Assembly (NCBI RefSeq): GCF_024494725.1
Contig: NZ_JANHDK010000001.1
Location: 744,001-808,000 of the forward strand
Source of the DNA: Haloplanus ruber
Lineage (GTDB): Archaea; Halobacteriota; Halobacteria; Halobacteriales; Haloferacaceae
Reading direction: 5' to 3'
Length of the DNA: 64,000 nucleotides
The position numbers and the translations under genes are program-made. Within the stretch, counting starts at the first letter, position 1; each line of letters opens with the position of its first letter. Shown piece by piece: positions 1 to 64,000 of this stretch. Under the pieces are notes generated by a model, which had not been told where the DNA came from, ran no database searches, and worked only from the letters and a program-made list of their open reading frames with translations.

Positions 1-2202
1 GGTTTCCATCGACGGGATGTGTTCGGCCTTCGGCACCGTGTAGTCCTGCATCGACCCCGTCACAAGTTGGCCGTTGTCGTCGTACTCGGCGCCCTCGTAG
101 AGCGCCTGGCCGATGCCTTGGGCGACGCCACCGTGGATCTGTCCCTCGACGATTTTGGGGTTGATCTGGTTGCCCACGTCGTCGACGGCAACGTAGCGCT
201 CGATGTCGATTTCGCCGGTGTCGGGGTCGACCTCAACGACGGCGGCGTGGAGGCCGAACGGGAACACGAAGTTATCGGGGTCGTAGAACGAGGTCGCTTC
301 CAGTCCAGGCTCCATGTCGTCGGGCATGTCGTGAGCGAGATACGCCTGCGTGGCAATCTCGGCGATGTGCATGGAGCGGTCGGGTGCGCCGGCGACGTGG
401 AAGTCGCCGTTCTCGAACTCGATGTCCTCGGGGGCGGCTTCGAGCTGGTGGGCCGCGATTCGCTTTGCCTTCTCGACGAGTTTCTGGGAACTCTTCACGA
501 GCGCACTGCCGCCGACGGCGGCGCTCCGACTGCCGTAGGTTCCCATCCCCTGTGGAATCTCGTCGGTGTCGCCCTCGACGACCTCCACGTCCTCGTAGTC
601 GACGCCGAGTTCGTTGGCGACGATTTGGGCGTACGTGGTGTCGTGTCCCTGGCCGTGGCCGGAGGTCCCGCAGTACGCGGTCACCTTCCCCGAGGGGTGG
701 AATCGGACGAGCCCGCTCTCCCAGAGACCGGCCTGAGCGCCGAGTTCACCGGCGAGTTCCGAGGGAGCCAGCCCGCAGGCTTCGATGTACGCCGAGAGAC
801 CGACGCCGACGTACTTCCCCTCCGCACGCGCCGCTTCCTGCCGCTCGCGGAGTTCGTCGTAATCGAGGAGGTCGAGCGCTCGGTCGAGTGTCTTCTCGTA
901 GTCACCGCTGTCGTACTCGACGGCCACCTGCGTCTGGTAGGGGAACTCCTCGACGAAGTTGCGTCGCCGGAACTCCGCGGGATCCATTCCCACCTCCTTT
1001 GCGGCGCGGTGGATCATCCGCTCGACGACGAAGGACGCCTCGGGACGGCCGGCGCCGCGGTAGGCGTCGACCGGCGGCACGTTCGTGAACGCCCCGGTGA
1101 CCGAACAGTAGATGGCCGGAATGTCGTACTGCCCGGACAGGAGCGTGCCGTACAGGTACGTCGGCACCGCGGGCGCGAACGTCGAGAGGTACGCGCCGAG
1201 GTTGGCGGCGGTGTCGACACGGAACCCGAGGATGTCGCCGTCGTCGGAGAGCGCCATCTCGGCGTGGGTGTCGTGGCCTCGCCCCTGGGCGTCGGTGAGG
1301 TACGTCTCGGTGCGGGTGGCCGTCCACTTCACCGGGCGCTCGTGGCGCTTTGCCGCCAGCGCGACCAGCGCCTCGTCGGCGTAGTGGTGGATCTTGCTCC
1401 CGAAGCCACCGCCGACGTCCGGCGCACGGACCTGGAGTTTGTGTTCGGGGTGGTCGATGACACCGGACATGAGCAGGCGGTGCAGGTGCGGGTTCTGGGA
1501 GGTCATGTGGACCGCCAGCTCATCGTTCGAGGGGTTGTACTCCGCCACCGCCGCCCGGGGTTCCATCGCGTTCGGGATCAGGAGTTGGTTCTCCAAGTCG
1601 AGGTCGACGACGTGGTCGGCGTCGTCGAAGGCGGCGTCGGTCTTCTCGGCGTCGCCGATATCCCAGTCGAAGGCGACGTTGCCGCTGGCGTCGTCGTGGA
1701 CGGCCGGCGCGTCGTCGGCGAGCGCCTCGCTCGGCTCCGTCACCGCGCCGAGGCGGTCGTAGTCCACGTCGATCCGGTCGGTCGCGTCGTGGGCGATGTA
1801 GCGCTCCTCGGCGACCACCACCGCGAGGGCGTCGCCCTGATAGCGGACGCGGTCCTCGGCGAGAATCGGGTGATCGACCTGTTCGAGTGAGTCGAGCAAC
1901 CAGCCGGTCGGCAGGTTGCCCGGCGCCTCGATGTCCGCGGCCGTGAACACCTCGATCACGCCGTCCATCGCCTCCGCCTCGCTCGTGTCGATATTCTCGA
2001 TGCGGGCGTGGGCGTGCCGGCTTCGCTTGATGGTCATGTGGACCATCCCAGGCAGTTCGATGTCGTCGGTGTACTCGGCGTCGCCGGTCAGAAGCGCCGG
2101 GTCCTCGCGGCGTTCGATGGCAGAGCCGAGGATGTCCGCGGCGTCGACGTCGTCGGGGTCGACCGACTGGACGCCCGATCCGGACTCGGATTCGGCACCC
2201 AT
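1..2202 (-). CDS. Molybdenum hydroxylase large subunit, CoxL-like (form II), partial
   Basis: Large molybdopterin-cytosine-dinucleotide subunit of a CO dehydrogenase/xanthine dehydrogenase family enzyme. It reads from ATG 2202 off the left edge: 734 codons are present against about 780-800 in the family, so only the C-terminus is missing. The N-terminus contains ERREDPALLTGDAEY, the usual start of the aldehyde-oxidase domain. The active-site loop at residues 380-386 (bases 1045-1065) is AYRGAGR, the form II signature, not AYRCSFR of true form I CO dehydrogenase. The substrate is therefore unknown. It starts 2 bases after the coxS stop and is surely cotranscribed with coxS and coxG. The FAD subunit (CoxM) is not seen and may lie further left. 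Confidence 0.9.
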   Translation of the reverse strand, partial: MGAESESGSGVQSVDPDDVDAADILGSAIERREDPALLTGDAEYTDDIELPGMVHMTIKRSRHAHARIENIDTSEAEAMDGVIEVFTAADIEAPGNLPTGWLLDSLEQVDHPILAEDRVRYQGDALAVVVAEERYIAHDATDRIDVDYDRLGAVTEPSEALADDAPAVHDDASGNVAFDWDIGDAEKTDAAFDDADHVVDLDLENQLLIPNAMEPRAAVAEYNPSNDELAVHMTSQNPHLHRLLMSGVIDHPEHKLQVRAPDVGGGFGSKIHHYADEALVALAAKRHERPVKWTATRTETYLTDAQGRGHDTHAEMALSDDGDILGFRVDTAANLGAYLSTFAPAVPTYLYGTLLSGQYDIPAIYCSVTGAFTNVPPVDAYRGAGRPEASFVVERMIHRAAKEVGMDPAEFRRRNFVEEFPYQTQVAVEYDSGDYEKTLDRALDLLDYDELRERQEAARAEGKYVGVGLSAYIEACGLAPSELAGELGAQAGLWESGLVRFHPSGKVTAYCGTSGHGQGHDTTYAQIVANELGVDYEDVEVVEGDTDEIPQGMGTYGSRSAAVGGSALVKSSQKLVEKAKRIAAHQLEAAPEDIEFENGDFHVAGAPDRSMHIAEIATQAYLAHDMPDDMEPGLEATSFYDPDNFVFPFGLHAAVVEVDPDTGEIDIERYVAVDDVGNQINPKIVEGQIHGGVAQGIGQALYEGAEYDDNGQLVTGSMQDYTVPKAEHIPSMET

Positions 2203-2204
2203 CG

Positions 2205-2705
2205 TCAGTCACCTCCCCCGTCGGCGACCGCCGGTTCCTGTTGCATCTTCTCGGCCGCGTTCTCCACCGCGCGGACGATGTTCTGATAGCCGGTACACCG
2301 ACAGAGGTTGCCTTCGAGTGCCTCCCGGATCTCTTCCTCGCTCGGGTCCGGATTTCGATCCAGCAGTTCGGTCGCGGTCATCATCATGCCGGGCGTACAG
2401 TAACCACACTGCAGGCCGTGTTCCTCCTGGAACCCCTGCTGGATGGGGTGGAACTCGCCGTCAGTGGCGAGTCCCTCGACGGTGGTTACGTCGCAGCCGT
2501 CGGCCTGAACCGCGAGAACGGTGCAGGACTTGACAGCTTCGCCGTCGAGGTGGACCGTACACGCCCCACACATGCTGCTCTCACAGCCGACGTTCGGGCC
2601 GGTGTAGTCGAGTTCGTCCCGGAGGACGCTGATCAGTAGGGCGCGTGGCTCGACGCTCAGTTCGTGTTCGGTGCCGTTTACCGTGAGTGAAATGTCACGT
2701 GTCAT
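2205..2705 (-). CDS. Molybdenum hydroxylase iron-sulfur subunit, CoxS-like
   Basis: Small subunit (166 aa) that carries electrons between the molybdenum centre and FAD. Eight cysteines for two [2Fe-2S] clusters are visible: C41, C46, C49 and C61 in the plant-ferredoxin domain (CESSMCGAC...C), and C100, C103, C135 and C137 in the C-terminal helical domain (CGYC...CRC). Length and order match CoxS/XdhC-type subunits. It starts 2 bases after the coxG stop and ends 2 bases before the coxL start, giving a compact G-S-L operon. Family assignment is secure; the substrate of the complex is not. Confidence 0.95.
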
Positions 2706-2707
2706 CG

Positions 2708-3307
2708 TCAGATGTAGCTGCTGATACGGTCACGGAGACCGGACGATTCGTCGCCAACGTCGCTGAGTTCCTTCTGTACCTGTTTGAAGAACCGACCGAC
2801 GACGCGGTTAGCGACCGGGTTGATGACGCGTTGGCCCATCTGGGCGACTCGGCCGAACACGTCCGCCTCGGTCCACCACTCCACGTCGACGCCGTCGTCC
2901 GTCTCGACGAGCGTCATGCCCGAATCCATCTCGAACGAGGAGTCGCTCGCACTCCCCTGCCCGGAGGCGTCCATCTCGGGGAACTCCCGTCGGTCGATGG
3001 TCACGACCGTCTCGAATCGGGGTTTGACGCTCCCGACGCCGACCTGCACGAGGGCGGCGTAGTGACCCCCTTGGGCCAAGCCCCGTTCGGCTACCTCCTC
3101 CGGATCCGCCTCGGGAAGTGTCGCCGGATCCTCCTCCTCGGCCGCCGCTTCCTCAAGTGCGTCGAAGTCGACGTCGTCGGGGTTGTCCACCTCGACGAGG
3201 AACTGACACCCCGGCAACGCGTTCTTGATCATCACCGGGTCCGAAAGGGCGAGCCACACCTCCTCGGTCGTCACATCCGCCAGTCCGAACGTTCCGTCGA
3301 ACTCCAT
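2708..3307 (-). CDS. CoxG-like SRPBCC domain protein
   Basis: 199-residue protein starting MEFDGTFGL, with LSDPVMIKNALPGC near residue 22, the hallmark of CoxG (polyketide-cyclase/START-fold) proteins that accompany molybdenum hydroxylases. A charged insert (AEEEDPATLPEADPEE) around residues 55-70 is a typical haloarchaeal acidic loop. The C-terminal stretch NRVVGRFFKQVQKEL is amphipathic. CoxG proteins are implicated in membrane association or maturation of CO dehydrogenase, or in quinone handling; here the role is inferred from family and from being first gene of the operon. A TATA-like ACTTAAC lies about 35 bases upstream. Confidence 0.85.
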   Translation of the reverse strand: MEFDGTFGLADVTTEEVWLALSDPVMIKNALPGCQFLVEVDNPDDVDFDALEEAAAEEEDPATLPEADPEEVAERGLAQGGHYAALVQVGVGSVKPRFETVVTIDRREFPEMDASGQGSASDSSFEMDSGMTLVETDDGVDVEWWTEADVFGRVAQMGQRVINPVANRVVGRFFKQVQKELSDVGDESSGLRDRISSYI

Positions 3308-3650
3308 CTACCGGGTCACCCCGTCAGACGTGCCGATGTTAAGTGATTGTGCTATCATTAGTGAACTACTGTGGCAGTAACCATTACAACGAACATAATA
3401 AAGATTTTGCGTGCAATAGAAACTGAAAGCAATTACTCTGCGCTAGCGCTTCAGGCTAGGACGCTGAATATACCACACTTTGGCTGCCACTCTCAGATTG
3501 AGAAACTATATTCGGTTTCGTCTGTGACCATATTCGACCGGAACGCGCACGGGGCCGAGTCGCTGGGGACGACATCGAATGACCGCTACTCGACGCCGTC
3601 CGTGGCCGGAATCTGTCTCCGGACCGTTTAGGAGAGAAGGTAGACTGGAA
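3308..3650. other. Intergenic region, AT-rich upstream of coxG
   Basis: 343 bases with no convincing gene. The first 200 bases are AT-rich (for example 3383-3405). The coxG promoter is expected here; the best TATA-like match on the minus strand is ACTTAAC at 3338-3344. I see no RNA gene. Confidence 0.5.
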
Positions 3651-4019
3651 TCAGTCGCCAACGACGGAGCTGTCAGCAGGCACGTCGTCGGTGCTGACGG
3701 TCACGCCGATGCCGTCGGCGTCGAGTCCCACGGTCACGGCGTCGAGGGTGGTTTCGAAGACGGTACGGTGGTGCCCGTCGGCGTCGTACGATAGCCGCGA
3801 ATCCACCAGCCCGGCGTCTTCGAGGCGGTCTAGGCGACGGTAAATCGTCGCACGAGACGCCTCACACGCCTCGACCAGGCCTCGGGCCGCCCGCGGTTCG
3901 GCGTGGAGTGCTTCGAGGATGGCCCGACTGTAGTCGTCCTCCAAGAGGGCCAACACCTCGTCGGTTCGATCCGTGTCCCGTTGCTCGTCTGGGGTAGAAG
4001 ACGGCGTATACGACGTCAT
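3651..4019 (-). CDS. Winged-helix (ArsR/HTH-type) transcriptional regulator
   Basis: 122-residue protein from ATG 4019 (MTSYTPSS); an in-frame start 12 codons upstream would add an unlikely GGRSESVQVKS extension. Residues about 25-85 form a winged helix: LALLEDDYSRAILEAL, then ARGLVEACEASRATIYRRLDRLEDAGLV as the recognition region, then the wing DADGHHRTVFETT. Such small regulators are very common in haloarchaea and usually act on a nearby gene. It lies between the cox operon and a Bat-type activator on the same strand, 90 bases after the latter. The target is unknown. Confidence 0.85.
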   Translation of the reverse strand: MTSYTPSSTPDEQRDTDRTDEVLALLEDDYSRAILEALHAEPRAARGLVEACEASRATIYRRLDRLEDAGLVDSRLSYDADGHHRTVFETTLDAVTVGLDADGIGVTVSTDDVPADSSVVGD

Positions 4020-4109
4020 CGATTTCACCTGAACACTCTCGCTCCGACCACCCAATCCTGCTGTCTACGAGCGTCGCCCCTGTCTGCGTCTGGGGCTATA
4101 TGTATTGTG

Positions 4110-7100
4110 TTAGCCGCCGTCGGCGTCGTCGAACAGCAGGGAGAACGTCTTCCGCTCGGCGAGACGGAGGTGTTTGTTGAGCGTCGGCTGTGTGATGTCG
4201 AGGCGTTCCGCGACCGCACAGCCGTCGCTCTCGCGGGGCCACTCGAAGTACCCTGCCGCGAGCGCCGTGGTCAGGGCCTCCTGCTGGCGGTCGGTGAGCC
4301 GCTCGGTCACCCGGTCGCGGAGTTCCCCCGCCGTCCGGTCCTGGCGGCTGTGTTGTCGTTTCGCGACCAGTTCGACCGCGGGGGCGAGTTCGCGGAGACG
4401 GTCGGCGAACGAACGCACGTCGGCCTGGGCCGACACCTCGACGACGATGGTCGTCTCGGCAGGGGTCGCCACCGCCCGCCGGAGGACGGCGCCGTACTCC
4501 GCGAGCGGCGACCCGAACCAGGAATCCGTCCGGGCCTCGACGAGCGTGGAGTCGGCGTCGTCGGTCACGACCGATGTCGATCCGGGAAGGGTGCGGTCGG
4601 CCACCGACTCGGCGGTGTCGGCGTCGGTTTCGAGGGTGAAAAAGACGCTCACGCCGCCGTCCCGCGCGACGGTGCGCTCGTGTTGTACCCGGCAGTCGGC
4701 CATGCGCGCGGCCCGCGAGAACGGCACCGAGACGGCGTCGTCTCCCCGGAAGACGAGTTCGACCGTCTCGTCGGACTCCAAGGCGCGTCGGCGTTGGATG
4801 GCGACCAGGGCGTAGCCGACCGACGTGCCGAGTTGGTCGAGGACGTCCCGCACCCGGTCGCCGAAGGCATTCGGCGAGGAGGCACCAACCACGAGGACGC
4901 CGTGCGTGATGCCATCGTAGATTAGGGGGACGGCACAGACCGACTGGACACCGTCGGCGAGCGCCGCCCGGCGCCAGTCGGCGCTCGGCCCGTCGCCGAC
5001 CACCGACTCGGCGACCTGTACGTCGTCGGACCGCCAGGCTCGGACGGCAGGGTGCGGGTCGGGACCAGCGGCCGCCGTCGAGAGGGCCGTCCCCGCGGGA
5101 GCGACGGCTTCCGGCGACACGCCGGCGGCGACGCGTGGGGTGAGTCGGTCGGCACCGACCTCGACGCCGCCGATCCAGGCGCGTTCGTACGGCCCGGCGT
5201 CGGCCAGGCGGTTACACACCGCTCGTTCGACCTCCGAGGCGCCCGAGGCGTCGGTGATCGCCGCTTCGACCCGCTGGGTGAGGGTCGCGATGCGGTCCAG
5301 ACGCTCGGCGCGTTCCGTCTGGGTGCGGAGGCGTTCCTCCTGTGCGGCGAGGCGTCGCTTGCCTCGCAGGTGATTGAGCGCGGCGTCGAGTGTCGCCGCC
5401 AGGACGTGAGCGGCCTGGATCGTGTCCGGATCGAGCGAGTGGTCGGGGGTTCCAACCAGGAGGGCGCCGTGGTTGCCGAGCGCGAGCGCCCGCCAGTCGG
5501 CGAGACCAGTAATCTTCCCGTCGTCGGCCGGTGTGGCGACCGTCCCGGTCGCGAACGCGTCCCAGAGCGGTCCGCCGTCGGCACCGACGGTCCGCCCGTG
5601 GAGACCCTCGGGGACGCGACCGGCACACACCTCGGGCCGGAGGACGCCGTCGCTGTCGTCGTAGAGGAAGGCACAGACCACGGAGAGATCGAGCGTTTCG
5701 GTCGCCGCCTCGACGGCCATCCGTGCGGCCTCGGCCGGGTGGTCCGCGGTCGCGATGTCCTCGGTCGCGGTGTTGAACGACGCCATCCGGCGCTCGCGGG
5801 CCTTTCGCTCTGTCACGTCGCGGCTGACGATCACGATCCGTGTCGGCCCGTTCGTCCAGGCGATTGGGTAGAAGTCGGAGTGGACCCACCGGATCTCGCC
5901 GTCCGGGCGCTCGATCCGGTACTCGTGGGCGTAGCGATCCGCGGCCGACCCGCCGGCGACGTCCCGCTGAATCCCCTCGATGGAGGCGCGGTACTCCGTC
6001 TCGTCGTCCTCGTGGAGCGTGCCGAAGAAGCCGTCCGGATACCGCTCGTGGAGCGTCGAGAGCGGCTGTCCCCAGATCTCCTCGTAGCCGGAACTCAGGA
6101 AGTCGGGGTTGGGCGAGGCGTGATCGAGTTCGTCCACCCGGCCCAGAAAGACCGCCTCGTCGATGCGGTCGAGGATCGCCCGCAGTCGGCGCTCCGAGCG
6201 CCGGCGCTCGGTCACGTCACGCGAGATGGTGAGCAGTCGGTCCTCGCCGTTGATCGTCGTCGGTGTCGCGGTGACGTCGAGCCATCGGATCTCGCCGTTG
6301 GCCGTCTCCAGTGCCCACTCCAGTTCTTGGGGCTCGCCGGTGTCCGCAGTCTCCTGGATCAGTTCGACCGCCCGGTCGGCGGTGTACCCCTCGCCGTCCG
6401 CGGTAACGGTCTCTAGCCCGCTTCCGAGGATCGTCTCGCGGTCGTAGCCGGTCAGGTCACACATCGCGTCGTTGGTCGCGACGATGGAGGCCGACTCGGG
6501 ATCGTAGACGTTGATGACGTCGGTGACGCCGTTGAAGATCTGCTCGTACTCGCGGCGGCGACGCCTCCGCTCGGTCACGTCGCGGCCGATGGCCAGATAG
6601 CGCGTCTCGCCGCCGATTCGGGCGGTCGTCCCGCTGATCTCCAACCACCGGCGCTCGCCGTCGCGCGTCTCGACTTGCCACTCGACTTGCTTCGACTCGC
6701 CGGACTCGACGACCGACTCGATGATCTCCTTGCCGCGCTCCTCGGTGAACCCCTCGTGTTCGACGCTGATTGCCGCCGCCCCCACGTCGAGCAACTCGGA
6801 TTTCTCGTAGCCGAGGAGCGTACACAGGCTCTCGTTGGCGTCGATCATTTCGCCGGATTCGGGGTCGTGAACCGAGACGGTGTCGTTGACGCCGTCGAAG
6901 ATCTGTTCGTACTCGCGCTCGCGGCGCCGGCGCTCGGTCACGTCTCTGAAGTTGACCATCGTCGCCGGCTCCCCGCCGTGCCGGATGCGCGAAACGACTA
7001 GGTCGAGTGTCCGGACGTCGCCGCCGGCCGTCTCGACGCGAACGTCGTACCGATCCGGCGGCGACTCGCCGGCGACGCGGCGCTGGTAGCGGTCCCGGAC

Positions 7101-7655
7101 CAATGCCTGGCTCTCCGGCGTGAACACCTCGTGGAACGGCCCATCGAGAAGCGTCTCGCGGTCGTAGCCGGTGATATCCACGAACCGCTCGTTGACGAAG
7201 GTGAACTCTCCGTCCTGTACGACGGCGACGCCGTCCGAACTCTGCTCGACCAGCGTCGAGTACTTCTCCCGTTCCTCGGCCACGGCCCGTTCGTGTTCGC
7301 AGTCCACGATTGCGGTGAGACGACTCACCAACAGGTCGGGGTCGTCCACGACGAGACGGCGAGGGAGGACGGCGGCTGCCCCGGCCGACAGGGCCGCCGT
7401 CGTCCGCTCGTAGCTGTCGTCGACCAGTACCGCGACGGGACCCGTGGCGGCGTCGGTGACAGCCGCACCGTCGACGCCGGGGGCGTCGTCGTCGACGAGG
7501 AGGCAGTCGGCGTCTGCCTCGGGTGCGGTGGCGGGTGGAACGGTCTCGACGTGTACCGGAGACGTGTCGGCATCGACCCCCGACCGGAACGCGGCCACCG
7601 TTCCGTCGGTGCCGACGACGGCGACGGTAATCGGTCCGGAACGGAGCGATGACAT
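4110..7655 (-). CDS. Multi-PAS/GAF sensor with bacterio-opsin activator and HTH_10 domains
   Basis: 1181-residue one-component sensor-activator of the Bat type. In order: a degenerate receiver-like region (about 1-120), four PAS repeats (about 130-640), each followed by the DVTERR linker, two GAF domains (about 645-965), the Bat-specific region (about 970-1115) and a C-terminal HTH_10 DNA-binding domain (LTDRQQEAL...DITQPTLNKHLRLAE). There is no kinase domain, so it should bind ligand(s), light or redox signals and act on DNA directly. The receiver-like region lacks a clear phospho-acceptor pocket. It is on the same strand as the downstream winged-helix gene. Its regulon cannot be told from the sequence. 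Confidence 0.9.
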   Translation of the reverse strand: MSSLRSGPITVAVVGTDGTVAAFRSGVDADTSPVHVETVPPATAPEADADCLLVDDDAPGVDGAAVTDAATGPVAVLVDDSYERTTAALSAGAAAVLPRRLVVDDPDLLVSRLTAIVDCEHERAVAEEREKYSTLVEQSSDGVAVVQDGEFTFVNERFVDITGYDRETLLDGPFHEVFTPESQALVRDRYQRRVAGESPPDRYDVRVETAGGDVRTLDLVVSRIRHGGEPATMVNFRDVTERRRREREYEQIFDGVNDTVSVHDPESGEMIDANESLCTLLGYEKSELLDVGAAAISVEHEGFTEERGKEIIESVVESGESKQVEWQVETRDGERRWLEISGTTARIGGETRYLAIGRDVTERRRRRREYEQIFNGVTDVINVYDPESASIVATNDAMCDLTGYDRETILGSGLETVTADGEGYTADRAVELIQETADTGEPQELEWALETANGEIRWLDVTATPTTINGEDRLLTISRDVTERRRSERRLRAILDRIDEAVFLGRVDELDHASPNPDFLSSGYEEIWGQPLSTLHERYPDGFFGTLHEDDETEYRASIEGIQRDVAGGSAADRYAHEYRIERPDGEIRWVHSDFYPIAWTNGPTRIVIVSRDVTERKARERRMASFNTATEDIATADHPAEAARMAVEAATETLDLSVVCAFLYDDSDGVLRPEVCAGRVPEGLHGRTVGADGGPLWDAFATGTVATPADDGKITGLADWRALALGNHGALLVGTPDHSLDPDTIQAAHVLAATLDAALNHLRGKRRLAAQEERLRTQTERAERLDRIATLTQRVEAAITDASGASEVERAVCNRLADAGPYERAWIGGVEVGADRLTPRVAAGVSPEAVAPAGTALSTAAAGPDPHPAVRAWRSDDVQVAESVVGDGPSADWRRAALADGVQSVCAVPLIYDGITHGVLVVGASSPNAFGDRVRDVLDQLGTSVGYALVAIQRRRALESDETVELVFRGDDAVSVPFSRAARMADCRVQHERTVARDGGVSVFFTLETDADTAESVADRTLPGSTSVVTDDADSTLVEARTDSWFGSPLAEYGAVLRRAVATPAETTIVVEVSAQADVRSFADRLRELAPAVELVAKRQHSRQDRTAGELRDRVTERLTDRQQEALTTALAAGYFEWPRESDGCAVAERLDITQPTLNKHLRLAERKTFSLLFDDADGG

Positions 7656-8007
7656 GACTCATCGGCCGTTCCGAATACTCAAAAACGTTCGGCGGCGACC
7701 GGTCGCGTAACCACGCTGGGCGGCCGCATCGAGAGCGTTCGAGGCCACATGCAGGCCGTGCCCCGGCGTGCCCGGAGATTCCTGCGGATGAACGCAACGT
7801 AGGTGCGGCGGGGTCGTCTGGATCAGTCACGTACGATTTGCCACGATGCTCACCCCGGCGAATACCTGGGCGCTTCGACACGACCGCGTTGATCTCACGA
7901 AACGCAGTCAGAGGCACCGATACTCCGTAGAAACACAGTCACAACGGCACACAGGACCGGGCGTCTACGAGCGTGATACGGAAGATGGTGGATATCTCGA
8001 CAGTGGT
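7656..8007. other. Intergenic region between two sensor genes
   Basis: 352 bases between the 3' end of the 8.0-11.9 kb kinase and the start of the Bat-type gene. Apart from the TATA-like box at 7675-7685 I see no gene, RNA or strong repeat. Confidence 0.5.
7675..7685 (-). promoter_or_regulatory. TATA-like promoter of the Bat-type gene
   Basis: On the minus strand TTTTTGAGTAT lies about 20-30 bases before ATG 7655, the spacing expected for a leaderless haloarchaeal transcript. Assigned by position and composition only. Confidence 0.4.
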
Positions 8008-11000
8008 TCACTGATCTGTTCTCGTCGGGAGTCGAAGCACCGCGACCGTTCCCGTCGGATCATTGTCCGTAATAGAGATGTGACCTCCAATGCGGGTTAC
8101 GAGCCAATTGACCGTCCAGAGACCGAGGCCACTCCCGTGGAGAAGCGGACTTTCCTCCCCTTCGGTCAGGGTCTTGCGTTCCATCTCCGGAATCCCCGGG
8201 CCATTGTCCGAAATCCTGATTTCGACCTGTTCACTCGAAACGCGGGACGTTTCAATGGTGACTGTCGGATCGGAGAGTTCACTGTGACGAATTGCGTTAT
8301 CGATAAGCTCTCGCACAGCAAGCCGTAGAAATTCGGCGTTACCCTGGATGGCAACGTCGGTCAGCTCGGTCGTAATCGTGGCAGCAGGGTGCTGCTCGCG
8401 GTATGTGGACACGACCTCGCTGACGACCGGTTGGACCGCGACGAATCCCGTCGTGTCAGCTTCCTCAACTGCGCGTTCGAACGCTCTGGCCTTCTCACCC
8501 AGCGTGATCAAGTCGCTCGCATTCTCTTTGATCTTCTGTGTGAACTGCACCGTTTCATCGACCGACGTGTCACGTTCCGCTGGCGCTGTGTTCAGTACCG
8601 CTTCTAGCCTATCGGCAAAGCCAGAGACCACAGAGAGCTTGTTCCGAAGGTTATGTCGGAGGATTCGGTTCAGTACCATCAAGCGCTGTTCACGCTCCTT
8701 GCGGTCGGTGATATCACCGATAACCCCACGCAGCTTCTTTGTCCCATCGTCATCGACCTGCTCGCCTTCGATTCGGATCCATCGCGTTCGCCCCTGTGCC
8801 GTGACAATCCGAATTTCGAGATTGAACGGATTCCCCGTCTCCCGACAGGTTGTGAGTGCCTGCGTAACTGCATCTCTGTCCTCTGGGTGGACAAACTCCA
8901 GTGCTTTCTCCGCCGTCGGCGTGAAGGACTCCCCTACCTCGCAGAGTTGCCGTGTGCCCTGTGTCCAGTAGCACGTCTCTGTCTCCGGAATGAACTCCCA
9001 GCCCCCGACATTGGCCAGTTCTTCGGTACGGCGGACGTGATCTCGCTCCCGTCGGAGTTCCTCTTCCTGCTCTTTGAGTTCGGTGATATCCCGGCCTTCC
9101 GGAATCAGCAACGTCACCGCCCCGTTGTCGTCACGAACGGGTCGGATCGAGAAGTCGATAATCGCCTCTCGTTCGGAACCCTGGACCGGGATCTCGTCGC
9201 GGACGAACTCGCCCTCTGCCGCACGCTCGACCGCTGACTGTACCTGTCTTTGGAGGTCTTCGGAATGAGTGAACCAGAAGGCGTTCCACACTTTGCTCCC
9301 GACGACGTCCGCGCGGTCGAGATCGCCGAACTCGCGTGCTGCCTCGTTGACTTCGATCAGTGTTCCGTCTGGCTGCATGAGGCCGGTGAATTGGTACGTA
9401 TTGTCGAACACTGCTTCGAAGCGACGCTGCCGCTTTTTACGGTCGGAGATGTCACGCCCGATCCCGACAAGCCCACGTACTTCGTCGGTATCGTCGGTGA
9501 GCTTTGCGCCGGTGAGTTCGTACGGAATACGGGTGCCGTCTTTCGTCTCGAACTGTGCTTCGACGGTCACGGTGGTATCGTGTTCGAACACCTCGGCGAT
9601 GGCTGTAATGACCTCCGCCTGATCGTCGGCGGCGATGAACTCCGTGGGATGCATCGACGCGATTTCCTCGTCCGTGTATCCCGTGACCTCCCTCAACTGA
9701 CCGTTCCAGCGGAGAAACTCCCCCTGTTCGTCAAACGCATAGAACACGTCCGGCAACGCAGCGAATATGCTCTCGGTGAACGCACGCTCTTCGCGGAGTT
9801 CCTGCTGGCGCTGTTTTTGTTCGCTGATATCCCTGATGACCGCCGAGAACCGCCGGTCACCGTCGACCGTGGCTTCACCGAACGAGATGCCAAGCGGAAC
9901 CTCGTGTCCCTCCTTGTGGACACCAGGCAACTCGATCCAACTCCAGTCGAGCTGTTTGTCTCCTTCGCGAAGATATCGCGCAAGGGCACTCTCGTGGGTC
10001 TGATGGAACCGTTCGGGCATAATGCCCAGCAGCGAGCCTCCTTCCAGCTCGGCTGGTTCGTAGCCGAGTACATCCGAGATACCGCTGCTTGCGTACCTGA
10101 CGGTACTAGTATCGTCGATAGTGACGACACCGTACGAGGTGTTCTCTGTCAGTGCCCGGAACCGAGCCTGAGTGCGTTCGAGTTCCCTGGTCCGTTCGAT
10201 CCTATCGAGCGCAATCCGTGTGTGTTCCGAGAGCGTCCGGGCAACGTCGAGCACGACAGCGTCGTGGTCAGTGAGGCTGCTCTGGCCAGCCGCCAGCAAG
10301 CCGTGGTCTCCCAGTGGGAGCAAGACACCGGTCTCCAACCGGTCATAGCCCGTGTCCGTCGGATTGTAGTGGACGACTGCACCATCGCGAAACGCGTCGA
10401 ACTCGTACTGGTCCGGGGATAGCGGCTCGAAATACCCACCGTCCCGAACCGGATCCGTCGCTGCGACCGGCTCTAGCCGCTCTTCGTCAGATTCGTAGAA
10501 CCAGCAGATCGAGAGCGGCAATTCGAGTGCATCTCTGGCCGCGTGTACAGCTATCTCCGCAATCTGTTCGGGGGTTTCCGCCGTTTGCATCCTGCTCGTG
10601 GCCCGCTGGAGTGCTCTGATGGACTCTTCGCGGCGCTTGCGGGCCGTGATGTCACGGAACGTAGCCAGCATCGCTGGCTCGCCGTTGTGTTCGATTCGGG
10701 ACCTGGCGAGTTCGAGTGTCCGAACCGTTCCGTTCGGGGTTTCGATCTCGACGTCGTACCGGTTCGGTGACCCTTCGTCGTCGATGATGGGTCGATGCTG
10801 GTCTGTGACGACATCTCGATATTCAGGGGCGAAATATTGCTCAATGGAGCTTCCATATACGCTTTTTCGGGGTCGACCGATAAGTTCGAGAAACCGATCG
10901 TTAGCAAAGACACACCGGCCATCTTGGACGACGGCGACGCCGTCGCTGCTTTGTTTCACGAGCGTTTCGTATCGCTCGCGTTCCTCAGTGCGGATCTGTT

Positions 11001-11904
11001 CCATCAATCGCTCGCGTTCCAGTTCGTATCCCACCCAATTGCCGAGCAACTCGACGAAGGTAACCTCCCAGTCGGTGAACTGGTCGCTCCGCGGCGCCAG
11101 ATCATAAAAACAGAACGTTCCGTAGTTCTCACCTTCAACAGTGACCGGAGTACCGAGATAACACGAGATGCCCAGTTCGGCGTTGACCGGTCGGTCGGCC
11201 AGTTTTGGCGCATCGGCGTCGATATCTTCGATAGCGAGTGTCTCTGTGTCGGCGACGACCCGTTGGCAGTTCGTAAACGACAGCGGAACTGAATCGCCCT
11301 CGGTGATGGCGTTTCCGTCGGGCCCTTCGAACGTAACGTCACGTGGTCCATCGACAGCTTCGATGATGTACTCCGTGCCGTCGATTTGGGACAGCGTGGC
11401 GAAATCCGTCCCGATTGTCTCACGGACGACACCGAGCATGTCGTGTATCTTCTGCTCCAAGGAGCGTTCCGAGTCGGCGATGATGTCGTACGCTCGTCGG
11501 AGCGCGCGTTCGCGCGCCGCCAGTGTCCGCTGCCCCCCTTGCGTAGCGTTAGTGCGGTCTGACTCCGCCCGAGTGTCTGTGCGTTCCCGGCCGACCCCAA
11601 TCACTGCTCCAGTCTCCGCAGCGGGAAGCTTCCGAAGGCTGAATGTGAATCGTCGGGTGTCGGGTGCTTTTGTACTGAGTGACATCTCTGCCGTGGTTTC
11701 GAACGGCTCTCCGCGACTCCCGATTCGACGAATACTCTCCTGGCTGTCCTCCCAACTGAGTTGCGCTTCCACAGCACCCTGTTCGAGAGGGTCACCGATC
11801 ATATCCGCAACACAGTCGTTATACCCGATTACTTGCCCCTCGCTATCGAACAGAAGAACGGGTTCGCCGAGGAGATCGAGCCCTTCAGGCAGCGATTGGG
11901 TCAT
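8008..11904 (-). CDS. Multi-PAS/GAF sensor histidine kinase
   Basis: 1298-residue soluble histidine kinase without transmembrane segments. A short N-terminal PAS (about 1-80) is followed by GAF (about 130-300), PAS (315-430), a second GAF (435-585) and four more PAS/PAC units to about 1080, each closed by an ITDRK or ISDRK-like linker. The phospho-acceptor box is LNRILRHNLRNKLSVVSGFADRL and the ATPase has N-box RELIDNAIRHS, G1 DNGPGIP and G2 GSGLGLWTV. This HisKA variant (RHNLRN) is the usual haloarchaeal type. No adjacent response regulator is encoded, so the output partner is unknown. Confidence 0.93.
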   Translation of the reverse strand: MTQSLPEGLDLLGEPVLLFDSEGQVIGYNDCVADMIGDPLEQGAVEAQLSWEDSQESIRRIGSRGEPFETTAEMSLSTKAPDTRRFTFSLRKLPAAETGAVIGVGRERTDTRAESDRTNATQGGQRTLAARERALRRAYDIIADSERSLEQKIHDMLGVVRETIGTDFATLSQIDGTEYIIEAVDGPRDVTFEGPDGNAITEGDSVPLSFTNCQRVVADTETLAIEDIDADAPKLADRPVNAELGISCYLGTPVTVEGENYGTFCFYDLAPRSDQFTDWEVTFVELLGNWVGYELERERLMEQIRTEERERYETLVKQSSDGVAVVQDGRCVFANDRFLELIGRPRKSVYGSSIEQYFAPEYRDVVTDQHRPIIDDEGSPNRYDVEIETPNGTVRTLELARSRIEHNGEPAMLATFRDITARKRREESIRALQRATSRMQTAETPEQIAEIAVHAARDALELPLSICWFYESDEERLEPVAATDPVRDGGYFEPLSPDQYEFDAFRDGAVVHYNPTDTGYDRLETGVLLPLGDHGLLAAGQSSLTDHDAVVLDVARTLSEHTRIALDRIERTRELERTQARFRALTENTSYGVVTIDDTSTVRYASSGISDVLGYEPAELEGGSLLGIMPERFHQTHESALARYLREGDKQLDWSWIELPGVHKEGHEVPLGISFGEATVDGDRRFSAVIRDISEQKQRQQELREERAFTESIFAALPDVFYAFDEQGEFLRWNGQLREVTGYTDEEIASMHPTEFIAADDQAEVITAIAEVFEHDTTVTVEAQFETKDGTRIPYELTGAKLTDDTDEVRGLVGIGRDISDRKKRQRRFEAVFDNTYQFTGLMQPDGTLIEVNEAAREFGDLDRADVVGSKVWNAFWFTHSEDLQRQVQSAVERAAEGEFVRDEIPVQGSEREAIIDFSIRPVRDDNGAVTLLIPEGRDITELKEQEEELRRERDHVRRTEELANVGGWEFIPETETCYWTQGTRQLCEVGESFTPTAEKALEFVHPEDRDAVTQALTTCRETGNPFNLEIRIVTAQGRTRWIRIEGEQVDDDGTKKLRGVIGDITDRKEREQRLMVLNRILRHNLRNKLSVVSGFADRLEAVLNTAPAERDTSVDETVQFTQKIKENASDLITLGEKARAFERAVEEADTTGFVAVQPVVSEVVSTYREQHPAATITTELTDVAIQGNAEFLRLAVRELIDNAIRHSELSDPTVTIETSRVSSEQVEIRISDNGPGIPEMERKTLTEGEESPLLHGSGLGLWTVNWLVTRIGGHISITDNDPTGTVAVLRLPTRTDQ

Positions 11905-12362
11905 ACTGGCTCTGAACCGTCACCTGTCCCCGTAGTGTAGATAATCACGGATGGTATTTTTGGAATACGCTCCTGTGGCGGATGCAACCTCACCCGTTGG
12001 TATGCCCCGATTGGGCAAGCCAGGGTCCTGTGTCTGAACTGCTCATCAGTCCGGCCACATCGCCATCGACTTCCACCGTCAGCAGGCGTCGAGGGGCCAG
12101 ACCCCTTCATCGAGACTACGCAAGCACGGTTATCGATGGGAGTGAGTCTGTGTCGCTATTCGATATAGCGACATACGATATACGAAAGGGTTCCCGGAGT
12201 CCGAGACGGACGGCCGTAGACGGGACAGTCAGCACGCTCCGTCGGGAAGCGTTCGGAGTGGCCCGGTACGGACCGGATGGGTGCAAGGCTTTGAGCTCTG
12301 TCCGTGAATCCACAGTCGGGCGTGTCCGAACGGTTATGCCCGGAGCGACCAAACCGGCGTGC
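11905..12362. other. Intergenic region with a perfect 9-base inverted repeat
   Basis: 458 bases between divergent genes. No gene is supported. It holds the inverted repeat at 12151-12173 and presumably both promoters. An in-frame upstream extension of the SRAP gene through this region is rejected because the catalytic cysteine must follow the initiator methionine. Confidence 0.5.
12151..12173. repeat. Perfect inverted repeat, 9-base arms with 5-base spacer
   Basis: TGTCGCTAT (12151-12159) and ATAGCGACA (12165-12173) are exact reverse complements around TCGAT. The site lies in an AT-rich patch between the divergent kinase and SRAP genes, about 190 bases before the SRAP start. It may be an operator or a hairpin. 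Confidence 0.7.
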
Positions 12363-13049
12363 ATGTGTGGGCGGTACAGCCTGTTCACGCCGGCCGAAGC
12401 GCTGGCGGACAGGTTCGGGGTGGACGTGGAGTGGTCACCGCGGTACAACTGCGCGCCGGGGCAGACATTACCGGTCGTGACCGCGGACGACCGAATGCGG
12501 ACCCAACAGTGGGGGTTGGTGCCATCGTGGGCCGACCAAGCGTCGACGGATCTGATCAATGCTCGGGCCGAGACCCTGACCGAGAAGCCGAGTTTCGCGG
12601 ACGCGTTCGAGCAGCGCCGCTGTCTCGTCCCTGCCGACGGGTTCTACGAGTGGGTCGACCGCTCGGCGGGCAAGCGTCCCTACCGCGTGGCCTTCGAAGA
12701 CGACCGGGCCTTCGCGATGGCGGGGATCTGGTCGAGTTGGGAACCGCCGTCGCGACAGACCGGTCTCGGCGAGTTCGGCGCGGGAGACGTCTCCGCCGAC
12801 CCCGATCCGGTGGAATCCTTCGCCGTCGTGACGACGGAGCCGAACGACCTCGTCGCCGACCTGCACCACCGCATGGCGGTCATCCTGGACCCGGAGGCGG
12901 AGTCGACGTGGCTCCACGGCTCCGTCGACGAGGCGGCGGCACTCCTAGAGCCACATCCGGCGGCGGAGATGCAAGCATACCCAGTCTCGACGCGCGTAAA
13001 CGATCCGCGAAACGACTCACCGGATCTGATCGAACCGGTCGAGGCGTAG
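12363..13049 (+). CDS. SRAP domain protein (HMCES/YedK family)
   Basis: 228-residue SOS-response-associated peptidase that in this family forms a protective thiazolidine crosslink with abasic sites in single-stranded DNA. The start is set at ATG 12363 because Cys2 must become the N-terminal residue (MCGRYSLF). Other active-site positions are visible: N66 (INARAET), E96 (DGFYEW) and H169 (LHHRM). Length is normal. A haloarchaeal insert (about residues 130-150) separates the core strands. It stands alone on the plus strand; a role in abasic-site repair follows from the family. Confidence 0.93.
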   Translation: MCGRYSLFTPAEALADRFGVDVEWSPRYNCAPGQTLPVVTADDRMRTQQWGLVPSWADQASTDLINARAETLTEKPSFADAFEQRRCLVPADGFYEWVDRSAGKRPYRVAFEDDRAFAMAGIWSSWEPPSRQTGLGEFGAGDVSADPDPVESFAVVTTEPNDLVADLHHRMAVILDPEAESTWLHGSVDEAAALLEPHPAAEMQAYPVSTRVNDPRNDSPDLIEPVEA

Positions 13050-13068
13050 GAGTCACGGCGTGAATATG

Positions 13069-13123
13069 TATTTGTGAATCTGTCACTACTCATCCGCGAA
13101 GAGTAGTACTGTACTCACAAATA
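13069..13123. repeat. Large interrupted inverted repeat upstream of recombinase operon
   Basis: The outer arms TATTTGTGA (13069-13077) and TCACAAATA (13115-13123) pair perfectly, and so do the inner arms ACTACTC (13085-13091) and GAGTAGT (13101-13107), around the centre 13092-13100. The right half also contains the palindrome AGTACTGTACT (13105-13115). The nested symmetric arrangement resembles a recombination site or multi-subunit operator. Confidence 0.7.
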
Positions 13124-13163
13124 ACCAACCTAATGCGGCGGTAAGATGGTACTACAAATCTAA

Positions 13164-13177
13164 ATAAGTCCACTTAT
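13164..13177. promoter_or_regulatory. Palindromic operator candidate over the promoter of the RHH-like gene
   Basis: ATAAGT-CC-ACTTAT is a perfect palindrome with a 2-base centre inside an AT-rich TATA-like stretch, about 50 bases before ATG 13226. Ribbon-helix-helix proteins bind such short palindromes, so autoregulation by the next gene product is plausible. Confidence 0.45.
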
Positions 13178-13225
13178 CTCGGTGAGTGGGACTACCTTGA
13201 AGTCCCCGGCGATACAGGAGGGTGT

Positions 13226-13600
13226 ATGGGCAACGATAGCGTCGCGGTGAAGACCTACGTGCCACCGTACCAGAAGGACCGCTGGCGAGAGCACGCCGAC
13301 CGCTTAGGGATGAGTCAAAGCGAGTTCGTGCGGACGATGGTCCAAGCTGGCCGCCGGGACTTCGAGGTGCCCGATCCGGCCGAGCGCGAGGAACCCGGTG
13401 AAGCAGAGAGTTCGGGGCTCGAACCCCGGGTGAAAGACGCGTTAACCGGGGAGGACGGATGTTCGTGGGACGACCTCCTCGCGCACGTCACCGAGGACAT
13501 CGAGAACCGCCTCGAAGAGACACTTGCGGACCTACAAGAGCAGAACGTGGTCCAGTACAGCGGCCGGGCGGGTGGCTACCGCCTCGTGGAGGACCCGTGA
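13226..13600 (+). CDS. Ribbon-helix-helix-like protein coupled to recombinase (DUF5805-like)
   Basis: 124-residue protein. Residues 5-50 (VAVKTYVPPYQKDRWREHADRL, then MSQSEFVRTMVQ) look like a ribbon-helix-helix DNA-binding unit: a short strand followed by two helices. Residues 75-124 resemble a winged helix (SWDDLLAHVTEDIENRLEETLADL...GGYRL). It overlaps the recombinase start by GTGA, so the two are translationally coupled. I recall this pair as recurring in haloarchaeal genomes under the name DUF5805, but cannot confirm that here. A role as architectural partner or repressor of the recombinase is inferred. Confidence 0.75.
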   Translation: MGNDSVAVKTYVPPYQKDRWREHADRLGMSQSEFVRTMVQAGRRDFEVPDPAEREEPGEAESSGLEPRVKDALTGEDGCSWDDLLAHVTEDIENRLEETLADLQEQNVVQYSGRAGGYRLVEDP

Positions 13601-14610
13601 GCGACACCGACGACCCTGTGGGGTATTTCCTCCAAGACATGACCTACCACGGGAAGACCGACCGCACGCGCGCGGCCTACGAGCGTGTCTTGCGGAAGTT
13701 CGAGACGTTTCTCGACGAGGAACAGGGCGTGGGTCCCGCGGCGGCCGAGCACCGGGACTGCATGGCGTGGATTCACCGATTGCGCGGCACCGTCGCGGAG
13801 AGCACTGTCGCGACTTACGCGGCGTACCTCCACCGATTTTATGCCTACATGACGCAGGTGGGGACCTTCGACGGCAACCCGATGACTCTCGTCGTCGAGG
13901 AAATGGACGAGCGGATCAACACCGACCCGACGCGCCGTGAGATTTCGGTCTCCGAGATGCGGACCTTCCTCGGCGATATCGCCCACCCGCTCGACCGTGC
14001 GCTCCTGGTGACGATGCTCAAGACCGGGGTCCGAGTCGGTGAACTCTGTAACCTAGATCTGCGGGACCTCTCGATTCCGGAGACCCGGGAGACACTCGAC
14101 GTGGCTGTCCGCCCACAACTCGACGGCCGGGGCGATGCGCTGTTCGTCGCCGCCGACCGCGCCGTGGGCGATGTCACCGAAGGCGAACGCCGGACGGCGG
14201 CCAACAAGCGCAAGCGGGCGACGGTAATCCCCGTCGACGACGAACTCCGTCGGAGCCTCGTCCGCTGGTTGGCCGTTCGGCCCGATTCAGTCTCCCGCGC
14301 GGATCCCCTGTTCGTGGGGACCGGCGATAGCTGGGGCCGGCGGGTGACACCTCACGTCGTCCACCACGCTGTCGAAACCCACGCGAGCGATCACGGGTGG
14401 CACCGCGACGGCGGCGGCGCCGAGGAGAACGTCACGCCCCACTACTTTCGGCACTTCTTCACGACCCACCTCCGGGACCGAACCGGCGACCGGGGCATCG
14501 TCAAGTACCTCCGCGGAGACGTTGCCAGCGACATCATCGATACCTACACCCACGACTGGGGGGACCGCGTCCGCCGGACGTACGAGGAAAATATCTACGA
14601 GTTGACTTGA
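13597..14610 (+). CDS. Tyrosine recombinase/integrase (XerC/D-like)
   Basis: 337-residue site-specific recombinase. The GTG at 13597 overlaps the stop of the preceding gene and gives MSDTDDPVGYF; longer in-frame extensions run through that gene and are rejected. Residues 1-105 are the SAM-like core-binding domain (KTDRTRAAYERVLRKFETFL). The catalytic domain has R146 (TGVRVGEL), H282 and R285 (HYFRHFF), H319 (YTHDW) and the likely nucleophile Y329 (RRTYEENI). All catalytic residues appear present, so it should be active. Substrate could be the nested inverted repeat upstream or a chromosomal resolution site. It is not part of an obvious provirus. Confidence 0.92.
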   Translation: MSDTDDPVGYFLQDMTYHGKTDRTRAAYERVLRKFETFLDEEQGVGPAAAEHRDCMAWIHRLRGTVAESTVATYAAYLHRFYAYMTQVGTFDGNPMTLVVEEMDERINTDPTRREISVSEMRTFLGDIAHPLDRALLVTMLKTGVRVGELCNLDLRDLSIPETRETLDVAVRPQLDGRGDALFVAADRAVGDVTEGERRTAANKRKRATVIPVDDELRRSLVRWLAVRPDSVSRADPLFVGTGDSWGRRVTPHVVHHAVETHASDHGWHRDGGGAEENVTPHYFRHFFTTHLRDRTGDRGIVKYLRGDVASDIIDTYTHDWGDRVRRTYEENIYELT

Positions 14611-14863
14611 ACCCGCTGCGAGAGACGAAGCAATAAATCATATGTCGCGATACCAAATCGGTCGCGTGGCCGAGCAGAGGCTAGCAGCTTAGAAATCGGC
14701 GAGCAAACGGGTACCTACCTCCGCTGGCACCCAGGGTGAGACTGAGTAGTTTTGCTAAGCGACAGGGAAACAGGCCGTTCTACTACGTCGACACTCGATG
14801 GATCGTGAAAATCCGTTCGACGGACGAAGTTGCGAATGCCGACGTCCGCCAGTCTGGCCTCCC
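14611..14863. other. Intergenic region, no gene seen
   Basis: About 250 bases after the recombinase. A stretch at 14662-14700 (GTCGCGTGGCCGAGC...) resembles the 5' half of a class II tRNA, but no pairing acceptor 3' end follows, so I do not call a tRNA. Confidence 0.4.
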
Positions 14864-15115
14864 TCAACGGTAGAGATTGAGTCGCTGTAGGACGGATCCG
14901 ATTAGCACCGCGATGGGAATGATTTCGAGCCGTCCGACCCACATATTGAGGATCAACATCGCCTTTGCGGTAGCTGGCATGGTTGGCCCGGTGATACCGC
15001 TGCTGAGGCCGACGTTACTCTGTGCGCTCATCACGTCGAAGATGACGTACTCGAGTGGGTGAGCCGGTGAGAGCACGCGGAGAAGGACCTCGTCACGATT
15101 CACTCCCGGTCAGGC
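14864..15115 (-). pseudogene. TrkH-type potassium transporter C-terminal remnant
   Basis: About 80 codons matching only the last pore segment and final helix of TrkH/TrkG potassium channel subunits: EYVIFDVMSAQSNVGLSSGIT is the fourth filter-like loop (compare VSAFGTVGLSTG) and AMLILNMWVGRLEIIPI is the last transmembrane helix. Full TrkH is about 480-510 residues; upstream the frame is closed by a stop and shows no further TrkH sequence, so at least 80 percent of the gene is lost. It lies next to a recombinase gene in a degraded stretch. A functional short protein is unlikely. Confidence 0.7.
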
Positions 15116-15407
15116 GTCACTGAAGAGACACTCGAAGCGTTTACCGGTGACTGACCGATCCACCGGCAGGAAACACTCATAGCTAACCTCGGTGTGCTCA
15201 GTCGGGGTGAGCAACTGCGCTCTCGTGTTCGCCGGGGGTCCGGCTTGGAACCGGTGTGCTTCCGAAGTAGCGCAGGACGATTCCTGTATGCATAGGGGCG
15301 GCAAGTCCCGATCCGTTCAGCTTCAGTCGGGGTTACTGTCAGCGACCGTTCGTTGTCGAACGGTCCGAACAGCCAATCCCTGCCGAGGGGTGGCCGACTC
15401 CGTTCAG
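15116..15407. other. Degraded intergenic stretch
   Basis: About 290 bases with several short overlapping frames but no convincing gene. A minus-strand frame of 64 codons (15110-15304) ends VTGKRFECLFSDA directly before the TrkH remnant. I do not recognise it and treat the region as decayed sequence. Confidence 0.35.
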
Positions 15408-15824
15408 TCACCCCAGATACGCGACGTCGACGGGGTGGGAACCGTCGGAAGCGGGCAGGTCAACGGTGTCGGCGAGGGTATCCCGGATGGTGTCACGCCA
15501 CGCGTCGACGGCCGCGGTGTGGCGGTCGTGGTGACGTTCGGTGGTGTACCGCCCGGCCTCGCGGAGGCGGTCCGCCGTCTCGTCGGGGTGAGGGTACGGG
15601 GGCGGGTCCTCGACGAACGCCGACGGATCGAGGTGGATCGCCGACGGGTCGGCGGCGGCGGGCCGGTGGATGCGGGCCCGCATGCGCCCCGAGAACGGCG
15701 GAGTGACCCGGAGGACGGTGTGGCGGTCGCTCCGTCGGTTGGTTTCGAGGGCGGTCACCACGTCTTCGACGGTGACCGCGATCAGAGTGATGGCCGTCGG
15801 ATCGGTCGCGTCGTCGTCCGACAT
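15408..15824 (-). CDS. Conserved haloarchaeal hypothetical protein
   Basis: 138-residue acidic protein with no membrane segment or signal peptide. It has an N-terminal strand/helix unit (ITLIAVTVEDVVTALETN), a middle part resembling a short RNA- or ligand-binding sheet (HTVLRVTPPFSGRMRARIH) and a C-terminal helical part (RHHDRHTAAVDAWRDTIRDTLADTV). Codon use and acidity match bona fide genes. It is 39 bases downstream of a tiny zinc-finger gene on the same strand, so the two may be cotranscribed. I do not recognise its function. Confidence 0.7.
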   Translation of the reverse strand: MSDDDATDPTAITLIAVTVEDVVTALETNRRSDRHTVLRVTPPFSGRMRARIHRPAAADPSAIHLDPSAFVEDPPPYPHPDETADRLREAGRYTTERHHDRHTAAVDAWRDTIRDTLADTVDLPASDGSHPVDVAYLG

Positions 15825-15863
15825 CGACCACTTGTAGGGACCACCGGAGGGAAAACGTCTCGG

Positions 15864-15980
15864 CTACCGTACCGGCGTGCGTCGCAACGTGCCGCCACAG
15901 TCGGGACACGTCGCTCGGTAGGAGATGGGACTCACACGCTGGTTACACGACTCGCATTCGAGTGGCGACCCTTCCGACAT
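15864..15980 (-). CDS. Small zinc-finger protein (38 aa)
   Basis: ATG 15980 to TAG 15864 encodes a 38-residue protein with two cysteine pairs, CESC near the N-terminus and CPDC near residue 25 (LECESCNQRV and ATCPDCGGTL). This is the size and pattern of the CPxCG-related mini zinc fingers and rubrerythrin-like micro-proteins known from haloarchaea. It is easily missed because of its length. It lies upstream of, and in line with, the 15.4-15.8 kb hypothetical gene. Function unknown; protein-protein or nucleic-acid contact is the family expectation. Confidence 0.75.
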   Translation of the reverse strand: MSEGSPLECESCNQRVSPISYRATCPDCGGTLRRTPVR

Positions 15981-16045
15981 CACGATACTGTACGACACTC
16001 CCCGTGTTAAATGTTACCACGGGGTGGGATCGGAATCGACGACGG

Positions 16046-17146
16046 CTACTCGCCGTCGAGTCCCATCCCGGTGATCTCGAAGCGGGCGCCACCCGCCGCA
16101 CTCTCGGTCACTCCGACCGTCCAGCCGTGAGCGTCGGCAATCTCTCGGACGATTTCGAGGCCGAAGCCCGTTCCGTCCGCGTTCGTCGAGTAACCCGCCT
16201 CGAAGACGTCGTCACGTTCGTCCTCGGGGATGCCTGGCCCGTCGTCGGCGACGTAGAGGCCGTCTCCGACTCGCCCGACCGTGATCGTCACGCCGTCGGA
16301 CTCTGTCCGGCTGCCCGTCGAACTATGTTCGACACTATTCCGAAACAGATTCTCGAACAACTGTGTCAGACGGCCGGGATCGGCGGCGGCGGTCCCCGAG
16401 ACGTCGACGTGGAGTTCGCTGGCTGGCGCCGCGACGTTCTCCCAAGCCGACCGGAGGTGGGACGCGAGGTCGATTGTCTCGAACTCGTCGACCGTCCGTC
16501 CATCGCGAGCGAGCGTAAGCAGGTCGTCGACGAGTTCCTCCATCCGATCTATGGCGTCGACGGCCTCCGCGACGTGTTCGGTCGAGACGTCGGTCCCTTC
16601 GCGCCGACCCATCTCGTGGGAGAGTCGTCCCTGTGCGACGTTCAGCGGGTTCCGGAGGTCGTGAGAGACGATGCTGGCGAAGCGTTCGAGGCGTTCGTTT
16701 TGTCGTTTCAGCCGGCGCTCTTGGCGGTGGCGCTCCATCGCGTAGCGAATCGCCCGTTCGAGGAGGGCACCGTCAAGGTTGTTCTTGAGAAGGTAATCCT
16801 GGGCCCCGGCTTGGATGGCTTGGAGCGCCGTCTCGTCGTCCGAAAGTCCCGTCAGCACCACGACCGGGAGCGGAGCAAGGTCGTCGTCAGCCTCGATGCG
16901 TTCGGTCAGGCGTTCGAGGGTCTCGATGCCCTGACTGTCCGCGAGGCCGAGGTCGAGCAAGACGAGGTCGTACGTCGATGCGGCGAGTCGGTCGACGGCG
17001 GCTGGGAGCGACTCGACGTGTGTCAGATTCGGCGGCTGGAAGACACTGCTGGTGTCGACGCGGAGGTGGTGGCGGATCAGTTGGGCATCGCCGTCGTTGT
17101 CCTCGACGAGGAGGACATCGAGCGGCTCTTCCGGTTCGCTCGGCAT
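16046..17146 (-). CDS. Receiver-histidine kinase hybrid (REC-HisKA-HATPase)
   Basis: 366 residues. An N-terminal receiver (DVLLVEDNDGDAQLI, phospho-acceptor in LVLLDLGLADS, then VVVLTGLSD) is joined directly to a HisKA box (FASIVSHDLRNPLNVAQG) and ATPase ([36 protein letters not shown]). There is no PAS or GAF sensor, so input probably comes by phosphorylation of its receiver. It begins one base after the stop of the response-regulator gene upstream and is third gene of a kinase/regulator/hybrid operon. Its C-terminus is very similar to the kinases at 19.2 and 51.6 kb. Confidence 0.92.
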   Translation of the reverse strand: MPSEPEEPLDVLLVEDNDGDAQLIRHHLRVDTSSVFQPPNLTHVESLPAAVDRLAASTYDLVLLDLGLADSQGIETLERLTERIEADDDLAPLPVVVLTGLSDDETALQAIQAGAQDYLLKNNLDGALLERAIRYAMERHRQERRLKRQNERLERFASIVSHDLRNPLNVAQGRLSHEMGRREGTDVSTEHVAEAVDAIDRMEELVDDLLTLARDGRTVDEFETIDLASHLRSAWENVAAPASELHVDVSGTAAADPGRLTQLFENLFRNSVEHSSTGSRTESDGVTITVGRVGDGLYVADDGPGIPEDERDDVFEAGYSTNADGTGFGLEIVREIADAHGWTVGVTESAAGGARFEITGMGLDGE

Positions 17147-17147
17147 C

Positions 17148-17585
17148 TCACTCGGGTGGGAGTTTGACCACCTGCAACCAGAACTTCTCCAGCGTGCCGA
17201 CGACGTCGATGAAGCCGTCGAAGTCGACGGGCTTTGTCAGGTAGGCGTTCGCGTGGTGTTCGTAGGACTTGATCACGTCCTCCTCGGCCTCCGAACTCGT
17301 CAGGACGATCACCGGAATACGCCGGAGGTCGTCGCTCTCTTTGATCTCCGCGAGGACTTCCCGGCCGTCCTTCCGCGGCATGTTCAGATCGAGCAAGACG
17401 AGATCCGGCCGCGGCGTCTCCGCGTAGTCGCCTTCCCCTCGGAGGAACTGCATCGTCTCGACCCCGTCGTTGGCGACGTGGAGGTTGTTCGCCAGTCGCC
17501 CTTTCTCCAGGGCCTTTCGTGTTAGCTTGACGTCCCCTGGATTGTCCTCCGCTAGGAGGATTTCGACAGGCTCGCGCTCCGACAT
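17148..17585 (-). CDS. Single-domain response regulator (Rcp1-like)
   Basis: 145 residues comprising only a receiver: [19 protein letters not shown] with the acidic pocket, [13 protein letters not shown] with the phosphorylated Asp, then [12 protein letters not shown] and [12 protein letters not shown] with the conserved Lys. The long beta4-alpha4 region and C-terminal helix are typical of cyanobacterial Rcp1-like regulators paired with phytochrome-class kinases. I take ATG 17585; a GTG two codons earlier overlaps the preceding stop. There is no DNA-binding domain, so it must act by protein contact or as phospho-relay to the hybrid kinase downstream. Confidence 0.92.
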
Positions 17586-17587
17586 AA

Positions 17588-19102
17588 TCACTCTATGCGG
17601 CCGCTAGATGTTGACTGTTGGGGCGCACGCGTAGGGAGTGCGATGTGGAACGTCGTCCCCTCGCCCGCCGCGGATTCGATCCAGATGTCCCCCTCGTGGC
17701 GGTCGACGATCCGCCGGCAGACGGCGAGACCGATGCCCGTCCCTTCGTCGTCGCGGCTGGACTGCTCGAAGAGTTCGAACATCCGTTCTTGCTGATCCTC
17801 GGGGATGCCCGGCCCGTCGTCAGTGACCGAGAACACGACCGTGTCCGTGCGTTCCTCGCCGTCGACGTGGACCGTCGGCGGGTCGTCGGCGTCGCCCGCG
17901 TGTTCGATGGCGTTGCTGAGGAGGTTCTGGAAGAGCTGGCCGAGTTGGTTCTCGTCGGCGACGACGGCGGGGAGGTCACCGTGTGTAACCGTCGCCGACT
18001 GCTCCTCGATCAGCAGTTCGAGGTCCCGTAACACCCGTTCGAGGACCGCCGTGGGGTCGGTCTCCGCGAAGTCCTCGCCCTGCGTGTGGACCCGGGAGTA
18101 CTGCAAGAGGTCGTCGATCATCGCCTGCATCCGCTGGGCGCCGTCGACCGCGAACTCGATGTACTCGTCGGCCTCGTCGTCGAGTTCGTCCTCGTACTCC
18201 GAGGCGAGCAGGTCGACGTAACTAGAGACCATCCGCAACGGCTCCTGCAAGTCGTGGGAGGCGACGTAGGCGAACTGCTGGAGCTGTTCGTTGGAGCGTT
18301 CGAGCTGTTCGACGGTCCGTTCGAGTTCCGCCTTCGTCTCTCTGATTTCGGTTACGTCCTGGAAGATGACGTAACTCTGTGGCTCGGCTACCTCCTCGGC
18401 ACCGAACGGCACCAACTCGATCACGAAGTGTTTCGTCCCGTCTTCGGTCCGGAGTGTCGTCTCCGTCGTGAATCGCTCGCGCTCGGTCGTGTGTTCCCGG
18501 AAGGCCGCGACCGCTTCCGCGGCCAGTTGTGGGAGTGCGGCCTCCAACGCCTTGCCCTCGGTCGATCCGAACAGCGACGCGAAACTCGGGTTCGCCGACT
18601 CGACGACGAGGCGGTCGCCGTGTCGCCGGAGCGAGGCGATTCCGGAGGGGTCGTTCTCGAAGAGTGCCCGGAACCGCTCTTTCTCGCGGCGGGTCCGCTC
18701 CTGTTCCTGCTGGACGCTAGCGGTTCGTTGCCCGACGAGCAGTCCCGCGGCGGTGCCGACCACCGCCGTCTGCAACACGATGATGACGGGTTTGATCTCG
18801 TTTTGCAGGACCTGGATGCCGACGACCCAAGCCACGAGGCCACCAATCGTTAACGCGCCCGCGGCCGTCCACATCGTCACGGTCCCCACGAAGGCGTCGT
18901 CGTATGCTCCGCGGTAGAGCCGTCGAATCAAGTAAAACGTTCCCAGGAGAAGCACGAACGGGAGCGCATTCTCGACGACGGTCGAGGTGAGGGTGGTTCC
19001 CTGTACCTGCCAGTCCTCGTAAACGTCGAACAGCAACACACCAGCAAGTATCGCCCCAATGCCGGACAGCACGACCAGGGACGTCCGTCGATTCGGTGGC
19101 AT
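17588..19102 (-). CDS. Membrane-bound PAS histidine kinase
   Basis: About 504 residues from ATG 19102; a GTG 8 codons upstream is possible but leaves no room for a promoter. The N-terminus has about four hydrophobic segments ([57 protein letters not shown]), followed by a coiled linker, one PAS ([15 protein letters not shown]), a HisKA of phytochrome type ([22 protein letters not shown]) and an ATPase ([44 protein letters not shown]). It ends 2 bases before the Rcp1-like regulator, its probable substrate. Confidence 0.93.
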
Positions 19103-19241
19103 TCGCTGACAGTACCGGGGGCGCACTTAGTCGTCTGTCGCTCCTGTTTTCACAGCTGGTAATCGTAGGGACGCGTATTTTGCCGTGGCGCCCTTATCAG
19201 ACGTGAATCATGGCGAACCGACTGCGATACACCGCGACCAC

Positions 19242-21047
19242 ATGAGTGCGACCGACACGTTTCGGCTGTTACACGTCGACGACGATCCGGCGATCCTGGA
19301 TCTCACGTCGGCATTTCTCGACCGGGAACTCGACTGGGAGGTCACGACGCTAACCGAGCCCAAGCCGGAGGTGGCGCTCTCGCGGATCGTCGACGACGCC
19401 GAGGCGTCCGACGCCGGCGTCAACGTCGACTGTATCATCAGCGATTACGACATGCCCGGGATGGACGGGTTGGCGTTCTTCGAGGCACTTCGCGATCACG
19501 GGATCACGACGCCGTTTATTCTCTATACGGGCAAAGGAAGCGAGGAAATCGCCAGCCAAGCGCTCAACGCCGGCGTCACCGGCTACTTCCAGAAAGGCGG
19601 GCCGGACCAGCAGCGTCGCCTCGCCAACCGCGTCGAACAGGTCCTCGAGGATCGCCGGACACAGGCCGTCGCCGACCGCTATTCGACGGTCCTCGAAGCG
19701 CTGGGCTACCCGATATACGTCGTCGACGACGACGGACAGTTCGAGTTCGTCAACGAACCCCTCGCGGAACTCACGGGGTACGACCGGGAGACGATCATCG
19801 GTAGCTCCCCCGCACTGATCAAAGACGAGGCGGCCGTCGAGCAGGCCGAGTCGGAACTCGGTCGCATCCTCTCCTCGACGGGTCCCAACACCACCCAGTT
19901 CGAGGTCGACATCGTCCCGAAGGAGGGCGAGCCGATCCGGTGTCGTGACCACATGGCTGCTCTCCCGTACGACGGTGAGTGTTTCGAGGGGAGCGTCGGC
20001 ATCCTCCGTGATATCTCGACCGAGCGACAGCGCCGACGCGAACTCCGCTACAAGACCCGCGCCATGGACGAGGCGCCGACGGGAATCGCGATGACCGATC
20101 CGTCCCGGGCGGACAACCCGATGATCTACGTCAACGACGCGTTCGTCGAAATGACGGGCTACGACCGCGAGGAGGCCCTCGACCGCAACTGCCGGTTCCT
20201 GCAGGGACCGGAGACGCGGACCGAGGCGGTCGAGCGGCTGAGCGACGCCATCGAGGCCGGCGAGTCGGCGACGGTCACCCTCCGGAACTACCGGAAGGAC
20301 GGCGACCCGTTCTGGAACCGCGTGAGCGTCGCGCCGCTCCACGACGACGACGGCGAGGTGGCCCGCTGGGTTGGCTTCCAGGAGGACGTGACCGAGCGCC
20401 GCCGGTACCGTCGTCGGCTCGAACGGCAGAACGAACGCCTCGAACGCTTCGCCGGCGTGCTCTCTCACGACCTCCGAAATCCGCTGACGGTGGCGGCAGG
20501 GGAACTCGAACTCGCCCGGTGTGCGACCGAGGACGGCCACGAACACCTCGATGCCGTCGCGGACGCCCACGACCGGATGGAGGCACTGATCGACGACCTC
20601 CTGACGCTGGTCCGAGACACCGAGGGCGACATCGAGTGGGAACGCCTGTCGCTGTCGGAGATGGTCGAGCGGTGCTGGGCCGACATCGAGACCCGGTCGG
20701 CAACACTGCGGGTCGAGACGGACCGGACTGTCAGCGCCGAATCACGCCGGTTCCGACGGCTTCTGACGAACCTCCTCGGCAACGCGGTGGAACACGGCGG
20801 CGACGAGGTGGTCGTCACCGTGGGTGAGACAGCGGACGGCTTCTACGTCGCCGACGACGGCCCCGGCATTCCCGAAGACAAACGTGACGACGTCTTCAAG
20901 GCGGGCTACTCGACGAACGCCGACGGAACGGGCTTCGGCCTCGAAATCGTCCGCGAGTTCGCGGATATCCACGACTGGACGGTCGACGTGACCGAAAGCG
21001 AGGCGGGCGGCGCCCGCTTCGACGTGCAGGGAGTCGGCGGATCGTAA
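19242..21047 (+). CDS. Receiver/PAS/LOV histidine kinase, putative blue-light sensor
   Basis: 601 residues from ATG 19242 (MSATDTF); a longer upstream frame lacks family similarity. Order: receiver (LLHVDDDPAILDL, SDYDMPGMDG, YTGKGSEE), PAS (YSTVLEALGYPIYVVD), LOV-type PAS, HisKA (FAGVLSHDLRNPLTVAAG) and ATPase ([13 protein letters not shown]). The second PAS has NCRFLQG with the flavin-adduct cysteine at residue 317 (bases 20190-20192), then NYRKDGDPFWNRVSVAPL with the FMN-contacting Asn residues, matching LOV photoreceptors. It is divergent from the kinase operon to its left. Blue-light sensing is inferred from these motifs. Confidence 0.9.
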   Translation: MSATDTFRLLHVDDDPAILDLTSAFLDRELDWEVTTLTEPKPEVALSRIVDDAEASDAGVNVDCIISDYDMPGMDGLAFFEALRDHGITTPFILYTGKGSEEIASQALNAGVTGYFQKGGPDQQRRLANRVEQVLEDRRTQAVADRYSTVLEALGYPIYVVDDDGQFEFVNEPLAELTGYDRETIIGSSPALIKDEAAVEQAESELGRILSSTGPNTTQFEVDIVPKEGEPIRCRDHMAALPYDGECFEGSVGILRDISTERQRRRELRYKTRAMDEAPTGIAMTDPSRADNPMIYVNDAFVEMTGYDREEALDRNCRFLQGPETRTEAVERLSDAIEAGESATVTLRNYRKDGDPFWNRVSVAPLHDDDGEVARWVGFQEDVTERRRYRRRLERQNERLERFAGVLSHDLRNPLTVAAGELELARCATEDGHEHLDAVADAHDRMEALIDDLLTLVRDTEGDIEWERLSLSEMVERCWADIETRSATLRVETDRTVSAESRRFRRLLTNLLGNAVEHGGDEVVVTVGETADGFYVADDGPGIPEDKRDDVFKAGYSTNADGTGFGLEIVREFADIHDWTVDVTESEAGGARFDVQGVGGS

Positions 21048-21082
21048 CGGGCGTCTAGTTGGGTGCTCGCCGCACACCAGCG

Positions 21083-22390
21083 TCACCGTTCGGCTGCCCG
21101 CTCGACGAACGCATCGAAGGCCCCGCTCTCGGGGTGGAGGTGACAGTAGGTGCCGAGCGTCCGGTGTTCGACCAGGCCGTCCCGGTCGTCGTCGATGCCC
21201 GATCCTCGGACGACGTCGAAGGCAAAGCGGGCGTCGCCGTCGACGGTCGCACTGGAGTAGTGAAACTCGTGTCCCCGCCGCCGGTCGCCGGCCGCGGCGG
21301 TCAGGGTGTCCTGCCGCGCTCGCAACTCGACGTGATCCAGGGCTTGGTACCGCTCGTGCATCCGGACCTCGGCCGGTAGAACGCCTGCCATCCCGTGTCG
21401 TTCGTCGTCGGCCGTGGTGAGCGACTCGGTGAGTGCCATCAGCCCCCCACATTCGCCGAGGATAGCGGTGCCGTCGGCGGCCGCCGCCGCGAGAGCGTCC
21501 AGCGTCGGACTCGCCGCGAGGTCGGCGGCGTGAAGTTCCGGATAGCCCCCTGGGAGGTAGACGCCGTCACAGGCGGGCAGGTCGTCGCCTGCGAGCGGCG
21601 AGAACGTGACGACCGTCGCCCGGTCGCGCAGTCGCTCGACCGTCGCCGGGTAGACGAATCCGAAGGCGGCGTCGCGGGCGACCGCAATCCGTGCCCCAGT
21701 CGGGTCGCCGACGGTGGTGGGACTGGCCCGCGGCGGCGTCCGCGCCACGTCCACCAGTCGGTCCGTCCGGATCGATTCGGCGGTCGCGTCGAGAGCCGAC
21801 TCGTCGAGCGGTGCCTCGGCGCCCATGTGGAGACCGAGGTGGCGCTCCGGGATCGACAGATCCTCGCGCGGCGTAATTCGGCCGAGGTAGGCGAGATCGT
21901 CGGGCAGCGCCTCGCGGATTCCCGACTCGTGGCGGCCGCCGTGGGCGCGCTGGGCGATCACGCCGACGACATCGACGTCTCGCCCCGCGTGGGTCGCGTA
22001 CTCGCGGAAGCCGTGGGCCGTCGCGGCGACGCTCTCCATGCCCGCCTTCGCGTCGACGACCAGCACCACCGGTAAGTCGAGCGCCTCCGCGACCATCGCG
22101 GTACTGGAGCAGTCACCGTCGTAGAGGCCCATCACCCCCTCGACAACGCAGATATCGCCGTCGCCGCGCACGTAGTTGCGGCGCAGGCCCTCCGACCCTT
22201 CGAGCCACAGATCGAGGGTTCGGGAGGCGGTGTCCGTCACGGCCTCGTGGTGGCTCGGATCGATGAAGTCGGGGCCGGCCTTCGCCGGCTGGACGTCGTA
22301 TCCCTCGGAGTCCAGGGCCTGGAGGACGGCGAGGGTCGCGACGGTCTTGCCGACGCCCGACTTCGTCCCCGCGAGGACGACGCCCTTCAT
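21083..22390 (-). CDS. cbiA: Cobyrinic acid a,c-diamide synthase
   Basis: 435 residues; uses ATP and glutamine to amidate the a and c side chains of cobyrinic acid. The N-terminal dethiobiotin-synthetase-like domain has the P-loop GTKSGVGKT (residues 8-16) and PAKAGPDFIDPSHH. The C-terminal triad-type glutaminase has GECGGLMALTES with the nucleophile Cys near residue 316 and a late HLHPES. Length is normal. It overlaps cbiE by 4 bases and is last gene of the cobN-cbiC-cbiE-cbiA operon. Confidence 0.95.
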   Translation of the reverse strand: MKGVVLAGTKSGVGKTVATLAVLQALDSEGYDVQPAKAGPDFIDPSHHEAVTDTASRTLDLWLEGSEGLRRNYVRGDGDICVVEGVMGLYDGDCSSTAMVAEALDLPVVLVVDAKAGMESVAATAHGFREYATHAGRDVDVVGVIAQRAHGGRHESGIREALPDDLAYLGRITPREDLSIPERHLGLHMGAEAPLDESALDATAESIRTDRLVDVARTPPRASPTTVGDPTGARIAVARDAAFGFVYPATVERLRDRATVVTFSPLAGDDLPACDGVYLPGGYPELHAADLAASPTLDALAAAAADGTAILGECGGLMALTESLTTADDERHGMAGVLPAEVRMHERYQALDHVELRARQDTLTAAAGDRRRGHEFHYSSATVDGDARFAFDVVRGSGIDDDRDGLVEHRTLGTYCHLHPESGAFDAFVERAAER

Positions 22391-23154
22391 GGGTCGGCCC
22401 GCACGACGAGCACGGAGAGATCGGAGTACGGTGTCGACTCACGGTCGCCTCCACCGGCCGATACGCGGAGGTCGTCGAGGGTCGTCCGCGTCACGCGCTC
22501 GTCCGGGTGGGTCAGGCGTTCGAACACGAGGGCGTCGAGCGTGGGATCGGCGCCCGACTCGACCAGCAGGTCCGCGATGTCCCCGGGCATCCAGTCGAAC
22601 GGCCGTGGGAGGACCAGCAGGTGTCGGTCGCCGACGGCGTCGACGAGGCGGGCCCGGTCGGGGTCGAGGTCACCGCTCTTGTGCAGGGTGACGAACGCAG
22701 CGTCTTCCATCGGCGTCCGCGCCCGACTCGCGGCGACTTGAAGCGACGAAACCCCCGGAATCACCGTCACCGGCGTGTCGACCGCCCGCTCGACCTTGCC
22801 GAGAAACTGGTAGCCCGAGTGGTTGGGGTCGCCCATCAGGACGGCCGTCCCGCGGTCGCCGGCGGCCACCCGTTCGGCGAACGCCGCGAGCGTCGCCGCC
22901 TCGTCGGCGTAGCCACAGGTGAGCAGGTCGGCCGTCGTCTCGTCGGCGACGAAATCGACGACCGTCTCGAAGCCGACGACCACGTCCGCCTCGCGGACCG
23001 CGCGCGCGGCACGGCGGGTGAGGTAGTCCGGATTGCCGGGGCCGATCCCGACGGCCCGAACCGTATCGTCGGCGGCGTCCGCGTCGGATTCGGGCGTCGC
23101 CGCGGCGGCCGCTGCCGGGTCCGGCCCCGAATCGAGGTCGTAGTCCTCAGTCAT
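22387..23154 (-). CDS. cbiE: Cobalt-precorrin-7 (C5)-methyltransferase
   Basis: 255 residues. After a roughly 30-residue acidic, Ala-rich N-terminal extension comes the tetrapyrrole-methylase fold: AVGIGPGNPDYLTRRA, MGDPNHSGYQFLGK, and IPGVSSLQVAASRART as SAM-binding loops. Sequence order and the paired CbiT encoded elsewhere in the region point to CbiE (C5 methylation) rather than CbiH or CbiF. Overlaps: 8 bases with cbiC upstream and 4 with cbiA downstream, so translation is coupled. Identity is good at family level; the C5 specificity is by similarity and context. Confidence 0.9.
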   Translation of the reverse strand: MTEDYDLDSGPDPAAAAAATPESDADAADDTVRAVGIGPGNPDYLTRRAARAVREADVVVGFETVVDFVADETTADLLTCGYADEAATLAAFAERVAAGDRGTAVLMGDPNHSGYQFLGKVERAVDTPVTVIPGVSSLQVAASRARTPMEDAAFVTLHKSGDLDPDRARLVDAVGDRHLLVLPRPFDWMPGDIADLLVESGADPTLDALVFERLTHPDERVTRTTLDDLRVSAGGGDRESTPYSDLSVLVVRADP

Positions 23155-23824
23155 CGCCGGGCAGGGTCACGTCGCCTTCGCGCGCGTCGCTGGCAACGTG
23201 GACGAGTTCGTTTACGAGCGCCGCACCGAGACCGCTCCCGCCGCGGGTGCCGACGTTCGTGACGGCGGGAATCCCGTACTCGGCGGCGACCGCACGGACC
23301 CGCTTGCGACTGTCGGCGGCCTTGACGAAGCCGACTGGCGTCGCGACGACGACGGCCGGGCGAGTGCCGTCCTCGATGCAGTCACAGAGCGCGAGAGCGC
23401 CGGTCGGAGCGTTGCCCACGACGGCGATAGCGCCGTCGTAGACTCCTTCGCGGTCGAGTTCGAGGACCGACGCCGCCGTCCGGGTCATCCCCGTCTCGGC
23501 GGCCAACTCCGCCCCGCTCCCAATAGCCTTCCGAACCGGACAGTCGTGACCCCGGCCCGTGATCCCCGCCTTGGCCATCGTGATGTCAGTCACGATGGGT
23601 CGCTCGTCGAGGACGGCCCGCGCACCGGCGACCACGGGGTCGTTCTGAAACCGCATCAGGTGCTGAAAGTCCGGGGAGCCCGTCGAGTGGACCGCTTTTG
23701 CCCGCAACCGGTCGTTCAGTGTGTCCGCGGGGACAAACGAGTGAACGATGTCCATGCTCGTCTCCGCGATATCCATCGCCTCTTCTGTCGTCGCGCCGAG
23801 GTCGGCGTAGTCTTCGTCAGTCAT
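23147..23824 (-). CDS. cbiC: Precorrin-8X methylmutase
   Basis: 225 residues; moves the C11 methyl to C12 to give cobyrinic (hydrogenobyrinic) acid. Visible family features are VHSTGSPDFQHLMRF with the catalytic His near the N-terminus, IVTDITMAKAGI, VVGNAPTGALALCDCI and VVATPVGFVKAADSR. Length is normal. It overlaps the cobN stop by 8 bases and the cbiE start by 8 bases. Confidence 0.95.
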   Translation of the reverse strand: MTDEDYADLGATTEEAMDIAETSMDIVHSFVPADTLNDRLRAKAVHSTGSPDFQHLMRFQNDPVVAGARAVLDERPIVTDITMAKAGITGRGHDCPVRKAIGSGAELAAETGMTRTAASVLELDREGVYDGAIAVVGNAPTGALALCDCIEDGTRPAVVVATPVGFVKAADSRKRVRAVAAEYGIPAVTNVGTRGGSGLGAALVNELVHVASDAREGDVTLPGDD

Positions 23825-26800
23825 CGGAGAGTGCCTCGTTCGTGTCGCTGGTCTTTGCCTCCAGGTCGCCCTCGACCGAGAGGTTGATGTCGCGCAGTCG
23901 GTCCGCCACCTCGGGGGCGGCGTCCCAGAGGTCGCGGTCGATGGCCTCTAGCAGCGTCGCGGTGATGCTCTCTAGCGCCCAGGGGTTCACGTCCCGCATC
24001 CACTCCTGGCGGTCCGCGTCGAACGCGTACGCGTCCGCGAGGTCGGCCCAGAGCGTGTCACTCACGACGCCGGTCGTCGCGTCCCAGCCGAGGGCCACGT
24101 CGACGGTCGTCGAGAGGTCGCCGGCACCCTTGTAGCCGTGTTCCTCCATGCTCTCCAGCCAGTCGGGATTGAGGACGCGGGCCCGCATCGTCTTGCGCAC
24201 CTTCTCCTCGTTGGTGTAGACGGTCACATTCTCGGGGTCGCTGGAGTCGCCGACGTAGGAGGCGGGGTCGGTACCCGAGATTTCACCGACCGCCGACACG
24301 AACCCGCCGTGGAAGGCGTACCAGTCCGAGGAGTCGAACTCGTCTTGCTCGGCCGTATCCTCGATTTTCACCGTCGCCTCAACGGAGCCGAGGCGGCGCT
24401 CGAAGCTCTCGTGTGCCTCCGAGACCCGGCCGCGGGAGCCGAGAGCGTAGCCGCCCCACTGGACGTAGACGTCCGCGAGGTCGCTTCGGTCGTCCCACTC
24501 GCCCTCGTCGACGGCCTTGTTCGTCCCCGCGCCGTAACCGCCAGGTTTTGTCGTGAAGACACGCTGTTTCGCCAGGTCGACGGCCTCGTCTTCGTCCACG
24601 CCGTCGGCTTCGAGGGCCGCCGCCTCCGCCTCGACGTGTTTTTTCACGTAGTTCCGGTCGTGTGGTTCGTCCAGGCCGACGACGGCGTCGACGGCGTCGT
24701 GGACGACGCTCGCAGCCTGCGGGAAGGCGTCACGGAAGAGTCCGGAGACCCGGGTCGTCACGTCGATGCGCGGCCGCCCGAGTTCGTCCAGCGGGATCGG
24801 CTCCACGTCGTCGACGCGGCCGGCGTCGGTCCAGACGGGTTCGACGCCCATGAGCGCGAGCACCTGCGCGACCGTCTCGCCGCGGGTCCGCACCGTCGGC
24901 GTCCCCCACGCCACGACGCCGATTTCCTCGGGGTACGACCCCTGCTCGTCGCGGTGGCGCTCGGCGACGCCATCGGCCACCCGCCGACCTACTTCCCAGG
25001 CCGTCTTCGCGGGGACCTTCCGCGGATCGAGCGTGTAGAAGTTCCGTGCCGTCGGCAGCAGGTCCACCCCACCGCGGGTCGGCGCCCCGCTCCCACCCGG
25101 CGGGACGTACGCGCCGTTCAGTGCGTCCGCCGTCCGTGGAATCTCCGCGTTCGCGCCCGCGACCCGCGGGGCCGCCTCCTCGCAGATGTACGCCAGAATC
25201 TCCCGGAGGTCGTCGTGCGCCCCTCGTTTGGCGCGGGCATCCCCTAAGGGGTCGATATCGACCACCAGCAGGTTCATGTTCACCTCGTCGTCGGGGCCGG
25301 CCGCCGCCTCGGACGCCGGCACGTCGAAGTCGTTGGCGGCGAGCGTCTCGACGAGTTCGATTGACTGTTCGTGGACACGATCCGCCGCCTCCGAGAGGTA
25401 CATGCCCAGGTCCGCGTCGTATGCCCCCGGTTCGTTCAGCATCCGGTCGTAGTCGACGCCGAGGACGCCCGCGACGGCCGCGCGGAGGCTCGGGGCACCG
25501 GGGTTCTCCAGGCGCGTGAGCGCGACCAGATACTCGACGAGGCGGTCGCCGGTCGGCGGTTCGCCCATCGTATGCAGGCCCATCCGGATCTGCGTGGTCT
25601 TCACGTCCGTGAGATACTCGTGCACTCGCTCGACGAGTTCGTCGAAGTGGAGGGCGTCGGCGTCGTCGACGCCGAGGTCGGTCGCGAGGTCGAGGTCGGC
25701 AACGGCCGCCTCGATCCGCTCGCGGAGTTGTTCCCCGTCGTCGGCGCGGGCGTCTTCCATCCCCGCGCGGCGGTACTCCCGGACGAGTTCCTCTAAGTCC
25801 GCCAGTTCGTCGTAGGTGCCGGCCGTCTGCATCACCGGCGTCAGATAGTCGACGACCGCCGCGTAGGAGCGACGCTTGGCCTGTGTTCCCTCGCCGGGGT
25901 TGTTGACGATGTACGGGTAGACGTTCGGGAGGTCGTCGATCAACTGATCCGGCGCACTCGCACCGTTCAGGCCGACGGTCTTGCCGGGGAGCCACTCCAG
26001 GCTCCCGTGGGTACCGAGGTGGACGACTGCGTCGGCGTCGAACTCCTCGCGGAGCCACGCGTAGAAGGCGTAGTAGTCGTGTGGTGGCTGGAGGTCAGAG
26101 TCGTGATACACCTTCGAGGGGTCCATCCCGAACCCGCGAGGTGGCTGGACGGTCACGAGGACGTTCCCGTACTCGACGCCGGGGACGGCGAAGGGACGGT
26201 CTGGCGGGTCGCCCCACTCCTCGATCACCGCCTCGCGAAACCGCTCGTCGGCGTCGGCGAACCACGCGGCGTACTGCTCGGGATCGACCACGTCGACGCT
26301 CATCTCGCGGACATCCTCGGGCGCCACCCACCGCGAGTCGAGGGTCAACTGGGCGGTGAGTCGGTCGATGAGCGCCGCGCCGTCCGTCGGGGGGTCCTCG
26401 ACCGTATAGTCTCGCCCGTCGAGTTCGTCGAGCAAGTTGACGGTGCTCTCGGGGCTGTCGAGGCCGAAGGCGGTCCCGATGCCGTCGTCACTCGGCGGGT
26501 AGTTGTGGAGGACGACCGCCACGTCCTTCTCGGCGTTGGGGAGGTAGCCGAGACGCGCCCAGTTGATCGCGAGGCGGGCGACGTGGTCGATCCGGTCGTC
26601 GATGGGGAAATGCTGTTTCGGAGCGCTCCCGATGCCAGCTTCGTCGTCCATGCGCTCCTTGCCGCTGATTGGGTGGGTAACCACGTTGCCGTCGAACTCG
26701 GGGAGCGCGACCGACAGTGCGAGTTCGAAGCCCATCACGCCCGTGTCGCTCGCCTCGTAGCGCGACCGGGAGCGCATGGTCGTGATGGCCTGGAGGACGG

Positions 26801-27623
26801 GCACGCCCAGTTCGGTGAGAAAGACCTCCTCGGCGTCCTCGCCCTCGTCGCTCGCGGCACGGCCGCGCTCGCTCATCGACAGCGAGAACATGAACGAACT
26901 CACGACGGCGTCGACGAGGGGGCCGTCGTCGTCGCTGAACCAGTTGCGCGCGACCCACTCGGCGTTCTCCTGGCCGTCCTTGTCGGTCGCCGGGTTACAG
27001 AACGCCGGGAGGACGTTCGCCCCCAACGCCTCCAGTTTTCGGACGAGCGCGTCAACGTATCGCGTGTTCGCGTGCGTCCAGTGGGACTCGTAGAACCAGA
27101 CGCCGACGGTGGGCTTGTCGGGGTCGTGGGTCGCCAGGAGTTCCTCGTACTCGATTCCGGGGTGGTCGGGGTGGTAGACGCCCTCAGTCGGAAGGGCGAC
27201 GGGGTCGTCGTACGCGACGTCGGCGTCGTCGTACGCGGCGACGAGATAGCGACAGCAGTTGGCGAGGTTCACCACGCCGCCGCCGTCGAGGTACTCGTAC
27301 ACTCGGTCGCGGTCGCTCGCGGCGACGGTCGTATCCTCGAACGCGAAGGCGTCGCCCGTCGCCTTGACGATCAGGGGGACGCCCGCGTCCCGGAGTCGCT
27401 CGATGGCATGATCGTAGCCGGGCATGCTCCCCTCCGAGCCGTGTAACCAGAGCACCACGGCAGTCGCGGACTCCACCTCGTCGACGAACGCGTCGGTGTC
27501 GGTCGTATCGTCGAGGTCGCTTTCGGAGCGGACCACCAGATCGATATCGTCCAACCGCCCCGCCGCCCGCTGGACCGCGCCCAACTCGTTTTCGGTCGCC
27601 GTGTACAGCCCGATGGTCGGCAT
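23817..27623 (-). CDS. cobN: Cobaltochelatase/Mg-chelatase large subunit, CobN-like
   Basis: 1268 residues, the normal size for CobN/ChlH-type subunits, which hold the corrin or porphyrin while an AAA+ partner drives metal insertion. The family core LGTHGSLEWLPGKTVGL is present, as are QPPRGFGMDPSKVYHDSDLQPPH and NPGEGTQAKRRSYAAVVDYL. The N-terminal third has the typical stretches WLHGSEGSMPGYD and PTVGVWFYESHW. It is first gene of a four-gene operon and diverges from the chlI/chlD-like fusion gene, its likely motor. A conserved motif at 27629-27654 lies just upstream of ATG 27623. Confidence 0.95.
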   Translation of the reverse strand: MPTIGLYTATENELGAVQRAAGRLDDIDLVVRSESDLDDTTDTDAFVDEVESATAVVLWLHGSEGSMPGYDHAIERLRDAGVPLIVKATGDAFAFEDTTVAASDRDRVYEYLDGGGVVNLANCCRYLVAAYDDADVAYDDPVALPTEGVYHPDHPGIEYEELLATHDPDKPTVGVWFYESHWTHANTRYVDALVRKLEALGANVLPAFCNPATDKDGQENAEWVARNWFSDDDGPLVDAVVSSFMFSLSMSERGRAASDEGEDAEEVFLTELGVPVLQAITTMRSRSRYEASDTGVMGFELALSVALPEFDGNVVTHPISGKERMDDEAGIGSAPKQHFPIDDRIDHVARLAINWARLGYLPNAEKDVAVVLHNYPPSDDGIGTAFGLDSPESTVNLLDELDGRDYTVEDPPTDGAALIDRLTAQLTLDSRWVAPEDVREMSVDVVDPEQYAAWFADADERFREAVIEEWGDPPDRPFAVPGVEYGNVLVTVQPPRGFGMDPSKVYHDSDLQPPHDYYAFYAWLREEFDADAVVHLGTHGSLEWLPGKTVGLNGASAPDQLIDDLPNVYPYIVNNPGEGTQAKRRSYAAVVDYLTPVMQTAGTYDELADLEELVREYRRAGMEDARADDGEQLRERIEAAVADLDLATDLGVDDADALHFDELVERVHEYLTDVKTTQIRMGLHTMGEPPTGDRLVEYLVALTRLENPGAPSLRAAVAGVLGVDYDRMLNEPGAYDADLGMYLSEAADRVHEQSIELVETLAANDFDVPASEAAAGPDDEVNMNLLVVDIDPLGDARAKRGAHDDLREILAYICEEAAPRVAGANAEIPRTADALNGAYVPPGGSGAPTRGGVDLLPTARNFYTLDPRKVPAKTAWEVGRRVADGVAERHRDEQGSYPEEIGVVAWGTPTVRTRGETVAQVLALMGVEPVWTDAGRVDDVEPIPLDELGRPRIDVTTRVSGLFRDAFPQAASVVHDAVDAVVGLDEPHDRNYVKKHVEAEAAALEADGVDEDEAVDLAKQRVFTTKPGGYGAGTNKAVDEGEWDDRSDLADVYVQWGGYALGSRGRVSEAHESFERRLGSVEATVKIEDTAEQDEFDSSDWYAFHGGFVSAVGEISGTDPASYVGDSSDPENVTVYTNEEKVRKTMRARVLNPDWLESMEEHGYKGAGDLSTTVDVALGWDATTGVVSDTLWADLADAYAFDADRQEWMRDVNPWALESITATLLEAIDRDLWDAAPEVADRLRDINLSVEGDLEAKTSDTNEALSDD

Positions 27624-27628
27624 GAGTT

Positions 27629-27654
27629 GATAAAGCGTTATTGCGGTACTACAA
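27629..27654. promoter_or_regulatory. Putative cobalamin-regulon operator, copy A (cobN/chlID)
   Basis: GATAAAGCG then TTA then TTGCGGTACTACAA. The last 14 bases form the imperfect palindrome TTGnnGTACnnCAA at 27641-27654, starting 18 bases before the cobN ATG. The same composite motif sits at the identical distance before cobA at 39431-39457. The 49-base divergent intergenic region can hold little else besides the core promoters. Confidence 0.5.
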
Positions 27655-27672
27655 GTAAACTTTCGTATTCAC

Positions 27673-29856
27673 ATGGAGCGTCGCCACACACCGTTCCCGG
27701 CAATCGTCGGGCAGGAGGAGTTGAAGCGGGCGTTGCTTGCCGTTGGGACGAACGACGCGCTCGACGGCCTGCTGGTCCGCGGGGAGAAGGGGACGGCCAA
27801 GTCGACGGCCGTCCGAGCGCTGGTCGACCTGTTACCCGACCAACGTGCGGTGGCAGACTGCCCGTACGGCTGTCCGCCGGACGACCCGGAGCGACAGTGT
27901 GTGTCGTGTCGGGAGCGGGTCGACCCGCCGGTCGAGACGCGACCCGTCCCCCTCGTGACGCTCCCGCTGGGTGCGACCCGCGAGCGCGTGGTCGGGACGC
28001 TGTCGGTCGCCGACGCCCTTGACGGCGACGCGTCGTTCGATCCCGGCCTTCTCGCCCGCGCCAACCGGGGAGTCCTCTATATCGACGAGGTGAACCTCCT
28101 CGACGACCATCTCGTGGACGTTCTGCTGGATGCGGCCGCGAGCGGCGTCAACCGCGTCGAACGCGACGGCGTGAGCCGCACCCACCCGGCGGAGTTCACG
28201 CTCGTCGGCACGATGAACCCCGAAGAGGGGGACCTCCGGCCACAGCTTCGCGACCGGTTCGCCCTCCAGGCGACGGTCACGGGCTGTGAGGCCGTCGAGG
28301 ACCGCGTGGCTGTCATCGACCGCGCCCTCGACCGAAACGACGACCCCGAGGGCTTCGCGACGGCGTACGAAGCGGAGACCGACGCCCTCCGCGAGCGACT
28401 GTGCGACGCGCGACGACTCGTCGACGACGTGACGCTTCCCGAGGAGTTCAAAGCCGACATCGCCGAACTCTGCCGCGACGCGGGCGTCGACGGCCACCGG
28501 GCCGACATCGCCACCGCCCGCACCGCGCGGACGCTCGCGGCACTCGACGGCCGGACGAAAGTGCTCCGCTCCGATATCCGCGAGGCGGCGATGTTCGCGC
28601 TCCCCCACCGACTCCGGCGCCGCCCCTTCGACGACGAACCCGACCCCGACGACGTCCTCGACGATCACTTCGACGACGAGGACGAGGGGAACGGCTCCGA
28701 GGGCGACGGTGAGGAAGGCAACGCTGACGGCGACGGTGAGGGCGACGACGAGGGAGGGGGCGCTGACGGTGATGGCGACGGCGAGAGTGGAACGGAGGAT
28801 GCGGGCGACGGCGACGGACCCGAGGACGAACCGGGCGACGGCGACCGGGGGAGCGACGGGGACGGCGACGGACCCGAGGACGAACCGGGCGACGGCGACC
28901 GGGGGAGCGACGGGGACGGCGACGACGGACCCGACGACGGTCCCGCCCGGGAGCCGACGCCCTCGGGCGCCGATCCGTCGGGATCGGACGATGGCGACGG
29001 CAGGGACGGTGACGGGGAGGACTCCGACGGCGACACGGACGCCGACGAGGAAGCGACGCCGCTCGTCCCGGGCCAGCGGCGGGCGGAGGTTGGTGAGGCG
29101 GCGTCCCCACCCGTCGACGAGGTGACGGCGTCGACGGGCGAGGGAAGTGGATCGCGCGCCCGCGCGGAGGCCGCCGAGGGGTCGCGTGGCTCGCGGGTGC
29201 GGACCGAGCGTGCGGACCCGGGCGACGACGTGGACCCGGCGGCGTCGGTGCGGGCCGCCGCGGCCGCGGGGCGGACCGAGGTGGGCGAAGAGGACCTGCG
29301 GCGGTCGGTGCGACGCGGAACGGCGGGGACGCTCGTCGTCTTCGTCGTCGACGCGAGCGCGTCGATGCGCCCAGCCATGCGCGAGACCAAGGGGACGGTC
29401 ATGGCGCTCCTGCGCGACGCGTACGAGCGGCGAGACGAGGTGGCGTTCGTCGCCGTCGCCGGCGACGCGGCGGAGGTGTTACTCCCGCCGACGGACAGCG
29501 TCACGCTCGCGGCCCGCCACCTCAAGCAGTTGCCGACCGGCGACCGGACGCCCCTCCCGGACGGACTCGATACGGCGACCCGACTCGTGACCCGCTCCGA
29601 CGCGGACGCGGGACTGGTCGTCGTCGTGACCGACGGCCGCGCGAACGTCGCCGAGGGGAGTCCGACCGCGGCGACCCGTGCCGCGGCCGGCCGACTAGCC
29701 GAGAGTGACGCGTCGGTCGTCCTCGTCGACGCCGGCGACGGCGGTGCGGGCGTGACGGGCGTCATCGAGGCCGAGACCGGCGGGCGACGGATTCCCCTGT
29801 CCGAGCTTACCGCCGACGTCGTCGCCGACGCGGCGGCGTCGGCCGACGACGCCTAA
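27673..29856 (+). CDS. Fused ChlI/ChlD-type chelatase ATPase with VWA domain
   Basis: 727 residues joining both small subunits of a class I metal chelatase. Residues 1-330 are the AAA+ ChlI/BchI/CobS-like part, with Walker A GEKGTAKST (37-45), Walker B GVLYIDEVN (133-141) and a cysteine set C63, C67, C76, C79 that could bind zinc. Residues about 331-525 form an extremely acidic Asp/Gly/Glu linker with an 18-residue tandem repeat. Residues about 550-720 are a VWA domain with an intact MIDAS (VDASASM, near residue 560; VTDGRAN). It is the natural partner of CobN, which it faces divergently. Confidence 0.93.
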   Translation: MERRHTPFPAIVGQEELKRALLAVGTNDALDGLLVRGEKGTAKSTAVRALVDLLPDQRAVADCPYGCPPDDPERQCVSCRERVDPPVETRPVPLVTLPLGATRERVVGTLSVADALDGDASFDPGLLARANRGVLYIDEVNLLDDHLVDVLLDAAASGVNRVERDGVSRTHPAEFTLVGTMNPEEGDLRPQLRDRFALQATVTGCEAVEDRVAVIDRALDRNDDPEGFATAYEAETDALRERLCDARRLVDDVTLPEEFKADIAELCRDAGVDGHRADIATARTARTLAALDGRTKVLRSDIREAAMFALPHRLRRRPFDDEPDPDDVLDDHFDDEDEGNGSEGDGEEGNADGDGEGDDEGGGADGDGDGESGTEDAGDGDGPEDEPGDGDRGSDGDGDGPEDEPGDGDRGSDGDGDDGPDDGPAREPTPSGADPSGSDDGDGRDGDGEDSDGDTDADEEATPLVPGQRRAEVGEAASPPVDEVTASTGEGSGSRARAEAAEGSRGSRVRTERADPGDDVDPAASVRAAAAAGRTEVGEEDLRRSVRRGTAGTLVVFVVDASASMRPAMRETKGTVMALLRDAYERRDEVAFVAVAGDAAEVLLPPTDSVTLAARHLKQLPTGDRTPLPDGLDTATRLVTRSDADAGLVVVVTDGRANVAEGSPTAATRAAAGRLAESDASVVLVDAGDGGAGVTGVIEAETGGRRIPLSELTADVVADAAASADDA
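28809..28918 (+). repeat. 54-base tandem repeat in chelatase linker
   Basis: Two essentially identical 54-base units (18 codons, GPEDEPGDGDRGSDGDGD-like) follow each other inside the acidic linker of the fused chelatase gene; CGAGGACGAA recurs at 28821 and 28875. The reading frame is kept. Linker length is likely to vary between strains. Confidence 0.85.
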
Positions 29857-31085
29857 TCCCGCCAGACGTGGAGGCGATGGGCCCCGCGGGTGACACCCTC
29901 GTCGTGGTACTCGACGGGTTCCTCGACGACGGCGAGCGTCCCGTCACCGAGCGCCGCGGCCGACGCGATACCGGGAATCGGCTGCGAGTCGAGGTGACCC
30001 CGAGCCGAATCGAGGAGGTGGACGGCGTGGGTGTCCGCCGACCGCTCGCGGAAGTGTTGGGCCGAGGGGACGGCGAGGAGCGACCCGTCGACGGCGAGGC
30101 CGCGGGCGAAGCCGCCGACCTCGTGGGTCCAGGCCACGTCACCGCCGTCGACGGCGACGACCGTATGTTCCCGCGGGTGGCGGGCGTCCGGGTCGCGTGT
30201 CGATGCGGCGAAGGTGTTGCCCGTCACGAAGACGGCGGTCCCGTCGACGGCGGCGACGTGGGTCGGATAGGCGTAGACCGTCTCGCCGTCGACCGACCGC
30301 TCGCTCGCCAGGTCGACGCGCCACCGCTCGCCACCGTCGTGGTCGAGCAGGTAGCCGTGTTTGTCGCCGTGACTCGCGACGGCGATGCCGCCGTCGAGAA
30401 CCGCCACGTCGCCGACGCGGCGGTCGCCCTCCGTTCCGGGGTCCCAGTTGGCGAGGAGGGTCCCGGAGTCGGTGTCGAGGACGACCAGGCCGTGGACGTG
30501 GTCGGCCGAACAGCGGTTGTACGCGACGGCGACGCGCCCGTCGTCAGCAGCGAGGGAAATAGGTGAGGCGCGGGCGTGGTAGCGCCACCGAACCGTCCCG
30601 TCGGGGTCGATTCCGAGGACGACACTCGACCAGGTTCGCTCGTCGCCGTCGCGTTCGTACCGCCTGGCGGCGACGACCGTCGTGTCGCCGGCCACGGCGA
30701 CGTCGACGACGTAGGGCTGGAAAAGGAGGGACTCCCGGCTCGCCGTCCCGACGTCCGCGGACGTCTCGTGGCGCCACCGAACCGCGCCCGTGGCGGGCGA
30801 CAGCACGGCGACGCGCCCGTCGGGGCCACGCTGGCCGACGACGAGTCGGTCGGCAGCCGCTGCCAGCGATACGGCGTAGCGCTCGCCAGCCGCCGAATCG
30901 CCCGGCCCCGTCCAGCCGTCGACGGGCGTCGCGTCGGGGTGGTGGGCGGTGACGTGCCCGTCGGGGCCACCCGTGACGATCCGGCCGTCGACGATGGACA
31001 CCGCGGAGCGCGACCAGTTGTGACGGCTCCCCGCAGGGGGAAGGTCGTCTAGGAGACGGCGCGCCGGGTCGGCGAGTGTGGACAT
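29853..31085 (-). CDS. Beta-propeller (PQQ/WD-like) protein at end of cobalamin operon
   Basis: 410 residues from ATG 31085, which overlaps the preceding stop as TGATG. Repeated blade-like units are visible: IVTGGPDGHVTAHHPD, VVGQRGPDGRVAVLSPATGAVRWRHET, VVLGIDPDGTVRWRYHA, VVLDTDSGTLLANWDPG and LLDHDGGERWRVDLA, the W/D-G pattern of PQQ-like (BamB-type) propellers. There is no signal peptide, so it should be cytoplasmic. The stop overlaps the 3' end of the convergent chelatase gene by 4 bases. Its function in cobalt or corrin metabolism is unknown; position alone links it. Confidence 0.85.
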   Translation of the reverse strand: MSTLADPARRLLDDLPPAGSRHNWSRSAVSIVDGRIVTGGPDGHVTAHHPDATPVDGWTGPGDSAAGERYAVSLAAAADRLVVGQRGPDGRVAVLSPATGAVRWRHETSADVGTASRESLLFQPYVVDVAVAGDTTVVAARRYERDGDERTWSSVVLGIDPDGTVRWRYHARASPISLAADDGRVAVAYNRCSADHVHGLVVLDTDSGTLLANWDPGTEGDRRVGDVAVLDGGIAVASHGDKHGYLLDHDGGERWRVDLASERSVDGETVYAYPTHVAAVDGTAVFVTGNTFAASTRDPDARHPREHTVVAVDGGDVAWTHEVGGFARGLAVDGSLLAVPSAQHFRERSADTHAVHLLDSARGHLDSQPIPGIASAAALGDGTLAVVEEPVEYHDEGVTRGAHRLHVWRD

Positions 31086-31462
31086 CACTCCTCGGTCGGG
31101 AACGTCTCGTGGAGCGTGTGGTGAGCCTCGCCGAAATCGTCGAGCATGGCGTCGGTGCGTTCACGGAGACGGCGCACCGTGCGCTCGGCGTCGCGGACGG
31201 CGACGACCCGTCCTCGGAGATACGCTCCTTGGGGGTCGGTGGCGTCGGCGGCCATGGCCTCCTCCTCTAAGTCGATTAGGGCCGCTTCGAGGTGTCGCTG
31301 TATCTCGTCGAGCGTCTCGGCCTCGGCCAGCGCCGCGATGGGGCCGCCGGCCGCCAGTTCGTCGCCGATTTCGGCCTCGGCGTGTTGTTTGACGCTCTCG
31401 TCGACGGTGCCGGTCAGATTCATCAGTGCGAGTCGGAGTGCTTCGAGTTCTGCGCAAGCCAT
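31085..31462 (-). CDS. DUF3209 family protein
   Basis: 125 residues starting MACAELEALRLALMNLTG, the conserved start of DUF3209 proteins that accompany cobalamin genes in haloarchaea and some bacteria. It is helical and acidic (AEIGDELAAGGPIAALAEAETLDEIQRHLEAALIDLEEE), with Cys3 and a single His-containing C-terminus (GEAHHTLHETF). The start at 31462 overlaps the cbiX stop by one base and the stop overlaps the propeller gene start. Function is not established; guilt by association suggests a cobalt-corrin biosynthesis accessory. Confidence 0.88.
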   Translation of the reverse strand: MACAELEALRLALMNLTGTVDESVKQHAEAEIGDELAAGGPIAALAEAETLDEIQRHLEAALIDLEEEAMAADATDPQGAYLRGRVVAVRDAERTVRRLRERTDAMLDDFGEAHHTLHETFPTEE

Positions 31463-32673
31463 TATAGTGTCTGGTGTACGAGGTCGGAGACGATGCGGTC
31501 CCGGTCGAGGTGGGACGAGACGATGCGGTCGGTGTCGTCGGCGGTGACGCCGCCGTACCAGACGCCGTCGGGGTAGACAGCGACCATCGGGCCGTCGCCG
31601 CACTGGCCGAGACAGGAGGTGCGGGTGATCCGGGCGTCGCAGTCCTCGGCGTCGCGGACCTCCTGTCGGAGCCGTTCGATGACCGCCGCCGACCCGCTCT
31701 CGGCACACGTCTGGTTGGTGCAGACCGCCACGTGCTTTTCGGGTGCGTCGTGGACGTGCGGGTCGTCGTCGACGTCCTCGCGGTCGGCGTGTTCCGCCTG
31801 GTGGACGAGCGAGCGAAGCATCGCCCGCGCGCCCCCCTGGTCGTCCTCGTAGCCCGAGAGTTCGACCTTGTACTTGCAGGTGTCACAGGACATCTCGACG
31901 CTGTCGGAGCGGGCCGCCCGCCAGCGGTCGGCGAGGACGTCGACCACGCGGTCGTCGACCCCGAGGGGGTCGCCCGCACCCGCGGCGACGTACGGGTACT
32001 CGTCGTCGAAGGACTCAGCCGTGTCGACGATGCGGCCCGTCAGCGTCCCGTCGCCGAGCATGTAGGGAACGACCACCACCGCGTCCGGACGGCTCTTCGT
32101 GACGGTGTGGAGTGTCTCGTCGAGCAGCGGCGACGTCACGCCGATAAACGAGGCCTCGACACGGTGGAACTCGCGACCCTCGTAGAGGAGGCGCGCGAGT
32201 TTGTGGACGTCGGCGTTCGAATCCGGGTCGCTCGACCCTCGGGCGCAGACGACGACGGCTACGTCGTCCTCGGTCCGGTCGACCCCGAGGTCGGCCTCGA
32301 CGGCGCGAACACGGTCATCCAGCAAGTCCACGAGCGACGGGTGGACGCCCAGGTGTGAGCCGTAGTGGATCGTCAGGTCGTCGTGTTGGGCCCGCGCCGT
32401 CTGGACGGCTAGTGGCACGTCGTTTTTGACGTGACTCGCGCCGAACAGCGACAGCGGCACGACGGTCAGGGTCCGGCAGGCGGGCGCGAGCGTCTCGATA
32501 GCCTCCCCGATTGGTGGGTCCGCGAGTTCGAGGTAGGCCGCGTCGACCGGCAGGTCGAGTTCGGCTTCGAGGTCCGCCGCCAGCGTCCGCACCTGCTCGT
32601 TTGCCTTCTCGCGGCGGGAGCCGTGGCCAACGAGGAGGATCGCGTCGTCGTCGAGCGGTTGCTCGTCGATCAT
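31462..32673 (-). CDS. cbiX: Sirohydrochlorin cobaltochelatase CbiX fused to a 2Fe-2S ferredoxin-like domain
   Basis: 403 residues. Residues 1-255 are a two-half CbiX chelatase (ILLVGHGSRR with catalytic His17; GASHVKNDVP with His81), which inserts cobalt into sirohydrochlorin early in the anaerobic pathway. Residues 260-314 have CDTC (C263, C266) and a His/Asp-rich stretch (HQAEHADRED...HVHDAPEKH). Residues 315-403 are a thioredoxin-like [2Fe-2S] domain with C318, C323, C354 and C358 (VCTNQTC, SCLGQC). The start ATG 32673 overlaps the stop of the preceding gene by 4 bases. The fused domain could donate electrons or hold cobalt. Confidence 0.93.
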   Translation of the reverse strand: MIDEQPLDDDAILLVGHGSRREKANEQVRTLAADLEAELDLPVDAAYLELADPPIGEAIETLAPACRTLTVVPLSLFGASHVKNDVPLAVQTARAQHDDLTIHYGSHLGVHPSLVDLLDDRVRAVEADLGVDRTEDDVAVVVCARGSSDPDSNADVHKLARLLYEGREFHRVEASFIGVTSPLLDETLHTVTKSRPDAVVVVPYMLGDGTLTGRIVDTAESFDDEYPYVAAGAGDPLGVDDRVVDVLADRWRAARSDSVEMSCDTCKYKVELSGYEDDQGGARAMLRSLVHQAEHADREDVDDDPHVHDAPEKHVAVCTNQTCAESGSAAVIERLRQEVRDAEDCDARITRTSCLGQCGDGPMVAVYPDGVWYGGVTADDTDRIVSSHLDRDRIVSDLVHQTL

Positions 32674-33329
32674 CCCTCGGCCTGCTCCAGGCTCCGCAGC
32701 AGTTTCTGTCGACGCGTCGGTGCGAAGAGGTCGGTCGCTTCGCTTCCGTCGTACACCCACCGGCCGAACCGGTCCCCGGCCGCGTCGTCGACGCCGAACC
32801 AGTAGCCCCCGGAGGACGTCTCCGCGATGTCGTCGGTCGGGACGTCGACCGGGCAGGCGTCCAGACGCCCCTGGATCGTCTCCAGAAGCGTCCGGTCGTC
32901 GTGGACGAAGGAGATGCCGACGACGCCGGCCGAGGACTTGAAACAGACCGTCCCGCAACTCTCCAGGAGGCCACGGAGGAGTTGGCGGTTGGCGTCGGCG
33001 AGGGCGTCGAAGCGGTAACCACCCCGGTTCTCGCCCGTCGGGAGACCGAAGGCGGCGCTTCCCCGCGCGGCCACGTCGCCGGCGACGGTGACGTGGTACT
33101 CGTCCTCGGTTCGGGTGATCGACGTGTCGTGGGCGTACTCCCGTTCCGTCCGGTGGTGGTCGACGTCGCCGCCGCCCGCGATAGCGACGAGGCGGTCGGC
33201 ACAGCCCTCGTCCGGCGCTCGGACGGTGAGGTCGTCCGCTCGCACCTCGCCGTCGCCGGCGACGTGTCCCCAGAAGTAGGCCGTCTCGGGGTGGCACTCC
33301 AGCAGGGAGGACGGGCTGTCGGCGGTCAT
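32670..33329 (-). CDS. LAGLIDADG-fold-like protein in cobalamin operon
   Basis: 219 residues, acidic, cytoplasmic. Two segments resemble LAGLIDADG helices and the strands after them: FWGHVAGDGEV (residues 19-29, keeping the acidic residue) and LLRGLLESCGTVCF (117-130, with the acid replaced). The spacing of about 97 residues fits a two-motif monomer. It is embedded between a ferredoxin gene and cbiX with 4-base overlaps on both sides, so it is a stable operon member, not a mobile homing endonuclease. Function unknown; a missing corrin-pathway step or metal handling is possible. I recall similar proteins listed only as cobalamin biosynthesis proteins. Confidence 0.7.
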   Translation of the reverse strand: MTADSPSSLLECHPETAYFWGHVAGDGEVRADDLTVRAPDEGCADRLVAIAGGGDVDHHRTEREYAHDTSITRTEDEYHVTVAGDVAARGSAAFGLPTGENRGGYRFDALADANRQLLRGLLESCGTVCFKSSAGVVGISFVHDDRTLLETIQGRLDACPVDVPTDDIAETSSGGYWFGVDDAAGDRFGRWVYDGSEATDLFAPTRRQKLLRSLEQAEG

Positions 33330-33568
33330 GGCTCCTCCTGAACGGTGATGGCGTCGGGCGGGCAGGCCCGCGCGGCCAGGGTGGCGTCCTCGTAGTCGCC
33401 GTCGACGGTGGCGATCACCCGCTCGTCCGACCGCTCGACGCTGATCACGCTCTCGGCCGTGGGGTCGATAGTCGCGAGGCCGGTCTCGTCCTCGACGAAG
33501 CGGTCGTCGCGGGCGAGACAGGCGAAGATGCCGTCGCAGGCCTCGCGGTCGATTTCGATGCGGAACAT
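33326..33568 (-). CDS. Single-cluster ferredoxin
   Basis: 80 residues from ATG 33568 (MFRIEIDREACDG), one base after the CbiH-like stop; a start 10 codons upstream would overlap that gene further. Cysteines C11, C17 and C69 (ACDGIFAC, ARACPPDAI) give the C-x5-C...CP pattern of [3Fe-4S]/[4Fe-4S] mono-cluster ferredoxins. The operon position suggests electron supply to a reductive corrin step, for example reduction of a precorrin-6A analogue or cobalt reduction; this is inference. The stop overlaps the next gene by 4 bases. Confidence 0.85.
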   Translation of the reverse strand: MFRIEIDREACDGIFACLARDDRFVEDETGLATIDPTAESVISVERSDERVIATVDGDYEDATLAARACPPDAITVQEEP

Positions 33569-33569
33569 C

Positions 33570-34586
33570 TCAGTACTCGTACTTTCGCTCGTAGCCACGC
33601 GGCGTTACCATCCGGCCGTCCCAGACGTAGGTCTCGTCGTTGCCGACCAGTAGCGTCGTCGTCATGTCGACGAGATCCGACTCGCCGAGTTCGGGGAGGT
33701 CGCGCAGTTCCACGATTTCGATCTCCTCGTCCTCGCGGCCTGCGGCGTGGACGATTCCGACCGGCGTTTCGGGGTCGCGGTGTTCGAGGAGGATCTCACA
33801 GCACTTCTCGTAGTTCTCGCGGCGCTTGCGGCTCCAGGGGTTGTAGACCGCAATCGTGAACCCCTCCTTGGCGGCCGCGTGGAGTCGGGACTCGATGGTC
33901 GACATCGGCGTCAGATGGTCCGAGAGGCTGATGCTGACGGTGTCGTTCACGAGCGGGGCACCCAGGCGGGCCGCACACGACTGGGCGGCCGGCACCCCGG
34001 GTACGACCTCGAAGTCGACGGCGCTGGCCAATCCACCCTTCGACTCCAGAATTTCGAGTGCGAGGCCACCGAGCGCGTAGACGTTCGGGTCGCCGCTCCC
34101 GATGATGGCGACGTCGTTGCCGGCGAGCGCCCGGTCGACAGCCTCCTCCGTGCGCGACACCTCGCCGCACATCGGCGTCGAGTAGATATCCTCGGCGCCC
34201 TCGACGACGTCGTCCGGCAGGAGGTCGACGTACGTGGTGTAGCCGACGATATGCTCGACACCCCGGAGCGCCTCGATGGCTCGGGCGGTCATGCCACTCG
34301 GTTCACCAGGGCCGAGACCGACGGCGACGAGGCGGCCGGGGTCGGCGTCGAAGTCGTCGGCCGTCGCCGCGACGTTCTCGTCGGTCGTGTCGGATTTCGA
34401 CCCGCCGCACGTCGATCCCGACGTCTCGGTGCTCGACCCGCCACAGGTCGACTCCGAGGTATCGGCCGACTCCGTGTCGGCCTCAGTCGCTCCGCCACAC
34501 TTCGACTCCGAGGCACCGGTCGACTCCGTGTCGGCCTCGGTCGTCGCGCCACACGTCGATCCGTCGTTCGCGTTGCTCTCGCTCAT
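33570..34586 (-). CDS. cbiH: Precorrin-3B C17-methyltransferase, CbiH-like, with Cys-rich N-terminal repeats
   Basis: 338 residues. Residues 1-75 are a Ser/Thr/Glu-rich extension with four CGG/CGA motifs at C12, C30, C48 and C60 (periods 18, 18 and 12). The methylase follows: LVAVGLGPGEPSGMTARA, GSGDPNVYALGGL, VVPGVPAAQSCAARLGAPLVNDTVSISLSDHL and YNPWSRKR, matching CbiH/CobJ. It is adjacent to a second CbiH-like gene. C17 methylation with ring contraction is the family role. The extension is probably flexible and could bind cobalt or an iron-sulfur cluster. Confidence 0.9.
   Translation of the reverse strand: MSESNANDGSTCGATTEADTESTGASESKCGGATEADTESADTSESTCGGSSTETSGSTCGGSKSDTTDENVAATADDFDADPGRLVAVGLGPGEPSGMTARAIEALRGVEHIVGYTTYVDLLPDDVVEGAEDIYSTPMCGEVSRTEEAVDRALAGNDVAIIGSGDPNVYALGGLALEILESKGGLASAVDFEVVPGVPAAQSCAARLGAPLVNDTVSISLSDHLTPMSTIESRLHAAAKEGFTIAVYNPWSRKRRENYEKCCEILLEHRDPETPVGIVHAAGREDEEIEIVELRDLPELGESDLVDMTTTLLVGNDETYVWDGRMVTPRGYERKYEY
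34409..34556 (-). repeat. Repeats encoding Cys-Gly-Gly motifs in CbiH N-terminus
   Basis: Imperfect tandem units, mainly 54 bases (18 codons), encode C-G-A/G followed by Ala/Thr/Glu/Asp/Ser-rich spacers. Cysteines fall at codons 12, 30, 48 and 60 of the gene starting at 34586. Confidence 0.8.
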
Positions 34587-34588
34587 GG

Positions 34589-35404
34589 TTAGAAGTCCTC
34601 AACGTCACGCCCGCCGCGCGGGGTGACGAGATACGTTTCGAAGTCGTTGCTCCACGTGTCGGTCTCGTGGGTGCCGACGAGGATGGACGTCCCCATCCCG
34701 CCGACCTCTTCCTCGTGGGCCGTCGCGTCGCCGAGGGTCGTGACGGTGAACGCCTCGCCGTCGACGTTCCGTCCGGCGTCGCCGCGACCGGCGTCGTTGA
34801 AGATGCCGACCGGCACATCGTCGGCCCGTTCCTCGCGGAGGATGGTGATCGCCCGCTCGTAGTTCCGCCAACAGTTGTAGAGGACGATCACGAAGTTGCT
34901 AACCGCGGCCGCCCGGAGTTTCTCCTCGATTTCGTCCCAGCCTCGCCACTTATCGGACAGCGAAATCGTGCAGAAGTCATTCGAGAGGGGTGCGCCCATC
35001 ATGGCCGCGCCGCCGAGCGCCGCGGTGACGCCGGGGACGATTTCGATGGGGACGTCCGTCGCGTCGTCCGCGTCGGCCATCGTAAACACGAGGTCGGACT
35101 TGCCGTAGACGTTCGGGTCGCCGCCCGAGACGTGGGCGACGTCCTCGCCAGCGCGGACGCGTTCGAACGCCTCACGGGTGAGTTCGACCTGCTGGCCCAT
35201 CGACGAGCGGACGACCTCTGGGTCCGTGTCGCGCTCCTCGCCCTCCGGCGGGAGGGTCCCGTCGTCCCGGAGAAACTCCTGGTAGAGATTCGAGGCGATG
35301 ACACAGTCGGCGCCGGTGATGACCTCCCGGGCGCGCTGGGTCATGTGTGCGGGAAGTCCGGGGCCGATGCCGACAACGTAGAGCGTCCCGTGACCGTCGG
35401 TCAT
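34589..35404 (-). CDS. Second CbiH-like precorrin C17-methyltransferase
   Basis: 271 residues with the same methylase features as its neighbour but no Cys-rich extension: LYVVGIGPGLPAHMTQRA, HVSGGDPNVYGKSD, IVPGVTAALGGAAMMGAPLSNDFCTISLSDKW and LYNCWRNYERAI. It is close to CbiH/CobJ, yet divergent from the downstream copy. The two may form a heterodimer, split ring contraction and methylation, or one may methylate another carbon such as C1 in the absence of CbiD. It overlaps cbiG by 4 bases and ends 2 bases before the next gene. Confidence 0.88.
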   Translation of the reverse strand: MTDGHGTLYVVGIGPGLPAHMTQRAREVITGADCVIASNLYQEFLRDDGTLPPEGEERDTDPEVVRSSMGQQVELTREAFERVRAGEDVAHVSGGDPNVYGKSDLVFTMADADDATDVPIEIVPGVTAALGGAAMMGAPLSNDFCTISLSDKWRGWDEIEEKLRAAAVSNFVIVLYNCWRNYERAITILREERADDVPVGIFNDAGRGDAGRNVDGEAFTVTTLGDATAHEEEVGGMGTSILVGTHETDTWSNDFETYLVTPRGGRDVEDF

Positions 35405-36369
35405 CGACCCACCGCCACGGTGACCGCATCGTCGTGTCGCCGCTTCTCGATGAGGAGTTCGTGCTCGCGGCCGGCGGCGATGGCGCTCGCCTCCGCGATG
35501 CCCGGCCAGCCGATCAGCTCCTTTGACTTCGAGGGTGTCGGCCCCTCGAAGGCCTCTAAGGTCTCCTTATCGAGGTATGCCACTCCGACGTCGAACTCCC
35601 GTGCGGCCTCGATGAGGCCGGGTTCGTCCTCCTTACGGGTGGCCGTCGCGACGAACTCCACGTCGTCGGGTGTGAGACCCGCCTCTTCGAGGGCCGTTCG
35701 CCAGGCCGCGAGGAACTGGTCGGCGTCGGCGCCGGAGACGCTCCCGGTCCCGAGGACGACGCCGTCGTCCGTGTTCCGCTTGAGGACGGTCACGTCGTCG
35801 CCGACGAGAACCGCCCGCGGCCCGTCGAGGCGGGCGACCGGCCCCAGGTCGTCGTCGAGGACCGCGAGGTTCGTCGCCACCGTCGAGTCGCCGTTGACGA
35901 CGTGCGTATCGAGCGCCTTCGCCCGACTCTCGACGCCTTGCTTGCCCGCCGCCTCCGACGCCGTCGTCATCGCGGGGACAGCACCGAGGCCGGCGAGGTC
36001 GCCTGCCACCTGATTCGCGCCGTGGTGGCCGCCGGTCAGTGGGATGGCCCACGTCAACTCCTCGTCGACGACGACCACCGCGGGGTCGTCCCACTTGTCG
36101 TCGAGGAGGGGCGCGGTCTTTCGCATGGCGATGCCGCTCGCCATCAGGCCGACGAAGCAGTCGTACTCGCCCCAGTGCTCCGCGAAGACGTCGCCGTGAT
36201 ATTCGAGGACGTCGATGCGTTCGTACTCGTCCGCGAGGCCGGCCTCGATCTCGGCGGCGGTGTCGAGTTTGCGCTCGAAGCCGATGATCGCGATTTCCTC
36301 GGCGACCTCCCCGTCGCTGTCGGGGGTGCTACAGCCGTCGTCCGTCGTGTCGGTAGTGCTCTCAGTCAT
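35401..36369 (-). CDS. cbiG: Cobalt-precorrin-5A hydrolase
   Basis: 322 residues from ATG 36369; a longer basic, Arg-rich upstream extension is rejected. CbiG opens the delta-lactone and releases acetaldehyde in the anaerobic pathway. The middle domain has DCFVGLMASGIAMRKTAPLL and the diagnostic PLTGGHHGANQVAGDLA; the C-terminal domain has VLGTGSVSGADADQFLAAW, VEFVATATRKEDEPGL and GVAYLDKETL. Presence of CbiG argues for cobalt-containing (early insertion) intermediates. It overlaps cbiF by 8 bases and the next gene by 4. Confidence 0.93.
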   Translation of the reverse strand: MTESTTDTTDDGCSTPDSDGEVAEEIAIIGFERKLDTAAEIEAGLADEYERIDVLEYHGDVFAEHWGEYDCFVGLMASGIAMRKTAPLLDDKWDDPAVVVVDEELTWAIPLTGGHHGANQVAGDLAGLGAVPAMTTASEAAGKQGVESRAKALDTHVVNGDSTVATNLAVLDDDLGPVARLDGPRAVLVGDDVTVLKRNTDDGVVLGTGSVSGADADQFLAAWRTALEEAGLTPDDVEFVATATRKEDEPGLIEAAREFDVGVAYLDKETLEAFEGPTPSKSKELIGWPGIAEASAIAAGREHELLIEKRRHDDAVTVAVGR

Positions 36370-37198
36370 GGTTGGTCTCGGTCGTGGTGTCGCTCTCGGG
36401 GTCGCTTTCCTCGTCCTCGCCCTCACCGTTCGCCCAGTCGCCGTAGAGGTAGGACCGCTCGTACCCGGCGCCGGTGGCCGCCTCGCCGATGATCACCAGC
36501 GCCGAGGCGCGGTAGCCGGCCGTCTCGACCTTCTCGCCGATGGTGGCGATGGTGCCCTGGATCACGTCCTCGTCGGGCCAGGAGGCGTGATAGACGACCG
36601 CGACGGGCGTGTCGGGGTCGTGGCCGTCCGCCAGCAGGCGGTCCATCGTCTCGCTCACGGCGTGGGTCCCCAGGTAAATGCAGGTCGTCACGTCGCCGAA
36701 GCCGACGAAGTCGCTGATGTGGTCCTCCTCGGCCGAGAGGGTCTTGCCCTGGGGCCGGGTGAAGGCAACGTGGTTGGCCACCTCGTTGAGCGTCAGTTGC
36801 GTGCCGAGGGTGGCGCTGGCGGCGAACGCCGACGTGACGCCGGGCACGAAATAGGTCGGAACGCCCTCACCTTCGAGGGCGTCCATCTGCTCTAAGGCGG
36901 CGCCGTAGACGGCAGGGTCGCCGCTGTGGAGGCGCGCGACCGTCCGCCCGGCCTCGTAGGCGTCGGTCATCAACGGCACCAGTTCTTCGAGGTCCTTGCC
37001 GACGCTGTTGACCTGCTCTGCGTCGGCACAGTACGCCTCCAGCAGTTCGCTGTTGACCAGCGAGCCGGCGTGGACGACGAGGTCCGCGTCCTCGACGAGG
37101 CGCTTCCCAGTGACGGTGAGCAGTCCCGGATCGCCGGGACCGGCGCCGATGAAGGGAATCCCCTCCCGCAGGTCGCCGGCGGTGTGATCGCCACTCAC
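36362..37198 (-). CDS. cbiF: Cobalt-precorrin-4 C11-methyltransferase
   Basis: 278 residues. IPFIGAGPGDPGLLTVTGKRL, VVHAGSLVNSELL, VARLHSGDPAVYGAALEQM, VPGVTSAFAASATLGTQLT and FTRPQGKTLSAEE are the characteristic CbiF/CobM blocks. The last about 25 residues are an acidic haloarchaeal tail (GEGEDEESDPESDTTTETN). It overlaps cbiL by 4 bases upstream and cbiG by 8 downstream, so translation is coupled. Confidence 0.95.
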   Translation of the reverse strand: MSGDHTAGDLREGIPFIGAGPGDPGLLTVTGKRLVEDADLVVHAGSLVNSELLEAYCADAEQVNSVGKDLEELVPLMTDAYEAGRTVARLHSGDPAVYGAALEQMDALEGEGVPTYFVPGVTSAFAASATLGTQLTLNEVANHVAFTRPQGKTLSAEEDHISDFVGFGDVTTCIYLGTHAVSETMDRLLADGHDPDTPVAVVYHASWPDEDVIQGTIATIGEKVETAGYRASALVIIGEAATGAGYERSYLYGDWANGEGEDEESDPESDTTTETNHD

Positions 37199-37902
37199 GC
37201 CGACCCCTCCCGCTCGCCGTCCTCGAACGCGGCGGTCGCTAGGTCGCGGTCCAGTCCCTCCCGCTCGGCGTAAGCGAGCGTGTAGTAGTCACGCTCGACC
37301 ACCTCGGTGGGGTCGCGCGTGACCGTCGTCTCCCCCTGTTCCATGAACAGGCGGCGGCCGTACCGGACGTCGTAGCCGGCGTCGACGAGTTGCTCGTGGG
37401 TGGTCACCGCGTCGGTCACCTTGAACAGGATCATCCGGTCGGGACCGATTGGCGCCGCGCCGTCGGCGGCCTCGCGGAGCGAGAGGCCGGTGCCAGCCTC
37501 GATTTCGACGCCCAGCGCCGTCGCGAACGCGGTGACGGCGCTCACCCCCGGAACCACCTTCACGCCCACGTCGGGGTGGAAGGCCGACAGCGTCCGCCGG
37601 AGGTGCCCGAACGTCGAGTAGACGTTCGGGTCGCCAAGGGTGACGAAGGCAACGTCGTCGTCGGCCGCCGTCTCCGCGACGGCGTCCGCGGCCGTCCGCC
37701 ACGCTCGCCGGAGTTCATCAGGGTCACGGGTCATCGGGAAGTCCAGGTCACCGAGTTTCGACGCCGGGACGTACTCGCGGGCGACGGTCCGCGAGAGGCG
37801 GCCGGGCGAGTAGACCGTCGAGACGGAGTCGAGGACGCGCTTGCCGCGGACGGTGATCAGGTCGGCCTGGCCCGGGCCGAGACCGACGCCGTAGACGGTC
37901 AC
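37195..37902 (-). CDS. cbiL: Precorrin-2 C20-methyltransferase
   Basis: 235 residues: YGVGLGPGQADLITVRGKRVL, VYSPGRLSRTVAREYV, VTLGDPNVYSTFGHL and VVPGVSAVTAFATALG, with MILFKVTDAV as a late strand, all matching CbiL/CobI. It methylates C20 of (cobalt-)precorrin-2, the committed corrin step. The 4-base overlaps with cbiT and cbiF indicate a tightly coupled operon. Confidence 0.94.
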   Translation of the reverse strand: MTVYGVGLGPGQADLITVRGKRVLDSVSTVYSPGRLSRTVAREYVPASKLGDLDFPMTRDPDELRRAWRTAADAVAETAADDDVAFVTLGDPNVYSTFGHLRRTLSAFHPDVGVKVVPGVSAVTAFATALGVEIEAGTGLSLREAADGAAPIGPDRMILFKVTDAVTTHEQLVDAGYDVRYGRRLFMEQGETTVTRDPTEVVERDYYTLAYAEREGLDRDLATAAFEDGEREGSA

Positions 37903-38456
37903 GCGAGACCGCCCCCGTCGCGGCGCCCGACGACGACGTAGACGGGGTTGTCCGCCTGAAAACTCGTCGCGCCGGCGAGTTCGTAGCCGTGATTCACCTG
38001 AATCTGGAGGACCTCCGAGAGGAGGTCACGGTCGCGGAAGGCGTCGACGGCACGGCCCGCCACCTCGACGCGGGAGACGTTCATCACCACCCGGTCGACG
38101 TCCGTCGCCACGGCGTGATCGAGGACGGCTTCGAAGTTCCGACTCCCGCCCAAGAACATGGCGTCCGCGTCGTCGGGAAGGCCCGCCGGCGCCTCCGCCT
38201 CGCGAAGCGATACCTCGGCGTCGTACTCGTTTGCGGCGAGATTCTTCCGCGTCACCGCCAGTCGGTCGGGCTTGCGCTCGATTGCGGTCACCCGACCGGC
38301 ACGGCGGGCCGCCTCCACCGTGACCGCGCCGGTACAGGAGCCAACGTCGACGAAGTGATCCGCGGGTTGCAGGTCCAACTTCCGGAGCGTTACCCCGCGA
38401 ATCTCCGCTTTCGTCGGCCCGGCCTTCGCGTCGTGTGGAAGCGCTACCTGAGGCAT
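37899..38456 (-). CDS. cbiT: Cobalt-precorrin-6B C15-methyltransferase (decarboxylating)
   Basis: 185 residues from ATG 38456 (MPQVALPHDAKAGPTK), the conserved CbiT start; an ATG 4 codons upstream is possible. It is a class I SAM methyltransferase with HFVDVGSCTGAVTVEAAR, VTAIERKP and DADAMFLGGSRNFEAVL. It methylates C15 and decarboxylates the C12 acetate. CbiE, its C5 partner, is encoded separately in the cobN operon. It is first gene of the 11-gene overlapping run and has a clear TATA box just upstream. Confidence 0.94.
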   Translation of the reverse strand: MPQVALPHDAKAGPTKAEIRGVTLRKLDLQPADHFVDVGSCTGAVTVEAARRAGRVTAIERKPDRLAVTRKNLAANEYDAEVSLREAEAPAGLPDDADAMFLGGSRNFEAVLDHAVATDVDRVVMNVSRVEVAGRAVDAFRDRDLLSEVLQIQVNHGYELAGATSFQADNPVYVVVGRRDGGGLA

Positions 38457-38500
38457 CACCACCACCATTTCGCGCCCACATGAAAACAATTTTGCTTGTC

Positions 38501-38510
38501 CTATAAAAAT
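38501..38510 (-). promoter_or_regulatory. TATA box of the cbiT operon (also T-tract after cobA)
   Basis: On the minus strand ATTTTTATAG is centred about 50 bases before ATG 38456 and allows a short leader. The same T-run lies 25-34 bases beyond the cobA stop and could end cobA transcripts, so cobA and cbiT may be separate or partly coupled units. Confidence 0.5.
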
Positions 38511-38534
38511 CGAACTTTCACTTCTGTCGGCGGG

Positions 38535-39425
<891 letters not shown>

Positions 39426-39430
39426 CGGTA

Positions 39431-39457
39431 GATAAGCGCTGATTGCAGTAACTTCAA
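39431..39457. promoter_or_regulatory. Putative cobalamin-regulon operator, copy B (cobA/cbiM)
   Basis: GATAAGCG then CTGA then TTGCAGTAACTTCAA. Positions 39441-39459 form the palindrome GATTGcAGT-A-ACTtCAATC with 8 of 9 pairs matching. Its core begins 18 bases before the cobA ATG, exactly as copy A does before cobN. A weaker relative, GTTATCGCAAGCGGTATTG, lies at 39506-39524 nearer cbiM. Confidence 0.5.
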
Positions 39458-39569
39458 TCTACTTGTGTTTCTGTCGGATGCGGCCGGTTTCCAAAGTTCG
39501 GTTTCGTTATCGCAAGCGGTATTGTTTTTGCGTGGGAGGTAATCGGCACCGACGGGAAGTGATCTCGAC

Positions 39570-40232
39570 GTGCATATCATGGAAGGTTTTCTGCCACCGG
39601 TTTGGGCGGTCGTCTGGACAGTCCTGGCGTTTCCCTTCGTCGCGTACGGCGCGCGGCGGACGCTGTCGGCCGTCCGAACTGACGCCCGCACGAAGGCACT
39701 CGTCGCGGTGGCCGCGGCGTTCGTGTTCGTGCTCTCGGCGCTCAAACTCCCCTCGGTGGCGGGGAGTTCGTCACACCCGACCGGAACGGGACTCATGGTC
39801 GTGCTCTTTGGCCCTGCGGTCACCGCCTTCGTCTCCGTCATCGTCCTCCTCTACCAAGCGGTCCTCCTCGCCCACGGCGGGTTGACGACTCTCGGCGCCA
39901 ACGTCTTCTCGATGGGAATCGTCGGCCCGTTCGTCGGGTGGGTGGCGTACCGGGCCGTCCGACCGCGGCTGTCGCTCGAACGCGCCACCTTCGTCGCCGC
40001 GGCGGTCACCGACTGGACGACGTATCTGGTCACCTCCGTCCAACTCGGGATGGCCTTCCCTGCGGGAGGGGACCCGGCTGGCGTCCTCGCCGCGGCGCTC
40101 GATTTCGCCGCGGTGTTCACCGTCACACAACTCCCCATCGGCGTCCTCGAAGGCCTCCTCGCGGCGGCGATGGTTGGGTATCTCTGCCGTCTCGACACCC
40201 TCGACGGGACCCGGCTGGGGGTGGCCTCGTGA
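39570..40232 (+). CDS. cbiM: Cobalt ECF transporter substrate-binding membrane protein
   Basis: 220 residues from GTG 39570, needed to give MHIMEGFLPP: His2 and the free N-terminus are metal ligands in CbiM. About six to seven membrane segments follow, with ALKLPSVAGSSSHPTGTGL as the conserved ligand loop, LLAHGGLTTLGANVFSMG and the late TVTQLPIGVLEGLLA. It takes up cobalt with CbiN and the CbiQO energising module. The stop overlaps the cbiN start (GTGA). Confidence 0.96.
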   Translation: MHIMEGFLPPVWAVVWTVLAFPFVAYGARRTLSAVRTDARTKALVAVAAAFVFVLSALKLPSVAGSSSHPTGTGLMVVLFGPAVTAFVSVIVLLYQAVLLAHGGLTTLGANVFSMGIVGPFVGWVAYRAVRPRLSLERATFVAAAVTDWTTYLVTSVQLGMAFPAGGDPAGVLAAALDFAAVFTVTQLPIGVLEGLLAAAMVGYLCRLDTLDGTRLGVAS

Positions 40233-40501
40233 GACGACACCTGTTGCTCGGCGTCATCGTCGCCCTCGCCGTCTTCCTCCTCGCGACGGCAGGGGGCAAC
40301 CTGGCCGGCACCGACGGGCAGGCGGTCGCCGAGATCGAGGATCGGACACCGGCGTACGACCGCTGGGCAGCCCCCGTCTGGGCGCCGGCCCCCACGGGCG
40401 AGGCGCTCCTCTTTGCGCTTCAGGGGGGCGTCGGGGCGGTCCTCTTAGGACATTACCTCGACCGGTTGCGGACGGGTGACGGGGATGCACCGGACGCTTG
40501 A
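40229..40501 (+). CDS. cbiN: Cobalt transporter small subunit CbiN
   Basis: 90 residues from GTG 40229, overlapping the cbiM stop. It has two transmembrane segments (LLLGVIVALAVFLLATAGG and ALLFALQGGVGAVLLGHYL) with an extracytoplasmic loop containing GTDGQAVAEIE, the CbiN topology. CbiN is required for cobalt loading of CbiM. It is short and overlaps the cbiQ start by 17 bases. Confidence 0.93.
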   Translation: MRRHLLLGVIVALAVFLLATAGGNLAGTDGQAVAEIEDRTPAYDRWAAPVWAPAPTGEALLFALQGGVGAVLLGHYLDRLRTGDGDAPDA

Positions 40502-41210
40502 GGACGTCCAGGTGACCTCCACGCCCGTCGTCGAGGGCCCGTTGCGGGTGTATTTCGTCCTCGTCGCGCTCTTGCTCACCGCGACGACGGCGCGACCGGC
40601 CGTCTACGCCGTCGCCACCCTCGCGTTCGCCTGTCTGTCGATTCACGCCGCCGGGTGGTCGTACGTCACGCTGCTGCGATACCCCGTCGCCTTCTTGCTC
40701 CCGAGCGTGGTGGTCGTCGCCGTCGTCACTCCCGGGACGCCGGTCCTCACCCTCCCGGTCGTGACCATCACCGACCGCGGCCTCGCCGTCGCCGCGACGA
40801 CCGGCTTTCGGGCGGTCGCATCGCTCTCCGTGCTGTCGTTTCTGGCGCTGACGACGACGGTCCCCGAACTGGTCGCCGCCCTCGACGACCTCCGGCTTCC
40901 CTCGGGGGTGATCGAACTCCTGTTGCTCGTCTACCGTGGCATCCAGGTCCTCGTCGAGCGGTCGGCCCGCCTCCACACCGCTGCCCGCCTCCGCGGCGGG
41001 TTCGACTCCCGGCGCACCCTGTTTCGCACGACGAAACGCGTCGGCGCGTCGCTGCTGGTTGGGTCGATAGACCGAGCGGAGGCGTTCGAGCGCGCCATGG
41101 CGTCGCGCAACTACGCCGGTCGGATGCCCGTCCCCGAGTACGAAAACGGGGGGTACGCCGTCGTCGGTGTCGTGCTCGTCGCTCTGGTCGCCGCGAGGTG
41201 GGTCGTGTGA
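40485..41210 (+). CDS. cbiQ: Cobalt ECF transporter transmembrane coupling protein
   Basis: 241 residues from ATG 40485 (MHRTLEDVQ); a GTG three codons earlier is possible. Several membrane helices are present, and both EcfT coupling motifs seem to be there: ARLRGGFDSRR (A-R-G type) and AMASRNYAGR near the C-terminus. It links CbiM to the ATPase. It overlaps both cbiN and cbiO. Confidence 0.93.
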   Translation: MHRTLEDVQVTSTPVVEGPLRVYFVLVALLLTATTARPAVYAVATLAFACLSIHAAGWSYVTLLRYPVAFLLPSVVVVAVVTPGTPVLTLPVVTITDRGLAVAATTGFRAVASLSVLSFLALTTTVPELVAALDDLRLPSGVIELLLLVYRGIQVLVERSARLHTAARLRGGFDSRRTLFRTTKRVGASLLVGSIDRAEAFERAMASRNYAGRMPVPEYENGGYAVVGVVLVALVAARWVV

Positions 41211-41920
41211 TCGAGACGGTCGACCTTCACTTCGGCTACGGCGACCGCTCCGTTCTCCGAGGGGTGGCGTTCACCGCCCCGACAGCGGCGGTGACGGTGC
41301 TTCTCGGGCGCAACGGTGTCGGCAAGTCGAGTCTGCTCAAGCAGTTCAACGGCCTGCTGGAACCCGACCAGGGGCACGTCGTCGTCGGCGGCGAGCGCGT
41401 CGCGTACGACAGCGAGGCGCTTCGTGCCCTCCGCCGTCGGGTCGGGTTCGTCTTCCAGCGCCCCGACGACCAACTCGTTGCCCCGACGGTCGGGGAGGAC
41501 GTCGCGTTCGGCCCGGCCAACCGCGACGGCGGCGGGGACACGGCGGCCCGCGTCGCGCGGGCACTCTCCCGTGTCGGCCTCGACGGCTACGAGGACCGAC
41601 TCTGTAGCCGGTTGAGCAACGGCGAGCGAAAGCGGGTCGCTCTCGCGGGCGTGTTGGCGATGGACCCCGACTACGTCGTCCTCGACGAACCGACCGCGGG
41701 GCTGGACGGCGAGGGCACGCGCGCCCTCGTCGACTTGATCCGTGGCCTGACCGAGGAGGGGATCACGTTCGTGATCGCGACCCACTATCCGGGCTTCGCC
41801 GCGGCCGTCGGCGACCGCTTCAGGGTGCTCGACGCGGGGCGAGTCGCGTACCGCGGCCAGTCACTCGACGGCGCCGACGCCGAGCGCTTCGGCTTGCGAC
41901 ACTTCGGCGACGTGGGGTGA
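41207..41920 (+). CDS. cbiO: Cobalt ECF transporter ATPase
   Basis: 237 residues from GTG 41207, overlapping the cbiQ stop as GTGA. ABC ATPase with Walker A GRNGVGKSS, Q-loop FQRPDDQLV, signature LSNGERKRVALAGVLA, Walker B YVVLDEPT and H-loop ATH. It hydrolyses ATP to drive cobalt import with CbiMNQ. Last gene of the cbiMNQO operon. Confidence 0.96.
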   Translation: MIETVDLHFGYGDRSVLRGVAFTAPTAAVTVLLGRNGVGKSSLLKQFNGLLEPDQGHVVVGGERVAYDSEALRALRRRVGFVFQRPDDQLVAPTVGEDVAFGPANRDGGGDTAARVARALSRVGLDGYEDRLCSRLSNGERKRVALAGVLAMDPDYVVLDEPTAGLDGEGTRALVDLIRGLTEEGITFVIATHYPGFAAAVGDRFRVLDAGRVAYRGQSLDGADAERFGLRHFGDVG

Positions 41921-42206
41921 GCGGCGAGCCTCGACGACAGTATAAGTAACTACCCGAGTCCACGTTACTGGGAATCGGATCGGTTATTTAACCCTCCAAC
42001 GTTACACGTCTCGATGAGAGGCGGCCGGTGTCGGCGGGCCCCGAGTTGGATGACTGCCAGCGACATGCCATGCCGATCAGGAACTCTGTCCCGCCCACGA
42101 AAGCGTCGTCGTCGCCTCTCGGTCACTCACCGACTGTTTCTCGCCCCGTACTCACGGGTCACGCCATCGAAAGTGCATTTACGAGGTGGGCGTCTACACA
42201 CGGCAC
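41921..42206. other. Intergenic region with a strong TATA element; possible ncRNA
   Basis: 286 bases between cbiO and nop5. An inverted repeat AGTAAC (41945-41950) / GTTACT (41964-41969) follows cbiO. A clear TATA-like GGTTATTTAACC at 41979-41990 lies about 27 bases before ATG 42014, but frames opening there look non-coding. The nop5 promoter is probably TGCATTTACG near 42173-42182. Confidence 0.4.
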
Positions 42207-43052
42207 ATGACCGACGAACCTACCGCGTCCGCCTGGTTTCAGGACGTGACCCCTGGCGACGCCGACGCGGCCCGCGACGCCATCGACGACGGCGGGACGA
42301 CGGACCCGGCAGATTGGCCCGCCCGCGCCGTCGCGTCCGGCTTCGCGGCCGACGAAGCGACGTATTACGACCGGTTACACGAGGCCACGGTGACCGCGAC
42401 CCGGGCGGCGGTCAGGGAGCGCGAACGGGCCGACGACCAGCAGTTGATCCACTGCATCCGGGCCATGGACGACGCCGAGCGGACGGCCAACGAACTCGCG
42501 GAGCGGGTCGCCGAGTGGGCGGGCGCGCTGTTCGACGACGCCGACACGGGCGTCGCCGGCGCGCGGTCGGTGGCCGAACGTGACGCCGAGACGGCGGCGG
42601 AGCGCCGGGCCGTCTCGCTCGCCGAGCGAGTGGTCGACCTGGCCGACGAGGCCGACGACCTGCGCGCGTACATCGAGCGGGCGGCGCCCGCGGTGGCGCC
42701 AAATCTGTGCCGGATGGCCGGGCCGGTGCTCGCGGCGCGGCTGATCGCCCTCGCCGGCGGCCTCGATACCCTCGCGAAGAAGCCCTCGGGGACGGTACAG
42801 GTACTCGGCGCCGAGGACGCGCTGTTCGCTCACCTCTCGGGGCGGGCGCCGTCGCCGAAACACGGCGTCATCTACACCCACGACTACGTCCGAAACACCC
42901 GCCCCGCGGACCGTGGGTCGGCCGCCCGGGCGCTCGCCGGCAAACTCACCATCGCGGCACGGATCGACCACTACGCCGGCGACATCCGGCCGTCGGTCCA
43001 CGAGGAACTCGACGAACGGATCGCCACCATCCGCGCGAGGGCCGACCAATGA
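42207..43052 (+). CDS. nop5: Nop5/Nop56-58 C/D-box sRNP core protein
   Basis: 281 residues from ATG 42207. It joins L7Ae and fibrillarin on C/D-box sRNAs to guide 2'-O-methylation. The N-terminal part is a divergent acidic domain, then a coiled region (AERTANELAERVAEW), then the NOP domain PNLCRMAGPVLAARLIALAGGLDTLAKKPSG with VQVLGAEDALFAHL and PKHGVIYTHDYVR, the RNA-L7Ae contact surface. It lacks the lysine-rich tail of some homologues. The stop overlaps flpA as ATGA. Confidence 0.94.
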   Translation: MTDEPTASAWFQDVTPGDADAARDAIDDGGTTDPADWPARAVASGFAADEATYYDRLHEATVTATRAAVRERERADDQQLIHCIRAMDDAERTANELAERVAEWAGALFDDADTGVAGARSVAERDAETAAERRAVSLAERVVDLADEADDLRAYIERAAPAVAPNLCRMAGPVLAARLIALAGGLDTLAKKPSGTVQVLGAEDALFAHLSGRAPSPKHGVIYTHDYVRNTRPADRGSAARALAGKLTIAARIDHYAGDIRPSVHEELDERIATIRARADQ

Positions 43053-43684
43053 CTCTCCCCGAGGGAGTCTCGCGACGCCGCGTCGACGACCGAGAACGAC
43101 TCGCTACTCGCGGGGAGCCGGTGTACGGCGAACCGACGGACGGGCCGTGGCGCCTGTGGGACGCCGGGCGGTCGAAGCTCGGCGCGATGCTAGAACTCGG
43201 CCTCGATACCGGCCTCACGGGGGGAGAGGGCGTCCTCTATCTCGGCGCCGCGAGCGGGACGACGGTCAGCCACGTCGCCGACTTCGCGGGGCCAACCTAC
43301 GCCGTCGAGTTCGCGCCCCGGCCGGCCCGCGACCTGGTCGACGTCGCGGCGTCCCGCCCCAACCTGTTCCCCCTCCTGAAGGACGCGCGCCGTCCCGAGA
43401 CGTACGCCCACGTCGTCGAATCGAACCTCGACGTGTTGATACAGGACGTAGCGACTCGCGGTCAGGCCCGCGTTGCGGCCCGTAACCGGCGATTTCTCGC
43501 CCCCGATGGTCGCCTCCTCGCAGCCATCAAGGCCAGAAGCGAAGACGTGACCCGCGAACCCGCGGCCGTCTTCGAGGACGTCCTCGCGACCCTGCGCGAC
43601 CGTTACGAGATACTGGCGACGGCGCGACTCGACCGCTACCACGACGACCACCTCGCCGTCGTCGCGCGTCCGCTGGCGGAGTGA
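43049..43684 (+). CDS. flpA: Fibrillarin-like rRNA/tRNA 2'-O-methyltransferase
   Basis: 211 residues from ATG 43049. The catalytic subunit of the C/D-box sRNP. The short N-terminal domain ends in LWDAGRSKLGAML, then comes the SAM fold: VLYLGAASGTTVSHVADF, YAVEFAPRPARDLVDVA, LFPLLKDARRPETY and VLIQDVATRGQA. Catalytic K-D-K-H-type residues of fibrillarins appear present. Coupled to nop5, its binding partner. Confidence 0.95.
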   Translation: MTLPEGVSRRRVDDRERLATRGEPVYGEPTDGPWRLWDAGRSKLGAMLELGLDTGLTGGEGVLYLGAASGTTVSHVADFAGPTYAVEFAPRPARDLVDVAASRPNLFPLLKDARRPETYAHVVESNLDVLIQDVATRGQARVAARNRRFLAPDGRLLAAIKARSEDVTREPAAVFEDVLATLRDRYEILATARLDRYHDDHLAVVARPLAE

Positions 43685-43756
43685 GGGTCGACGCCTAGTA
43701 TCAGCCGGTGATACAACCCGGAAAACTTCTTGGTGCGAGCGCCCCGAGGCTCGCCT

Positions 43757-44431
43757 ATGGCGTTCACCGACGACCTGCAACCGACGGCGACGGCCCTGTG
43801 GGACGAGATTGTGGCCCATCCGATGGTGGCTCGGCTGGGCGACGGCACCCTCGACGTGGAGCCGTTCGAGTACTGGGTGCGACAGGACTACGTCTATCTG
43901 ATCGACTACGCCCGCGTGTTCGCCCACGGCGCCGCGAGCGCGCCGTCGCTCGAACAGATGGGTACCTTCGCGGAACTCCTCCACGAGACGGTCGACACCG
44001 AGATGGACCTCCACCGCGCGTACGCCGCGGAGTTCGGGATCAGTGAAGCCGATCTGGAGGCGACCGACCCCTCGCCGACGACCCGTGCCTACACTGACTT
44101 CCTCGTGCGGACAGCCGCCACGGGCACCTTCGGCGAACTGGTCGCCGCGCTACTCCCCTGCATGTGGGGGTTCAACGAGACGGCGCGCCGACTCGAAGCC
44201 GACGGCATGCCGGACGACGAGCGGTACGCGGAGTGGATTCGGACCTACGCTGGCGAGGAGTTCTCGGAACTGACCGCGTGGTGTAAGGAGTTGATGGACG
44301 AGGTGGCGGCGGAGGCCCCCGCGACGGCACGCGAGCGGTACCGCGACCGCTTTGTCACCTCGGCGCGCTACGAGTATCGGTTCTGGGACGCCGCCTGGCG
44401 CGGGGAGACGTGGACGGTCGACCCGGCGTAG
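43757..44431 (+). CDS. tenA: TenA-family thiaminase II/aminopyrimidine aminohydrolase
   Basis: 224 residues from ATG 43757. All-helical TenA fold: FEYWVRQDYVYLIDYARVFA, LLHETVDTEMDLHRAYA, LLPCMWGFNETARRL with the catalytic Cys135, and a late acidic residue (AGEEFSELTAWCKELMDEV). The family salvages pyrimidine from degraded thiamin. No other thiamin gene is adjacent. It is 72 bases downstream of flpA and convergent with the PadR gene. Confidence 0.92.
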   Translation: MAFTDDLQPTATALWDEIVAHPMVARLGDGTLDVEPFEYWVRQDYVYLIDYARVFAHGAASAPSLEQMGTFAELLHETVDTEMDLHRAYAAEFGISEADLEATDPSPTTRAYTDFLVRTAATGTFGELVAALLPCMWGFNETARRLEADGMPDDERYAEWIRTYAGEEFSELTAWCKELMDEVAAEAPATARERYRDRFVTSARYEYRFWDAAWRGETWTVDPA

Positions 44432-44623
44432 CCGACGACGGCCGCTCGACCGGATCCAGCGAGCGTCGACCCTGGCGGCCGACACCGGGACGACCGGCCA
44501 TCCGAACGTTGACGATCACCGCCACACCGACGGAGTCAGACGGCGAGACCCCATCGAGCGGTGCCGAGCAGCGGTGATGCACACGTCCGCGAGGTTGAAC
44601 CGTCCGGAGCCACTAGATCATGT

Positions 44624-44671
44624 ACCGTGCCATAGGCACGGTGCCGTCGGGAGCTTCCCCCCGCTCCCGAC
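44624..44671. terminator. Two perfect adjacent hairpins between convergent tenA and padR
   Basis: ACCGTGCC (44624-44631) pairs with GGCACGGT (44635-44642) around ATA. GTCGGGAGC (44646-44654) pairs with GCTCCCGAC (44663-44671) around an 8-base C/T loop. Both stems are perfect and 3 bases apart. There is no long T-tract on the plus strand, so termination is only one possible role. Confidence 0.4.
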
Positions 44672-44683
44672 AGCCGCGGCAGG

Positions 44684-44983
44684 TCACGCCGGCGTCGCCT
44701 CTTCGATCAGGTCGGCGACGTACTGATTCTCCCACTCGCGGCGCGCTTCGAGCTCCCGGCGTCCACGACGCGTCAGCGTGTAGTAGTTGGTGCGGCGGTC
44801 CCGCTGACCCTTGTCGATGAGTCCCTTCTCGACGAGGGTGTCGAGATTCGGATACAGGCGGCCGTGGTGGATCTCGCTCTCGTAGTAATGCTCGAGTTCT
44901 TCCTTGATTGCGAGTCCGTGGGGTTCGTCCAGGCCGGCGATCACGTACAGGAGATCTCGCTGGAAACCGGTCAAGTCGTGCAT
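44684..44983 (-). CDS. PadR-family transcriptional regulator
   Basis: 99 residues forming one winged helix: MHDLTGFQRDLLYVIAGLDEPHGLAIKEELEHYY, recognition helix GRLYPNLDTLVEKGLI and wing DRRTNYYTLTRRGRREL, the standard PadR layout with a short C-terminal helix for dimerisation. It diverges from gshA 370 bases away and converges with tenA. A TATA-like CGTATAAGC at about 45010-45018 lies before it. The effector and target are unknown. Confidence 0.92.
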   Translation of the reverse strand: MHDLTGFQRDLLYVIAGLDEPHGLAIKEELEHYYESEIHHGRLYPNLDTLVEKGLIDKGQRDRRTNYYTLTRRGRRELEARREWENQYVADLIEEATPA

Positions 44984-45352
44984 CGTCGTCCATCGTTTAT
45001 ATCTCGATGCTTATACGTCTTCCGTGGGAGGACACGATGCGTCCGGATTCGTGCCAATAGCCGTCAAAATCGCCCATCGAACCGATTCACCGGAACTCGC
45101 CCAGCGTCCCGACCGACCGGATCGGCGGCGAAATCCGGCGACATCACCGCCCGTTGATACTGGGATCGGGTCGTCTCGGCGGCACCCGGTGGGCGTCGTA
45201 CGACGACCGACGATAGGTCGCAGTTCGGCGGGCAGAATCGGGGAGCGGCGTCCGGGGACATCTCGGGACGATTACAGGAGATCGGGACGGCCGGGGGGGT
45301 GTTCGGTCGGCGTCCACGACTTATTTAATCGGCGGCCTCAAACGACGCGTCG
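44984..45352. other. Divergent intergenic region padR/gshA
   Basis: 369 bases with no supported gene. The padR promoter (TATAAAC and GTATAAGC at about 44993-45018) lies at the left and the gshA promoter at the right. The middle is ordinary GC-rich sequence. Confidence 0.5.
45320..45330 (+). promoter_or_regulatory. TATA box of gshA
   Basis: CTTATTTAATC centred 28 bases before ATG 45353, the ideal spacing for a leaderless haloarchaeal transcript. Confidence 0.6.
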
Positions 45353-46429
45353 ATGGATCTCGGCTCGCGGGACGCCTTCGAGCGGATGGGTACGCTCGGC
45401 ATCGAAGAGGAGTTCTACATCGTCGACGAGGCGGGGCGACCGACCGCCGGTATCGACGACCTGATCTACGGGAGCGACCCTCCCGAACCCCTCGTCGACC
45501 GCCTCGATCACGAACTGTTTCAGTTCACCATCGAGACCCAGACGCCGCTGATCGAGCGCCCGGGCGACGCGGCCGACGCGCTATCGACGGTCCGGGAGGC
45601 GCTGGTCGACCACGCCGCCGCCCACGGCTACCGGATCGCAGCCGCCGGTCTCCACCCGACGGCGAAGTGGCGCGAACTCGATCACGCCACCAAAGAGCGG
45701 TACCGTGCCCAACTCGACCGCATCCAGTACCCTCAACATCGCAACACCACCGCGGGGCTTCACGTCCACGTCGGCGTCGACGACGCGGACAAGGCGACGT
45801 GGATCGCCAACCGCCTCCGGTGGTATCTGCCGCCGATCCTCGCGCTCTCGGCGAACTCGCCCTTCTGGAACGGCTTCGACACCGGTCTGGCTTCGGCCCG
45901 CGCGAAGATCTTCGAGAACCTCCCCAACACCGGCATCCCGACGGCCTTCGAGGACTTCGAGGCGTACCGGCGATTCGAGCGACGGATGGTCGAGACCGGA
46001 TCGATCAACGACCGCGGCGAACTCTGGTACGACGTGCGTCCGCACACGGGCCACGGCACCGTCGAGGTACGAACCCCGGACGCCCAGGCCGACCCCGACC
46101 GCGTCCTCGCCATCGCCGAGTACGTCCACGCGCTGGTTCTCGATCTGGCCGACCGGTACGACGACGGGGAGACTGGTCCCTCGCTCCGCCGCGAGTTCTT
46201 GGACGAGAACAAGTGGCGTGCCATGCGCTACGGTCACGACGCCGCCTTCGTCGAGCGGTCGGGCGAGGACACCGTGTCGCTCGACACCCTCGTCGACCGG
46301 GAGTGTGATCGCCTCGGCGTCGACGGCCTCCGCGACCTACTCGACGCGCCGAGCGGCGCGGCCACCCAGCGCCGCCTGCGCCGCGAAGCGGGCGTCGCGG
46401 CGCTTCGCGAGTCGTTACTGCTCGACTGA
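45353..46429 (+). CDS. gshA: Glutamate-cysteine ligase (gamma-glutamylcysteine synthesis)
   Basis: 358 residues of the GCS2/YbdK-type ligase that makes gamma-glutamylcysteine, the main haloarchaeal thiol. [13 protein letters not shown] (residues 14-26) is the metal/ATP-binding start; [31 protein letters not shown] and [21 protein letters not shown] are the other family blocks. Length is normal. It is a stand-alone gene with its own TATA box, followed after 48 bases by a winged-helix gene with a separate promoter. Confidence 0.93.
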
Positions 46430-46437
46430 GCGCAGCA

Positions 46438-46448
46438 AGCTTTTTACT
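46438..46448 (+). promoter_or_regulatory. TATA-like element of the 46.5 kb regulator gene; T-tract after gshA
   Basis: AGCTTTTTACT lies about 30-40 bases before ATG 46478 and 9 bases after the gshA stop. The T5 run may also terminate gshA. Confidence 0.45.
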
Positions 46449-46477
46449 GTCGGGTTCTGACCTTCAGACGAGAACAT

Positions 46478-46975
46478 ATGTCTGAAGAGAACGGCTCCGA
46501 ACGGCTCGACGCAGACGAAGAGGCGACCGTGGACGACGTATCACCCCGCGAGCGCCTGGAAGCCGAGGCGGACCGGGCGGTCACGGAGTTCGACGAGGGC
46601 GTCGTCGACCTGTTGGCGTGGATTCTCGACACGGAGACGCGCGCACGGATCTACGTCTATCTCAGACAGCATCCCGGATCGACGAGCGACGAAGTCGCGG
46701 AGGGGACCGGACTCTACCCGAGTACGGTCCGAGAGGCCCTGGCCCAACTCCACGAGGAAGGAACTGTCGAGCGCCGCAAACGCGAGAGCGCGGGCGCCGG
46801 CAACAACCCCTACGAGTACGAGGCCATCGCGCCGAGCACGCTCGTCCACGACGCCGTCGGCCAGGTCCAAGAGCAGTTGAACGCCGTGTTCAACCTGGAG
46901 CGACGGTCGGAAGACCGGGCGGAAGGCGGTGAGGCCGACCCCGTCCGGATCACTGTCGAGGACGCCGACGAGTAA
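46478..46975 (+). CDS. Winged-helix transcriptional regulator
   Basis: 165 residues. An acidic N-terminal 40 residues precede a MarR/TrmB-like winged helix: AWILDTETRARIYVYLRQHPGSTSDEVAEGTGLYPSTVREALAQLHEEGTVERRK. An acidic C-terminal tail follows. The pattern TSDEVAEGTGLYPSTVREAL is common in haloarchaeal regulators of primary metabolism. It sits between gshA and coaD on the same strand with its own promoter. Its target is unknown. Confidence 0.88.
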   Translation: MSEENGSERLDADEEATVDDVSPRERLEAEADRAVTEFDEGVVDLLAWILDTETRARIYVYLRQHPGSTSDEVAEGTGLYPSTVREALAQLHEEGTVERRKRESAGAGNNPYEYEAIAPSTLVHDAVGQVQEQLNAVFNLERRSEDRAEGGEADPVRITVEDADE

Positions 46976-47023
46976 GCTGTCGAGGGAACGAAGCGAGAGC
47001 GGGCGGACTCGATGAGTCGACCC

Positions 47024-47030
47024 GTTTAAG
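47024..47030 (+). promoter_or_regulatory. TATA-like element of coaD
   Basis: GTTTAAG is centred about 28 bases before ATG 47055, which supports that start over the GTG at 47043. Confidence 0.5.
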
Positions 47031-47054
47031 TCTCGCCGATTCGTGTGCCCGGAT

Positions 47055-47537
47055 ATGCAGGTCGCGCTTGGCGGGACGTTCGACCCGGTGCACGACGGAC
47101 ACCGAGCCCTGTTCGACCGGGCGTTCGAACTCGGCGACGTCACCGTCGGACTCACGAGCGACGACCTTGCCGCCGAGACGCGGAAGGTACCCCGGCGCGT
47201 ACGTCCCTTCGAGAAACGGCGGGCGGACATCGACGCCGAACTCGACCCCCTCGCTGCGGCGTACGACCGCTCCTACCGCATCCGACGACTCGACGAACCC
47301 ACCGGCATCGCCACCGAATTGGGCTTCGACGCCATCGTCGTCTCGCCGGAGACCCGGGACGGCGCCGAGCGTATCAACGAGATTCGGGCGGACCGCGGAC
47401 TCGCCCCTCTCCGGGTCGAGATGGTCGATCACGTCCCCGCCGAGGACGGCGAACGCATCTCCTCGACGCGGATCGTCCGCGGCGAAATCGACCGCCACGG
47501 CAACCTCACGCCCGAACGCACCCCCGAGACGGACTGA
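47055..47537 (+). CDS. coaD: Archaeal phosphopantetheine adenylyltransferase
   Basis: 160 residues from ATG 47055. A nucleotidyltransferase with ALGGTFDPVHDGHRALFDRAFELG (HxGH-type DGH motif), VGLTSDDLAAETRK and the ISSTRI loop near the C-terminus (GERISSTRIVRGEID). It converts phosphopantetheine to dephospho-CoA; the archaeal CoaD family lacks the bacterial C-terminal layout but matches here in size and motifs. It is followed by a long hairpin. Confidence 0.92.
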   Translation: MQVALGGTFDPVHDGHRALFDRAFELGDVTVGLTSDDLAAETRKVPRRVRPFEKRRADIDAELDPLAAAYDRSYRIRRLDEPTGIATELGFDAIVVSPETRDGAERINEIRADRGLAPLRVEMVDHVPAEDGERISSTRIVRGEIDRHGNLTPERTPETD

Positions 47538-47556
47538 TACGAATTGTTGTAACTGT

Positions 47557-47598
47557 TTACCAGTAGTTCGCCGAGACGGTCCGGCGAACCACTGGTAA
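47557..47598. repeat. Long hairpin after coaD, 8+8 base-pair stem with one mismatch
   Basis: TTACCAGT (47557-47564) and GTTCGCCG (47566-47573) pair with CGGCGAAC (47582-47589) and ACTGGTAA (47591-47598); the single A/C mismatch is at 47565/47590 and the loop is 8 bases. It lies 20 bases past the coaD stop and 26 before the stop of the convergent TFB-like gene. Confidence 0.75.
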
Positions 47599-47624
47599 TG
47601 ACTTACGATAACCCGTATGACGCC

Positions 47625-47933
47625 TCACCACTCCGGCGGGCGGAACCCCGAGTCCGACAGCAGTTCCTTCCACCGCCCCTGGACGCTCAGTCGCGTCACG
47701 TCCATCGCCGCCGCCACCGCCCTCTGGGATCGTTCCTCGCCAGCGATCAAGGCGCCGGCGTAGAGACTGGCGGCCGCGACGGCCGGTTTCGAGCGGTCCT
47801 CATCGGGGACGTTCGAGAGGAAGAGATCCACCGCGTTGGACCGCGCCTCGGAACCGAGATCAAGCCCGTCCGCCGCCCGCGTCAGTCGGGCCACCCACTC
47901 CTCGTTGTCGACGCGGTCCCGCGCCCGATACAT
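47625..47933 (-). CDS. Mini TFB-like protein with a single cyclin repeat
   Basis: 102 residues that match one cyclin fold of transcription factor B: WVARLTRAADGLDLGSEARSNAVDLFLSNVPDEDRSKPAVAAASLYAGALIAGEERSQRAVAAAMDVTRLSVQGRWKELL, including the ASLYAGAL and VTRLSVQGRWKEL helices of repeats in TFB. There is no zinc ribbon, B-finger or second cyclin. Full TFBs are about 320 residues. Small one-repeat TFB relatives occur in haloarchaea; they may act as regulators or decoys, which is inference. Confidence 0.8.
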   Translation of the reverse strand: MYRARDRVDNEEWVARLTRAADGLDLGSEARSNAVDLFLSNVPDEDRSKPAVAAASLYAGALIAGEERSQRAVAAAMDVTRLSVQGRWKELLSDSGFRPPEW

Positions 47934-48191
47934 ATCCTACCCTTCGTCGCCGGGGCATTTAATTTTCCGAACGAGACGACAGCTACTTACGCCGCTCGGC
48001 GGCGAATCGTCCGTGGGGACAGACCGCGCTCCCTGTACGTCCATTCGAGAAACTCGCGGTCACGTCAGGGTTCAGATTCGGGAATTCGGTCGTCGGAAAG
48101 ACGAAACGACATATCGGATGGCAGGTTGTTCAAACCAATAACAGTTCAGCAGAAGCGTACCTGAATTGGCACTCAAGGGTGTATTAGTCCG

Positions 48192-48455
48192 TCACCATTC
48201 CCCTGAAAACTCAACATCAAGTCCGCACCGATCAGCTACACCCTGAATATGACGCCTTTTCGTCTCCTTATCCATATGCGTGTCAAGATAGTAGCCCTGT
48301 ACCAATTCCTGAAAGTGTCTCATAGCTTGTTCATCATGCGGAGAAGCAGGTTTATAGTTGATTATGGCCTTCTCTCTTCCGGGAATATACGATAGTGGAT
48401 TGATTTTAGAAATCAGGTCGCGGTTCTGAATCAGATAATTCACCGCCTCTGCCAT
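48192..48455 (-). CDS. Hypothetical protein, AT-richer than neighbours
   Basis: 87 residues (MAEAVNYLIQNRDLISKINPLSYIPG...). It is less acidic than typical haloarchaeal proteins, with many Lys, Ile and Asn, indicating recent transfer. No family is recognised. Its ATG overlaps the last stop of the broken restriction-like frame as TAATG, so it was probably translationally coupled to that gene. It may itself be the remains of a longer protein. Confidence 0.4.
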   Translation of the reverse strand: MAEAVNYLIQNRDLISKINPLSYIPGREKAIINYKPASPHDEQAMRHFQELVQGYYLDTHMDKETKRRHIQGVADRCGLDVEFSGEW

Positions 48456-48655
48456 TACTTCGCTTTGACCTTGTACGTCTGCCCGAACGCCTCAACGGAG
48501 TATTCTAATTGGGTATTCTGCGGAATCTGTCAGTCAAGAAGGCTCAAGAAATCACGAAGAACAGCGGCCTTCGTGTTGGCCTCGTCCATCTGCGGGGAAG
48601 AGTCGAGAACGGCGTCAGATTGGTCGACATCCTCCCTAACAGCGTCCCTCTCCAT
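48455..48655 (-). pseudogene. Broken HsdR-N/restriction-endonuclease-like gene with in-frame stop
   Basis: From ATG 48655 the frame reads MERDAVREDVDQSDAVLDSS, then PQMDEANTKAAVLRDFLSLLD, then TGA (48530-48532), and continues in the same frame as QIPQNTQLEYSVEAFGQTYK before a final TAA at 48455-48457. NTK...FL.LL-W-..P..T.LEYSV is what I recall as the start of type I HsdR-N-like proteins, where a Trp follows LLD/LLG; TGG to TGA would give this stop. The catalytic PD-ExK part downstream is missing. It is inactivated by one nonsense codon and truncation. Confidence 0.5.
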
Positions 48656-48721
48656 GTCGTTCTGTCACGTCACAGCGGCGGCTTATCAAACCCTGCGAAC
48701 GAATCTCGGAGTAAGAGAATG

Positions 48722-49135
48722 TCAGTCGTAGTAGCTCACGCGCTCGACAACTTCTGCGAAGGCGACGTTCTCGCTCACGTCAGTAATCTCGACGGTGACA
48801 CGCTCGCCCTGTTCGGTGTCGGGGACAATGACGACGAATCCACGCTCGACGCGAGTGATACCGTCGCCCTGTTCGCCAATGTCTTGGATTTCGACGGTGC
48901 GCTGTTCGCCTTCTTCGACAGGTGGCTTCTGTGGGTCATGTTCGCGCTCTGTTTCGGTTTCGGTCTCGTCGGGTCCGTCCTTGGACGAGGCTGGTAGAAG
49001 CGCCACCCGATACGTCTCGCCGTCCTGAAGGTCGCCAAGGCGAACCTCTCGCTCGGGAACCTCGACAACGTAGAAGTTACCCCGTTCTTCGACGGTCGCA
49101 GAAAACAGACAGCGAAGTTGCTCCGATATTTCCAT
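48722..49135 (-). CDS. TRAM domain protein
   Basis: 137 residues from ATG 49135 (MEISEQLRCLFSATVEER); an upstream in-frame start is less likely. Residues about 78-137 form a TRAM RNA-binding beta-barrel: GEQRTVEIQDIGEQGDGITRVERGFVVIVPDTEQGERVTVEITDVSENVAFAEVVE. The N-terminal 30 residues resemble the short helix/strand start of haloarchaeal TRAM proteins, and a Glu/Thr-rich linker joins the parts. Single TRAM proteins act as RNA chaperones in archaea. This copy lies in the accessory stretch. Confidence 0.9.
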   Translation of the reverse strand: MEISEQLRCLFSATVEERGNFYVVEVPEREVRLGDLQDGETYRVALLPASSKDGPDETETETEREHDPQKPPVEEGEQRTVEIQDIGEQGDGITRVERGFVVIVPDTEQGERVTVEITDVSENVAFAEVVERVSYYD

Positions 49136-49253
49136 CAGTAGTATCTTGAACGACATAGGCGACAAAAAACACTTGACTTCTACTGTCTCCGACTACTCCA
49201 GTACTACAACGTCTTCGCACACCGTCCCCTCGGCCGACACGCTCTCGTGACAG

Positions 49254-50486
49254 TCAATCATCGAATATGTGTGTCTCGTAGGCGTCACTCGATTCACGAA
49301 GTAACCGTTCTGTCCCGTCGTGGTTCTGAATTTCTCCTTCTTCGAGACTTTGGTTGACTTCTTCGATGGTTTCAGCCGTTACTTTCTCCGTTACCTCGAA
49401 CTCTTCGACAGGCCGGACGACACCCCACAGCGCCCCAACTGCGTGAAGCACGACAGCCAACGGTGTCAGAAGCAAGAAGATAGGCCAGAGTATCGGATGT
49501 TTCCGATATGCAATGACGCCGAGGAACATATACACGAACAAGATACCGAGCAAAGCCGTTGAAATTAGACTGTAGAGTTCAACGCCGGGGGCCGTACCGG
49601 GAAGCAGATACGAAGCGATGGCCAACAACGGCACGAACGGAGAGAACGCCCACGCAATGATGCGGGTGAAGTAGAGTGGTCGGTACAACAACGGAAGGAG
49701 ATAGTCGTCTTTGACTGTCCCGGACATCCATCGACGCCGCTGTTTGAGCATTGATTTGACCGATGGTGGGGCTTGATTCCGGAAGCGTAAATCCACAAGT
49801 TGGTATGTAAGGTCGTACTCTTTCGCGGCACGCCATATCAGATTCGTATCCTCGGTAATCGTCGCTACGTCCCATCCGATTTCCTGTTCGATTTCGTGGC
49901 GGATAGCAAACCCACCGCCCCACGCGTAGAGCGGATACGACAGTCGATGAAACCCGAGTTGCTCGAACTGGTAGCCAGTCCGGAAGACCTCACAGAGATA
50001 CGTCAGCCGAGAGCCAGTGTATATCGGTTTCTCCGTGAACTGAATGAAATCGGCGTCCGGGAGTCCGGTGAAATCCGTCACGAGGGTATCCTCGTCGAGA
50101 TAGAGAACGTACTCCTCGTCACAGGCTACGTTGCGCCGCGCCCATTCGACAGCACGTCCCTTGTTCGTTGCGTCACAAATGAACTCGTCTGGCACGACGT
50201 GGACTGTCGCCCCGTCGATAGCAATATCGGCCTCGGCAATGACACGAACATCTGTCAGGCCGTCCGGTATCGCGTTGACGGTCTGTTGGACGACCGGCTC
50301 GGCGTCAATTGTAAGGATACGGACTTGAATGTCGTCTAATCCCCATACTTCAGTGCTATCTGGCTTCCACCCGTGCGAAAGAACGAATGTTTCGATAATC
50401 CACCAGAGAGAAGAAAACCCGTACACGACGAGAGCGGCCCACAACAGTATAGAGAGTAGAACTTGGGCTGAAACAAATTCCACCAT
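49254..50486 (-). CDS. Membrane family-2 glycosyltransferase (cellulose-synthase-like)
   Basis: 410 residues. An N-terminal membrane helix (LLSILLWAALVVYGFSSLWWI) precedes a GT2 domain with VLYLDEDT (DxD), TITEDTNL (catalytic TED) and KQRRRWMSG (QxxRW), the full processive/cellulose-synthase set. Three or four C-terminal membrane helices (IIAWAFSPFVPLLAIASYLL, LISTALLGILFVYMFLGVIA, ILWPIFLLLTPLAVVLHAVGAL) and an acidic cytoplasmic tail follow. It probably builds a surface polysaccharide or glycolipid. It has lower GC than the core genes, is flanked by broken genes, and lacks neighbouring sugar genes. Confidence 0.88.
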   Translation of the reverse strand: MVEFVSAQVLLSILLWAALVVYGFSSLWWIIETFVLSHGWKPDSTEVWGLDDIQVRILTIDAEPVVQQTVNAIPDGLTDVRVIAEADIAIDGATVHVVPDEFICDATNKGRAVEWARRNVACDEEYVLYLDEDTLVTDFTGLPDADFIQFTEKPIYTGSRLTYLCEVFRTGYQFEQLGFHRLSYPLYAWGGGFAIRHEIEQEIGWDVATITEDTNLIWRAAKEYDLTYQLVDLRFRNQAPPSVKSMLKQRRRWMSGTVKDDYLLPLLYRPLYFTRIIAWAFSPFVPLLAIASYLLPGTAPGVELYSLISTALLGILFVYMFLGVIAYRKHPILWPIFLLLTPLAVVLHAVGALWGVVRPVEEFEVTEKVTAETIEEVNQSLEEGEIQNHDGTERLLRESSDAYETHIFDD

Positions 50487-50639
50487 AGCGTATTCGGGAC
50501 TATGTTCATGCGCATTACTAACTTTTCATCCACGACCTGACAACCACATAATGAGTTCGATAATCGCCCACCTCACAGGGATTGTTCAAACCGAACCACG
50601 GAACGATTCAAGACGGTCTTTGTCCGGTGAGAAATACTG

Positions 50640-50792
50640 TTCGGCGGCATCACTCCGGAGTCATTATACGCCGGACACTCGGCCCACATGCGCTCGGTGC
50701 CGTCGTCCTTCTAGTTAAATGAGACGCCACGCAGTAGGGATACACTCGCCGCAGTCCGGGCAACGACCGAGAGACGATTCGTCGGGAGTCAT
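50640..50792 (-). pseudogene. Frameshifted CPxCG mini zinc-finger gene
   Basis: ATG 50792 encodes a 25-residue frame containing GRCPDCGECIPTAWRLI and stops at TAA 50715. Just after it another frame encodes KDDGTERMWAECPAYNDSGVM. Joined, these match the haloarchaeal mini-protein pattern CPxC...IPxxWLLIEYExxDGTxxxWAECPxC. The junction (TAACTAG, 7 bases, where 9 would code IEYE-like residues) implies a 2-base deletion, and one cysteine of the second pair is Tyr. It is therefore decayed. Confidence 0.5.
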
Positions 50793-50820
50793 GGGCCGGA
50801 GTTCGTCGTTGGGCTACTCG

Positions 50821-50994
50821 TCAGTCAATGTCCCCAATCTTCCGAGCGCACGCCACCGCGAGATTGCGCCGCTTCCACTCTTCGTCGTCAGTCAGTTTCT
50901 CGTCGGCGTCTTCTAACGCGAGTTCTTCGGCCGCTTCCGCCGACTGTGGGACGCGGACTGGTGGATTCTTGGACTGTCCGTCGTTCATACTCAT
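50821..50994 (-). CDS. Small acidic hypothetical protein
   Basis: 57 residues from ATG 50994, or 55 from ATG 50988 (MNDGQSKNPPVRVPQSAEAAEELALEDADEKLTDDEEWKRRNLAVACARKIGDID). A longer basic upstream extension is unlikely. The C-terminal half is a predicted amphipathic helix and the amino-acid use is haloarchaeal. No family is recognised. It is the last gene before tRNA-Leu. Confidence 0.45.
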   Translation of the reverse strand: MSMNDGQSKNPPVRVPQSAEAAEELALEDADEKLTDDEEWKRRNLAVACARKIGDID

Positions 50995-51147
50995 ACTATC
51001 GGCCGCGAGACGTGCACTTCTTTCGCTGGTTGGACGACCGATTACGGTGGACGAAGGGCGGGACAGACGAAACAGGCGTAGGAACACCACGACAAAGTCG
51101 GCTCATTGGTGAAAATGTCCACAGCGGGTAGCCCTGCGACATAGTAA

Positions 51148-51157
51148 GTTTATAAAG
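51148..51157 (+). promoter_or_regulatory. TATA box of tRNA-Leu
   Basis: GTTTATAAAG, a near-perfect archaeal TATA box, is 53-62 bases before the tRNA. Transcription would start near 51177, where a hairpin TTGCCGG (51177-51183) / CCGGCAA (51192-51198) forms in the 5' leader. Confidence 0.6.
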
Positions 51158-51209
51158 TTATAGCCGCTAAATCCGCTTGCCGGAGCGAAAACCGGCAAAC
51201 AGAGTACGA

Positions 51210-51293
51210 GCGCGGGTAGCCAAGCCAGGAAAAGGCGCAGCGCTTAGGACGCTGTCCCGTAGGGGTCCGCCGGTTCAAATCCGGTCCCGCGCA
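51210..51293 (+). tRNA. tRNA-Leu (anticodon TAG)
   Basis: 84-base class II tRNA. Acceptor GCGCGGG (51210-51216) pairs with CCCGCGC (51286-51292), discriminator A at 51293. The anticodon stem CAGCG/CGCTG encloses CTTAGGA with anticodon TAG (reads CUA). A long variable arm (CCCGTAGGGG) and T-arm CCGGTTCAAATCCGG are present. CCA is not encoded. No intron is seen. Confidence 0.95.
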
Positions 51294-51646
51294 CTGAACG
51301 AGGCGACTGAGAGAGCAAGTCCGAATTAAACTCTCGCCGAGCGGAGTGAGGTTTCGTCCGGTTCAAATTTGGTGTCGTGCATATTGATTCGAGCGAACCA
51401 GAGGGCCGAAAGTGCGCTTAGCTGGTAACACGGGACACGGAGCGGAACGGTGAGATTCGAATCCAGTTCTGTCCAGACACGAGACAATCGCAGTCGAGAG
51501 CAGATTTCGGCGGAGCGTGACGTCGACTCCCGTCAGCGGTGCTGGTACGTGGCTTCAAGTACGGAATCGAGGTCAATCCCGACGGCCAGATAGGAAAGGT
51601 ATCGAAATCGTCGAGAACGCGGTCGGCGGCGACTGACCCGACGGCC
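51294..51646. other. Non-coding stretch after tRNA-Leu
   Basis: 353 bases with no gene. It contains the tRNA 3'-end copy at 51358-51381 and a weaker T-arm-like GATTCGAATCC near 51454-51464. The rest looks like decayed integration-site sequence. Confidence 0.45.
51358..51381 (+). repeat. Degraded second copy of the tRNA-Leu 3' end (att-like)
   Basis: 24 bases, CCGGTTCAAAT then TTGGTGTCGTGCA, match the tRNA 3' end at 51270-51293 in 19 of 24 positions, including the final GCA. Duplicated tRNA 3' ends mark integration sites of archaeal elements. No integrase remains beside it. Confidence 0.6.
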
Positions 51647-54600
51647 CTACGCGACGAACTCGACGCCGGTGATTTCGAAGCGGGCGCCGCCCGCCGCACT
51701 CTCGGTGATCGAGACGTCCCAGCCGTGGGCCTCGGCGACGCCGTCGACGATGCTGAGGCCGAAGCCGGTGCCGTCCGCGGCAGTCGAGTAGCCCGCCTCG
51801 AAGACGTTCGTACGCTCGGCGGCGGGGATGCCGGGGCCGTCGTCGGCGACGTAGAATCCCCGGTCGTCGTCGAGTGTCCCGACGGTGACCGTCACGTTCG
51901 CGCCCCTGCCGGGGTCGGTAGCGTGACCGGCGTCTTGAGGAGTGTCCGATCCCTCGCTGTTCCCGGACACTGTCCGGTTGCCCGTGGAGCCGTGCTCCAC
52001 GCTGTTCCGGATCAGATTCTCCAGCAGTTGTCGGAGTCGGCTCTGATCGGCCTTGATCGTTCGGTCGGTGGCGACGACGAGTTCGGCCGCGCCCGTCTCG
52101 ACGGTGGCCCAACACGTCTCGGCGAGGGTGTCGAGCGCGACCGGTTCCACGTCGTCGATGCCCGTCCCGCTCCGGGCGAGCGTGAGCAGGTCGTCGATCA
52201 GCGTCTCCATGCGTTCGTGGGCCCGGATCACCGAATCGAGGTTGTCGTGGCCCGCCTCGCAGGCCTCCTGTGCCAGTTTCGCCTGTCCCTGGGCGACGTT
52301 GAGCGGGGTGCGGAGGTCGTGTGAGACGATGCTCGTGAACTCGTCGAGCCGTTCTTTCTCGCGTTCCAGTTCCCGTCGCTCGCTGACGTCGATGTAGAAG
52401 GTGAGCGTGCCGGTGGTCTCGCCGTCTCGCCGGGGGACCGACCGGAGGAGCGTCTCGACGACGTCACCGTCGGCGGTGCGGAGCTTTCGGTCGGTGCGGA
52501 CGAGTTCGCCCGCGGTCACGAGTTCGTCGCCGTCGTCTTCGTGGATGCGACGGCGCGAGTCAGCGGTGTAGAACGATGCGAGTTCGCGGCCGATGACGTC
52601 CGCCCGGTCGTAGCCGACCGTCTCGGCGAACAGCCGATTGCAGTCCTCGATCACCAGTGTGTCGTCTTCCGCACGGGTGACGACTGCCATGACCGGCGCC
52701 TCCTCGAAGAGGCGGCGATACTGTGCTCGGAGTCGGCTCGTCGTCGTCTCGAGTTCCGCGGTCCGGCGTCTGAGTTCGCTCTCCCGTTCGCGTCGCTCGG
52801 TAACGTCCATCATGGCGCCGACGACGGCCTCAACCTCACCGTCGGCCGTGGTTACGGGGGCGGCGTTGACCGAGAGCCATCGGCGTTCGCCGTCCGGGCG
52901 GTCGATCCCCAGTTCGTGGTTCATCACCGGCTCACCGGTTTCGAGAACGCGCCTGGCGGGGTGTTTCGACCGGGGCACGGGGTCGCCGTTTTCGTCGACG
53001 ACACCCCAGGCCGCGTCGTCGTAGGTGCGGTCCGTGATGGTCGCCCGCGAAAGCCCGAGGATCGCCTCGGCGCGTTCGTTCGCTCGGCGGATCGATCCGT
53101 CAGGGTCGACGATGATGATCCCGACGGGACTGGTCTCGAACAGCCGTCGGATCTTCTTGCGCTCGGCGCGGAGCGTCGCCTCCCGCTCCTTGCGCTCGGT
53201 GATGTCGGTGATGAATCCCTCCAAGACGGTCGGTTCACCGTCGGCGTCAAAGACGGCCCGGCCGCGTTCCCAGAGCCACTTGATCGTGCCGTCCGCGGTG
53301 CGGATGCGGTAGGTGACTTCGAAGGAGTCGCCGTCTTCGAGGGCGTCTTGGACGGCCTCCCAGGACTTCTCCCGGTCCGCGGGGTGAAGGACGTCTTTTC
53401 CCCAGTTCACGGCGTCTGATTCCAGTTCGTCGGCGGTGTAGCCCGTGAGCGCCTCGACCTCTCCACGGAGGTCCTCCATCGGCCACCCCGGTTCGTTCCG
53501 ACAGCGGTACGTCATCCCCGGGAGGTTGCTGATCAGCGTCTCCAGACGTCGGACGTACTCCTTTTGTTCGGTCACGTTCCGCACGACCACCATGCCCTCT
53601 GTCGAGTCGAGGTGGTCGACGGGGACGATGTGGACGCGGTACCACTCTCCGCCGAAGAGTTGCTCGAACACCCGTTCCTCGCCGTCGAGGGCCGCGCGGT
53701 AGTGTGAGTCTTGGGCGTCGCTCACGTCGGTGCCGAAGACGTCCGTGACGGTTCGGCCGATGAACGACCCGGGGTCCAGCCCGATGGTGTCGAGTTCGGC
53801 CCCGCCGGCGAGGACGAACTCGCGGTTCTCGTCGAAGAGGAAGACGGCACCGTCGGGGAACTGTTCGACGAGTGTGCGGTACCGACGGCGGCTCTCGCGG
53901 AGCGTCCGTTCGCGTTCGATCCGGGAGAGGGCTTCCTCGGTGTTGGCAGCGAGCGTTCGCGCGAGCGTGACATCGGACTCGTCGAAGGCCCCGGCCTCGG
54001 TCGCGGCGGCGTACATCACCCCGTGATCGCCCAGCGGCAGGATGATCTCGGCGCCGAAGGCCGTCTCGGGATTGTAGCGGCCGGGTTCGTCGCTGACGTC
54101 CTCGAATACGCGGACCTCGCCGGTCCGAAACGCCTCCCACGAGAGGCTCTCGCCGGGTTCGTAGGTCGGCGGCTCACCGATCAACTCGATGGCCTCGTCG
54201 GTGACTGCCGCAGGAACGAGCGCGTCCGCGGCCTCGTCGTAGAGGTAGACACTGTTTATCTGCAGGTCGAGGACATCCCGAGCCGTCTCGACCGCCCGCT
54301 CGGCGACCGCTTGGCTCGTATCCGCGGCCATCAACTCGCGGGTCGCCTCGTGGAGCGCCTCGATCCGTCGCCGGCGCTCCCGGCGCTCGGTGACGTCCTG
54401 AAACTGCGAAAAGACGGCGACGACCGCACCCTCGGCGTCGGTGATGACTCGGTTGTGCCACTCACAGACGATGTGTTCGCCGTCCTTGCGGACGTTTTCG
54501 TCGATACTGTGGTAGCCGCCCTCGGTTTCTGCCAGCGCAGCCGTGACCGCCTCGACGCTGTCGTAGCTGTCGTCGGCGACGATGGTCTCCCACGTCTCGC

Positions 54601-55150
54601 CGCGAAGCTCCGCCTCGGTGTAGCCGAGAATCTCCTCGGCAGCGTCGTTGAGCCGAACAATCTCGAAGTCGCTGTTGTACTCTAAGACGCCCAGCGGCGA
54701 CTGCTCGATGAACAGGGAGAGTCGTTGCTGGCTGGCTTCGAGTTCTCGCTGGGAGCGATACTGTTCGACCGCGTTCGCGATGCGGTTCGCGAGGACGGTG
54801 TACTGGCCGGTGCCGCCCCCTTTCTGGAGATAGTCGGTGACTCCGGCAGAGATTGCCTGGCTCGCGATTTCCTCGCTCCCTTTGCCGGTAAAGAGGATGA
54901 ACGGCAGGTCCGGATGCTCCGCCCGGACGGCGTCGAGAAACTCCAGGCCGTTTCGCTTCGGCATGTCGTAGTCGCTGACGATACAGTCAACGTCCATCGT
55001 CCCGAGCAGTTCCAGTCCCTCGCTCGCGCCAACGGCCGTCTCGACGTCGAACCGGTCGTCCTCGCGTTCGAGGAAGGTCGCGGCCATGTCGGCGAACGCC
55101 GGGTCGTCGTCGACGTGCAGGACGGTTATTCGGTCCGTGCTCGGGGTCAT
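51647..55150 (-). CDS. Receiver/multi-PAS/GAF histidine kinase
   Basis: 1167 residues, soluble. Receiver (VLHVDDDPAFADM, SDYDMPKRNG, FTGKGSEE), PAS (about 145-255), GAF (about 265-410), four more PAS (about 415-900; linkers DVTERR, DITERK, DVSERR), HisKA (FTSIVSHDLRTPLNVAQGQAKL) and ATPase (LLENLIRNSVEHGSTG, ADDGPGIPAAERTN, GTGFGLSIVDGVA). A polar insert (about 1060-1085) interrupts the ATPase lid region. The receiver and C-terminus are close to the LOV kinase at 19.2 kb. No response regulator is adjacent. Confidence 0.93.
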   Translation of the reverse strand: MTPSTDRITVLHVDDDPAFADMAATFLEREDDRFDVETAVGASEGLELLGTMDVDCIVSDYDMPKRNGLEFLDAVRAEHPDLPFILFTGKGSEEIASQAISAGVTDYLQKGGGTGQYTVLANRIANAVEQYRSQRELEASQQRLSLFIEQSPLGVLEYNSDFEIVRLNDAAEEILGYTEAELRGETWETIVADDSYDSVEAVTAALAETEGGYHSIDENVRKDGEHIVCEWHNRVITDAEGAVVAVFSQFQDVTERRERRRRIEALHEATRELMAADTSQAVAERAVETARDVLDLQINSVYLYDEAADALVPAAVTDEAIELIGEPPTYEPGESLSWEAFRTGEVRVFEDVSDEPGRYNPETAFGAEIILPLGDHGVMYAAATEAGAFDESDVTLARTLAANTEEALSRIERERTLRESRRRYRTLVEQFPDGAVFLFDENREFVLAGGAELDTIGLDPGSFIGRTVTDVFGTDVSDAQDSHYRAALDGEERVFEQLFGGEWYRVHIVPVDHLDSTEGMVVVRNVTEQKEYVRRLETLISNLPGMTYRCRNEPGWPMEDLRGEVEALTGYTADELESDAVNWGKDVLHPADREKSWEAVQDALEDGDSFEVTYRIRTADGTIKWLWERGRAVFDADGEPTVLEGFITDITERKEREATLRAERKKIRRLFETSPVGIIIVDPDGSIRRANERAEAILGLSRATITDRTYDDAAWGVVDENGDPVPRSKHPARRVLETGEPVMNHELGIDRPDGERRWLSVNAAPVTTADGEVEAVVGAMMDVTERRERESELRRRTAELETTTSRLRAQYRRLFEEAPVMAVVTRAEDDTLVIEDCNRLFAETVGYDRADVIGRELASFYTADSRRRIHEDDGDELVTAGELVRTDRKLRTADGDVVETLLRSVPRRDGETTGTLTFYIDVSERRELEREKERLDEFTSIVSHDLRTPLNVAQGQAKLAQEACEAGHDNLDSVIRAHERMETLIDDLLTLARSGTGIDDVEPVALDTLAETCWATVETGAAELVVATDRTIKADQSRLRQLLENLIRNSVEHGSTGNRTVSGNSEGSDTPQDAGHATDPGRGANVTVTVGTLDDDRGFYVADDGPGIPAAERTNVFEAGYSTAADGTGFGLSIVDGVAEAHGWDVSITESAAGGARFEITGVEFVA

Positions 55151-55182
55151 CGTGGGTGATTAAGTCCCGTTACATCGGGTGA

Positions 55183-55190
55183 GGTATAAG
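55183..55190 (-). promoter_or_regulatory. TATA-like element of the 1167-residue kinase gene
   Basis: On the minus strand CTTATACC lies 33-40 bases before ATG 55150, fitting a transcript with a very short leader. Confidence 0.4.
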
Positions 55191-55209
55191 TATGTGGACG
55201 GGTGGGTGG

Positions 55210-56475
55210 TCAGGCGTCCGGGATCGCACCCTCCTCGCGCAGCCGCGTCAGTGCCGCGTCGTCGTAGCCAAGTTCTTGGAGGATGGCCTCGGTGTCCTCG
55301 CCGAGAAGCGGCGGCGCGCCGTCGAAGCCGGCGTCGGCGTGCTCGTAGTTGAGCGGGTGTTCGATCACGGGCACCGTCCCAAGCGCGGGGTGGTCGATCT
55401 CCCGGATCACGTCGCGGGCTTCCGTCTGTTCGTTGTCGAGGGCGGCCGGCACGTCGTACACCGGGCCGACGGGGAGGCCGCGTTCGTCGGCCAACAGGTC
55501 GACCCACTCCTCGGTCGGCCGCTCGCGAAACACCGCCGCCAGTTCCGTCTCGAGTTCGTCCATGTTGGCGACGCGGTCGGGGTTGCTGGCAAAGCGGTCG
55601 TCCTCGGCGAGGTCCGGGCGGTCGATAGCCGCACAGAGCTCTTCCCAGAGCTTCTGGTTGCCACAGCCGACGTTGAGGTAGCCGTCGGCGGTGGGCAGCG
55701 CCTGATAGGGGGCGAGAACCGGGTCTTTCGTCCCCATGCGCTCCGGTTGCTCGCCGACGAACGCCTTGCCGGCCTGTTTGGTGAGCCACGGGAGCGCGGC
55801 GTCGTGCATTCCGATTTCGATCCGGTCGCCCTCGCCCGTGAGTTCCCGCCGGAACAGCGAGCCGACGACCCCGAACGCCGCCCACATGCCCGTGATGAGG
55901 TCGGTCTGGGGCAGGCCGACCTTCACGGGGTCGCCGTCCTCCGGTCCCGTGACGCTCATGATGCCGCTCGTCCCCTGCACGAGGAGGTCGTAACCCGGGC
56001 GACTGCTCCACGGTCCCGTCTCGCCGAACGCGGAGATAGAACAGTACACGATGTCCTCGTTCACCTCGCGGAGGTCGTCGTAGCCGACATCGAGGCGCTC
56101 GGCGGTCCCCGGGCGGAAGTTCTCGACGACCACGTCGGCCTCCGCGACCAGGTCGTACAGCGCTTCGAGCCCCGAATCGGTCTTGAGGTTGAACTCGACG
56201 CTCAGCTTGTCGTAGTTGATCGTCCAGAAGTAGGGCGATTCGCCGTTGTCGTCGGCGGTTCGCCCCGGACCGTCGTACTCCGCGTTCGGCTCGACGAAGG
56301 GTGGACCGGAGTGACGGTTGTCGTCGCCGACCCCGGGTCGTTCGACCTTGATCACCTCGGCGCCCTGATTGGCCAGCATCAGCGTCGCGAACCCGCCCGT
56401 GACGAACGTGGTAAGGTCCACGACGGTGATGCCGTCGAGGATACGATCTGTGTCCGCGTCGTCGGTCGTTGTCAT
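55210..56475 (-). CDS. CaiB/BaiF family (class III) CoA transferase
   Basis: 421 residues from ATG 56475. Features: ITVVDLTTFVTGGFATLMLANQGAEVIKVERPGVGDDNR at the N-terminus, INYDKLSVEFNLKTDSG, VVVENFRPGTAERLDVGYDDL with the usual small domain, ISAFGETGPW, GYDLLVQGTSGIMSVTG and DAALPW. Asp near residue 230 (GMHDAALPW region) and the ENFRPG loop are conserved family elements. It transfers CoA between carboxylic acids such as carnitine, formyl/oxalyl, succinyl or mesaconyl; the substrate is not determinable. It has its own TATA-like element (ATTTTAG, 56499-56505). Confidence 0.92.
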   Translation of the reverse strand: MTTTDDADTDRILDGITVVDLTTFVTGGFATLMLANQGAEVIKVERPGVGDDNRHSGPPFVEPNAEYDGPGRTADDNGESPYFWTINYDKLSVEFNLKTDSGLEALYDLVAEADVVVENFRPGTAERLDVGYDDLREVNEDIVYCSISAFGETGPWSSRPGYDLLVQGTSGIMSVTGPEDGDPVKVGLPQTDLITGMWAAFGVVGSLFRRELTGEGDRIEIGMHDAALPWLTKQAGKAFVGEQPERMGTKDPVLAPYQALPTADGYLNVGCGNQKLWEELCAAIDRPDLAEDDRFASNPDRVANMDELETELAAVFRERPTEEWVDLLADERGLPVGPVYDVPAALDNEQTEARDVIREIDHPALGTVPVIEHPLNYEHADAGFDGAPPLLGEDTEAILQELGYDDAALTRLREEGAIPDA

Positions 56476-56498
56476 ACACGCAACTGCGAGCGACCCGA

Positions 56499-56505
56499 CT
56501 AAAAT
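56499..56505 (-). promoter_or_regulatory. TATA-like element of the CoA transferase gene
   Basis: ATTTTAG on the minus strand, 24-30 bases before ATG 56475. Confidence 0.45.
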
Positions 56506-56530
56506 CCTTCCGAGGCCGCCCGAGATGCGG

Positions 56531-56938
56531 TCACACCTCGTCGTCGAGAAACCGGTCGCGTACGTCGTCGTCGGGCACCATGCACTGCTCCCGGCGGCCG
56601 AACCAGTCGTACCGGTTGGCGGCCACGACGTCGTAACAGGCGTCTCGGAGTCGTCGCGGGAGGAGGCGGGCGACCCCGAGGAGACGATAGGGCCACCCGA
56701 GTAGTTCCGCGACGCGGAGGACGGCGGCCGACTTCGTGTAGGCGCGGTCCCCTTCGACGAGCACCACCGTATCGGGGTCGTCGGGCAGGCCCGCCCGCGA
56801 CAGTAACGTCTGTCCCGCCGCGGACTGGATGGGGGCATAACGGATGCGACCCGCTGGGTCGAGCGGGACGAGCAACTGGACGACCCCGTTACAGAGGTTA
56901 CAGACGCCGTCGAACAGGAGAACCGGGTCGTCGCTCAT
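56531..56938 (-). CDS. DCC family thiol-disulfide oxidoreductase-like protein (DUF393)
   Basis: 135 residues from ATG 56938; upstream in-frame codons lie inside the DUF2071 gene. The diagnostic LLFDGVCNLCNGVVQLL (DxxCxxC) is at residues 6-22, followed by IRYAPIQSAAGQTLL, TKSAAVLRVAELLGWPYRLLGVARLLP and NRYDWFGRREQCMVP, a complete DCC protein. Such proteins are predicted thioredoxin-fold oxidoreductases. ATGA overlap with the upstream DUF2071 gene indicates coupling. Confidence 0.9.
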   Translation of the reverse strand: MSDDPVLLFDGVCNLCNGVVQLLVPLDPAGRIRYAPIQSAAGQTLLSRAGLPDDPDTVVLVEGDRAYTKSAAVLRVAELLGWPYRLLGVARLLPRRLRDACYDVVAANRYDWFGRREQCMVPDDDVRDRFLDDEV

Positions 56939-57627
56939 CGGTCCCAAGACTTGCTCCGCGAGGCGGTTACGTCGAGGCCCGGACTGTAGTAGCGGATCGG
57001 TGCCGTGTCTGGGCGCTGGAAGCCGTTGGCCGCAAAGAGCGTGTTCCGCCGTACGTCGACTGTGGCGGGGTACAGCGTCCAAGGTTCGTGATCGATGTCG
57101 GCGTAGCGAAGCGAGCCGTCCGGCGCCTCGGTGTAGAAGCGGTAGCGCTCGACGAGAAAGCGCGCGAGGGAATCTTCGCCCGCCTCGAAGGCCGCACCGG
57201 TGGGGCGGTAGGTCGCCGCGTACGCCGCGGGGCGGGCGCCCGGGTGGCGCCGTCGGCTGGTGAACCGGACGCCGCCGTCCGCGCCCGTCAGCGAGATGCG
57301 CGCGTAGTAGTACGGGAGGTGTTGGGTGAGACGGGCACCGAGAACGCCGAGGAGTCCCTCGGCGTCGAGGCTGAAGAAGTAGACGCCGGGTTCGCCGTCA
57401 CAGGTGACGTAGGTCCGCAGGTTGAGTTCCGGGAGCGGCAGGCCGAGCGACGCCGGGAGTCCCCGGGGCCGAACCGCAACGTTCGTGAACGGAATCACCG
57501 AGAGCCACGCCCGACCGTCGTGTTCGTCGACGGTCAGCGCGTCCGGGAGGTGCGGGTCGACGACGGCGGGGTCGACCGGCCAGTTCTCGAACAGCAGGTG
57601 TCGCCACCCCATCTCCAGTGGGACCAT
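56935..57627 (-). CDS. DUF2071 (YqjF-like) acetoacetate-decarboxylase-fold protein
   Basis: 230 residues from ATG 57627. MVPLEMGWRHLLFENWPVDPAVVDPHLPDALTVDEHDGRAWLSVIPF and ELNLRTYVTCDGEPGVYFFSLDAEG are the family hallmarks, with PYYYARISL and FLVERYRFYTEAPDG further on. The fold resembles acetoacetate decarboxylase, but the catalytic lysine is not evident and no enzyme activity is established. Coupled to the DCC gene downstream; 65 bases after a small membrane-protein gene on the same strand. Confidence 0.9.
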   Translation of the reverse strand: MVPLEMGWRHLLFENWPVDPAVVDPHLPDALTVDEHDGRAWLSVIPFTNVAVRPRGLPASLGLPLPELNLRTYVTCDGEPGVYFFSLDAEGLLGVLGARLTQHLPYYYARISLTGADGGVRFTSRRRHPGARPAAYAATYRPTGAAFEAGEDSLARFLVERYRFYTEAPDGSLRYADIDHEPWTLYPATVDVRRNTLFAANGFQRPDTAPIRYYSPGLDVTASRSKSWDR

Positions 57628-57692
57628 ACTCGAACGTGGGGCGCCGACACCAAAACGTCGCCGTCCGGGTACCGGAAATCGTCGGCCGCCGG

Positions 57693-58271
57693 TCACTGAA
57701 AGAGGGCGACCACCGCGACGAGTACCGCGCCGACGACGACGCCCGCGCCGAGCAGTACCAGCGGGCTGTCGACGGCGTTCGCGACGGCCGCGGCGACACC
57801 GACGGCAACCAAACCGAGCAGCAAGACCGGAAGCGCCCGCCGGCCGGGGAGTGCCCCGGCGAGCCGCTGGCTCAGCGGGGTTCGGTCGGTACCCTCCTCG
57901 CTCGCGGGGCTGGAGAGCGTCTCGTCGACGTCGACTGGCCCGCTGTCGTCGTCGGGTTCGACCGTCACCTCGACGGTCTGGGTCTCCGCGCCGTACCCGG
58001 TGGCGATTTCGAGGGTCCCCGTGACCGGTTCGTCCACGTCGCTCACGCCGACGGGGACCGACCGAGTGGTCTCACGCTCGACGAAGAGGTTGCCGTCGGC
58101 GTCGATGCGGACGACCGGCGACAGGGCGTCGTCGGCGCGGACGTGGACGTGAACAGCTTCACCGTGGTTGCGGAGTTCGACCGAGAACGGCTCCCCGGTC
58201 GCGAACTCAGCGGGTGCTTCGACGTCGTGAAGCTGCCCACGGTTCAACTCGACGAGCAACACCGGAGTCAC
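57693..58271 (-). CDS. Haloarchaeal membrane-anchored beta-sandwich-like protein
   Basis: 192 residues starting at GTG 58271 (MTPVLLVELNRGQLHDVEAP). Residues 1-110 have the strand pattern of an immunoglobulin-like domain (FSVELRNHGEAVHVHVRADDALSPVVRID, GTLEIATGYGAETQTVEVTVEP). An acidic linker leads to two C-terminal membrane helices (LPVLLLGLVAVGVAAAVANAV, LVLLGAGVVVGAVLVAVVALF). It resembles haloarchaeal proteins I recall as DUF7524, not verified. Function unknown. It heads the DUF2071-DCC group. Confidence 0.75.
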   Translation of the reverse strand: MTPVLLVELNRGQLHDVEAPAEFATGEPFSVELRNHGEAVHVHVRADDALSPVVRIDADGNLFVERETTRSVPVGVSDVDEPVTGTLEIATGYGAETQTVEVTVEPDDDSGPVDVDETLSSPASEEGTDRTPLSQRLAGALPGRRALPVLLLGLVAVGVAAAVANAVDSPLVLLGAGVVVGAVLVAVVALFQ

Positions 58272-58380
58272 AGTCGACGGTCACACCCGGGGACGAAAAA
58301 GCTTCAGGCCGTTCGGCGGCGTCGTGAGGTGTTCGCGTACGGCGACCCGGCCCGCCCGTGACGGGGCCGCCCGCGGCCGC

Positions 58381-58560
58381 CTACTCGTCGTCGTCTTTGA
58401 TCTCCGACAACTGGTCGACGAGGTCGTCGGTCGAGGCGTCCGTCTCGAAGGTGACCTCACCCTCGTGGTCGCTCTCGTGGACGGACACGCCCTCGGACTC
58501 GTCGTCGGCGTCGATCTCCTGGTTCTGCTGTTCGGACTCATCGTAGCTCCCAAAACCCAT
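58381..58560 (-). CDS. DUF5786 family small acidic protein
   Basis: 59 residues from ATG 58560 to TAG 58381, starting MGFGSYDESEQQNQE and containing VSVHESDHEGEVTFETDASTDDLVDQL, the conserved signature of this haloarchaeal family. Extremely acidic; no known function. A TATA-like CTTTAACC on the minus strand (58584-58591) sits 24-31 bases before the start. It diverges from the acyl-CoA ligase gene. Confidence 0.88.
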   Translation of the reverse strand: MGFGSYDESEQQNQEIDADDESEGVSVHESDHEGEVTFETDASTDDLVDQLSEIKDDDE

Positions 58561-58634
58561 ACCGGAGAGTGCGCACGACGGGGGTTAAAGTGACTCGGTT
58601 CCCTGCACGGAGCCGTCCGGCGACGTACTGCCAC

Positions 58635-58649
58635 AAAAATAGTTATAGA
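58635..58649 (+). promoter_or_regulatory. TATA box of the acyl-CoA ligase gene
   Basis: AAAAATAGTTATAGA, 26-40 bases before ATG 58675, in the divergent region with DUF5786. Confidence 0.55.
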
Positions 58650-58674
58650 CCTGGACGGTGACGTTCGGATCGTC

Positions 58675-60288
58675 ATGCAGAAGCCGCTCCTAGTGACCGA
58701 CTTCCTCGACAGAGCCCGGGAGTACTACGGTGACAGCGAGGCAGTCGTGGCGACGACGGGCGACCGATATACGTACGACGAACTCGGCGAGCGGGCGGAC
58801 CGATTCTCGGCCGCACTCCAGGCGCGGGGCATCGAGAAAGGCGACCGGGTGGCGGTGCTCGACCCGAACACGCATTACCACCTCGAAGCCGCCTACGGCA
58901 TCATGCAACTCGGGGCGGTCCACACCCCGCTCAACTACCGGCTCACCGCCGACGACTTCGAGTACATCCTCGCGGACGCGGGGGTCGACGCCATCTACGC
59001 CGACCACGAGTACGCGGCGGCGGTCGAGGCAGTCCGGGACGACGTCCCGACCGAGACGTTCGTCACGAACGACCCGGCGGCCGTCGACGGGGACTGGGAG
59101 GGATTCGACGCGCTGATCGACGGGGCGGGGACCGACTACGACCGCCCGGAGATGAGCGAGGACGAGGTCATCACGATCAACTACACCTCGGGGACCACGG
59201 GCGACCCCAAGGGCGTGATGCGCAGTCACCGGTGTGAGACGCTCCACGCCTACCTCGTGACAATCCACCAGCGCATCGCGGACGACGACGTCTACCTCTG
59301 GACGCTCCCGATGTTCCACGTCAACGGCTGGGGGCATATCTTTGCGGTCACGGGCATGGGCGCGACACACGTCTGCACCCGTGGGGTCGACGCCGAGTGG
59401 ATCCTCGAGACGGTCGTCGCCGAGGACGTCTCCTATCTCTGTGGCGCACCGGCGGTGCTGAACCTGCTGATCGACCACTACCGCGAGCACGACGTCCCCA
59501 CCAGCGGTGCGAACGACGTTCGAATCGCCACCGCAGGGTCGGCGCCGCCGGAGGCCACCATCCGCACCGTCGAAGACGAGTTCGGCTGGTATCTCACCCA
59601 CGTCTACGGCGCCACCGAGACGGGACCGCTGGTCACCACCTCCGATGCCCGCCGCCGTTTCGACGACGACTCCACCGACCGCTTCGCGGTCAAGAAACGC
59701 CAGGGCTTGGGCTTTCTCGGCACCGAGGTCCGCGTCGTCGACGAGGACGGCGAGGACGTGCCCCGGGACGACGAGACCATCGGCGAGGTGGTTGTCCGCG
59801 GCAATCAGGTGATGGAGGGATACTGGGAGCAACCCGAGGCCACCGAGGCGGCCTTCTCCGAGCGCGCCGAAGGGTACTACCACATGGGCGACCTGGCAAC
59901 GGTCGACGAGAATGGCATGATCACCGTGCAGGACCGCAAGAAGGACATCATCGTCACCGGCGGGGAGAACGTCTCCAGTATCGAACTGGAGGACACGCTG
60001 TTCGAGCATCCGGCGGTGTCGAGCGTCGCGGTCATTCCCGCGCCAAGCGACCGATGGGGCGAGGAGCCAAAGGCCTTCGTCGTCCCGGAGAGCGGCGACC
60101 CCGATGCGCCGGGGGTCGCCGGCGAGGAACTGATCGAGTTCACCCGCGAGCGCCTCGCGGGGTTCAAGTCGCTCAAACGCGTCGAGTTCGTCGACACGCT
60201 CCCGACGACGGCGACGGGGAAGATCCAGAAGTACGAACTCCGCGCTCAGGAGTGGGAAGACGAAGAGCGGATGATCGGCGAGGGGTAA
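58675..60288 (+). CDS. AMP-dependent acyl-CoA synthetase/ligase
   Basis: 537 residues of the adenylate-forming superfamily. A-motifs: INYTSGTTGDPKGVM (residues about 167-181), YLWTLPMFHVNGWGH, HVYGATETGPL, GYYHMGDLATVDENG, VQDRKKDIIVTGGENVSS and the C-terminal TATGKIQKYEL with the catalytic Lys. The sequence is closest in style to medium/long-chain or aryl fatty-acyl-CoA ligases (LPMFHVNGWG). The exact substrate is unknown. Convergent with the gamma carbonic anhydrase gene, one base apart. Confidence 0.93.
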   Translation: MQKPLLVTDFLDRAREYYGDSEAVVATTGDRYTYDELGERADRFSAALQARGIEKGDRVAVLDPNTHYHLEAAYGIMQLGAVHTPLNYRLTADDFEYILADAGVDAIYADHEYAAAVEAVRDDVPTETFVTNDPAAVDGDWEGFDALIDGAGTDYDRPEMSEDEVITINYTSGTTGDPKGVMRSHRCETLHAYLVTIHQRIADDDVYLWTLPMFHVNGWGHIFAVTGMGATHVCTRGVDAEWILETVVAEDVSYLCGAPAVLNLLIDHYREHDVPTSGANDVRIATAGSAPPEATIRTVEDEFGWYLTHVYGATETGPLVTTSDARRRFDDDSTDRFAVKKRQGLGFLGTEVRVVDEDGEDVPRDDETIGEVVVRGNQVMEGYWEQPEATEAAFSERAEGYYHMGDLATVDENGMITVQDRKKDIIVTGGENVSSIELEDTLFEHPAVSSVAVIPAPSDRWGEEPKAFVVPESGDPDAPGVAGEELIEFTRERLAGFKSLKRVEFVDTLPTTATGKIQKYELRAQEWEDEERMIGEG

Positions 60289-60289
60289 A

Positions 60290-60796
60290 TCACTCCTCGT
60301 CGAGGACCCGCGACGTCTCGGCGTACAGGTCGGCCTTCTCGACGTACCGGTCGGCGGCGTCCTGCCACGAGGAGTCCGGCACCTCCTTGACGACTTCGGC
60401 GGGCGTCCCGGCGACCAGCGTCTCGGGGGGAACCTCCGTCCCCTCGGTGACGACGCTCCCGGCGGCGACGATAGCGCCCGAACCGACCGTGGCGTCGTCG
60501 AGGACGACCGCCCCCATCCCGACCAGCGCCCGCTCCGCGACAGTCGCGGCGTGGACGATTGCGGTGTGGCCGACGGTGGCGTAGGGGCCGACCACCGCGT
60601 CCTCGTGGCAGACGGCGTTGTCCTGGACGTTCGCCCCCTCGCGAATCCGGATCGGTTGATCGCCGCGAAGCGTCGCGTTCGGCCAGACCGAGGCGTCGCG
60701 TTCGACGGTCACGTCGCCGATGACGACCGCCGCGTCATCGACGTAGGCGTCCTCGTGGACCGTCGGTTCGGCGCCGTCGACCGCTCTGAGTACCAT
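60290..60796 (-). CDS. Gamma-carbonic-anhydrase-like hexapeptide-repeat protein
   Basis: 168 residues from ATG 60796. A left-handed beta-helix with hexapeptide repeats (VWPNATLRGDQPIRIREGANVQDNAVCHE, VGHTAIVHAATVAERALVGMGAVVLDDATVGSGAIVAAGSVV) and a C-terminal helix. Candidate zinc ligands are the His residues in CHEDAVVGPYATVGHTAIVH. The family includes carbonic anhydrases and acyltransferase-like PaaY/CaiE proteins; catalysis is not assured. TATA-like TTTATTTAG lies at 60816-60824 on the minus strand. Confidence 0.9.
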   Translation of the reverse strand: MVLRAVDGAEPTVHEDAYVDDAAVVIGDVTVERDASVWPNATLRGDQPIRIREGANVQDNAVCHEDAVVGPYATVGHTAIVHAATVAERALVGMGAVVLDDATVGSGAIVAAGSVVTEGTEVPPETLVAGTPAEVVKEVPDSSWQDAADRYVEKADLYAETSRVLDEE

Positions 60797-60815
60797 GCGT
60801 GTGCGTGCGTCAGGC

Positions 60816-60824
60816 CTAAATAAA
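60816..60824 (-). promoter_or_regulatory. TATA box of the gamma carbonic anhydrase gene
   Basis: TTTATTTAG on the minus strand, 20-28 bases before ATG 60796. Confidence 0.55.
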
Positions 60825-60877
60825 GAGTCACGGGTCGCGACCGAACCCCCTTTCGCCCTCGCCCGCGAAGCGTCGGC

Positions 60878-61372
60878 ATGAGCGACGACATCGCGGTCGT
60901 GTGGGGGGACGGCGAGGCTCGGACGCCACTGAGCGCGTTCGACGCCGCGCTGGCGGACGCCGGCATCCACAACTACAACCTCGTCACCTACTCGTCGGTC
61001 GTGCCGCCCGAGCGGTCGGTCACGACGGTGGGACAGGTCGAGGCGCCGTACGAGGTTGGCACGCCGGTCGGGGTGGTCCGGGCAGAGCGGGAGTCCACGC
61101 GGCCGAACGAGACGGTCGCCGCCGGTCTCGGGTGGATTCGCGCCCGGGAGGGCGGCGTCCTGATGGAGAGCGACGCGGGATCGGCGGCGGCGGTGCGGGC
61201 GGATCTCCGGGAAAAACTCGCGGACGCCCGACGACTCCGCGACTGGGACTGGGCGGGCGACCCGGAACTGGCGGTCCACGAACACACCGTCGACCGAACC
61301 GGTGCGGTGGTCGTCGCGGCCGTCTACGGCCCGCTCGCAGAGGCGAGAGAGGCCGCCGACGGTCGACGGTAG
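60878..61372 (+). CDS. pdaD: Pyruvoyl-dependent arginine decarboxylase
   Basis: 164 residues. Archaeal PdaD makes agmatine from arginine and self-cleaves between two serines to form the pyruvoyl group: here S39-S40 in LVTYSSVVPPE. GIHNYNLVTYSSVVP, YEVGTPVGVVRAE and a C-terminal VVVAAVYGP strand match the family. Agmatine feeds polyamine and agmatidine (tRNA-Ile modification) synthesis. It diverges from the carbonic anhydrase gene by 81 bases. Confidence 0.93.
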   Translation: MSDDIAVVWGDGEARTPLSAFDAALADAGIHNYNLVTYSSVVPPERSVTTVGQVEAPYEVGTPVGVVRAERESTRPNETVAAGLGWIRAREGGVLMESDAGSAAAVRADLREKLADARRLRDWDWAGDPELAVHEHTVDRTGAVVVAAVYGPLAEAREAADGRR

Positions 61373-61463
61373 CGGGAACGGGCGCCGGGATACCGGCCAC
61401 GCGTTCCGCTGGAATGCCGAGCGCGCGACCCCGGACGGTCAGGACGCTGATCGGGTGAGGCGA

Positions 61464-61488
61464 GGCGGCCGCCGACGAGACGGCCGCC
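61464..61488. repeat. GC-rich hairpin between pdaD and quinone oxidoreductase genes
   Basis: GGCGGCCG (61464-61471) pairs perfectly with CGGCCGCC (61481-61488) around 9 bases. It sits in the 221-base gap between two plus-strand genes. Could be a transcript-end structure; chance formation in GC-rich DNA is also likely. Confidence 0.4.
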
Positions 61489-61593
61489 GAAGGATCGAGG
61501 CCCGGTTGCGGCGCGGGCGGCGATCAGCGAACGCCCACACGCGTCGCCGCGAACGCCGAGTATACCCGTCCGAGTCACCAACCCCGAGCCGAG

Positions 61594-62598
61594 ATGCCTT
61601 CCGAGATGGACGCCTACGTGATCGAAGAGTTTGGCGACCCGGACGTATTCGAGCAGACGACGGCCGCGGTGCCCGATCCCGGCCCCGACGAGATTCGCGT
61701 CGAGGTCGTCGCCTCCAGCGTCAACCCGGTCGATTACAAGGTTCGACAGGGGTACATTCCCGAGTTCGCGCCCGACTTCCCGGCGACGCTTCACTGCGAC
61801 GCGGCCGGCGTCGTCGACGCGGTCGGTGAGAACGTTGAGGCGTTCGAGGCGGGCGACGAGGTGTACGGCATGCCCGGCGGCGTGGGTCGACAGGGCGCAC
61901 TCGCCGACTACGTCGTCGGCCACGCGGGGACGTTCGCACACGCCCCCGAGTCGATTCCGCTGGCGGAGAGCGCCGCGCTCCCGGTTGTCGCTCTGACGGC
62001 GTGGGAGATGCTTGCCGACAAGACGGCCGTCGACGTCGACGACGACGTGTTGGTCTACGGCGCGACAGGTGGCGTCGGTCACGTCGGCGTCCAACTGGCC
62101 GACTGGTTCGGGGCGACCGTCACCGCGACGGCGTCGAGCGAGGACAAACGCGCCCTCGCGACGGATCTGGGAGCCGACGCCACGGTCGATTACACCGAAA
62201 CCGACGTCGGGGCGTACGTCGACGAGTACACGGACGGCGCCGGCTTCGATGTCGTCTTCGATCCGGTCGGCGACGACCACCTCAACACGGCGTTCGAGGC
62301 GGTACGCCCCTACGGAAGCGTCGTGACGACCGAATCGAGCGAGGCAGAGGGTGTCGACCTCTCGCCCATGCACGCCACCTCGCTGGAACTCGGGGTCGTG
62401 CTCGTCATCTACCCTGTCCTGGCCGGGCGGGGACAAGCGCGGATCGGCGACGAACTCGAGACGATTGCGACCCTCGTCGATAAGGGCGTCCTCGCCCCAC
62501 ACGTCGACGACCGGTATGCGTTCGCGGACGCCGCGGACGCCCACCGCCGCGCCGAAGACGGCGACTTCGTCGGCAAACTTCTGCTCGTCAACGAGTGA
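61594..62598 (+). CDS. Zinc-independent alcohol dehydrogenase/quinone oxidoreductase-like protein
   Basis: 334 residues (ATG 61594; ATG 61606 also possible). Medium-chain dehydrogenase with N-terminal GroES domain (DEIRVEVVASSVNPVDYKVRQGYIPEFAPDFPATLHCDAAGVV) and Rossmann fold DVLVYGATGGVGHVGVQLADWFGATVTATASSEDKR, FDVVFDPVGDDHL. No catalytic or structural zinc cysteine set is seen, as in NADPH:quinone oxidoreductases. It has no operon partner; the substrate is unknown. Confidence 0.92.
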   Translation: MPSEMDAYVIEEFGDPDVFEQTTAAVPDPGPDEIRVEVVASSVNPVDYKVRQGYIPEFAPDFPATLHCDAAGVVDAVGENVEAFEAGDEVYGMPGGVGRQGALADYVVGHAGTFAHAPESIPLAESAALPVVALTAWEMLADKTAVDVDDDVLVYGATGGVGHVGVQLADWFGATVTATASSEDKRALATDLGADATVDYTETDVGAYVDEYTDGAGFDVVFDPVGDDHLNTAFEAVRPYGSVVTTESSEAEGVDLSPMHATSLELGVVLVIYPVLAGRGQARIGDELETIATLVDKGVLAPHVDDRYAFADAADAHRRAEDGDFVGKLLLVNE

Positions 62599-62953
62599 GT
62601 GCGTGACCGATCCCCTCTCTCGCTGCCGCGTCCTCCTCGACGCCACTCGTGAACTCGGTTGTCACGTCGTCGTTGCCGGCGAGGGCGACGGTTAGGGGTT
62701 CGCCGATTTCGTCCGAGGGGTGTCCGACGGCGAATCTCGCGTCGCCGCGACCGACGAGTCGAGGCAACAAGAGAGTGAGACGCGCCCGTTCTATACGCCA
62801 CGGCCGTACGACGACTGTGTCGACGATTTGTGCAGGGTGTCACTATTGATGGTGCCGCCCACGCCCCCCACCGGACCCTACTACTTTGTACGGCGGACGC
62901 GATAGTCTGGCACCAGCGTGTCGACGGCGACGACACGCGGAGGATGATTTTCG
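62599..62953. other. Intergenic region before ADP-ribosylglycohydrolase
   Basis: 355 bases. A minus-strand TTG-initiated frame (62588-62770, 60 codons) has haloarchaeal-like composition, but it has no recognised family and overlaps the preceding gene, so it is not called. No RNA or strong repeat is seen. Confidence 0.4.
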
Positions 62954-63883
62954 ATGACAGCCACTGATCGTGCGGAAGGCGTCTTGCTCGGACTCGCGTG
63001 CGGCGACGCGCTCGGTCGTCCGGTCGAGTTCCGATCACCACGGCGTATCGAACGGGAGCACGGACGACTCGACGAGATGGTGGGCGACGGTACCCACCGC
63101 AAACCGCCGGGTACCATCACGGACGACACCGAACTGGCGCTCCGGATCGCCCGCAGTCTCGTCGAGCGAGGTACGTTCGACGGCGCCGACATCGCGGAAC
63201 GGTTCGTCGAGTGGTACCGGAGTGACCCGTTCGACATCGGCGGGCTCACTGCCGACGCCCTCCGACTCATCGACCAGGGACACGCGTGGGACGGCGCCGG
63301 ACAAACCTGCTGGGAGGCGCGGCCGGAAGGACAGAACGCGGGCAACGGCAGCGTCATGCGATGTGGGCCGCACGCGCTCGCGTTCGACGGCGACGAATCC
63401 GCGCTCGTGACTGCGAGTGCGGCTTCCTCTCGGATCACCCACGCCGACCCGCGGTGTACGTACGGCTGTGCCGTGCTGAATCTCACTGTCGCGAACTGTC
63501 TGCACGAGCGCGAACGGCCGCTCGCGGCCGCGCTGGAGACCGTTCGTGTGGACGCTCCAGACGAACTCGTCGACGCACTCGAACCGATCGTTGCGGGGGC
63601 AGAGCCCGAGCCACTCTCGAACAGCGGCTACGTCGTCCACACGCTCCAGACGGCGCTTTACGAGGCACTCACAGCCGATCAGGCCGGTGAAGCGATCATC
63701 GGCGCCGTCAATCGGGGTGGTGACACCGACACGCTCGGTGCCGTCGCCGGCGCTGTCGCGGGCGCTCGGTTCGGCGCGTCGTCACTCCCGCCCGCGTGGC
63801 TCGATGTGGTCGACGAGGTCGGTGAACTTCGTGACCTCGCCGGCGACCTGTTCGAGGGAACGTACACGCCAGTACCGTCCTGA
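62954..63883 (+). CDS. ADP-ribosylglycohydrolase family protein
   Basis: 309 residues of the DraG/ARH fold, which removes ADP-ribose from proteins or nucleic acids using two Mg ions. RAEGVLLGLACGDALGRPVEF, the metal motif GTITDDTEL (residues 53-61), GNGSVMRCGPHAL, and the second metal motif NRGGDTDTLGAVAGAVAGA are all present. Length is typical. No DraT-like transferase lies beside it, so the target is open. Confidence 0.93.
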   Translation: MTATDRAEGVLLGLACGDALGRPVEFRSPRRIEREHGRLDEMVGDGTHRKPPGTITDDTELALRIARSLVERGTFDGADIAERFVEWYRSDPFDIGGLTADALRLIDQGHAWDGAGQTCWEARPEGQNAGNGSVMRCGPHALAFDGDESALVTASAASSRITHADPRCTYGCAVLNLTVANCLHERERPLAAALETVRVDAPDELVDALEPIVAGAEPEPLSNSGYVVHTLQTALYEALTADQAGEAIIGAVNRGGDTDTLGAVAGAVAGARFGASSLPPAWLDVVDEVGELRDLAGDLFEGTYTPVPS

Positions 63884-64000
63884 GCGGCGCTCCAGAACGG
63901 TTGTACCGGTACGCGTGTCGTGGATTCCACGCGCGCTCGACAATTTCTTGACGAAGGCAGGGAACGCGACGAGGAACTGCGAGAGGAGTGATCGGGCTAA
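63884..64000. other. Right-edge sequence
   Basis: 117 bases after the glycohydrolase gene. A 23-codon plus-strand frame (from GTG near 63922, RARQFLDEGRERDEEL) ends at TGA near 63990; it could be a remnant or chance. No complete gene. Confidence 0.3.

Follow-up and report, generated by a model that had tools for sequence, protein, structure and literature searches.

A domesticated LAGLIDADG-fold protein in the cobalamin operon of haloarchaea and its possible role beside the cobaltochelatase CbiX

Introduction

The transcription factor WhiA (DUF199) is a domesticated LAGLIDADG protein which works with the Fe–S protein WhiB. To our knowledge, nucleic acid has remained the target of every domesticated LAGLIDADG protein described so far (WhiA, HO and the RNA maturases).

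The closest described locus is found in the cobalamin cluster of Haloferax volcanii. There, HVO_B0055 lies between cbiX1 (HVO_B0054) and HVO_B0056, with cbiH2 as HVO_B0057, and is listed as “function unassigned” among four candidate genes for two pathway gaps; the main text gives it no fold or function, and LAGLIDADG is not mentioned there (PMC8305020). Term searches of an open-access library revealed no paper tying LAGLIDADG to this gene. The His-rich tail of the cobaltochelatase CbiX-L has been proposed to serve in metal storage and delivery and is dispensable for chelation (PMC7689651).

The protein considered here, called LAG below, is encoded in a 64,000-nucleotide stretch of haloarchaeal DNA, which is referred to as the window. 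Since cbiX1 is HVO_B0054 and cbiH2 is HVO_B0057 in a shared gene order, LAG is probably the orthologue of HVO_B0055, which has the same place in its cluster; LAG orthologues are found in at least nine Haloferax genomes. A fold and testable roles can now be given to a gene which is listed as unassigned in a model species and belongs to a pathway where two gaps are known.

The locus and its conserved gene order

The genome of the window (G000) is haloarchaeal and 99.7% complete, and LAG is present there as a single copy. The features of the locus are collected in Table 1.

Table 1. Features of the LAG locus, in positions of the window
Feature	Position	Strand	Description
PQQ/BamB-like beta-propeller protein	29853-31088	(-)	last gene of the operon
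DUF3209 protein (PF11483)	31085..31462	(-)	
cbiX cobaltochelatase	31462..32673	(-)	MXCXXC motif, and thioredoxin-like [2Fe-2S] domain at the C-terminus; next gene after LAG in 80/80 loci
LAG	32670..33329	(-)	219 aa from ATG; LAGLIDADG fold in two repeats, catalytically inactive as judged by the motifs
Cys125...Cys129 pair (CGTVC)	32943..32957	(-)	both invariant
Motif 2, LLRGLLESCGTV	32946..32981	(-)	residues 117-128; Cys125 at catalytic position in all 62 sequences
Motif 1, FWGHVAGDGEV	33243..33275	(-)	residues 19-29; D26 at catalytic position, variable in the family (D/S/N/G/A)
Ferredoxin (Fer4_15)	33326..33598	(-)	gene directly before LAG in 80/80 loci
cbiH2, cbiH1, cbiG, cbiF, cbiL, cbiT	33570..38489	(-)	remaining cob operon, upstream of LAG
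Promoter element, CAAGCAAAATTGTTTTC	38482..38498	(-)	window copy of the consensus given in the text

The 4-base overlaps with both neighbours, from which the original prediction had argued for long co-selection, are indeed present in the window: the ferredoxin ORF overlaps the start of LAG, and the ATG of cbiX (32673-32671) overlaps its stop. In all 80 named loci, ferredoxin, LAG and cbiX follow one another in this order on the same strand, most of these loci showing the arrangement cbiT-L-F-G-H1-H2-fdx-LAG-cbiX-DUF3209-PQQ. The median gap on either side of LAG is -4, with exact 4-base overlaps in 56/75 and 48/79 cases. Neither intron or intein carriage nor variable insertion is seen, LAG being free-standing and in one place in these 80 loci. 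The beta-propeller gene closes the operon in 70 of the 80, and is missing from four LAG-less operons of a second type (type B, described below).

A LAGLIDADG fold with an altered catalytic site

The single window sequence (P0001) has no significant match in Pfam or NCBIfam, and the LAGLIDADG signal becomes visible only with orthologues. LAGLIDADG_3 (PF14528) was matched by 7 of 18, then by 44 of 62 of them (best values 1.9e-5 and 3.1e-5), and the Pfam family Hom_end by 7 of the 62. When the 62-sequence alignment was compared by hhalign with six haloarchaeal intein endonuclease domains, 185 columns were aligned with both motifs covered (E 9.8e-6). A search of PDB sequences with the LAG profile (hmmsearch) gave chance hits only, so that a fold comparison was needed. 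The AlphaFold2 model (pLDDT 93, pTM 0.90) shows the order H-E-E-H-E-E-H twice, and its Foldseek hits 1-43 in the PDB are all LAGLIDADG proteins, including I-Tsp061I (7.5e-8), the TliVMA intein, the bI3 maturase, I-DmoI, I-SceI and WhiA (8dy9_I, 4.6e-6). The BFVD library of viral structures agrees with this fold. Pfam matches of the orthologues, profile–profile alignment and predicted structure all place LAG in the LAGLIDADG superfamily by its modelled fold, as first proposed from the motifs, and not in an unrelated one.

The two motifs foreseen about 97 residues apart both exist, and start at residues 19 and 117, which is 98 residues apart. The absence of the catalytic acid from motif 2, noticed in the window, extends to the whole family: in the motif alignment, position 8 is Cys125 in 62/62 sequences and is followed by the invariant Cys129. 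The acid of motif 1 turns out not to be conserved either, position 8 being D in 35 sequences, S in 19, N in 4, G in 3 and A in 1. The pair of acidic residues at position 8 of both motifs, which marks active endonucleases, is thus not found in the LAG family. With Cys in one motif and D/S/N/G/A in the other, this family cannot form the canonical two-metal active site of LAGLIDADG enzymes, and canonical cleavage appears very unlikely from these motif changes. Also invariant, or nearly so, are W20, R63, A66, H67, R73, P97, R106, R119, E123, K131, G138, S140 and H143, the stretch S172-S173-G-G-Y-W-F, and R206-R207-K209.

Distribution and selection

Among 292 genomes of the class, LAG is present in 145 and CbiG in 150, all of the former falling within the latter. 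LAG thus occurs in 145/150 CbiG-positive and 0/142 CbiG-negative genomes (Fisher 1.6e-78, ignoring phylogeny). The linkage to cbi genes which was to be looked for in other genomes is, with the 80/80 loci, near absolute. The LAG-less operons are five only, from about four lineages (genomes G046, G061, G044, G095 and G289). Orthologues at 55-86% identity are found in many genera, and dN/dS measured against three congeners is 0.19-0.24; together with the invariant gene order, these values show that the arrangement is not due to chance, and the long co-selection proposed initially is supported. No relatives of LAG were found outside the haloarchaeal order in 295 genomes of the phylum, nor in viral contigs. 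The LAG family is haloarchaea-specific and nearly always stands alongside B12 synthesis; roughly half of the haloarchaea have it as a fixed part of a metabolic operon, and these are almost exactly the ones which make B12. LAG is almost certainly a LAGLIDADG protein of two repeats in a single chain, domesticated and catalytically dead, whose gene was acquired by the haloarchaeal cobalamin operon a single time and retained under selection.

The most divergent LAG, that of G045, lies outside the cob cluster, between two cation-efflux (CDF) genes and a rhodanese gene (L118:8444-11453). Nearby (L118 13361-15442) is an ORF resembling a dCTP deaminase, which probably contains an intein.

CbiX forms, DUF3209 and a possible role in cobalt insertion

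The form of CbiX varies with the presence of LAG (Fisher 3e-6). CbiX bears the [2Fe-2S] domain in 76 of the 77 LAG-containing loci where it could be assessed, three further loci being truncated or frameshifted. The four cob operons devoid of both LAG and ferredoxin (G046, G061, G044 and G289) encode a CbiX whose tail is His-rich and which has no [2Fe-2S] domain. The exception, L054, combines LAG with a His-tailed CbiX and has no DUF3209 gene. Strict mutual exclusion of LAG and His-tailed CbiX was therefore rejected, and the swap between them is not a strict one.

Haloarchaea also have cob operons of another type (type B; L111, L112, L113 and L115), in which ferredoxin, LAG and DUF3209 are missing, and CbiX has no [2Fe-2S] domain and a very His-rich tail. 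COX1 is missing from three of the four type-B genomes, which suggests an anaerobic link of these operons, and is present in G289. An aerobic/anaerobic explanation is only a lead, since G289 has COX1.

The complete, single-contig genome G095, in which LAG was found nowhere, has a His-tailed CbiX gene directly between ferredoxin and the [2Fe-2S] form of CbiX, at the expected place of LAG (L114:11442-13884). This extra CbiX is 60-64% identical to the CbiX of its own family vs 45-51% for type-B CbiX, and may thus have arisen by duplication rather than by import. Across the 292 genomes, the set with DUF3209 equals the LAG set plus G095, save for a 39-aa fragment in G275 and a hit below the cut-off in G289.

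The CbiX forms, G095, the G045 neighbourhood, DUF3209 and the CbiX-L tail suggest that the process which they have in common is cobalt insertion, and the comparative tests lean towards metabolism rather than regulation. LAG both co-occurs with CbiX and is adjacent to it in 80/80 loci, as a partner would be. We tentatively favour the reading that LAG, no longer a nuclease, may assist CbiX in the handling of cobalt or tetrapyrrole, over a regulator or a substitute for CbiD or CbiJ. The former cleft for DNA and catalytic metal, which would now carry Cys125, Cys129 and conserved Arg and Lys residues, would bind Co2+ or a polyanionic tetrapyrrole, which LAG would pass to CbiX. The ferredoxin, the [2Fe-2S] domain of CbiX and DUF3209 could be redox or assembly partners of LAG and CbiX, and the His-rich CbiX tail might take over the role of LAG in operons without it. 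The link between LAG and CbiX may also be indirect, since the presence of LAG is likewise correlated with that of DUF3209 and of the [2Fe-2S] domain. It is conceivable, with a likelihood somewhat short of even, that a homing-endonuclease scaffold has had its DNA-cutting Mg2+ site turned into a site handling cobalt or tetrapyrrole in B12 biosynthesis, the fold being used outside nucleic-acid biology. A role in cobalt insertion, if true, would amount to a metabolic use of the fold of a selfish element.

A conserved element before cbiT

The element TTtN3TAN3CAANCANAATTGTTTTa is conserved 24-27 nt before the start of cbiT in 37 LAG-containing loci, with about 29 bits over 17 positions, plus the upstream TT and TA. 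It is placed where the TATA/BRE of a haloarchaeal transcript would be expected, provided that this transcript is leaderless. In shorter form, the element before cbiT in these loci is given as CAANCANAATTGTTTTa; a weaker copy precedes cbiM in the window (39513-39529, + strand).

Such a long and near-invariant element, along with the match of the LAG fold to WhiA, raises the question of a WhiA-like DNA-binding regulator which would bind the cbiT promoter element of its own operon without cutting it. Perfect copies were found only at the cob promoters of LAG-containing genomes, where the median PWM score is 35.6 bits, and the five LAG-less operons carry one or two mismatches. All five nevertheless keep the element, which scores 18-25 bits where the local background reaches at most 15, 20, 13, 5 and 11 bits, so that it stands well above background in four; the maximum of 20, in G061, probably reflects the own cbiM copy of that genome. 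The element precedes cbiM in two LAG-less genomes as well. Among genomes with a divergent LAG, G016 and G045 have scores of 19-21 bits and G208 has a perfect element (33 bits); the core variant CAANCGTAATTG is shared by G045, G016 and the LAG-less G044. The lower scores in LAG-less operons could stem from a relaxation of selection once LAG was lost, or from divergence alone. Being kept in operons without LAG, the element does not need it, though LAG may contribute.

The putative DNA-facing surface also speaks against such a regulator, since the saddle is acidic. The net charges of its hairpins are -3.4 and -3.9 in LAG vs +0.7 and +0.3 in haloarchaeal intein endonucleases, values which are only indicative, the segment limits being taken from the model and the alignment. 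The beta3-beta4 hairpin of half 2 contains 0.1 K+R vs 4.0 D+E per protein in LAG, and 6.7 K+R in the intein endonucleases. LAG is also devoid of a WhiA-type HTH domain. The regulatory reading is judged rather unlikely.

The gap at CbiD and CbiJ

CbiD (PF01888) was detected in 6 control genomes and in 0/292 haloarchaeal genomes, and CbiJ (PF02571) in 0/11 haloarchaeal genomes tested. The gap in the cobalt-early pathway is thus class-wide, CbiD being absent from every haloarchaeal genome searched. LAG might be thought to stand in for one of these enzymes (CbiD, EC 2.1.1.195; CbiJ, EC 1.3.1.106), the more so as HVO_B0055 is one of the four candidates in the H. volcanii description (PMC8305020). 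However, LAG itself matches neither PF01888 nor PF02571, and its fold is that of LAGLIDADG proteins, with no SAM or NAD(P)H fold. Moreover, the LAG-less G046, G061, G044 and G289 keep cbiT-L-F-G-H1-H2-X, also without CbiD and CbiJ. The gap exists in operons with and without LAG and is therefore not explained by it, which makes a substitute enzyme improbable.

Comparison with known systems

Candidate functional analogues of LAG are the cobalt chaperone CobW (COG0523) and, in bacterial CbiX-L, the His-rich tail, with cobalt supply to the cobaltochelatase and conserved Cys or His residues as the common traits. LAG has no homology to either of them, and its proposed role is drawn solely from genomic swap patterns.

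LAG resembles the homing endonucleases (I-Tsp061I, I-DmoI, I-SceI and the haloarchaeal intein endonucleases) by its single-chain two-repeat fold, both motif helices and its length. It differs from them by the lost catalytic acids, the fixed locus, the acidic saddle and the co-selection with a metabolic operon. That LAG is a still mobile or active endonuclease, residing in the operon by chance, is highly improbable, although it shares its fold with intein endonucleases and is clearly homologous to them, given the lost acids, one copy per genome in one fixed place, no relatives found in viral contigs, purifying selection and an operon which LAG does not interrupt.

WhiA differs from LAG by its C-terminal HTH domain, for which LAG would have no room, its two modelled LAGLIDADG repeats using up all 219 residues; the tie to a biosynthetic operon and the haloarchaea-only distribution are further differences. 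Both are domesticated LAGLIDADG domains paired with an Fe–S protein and, if the regulatory role were true, LAG would be an archaeal counterpart of WhiA.
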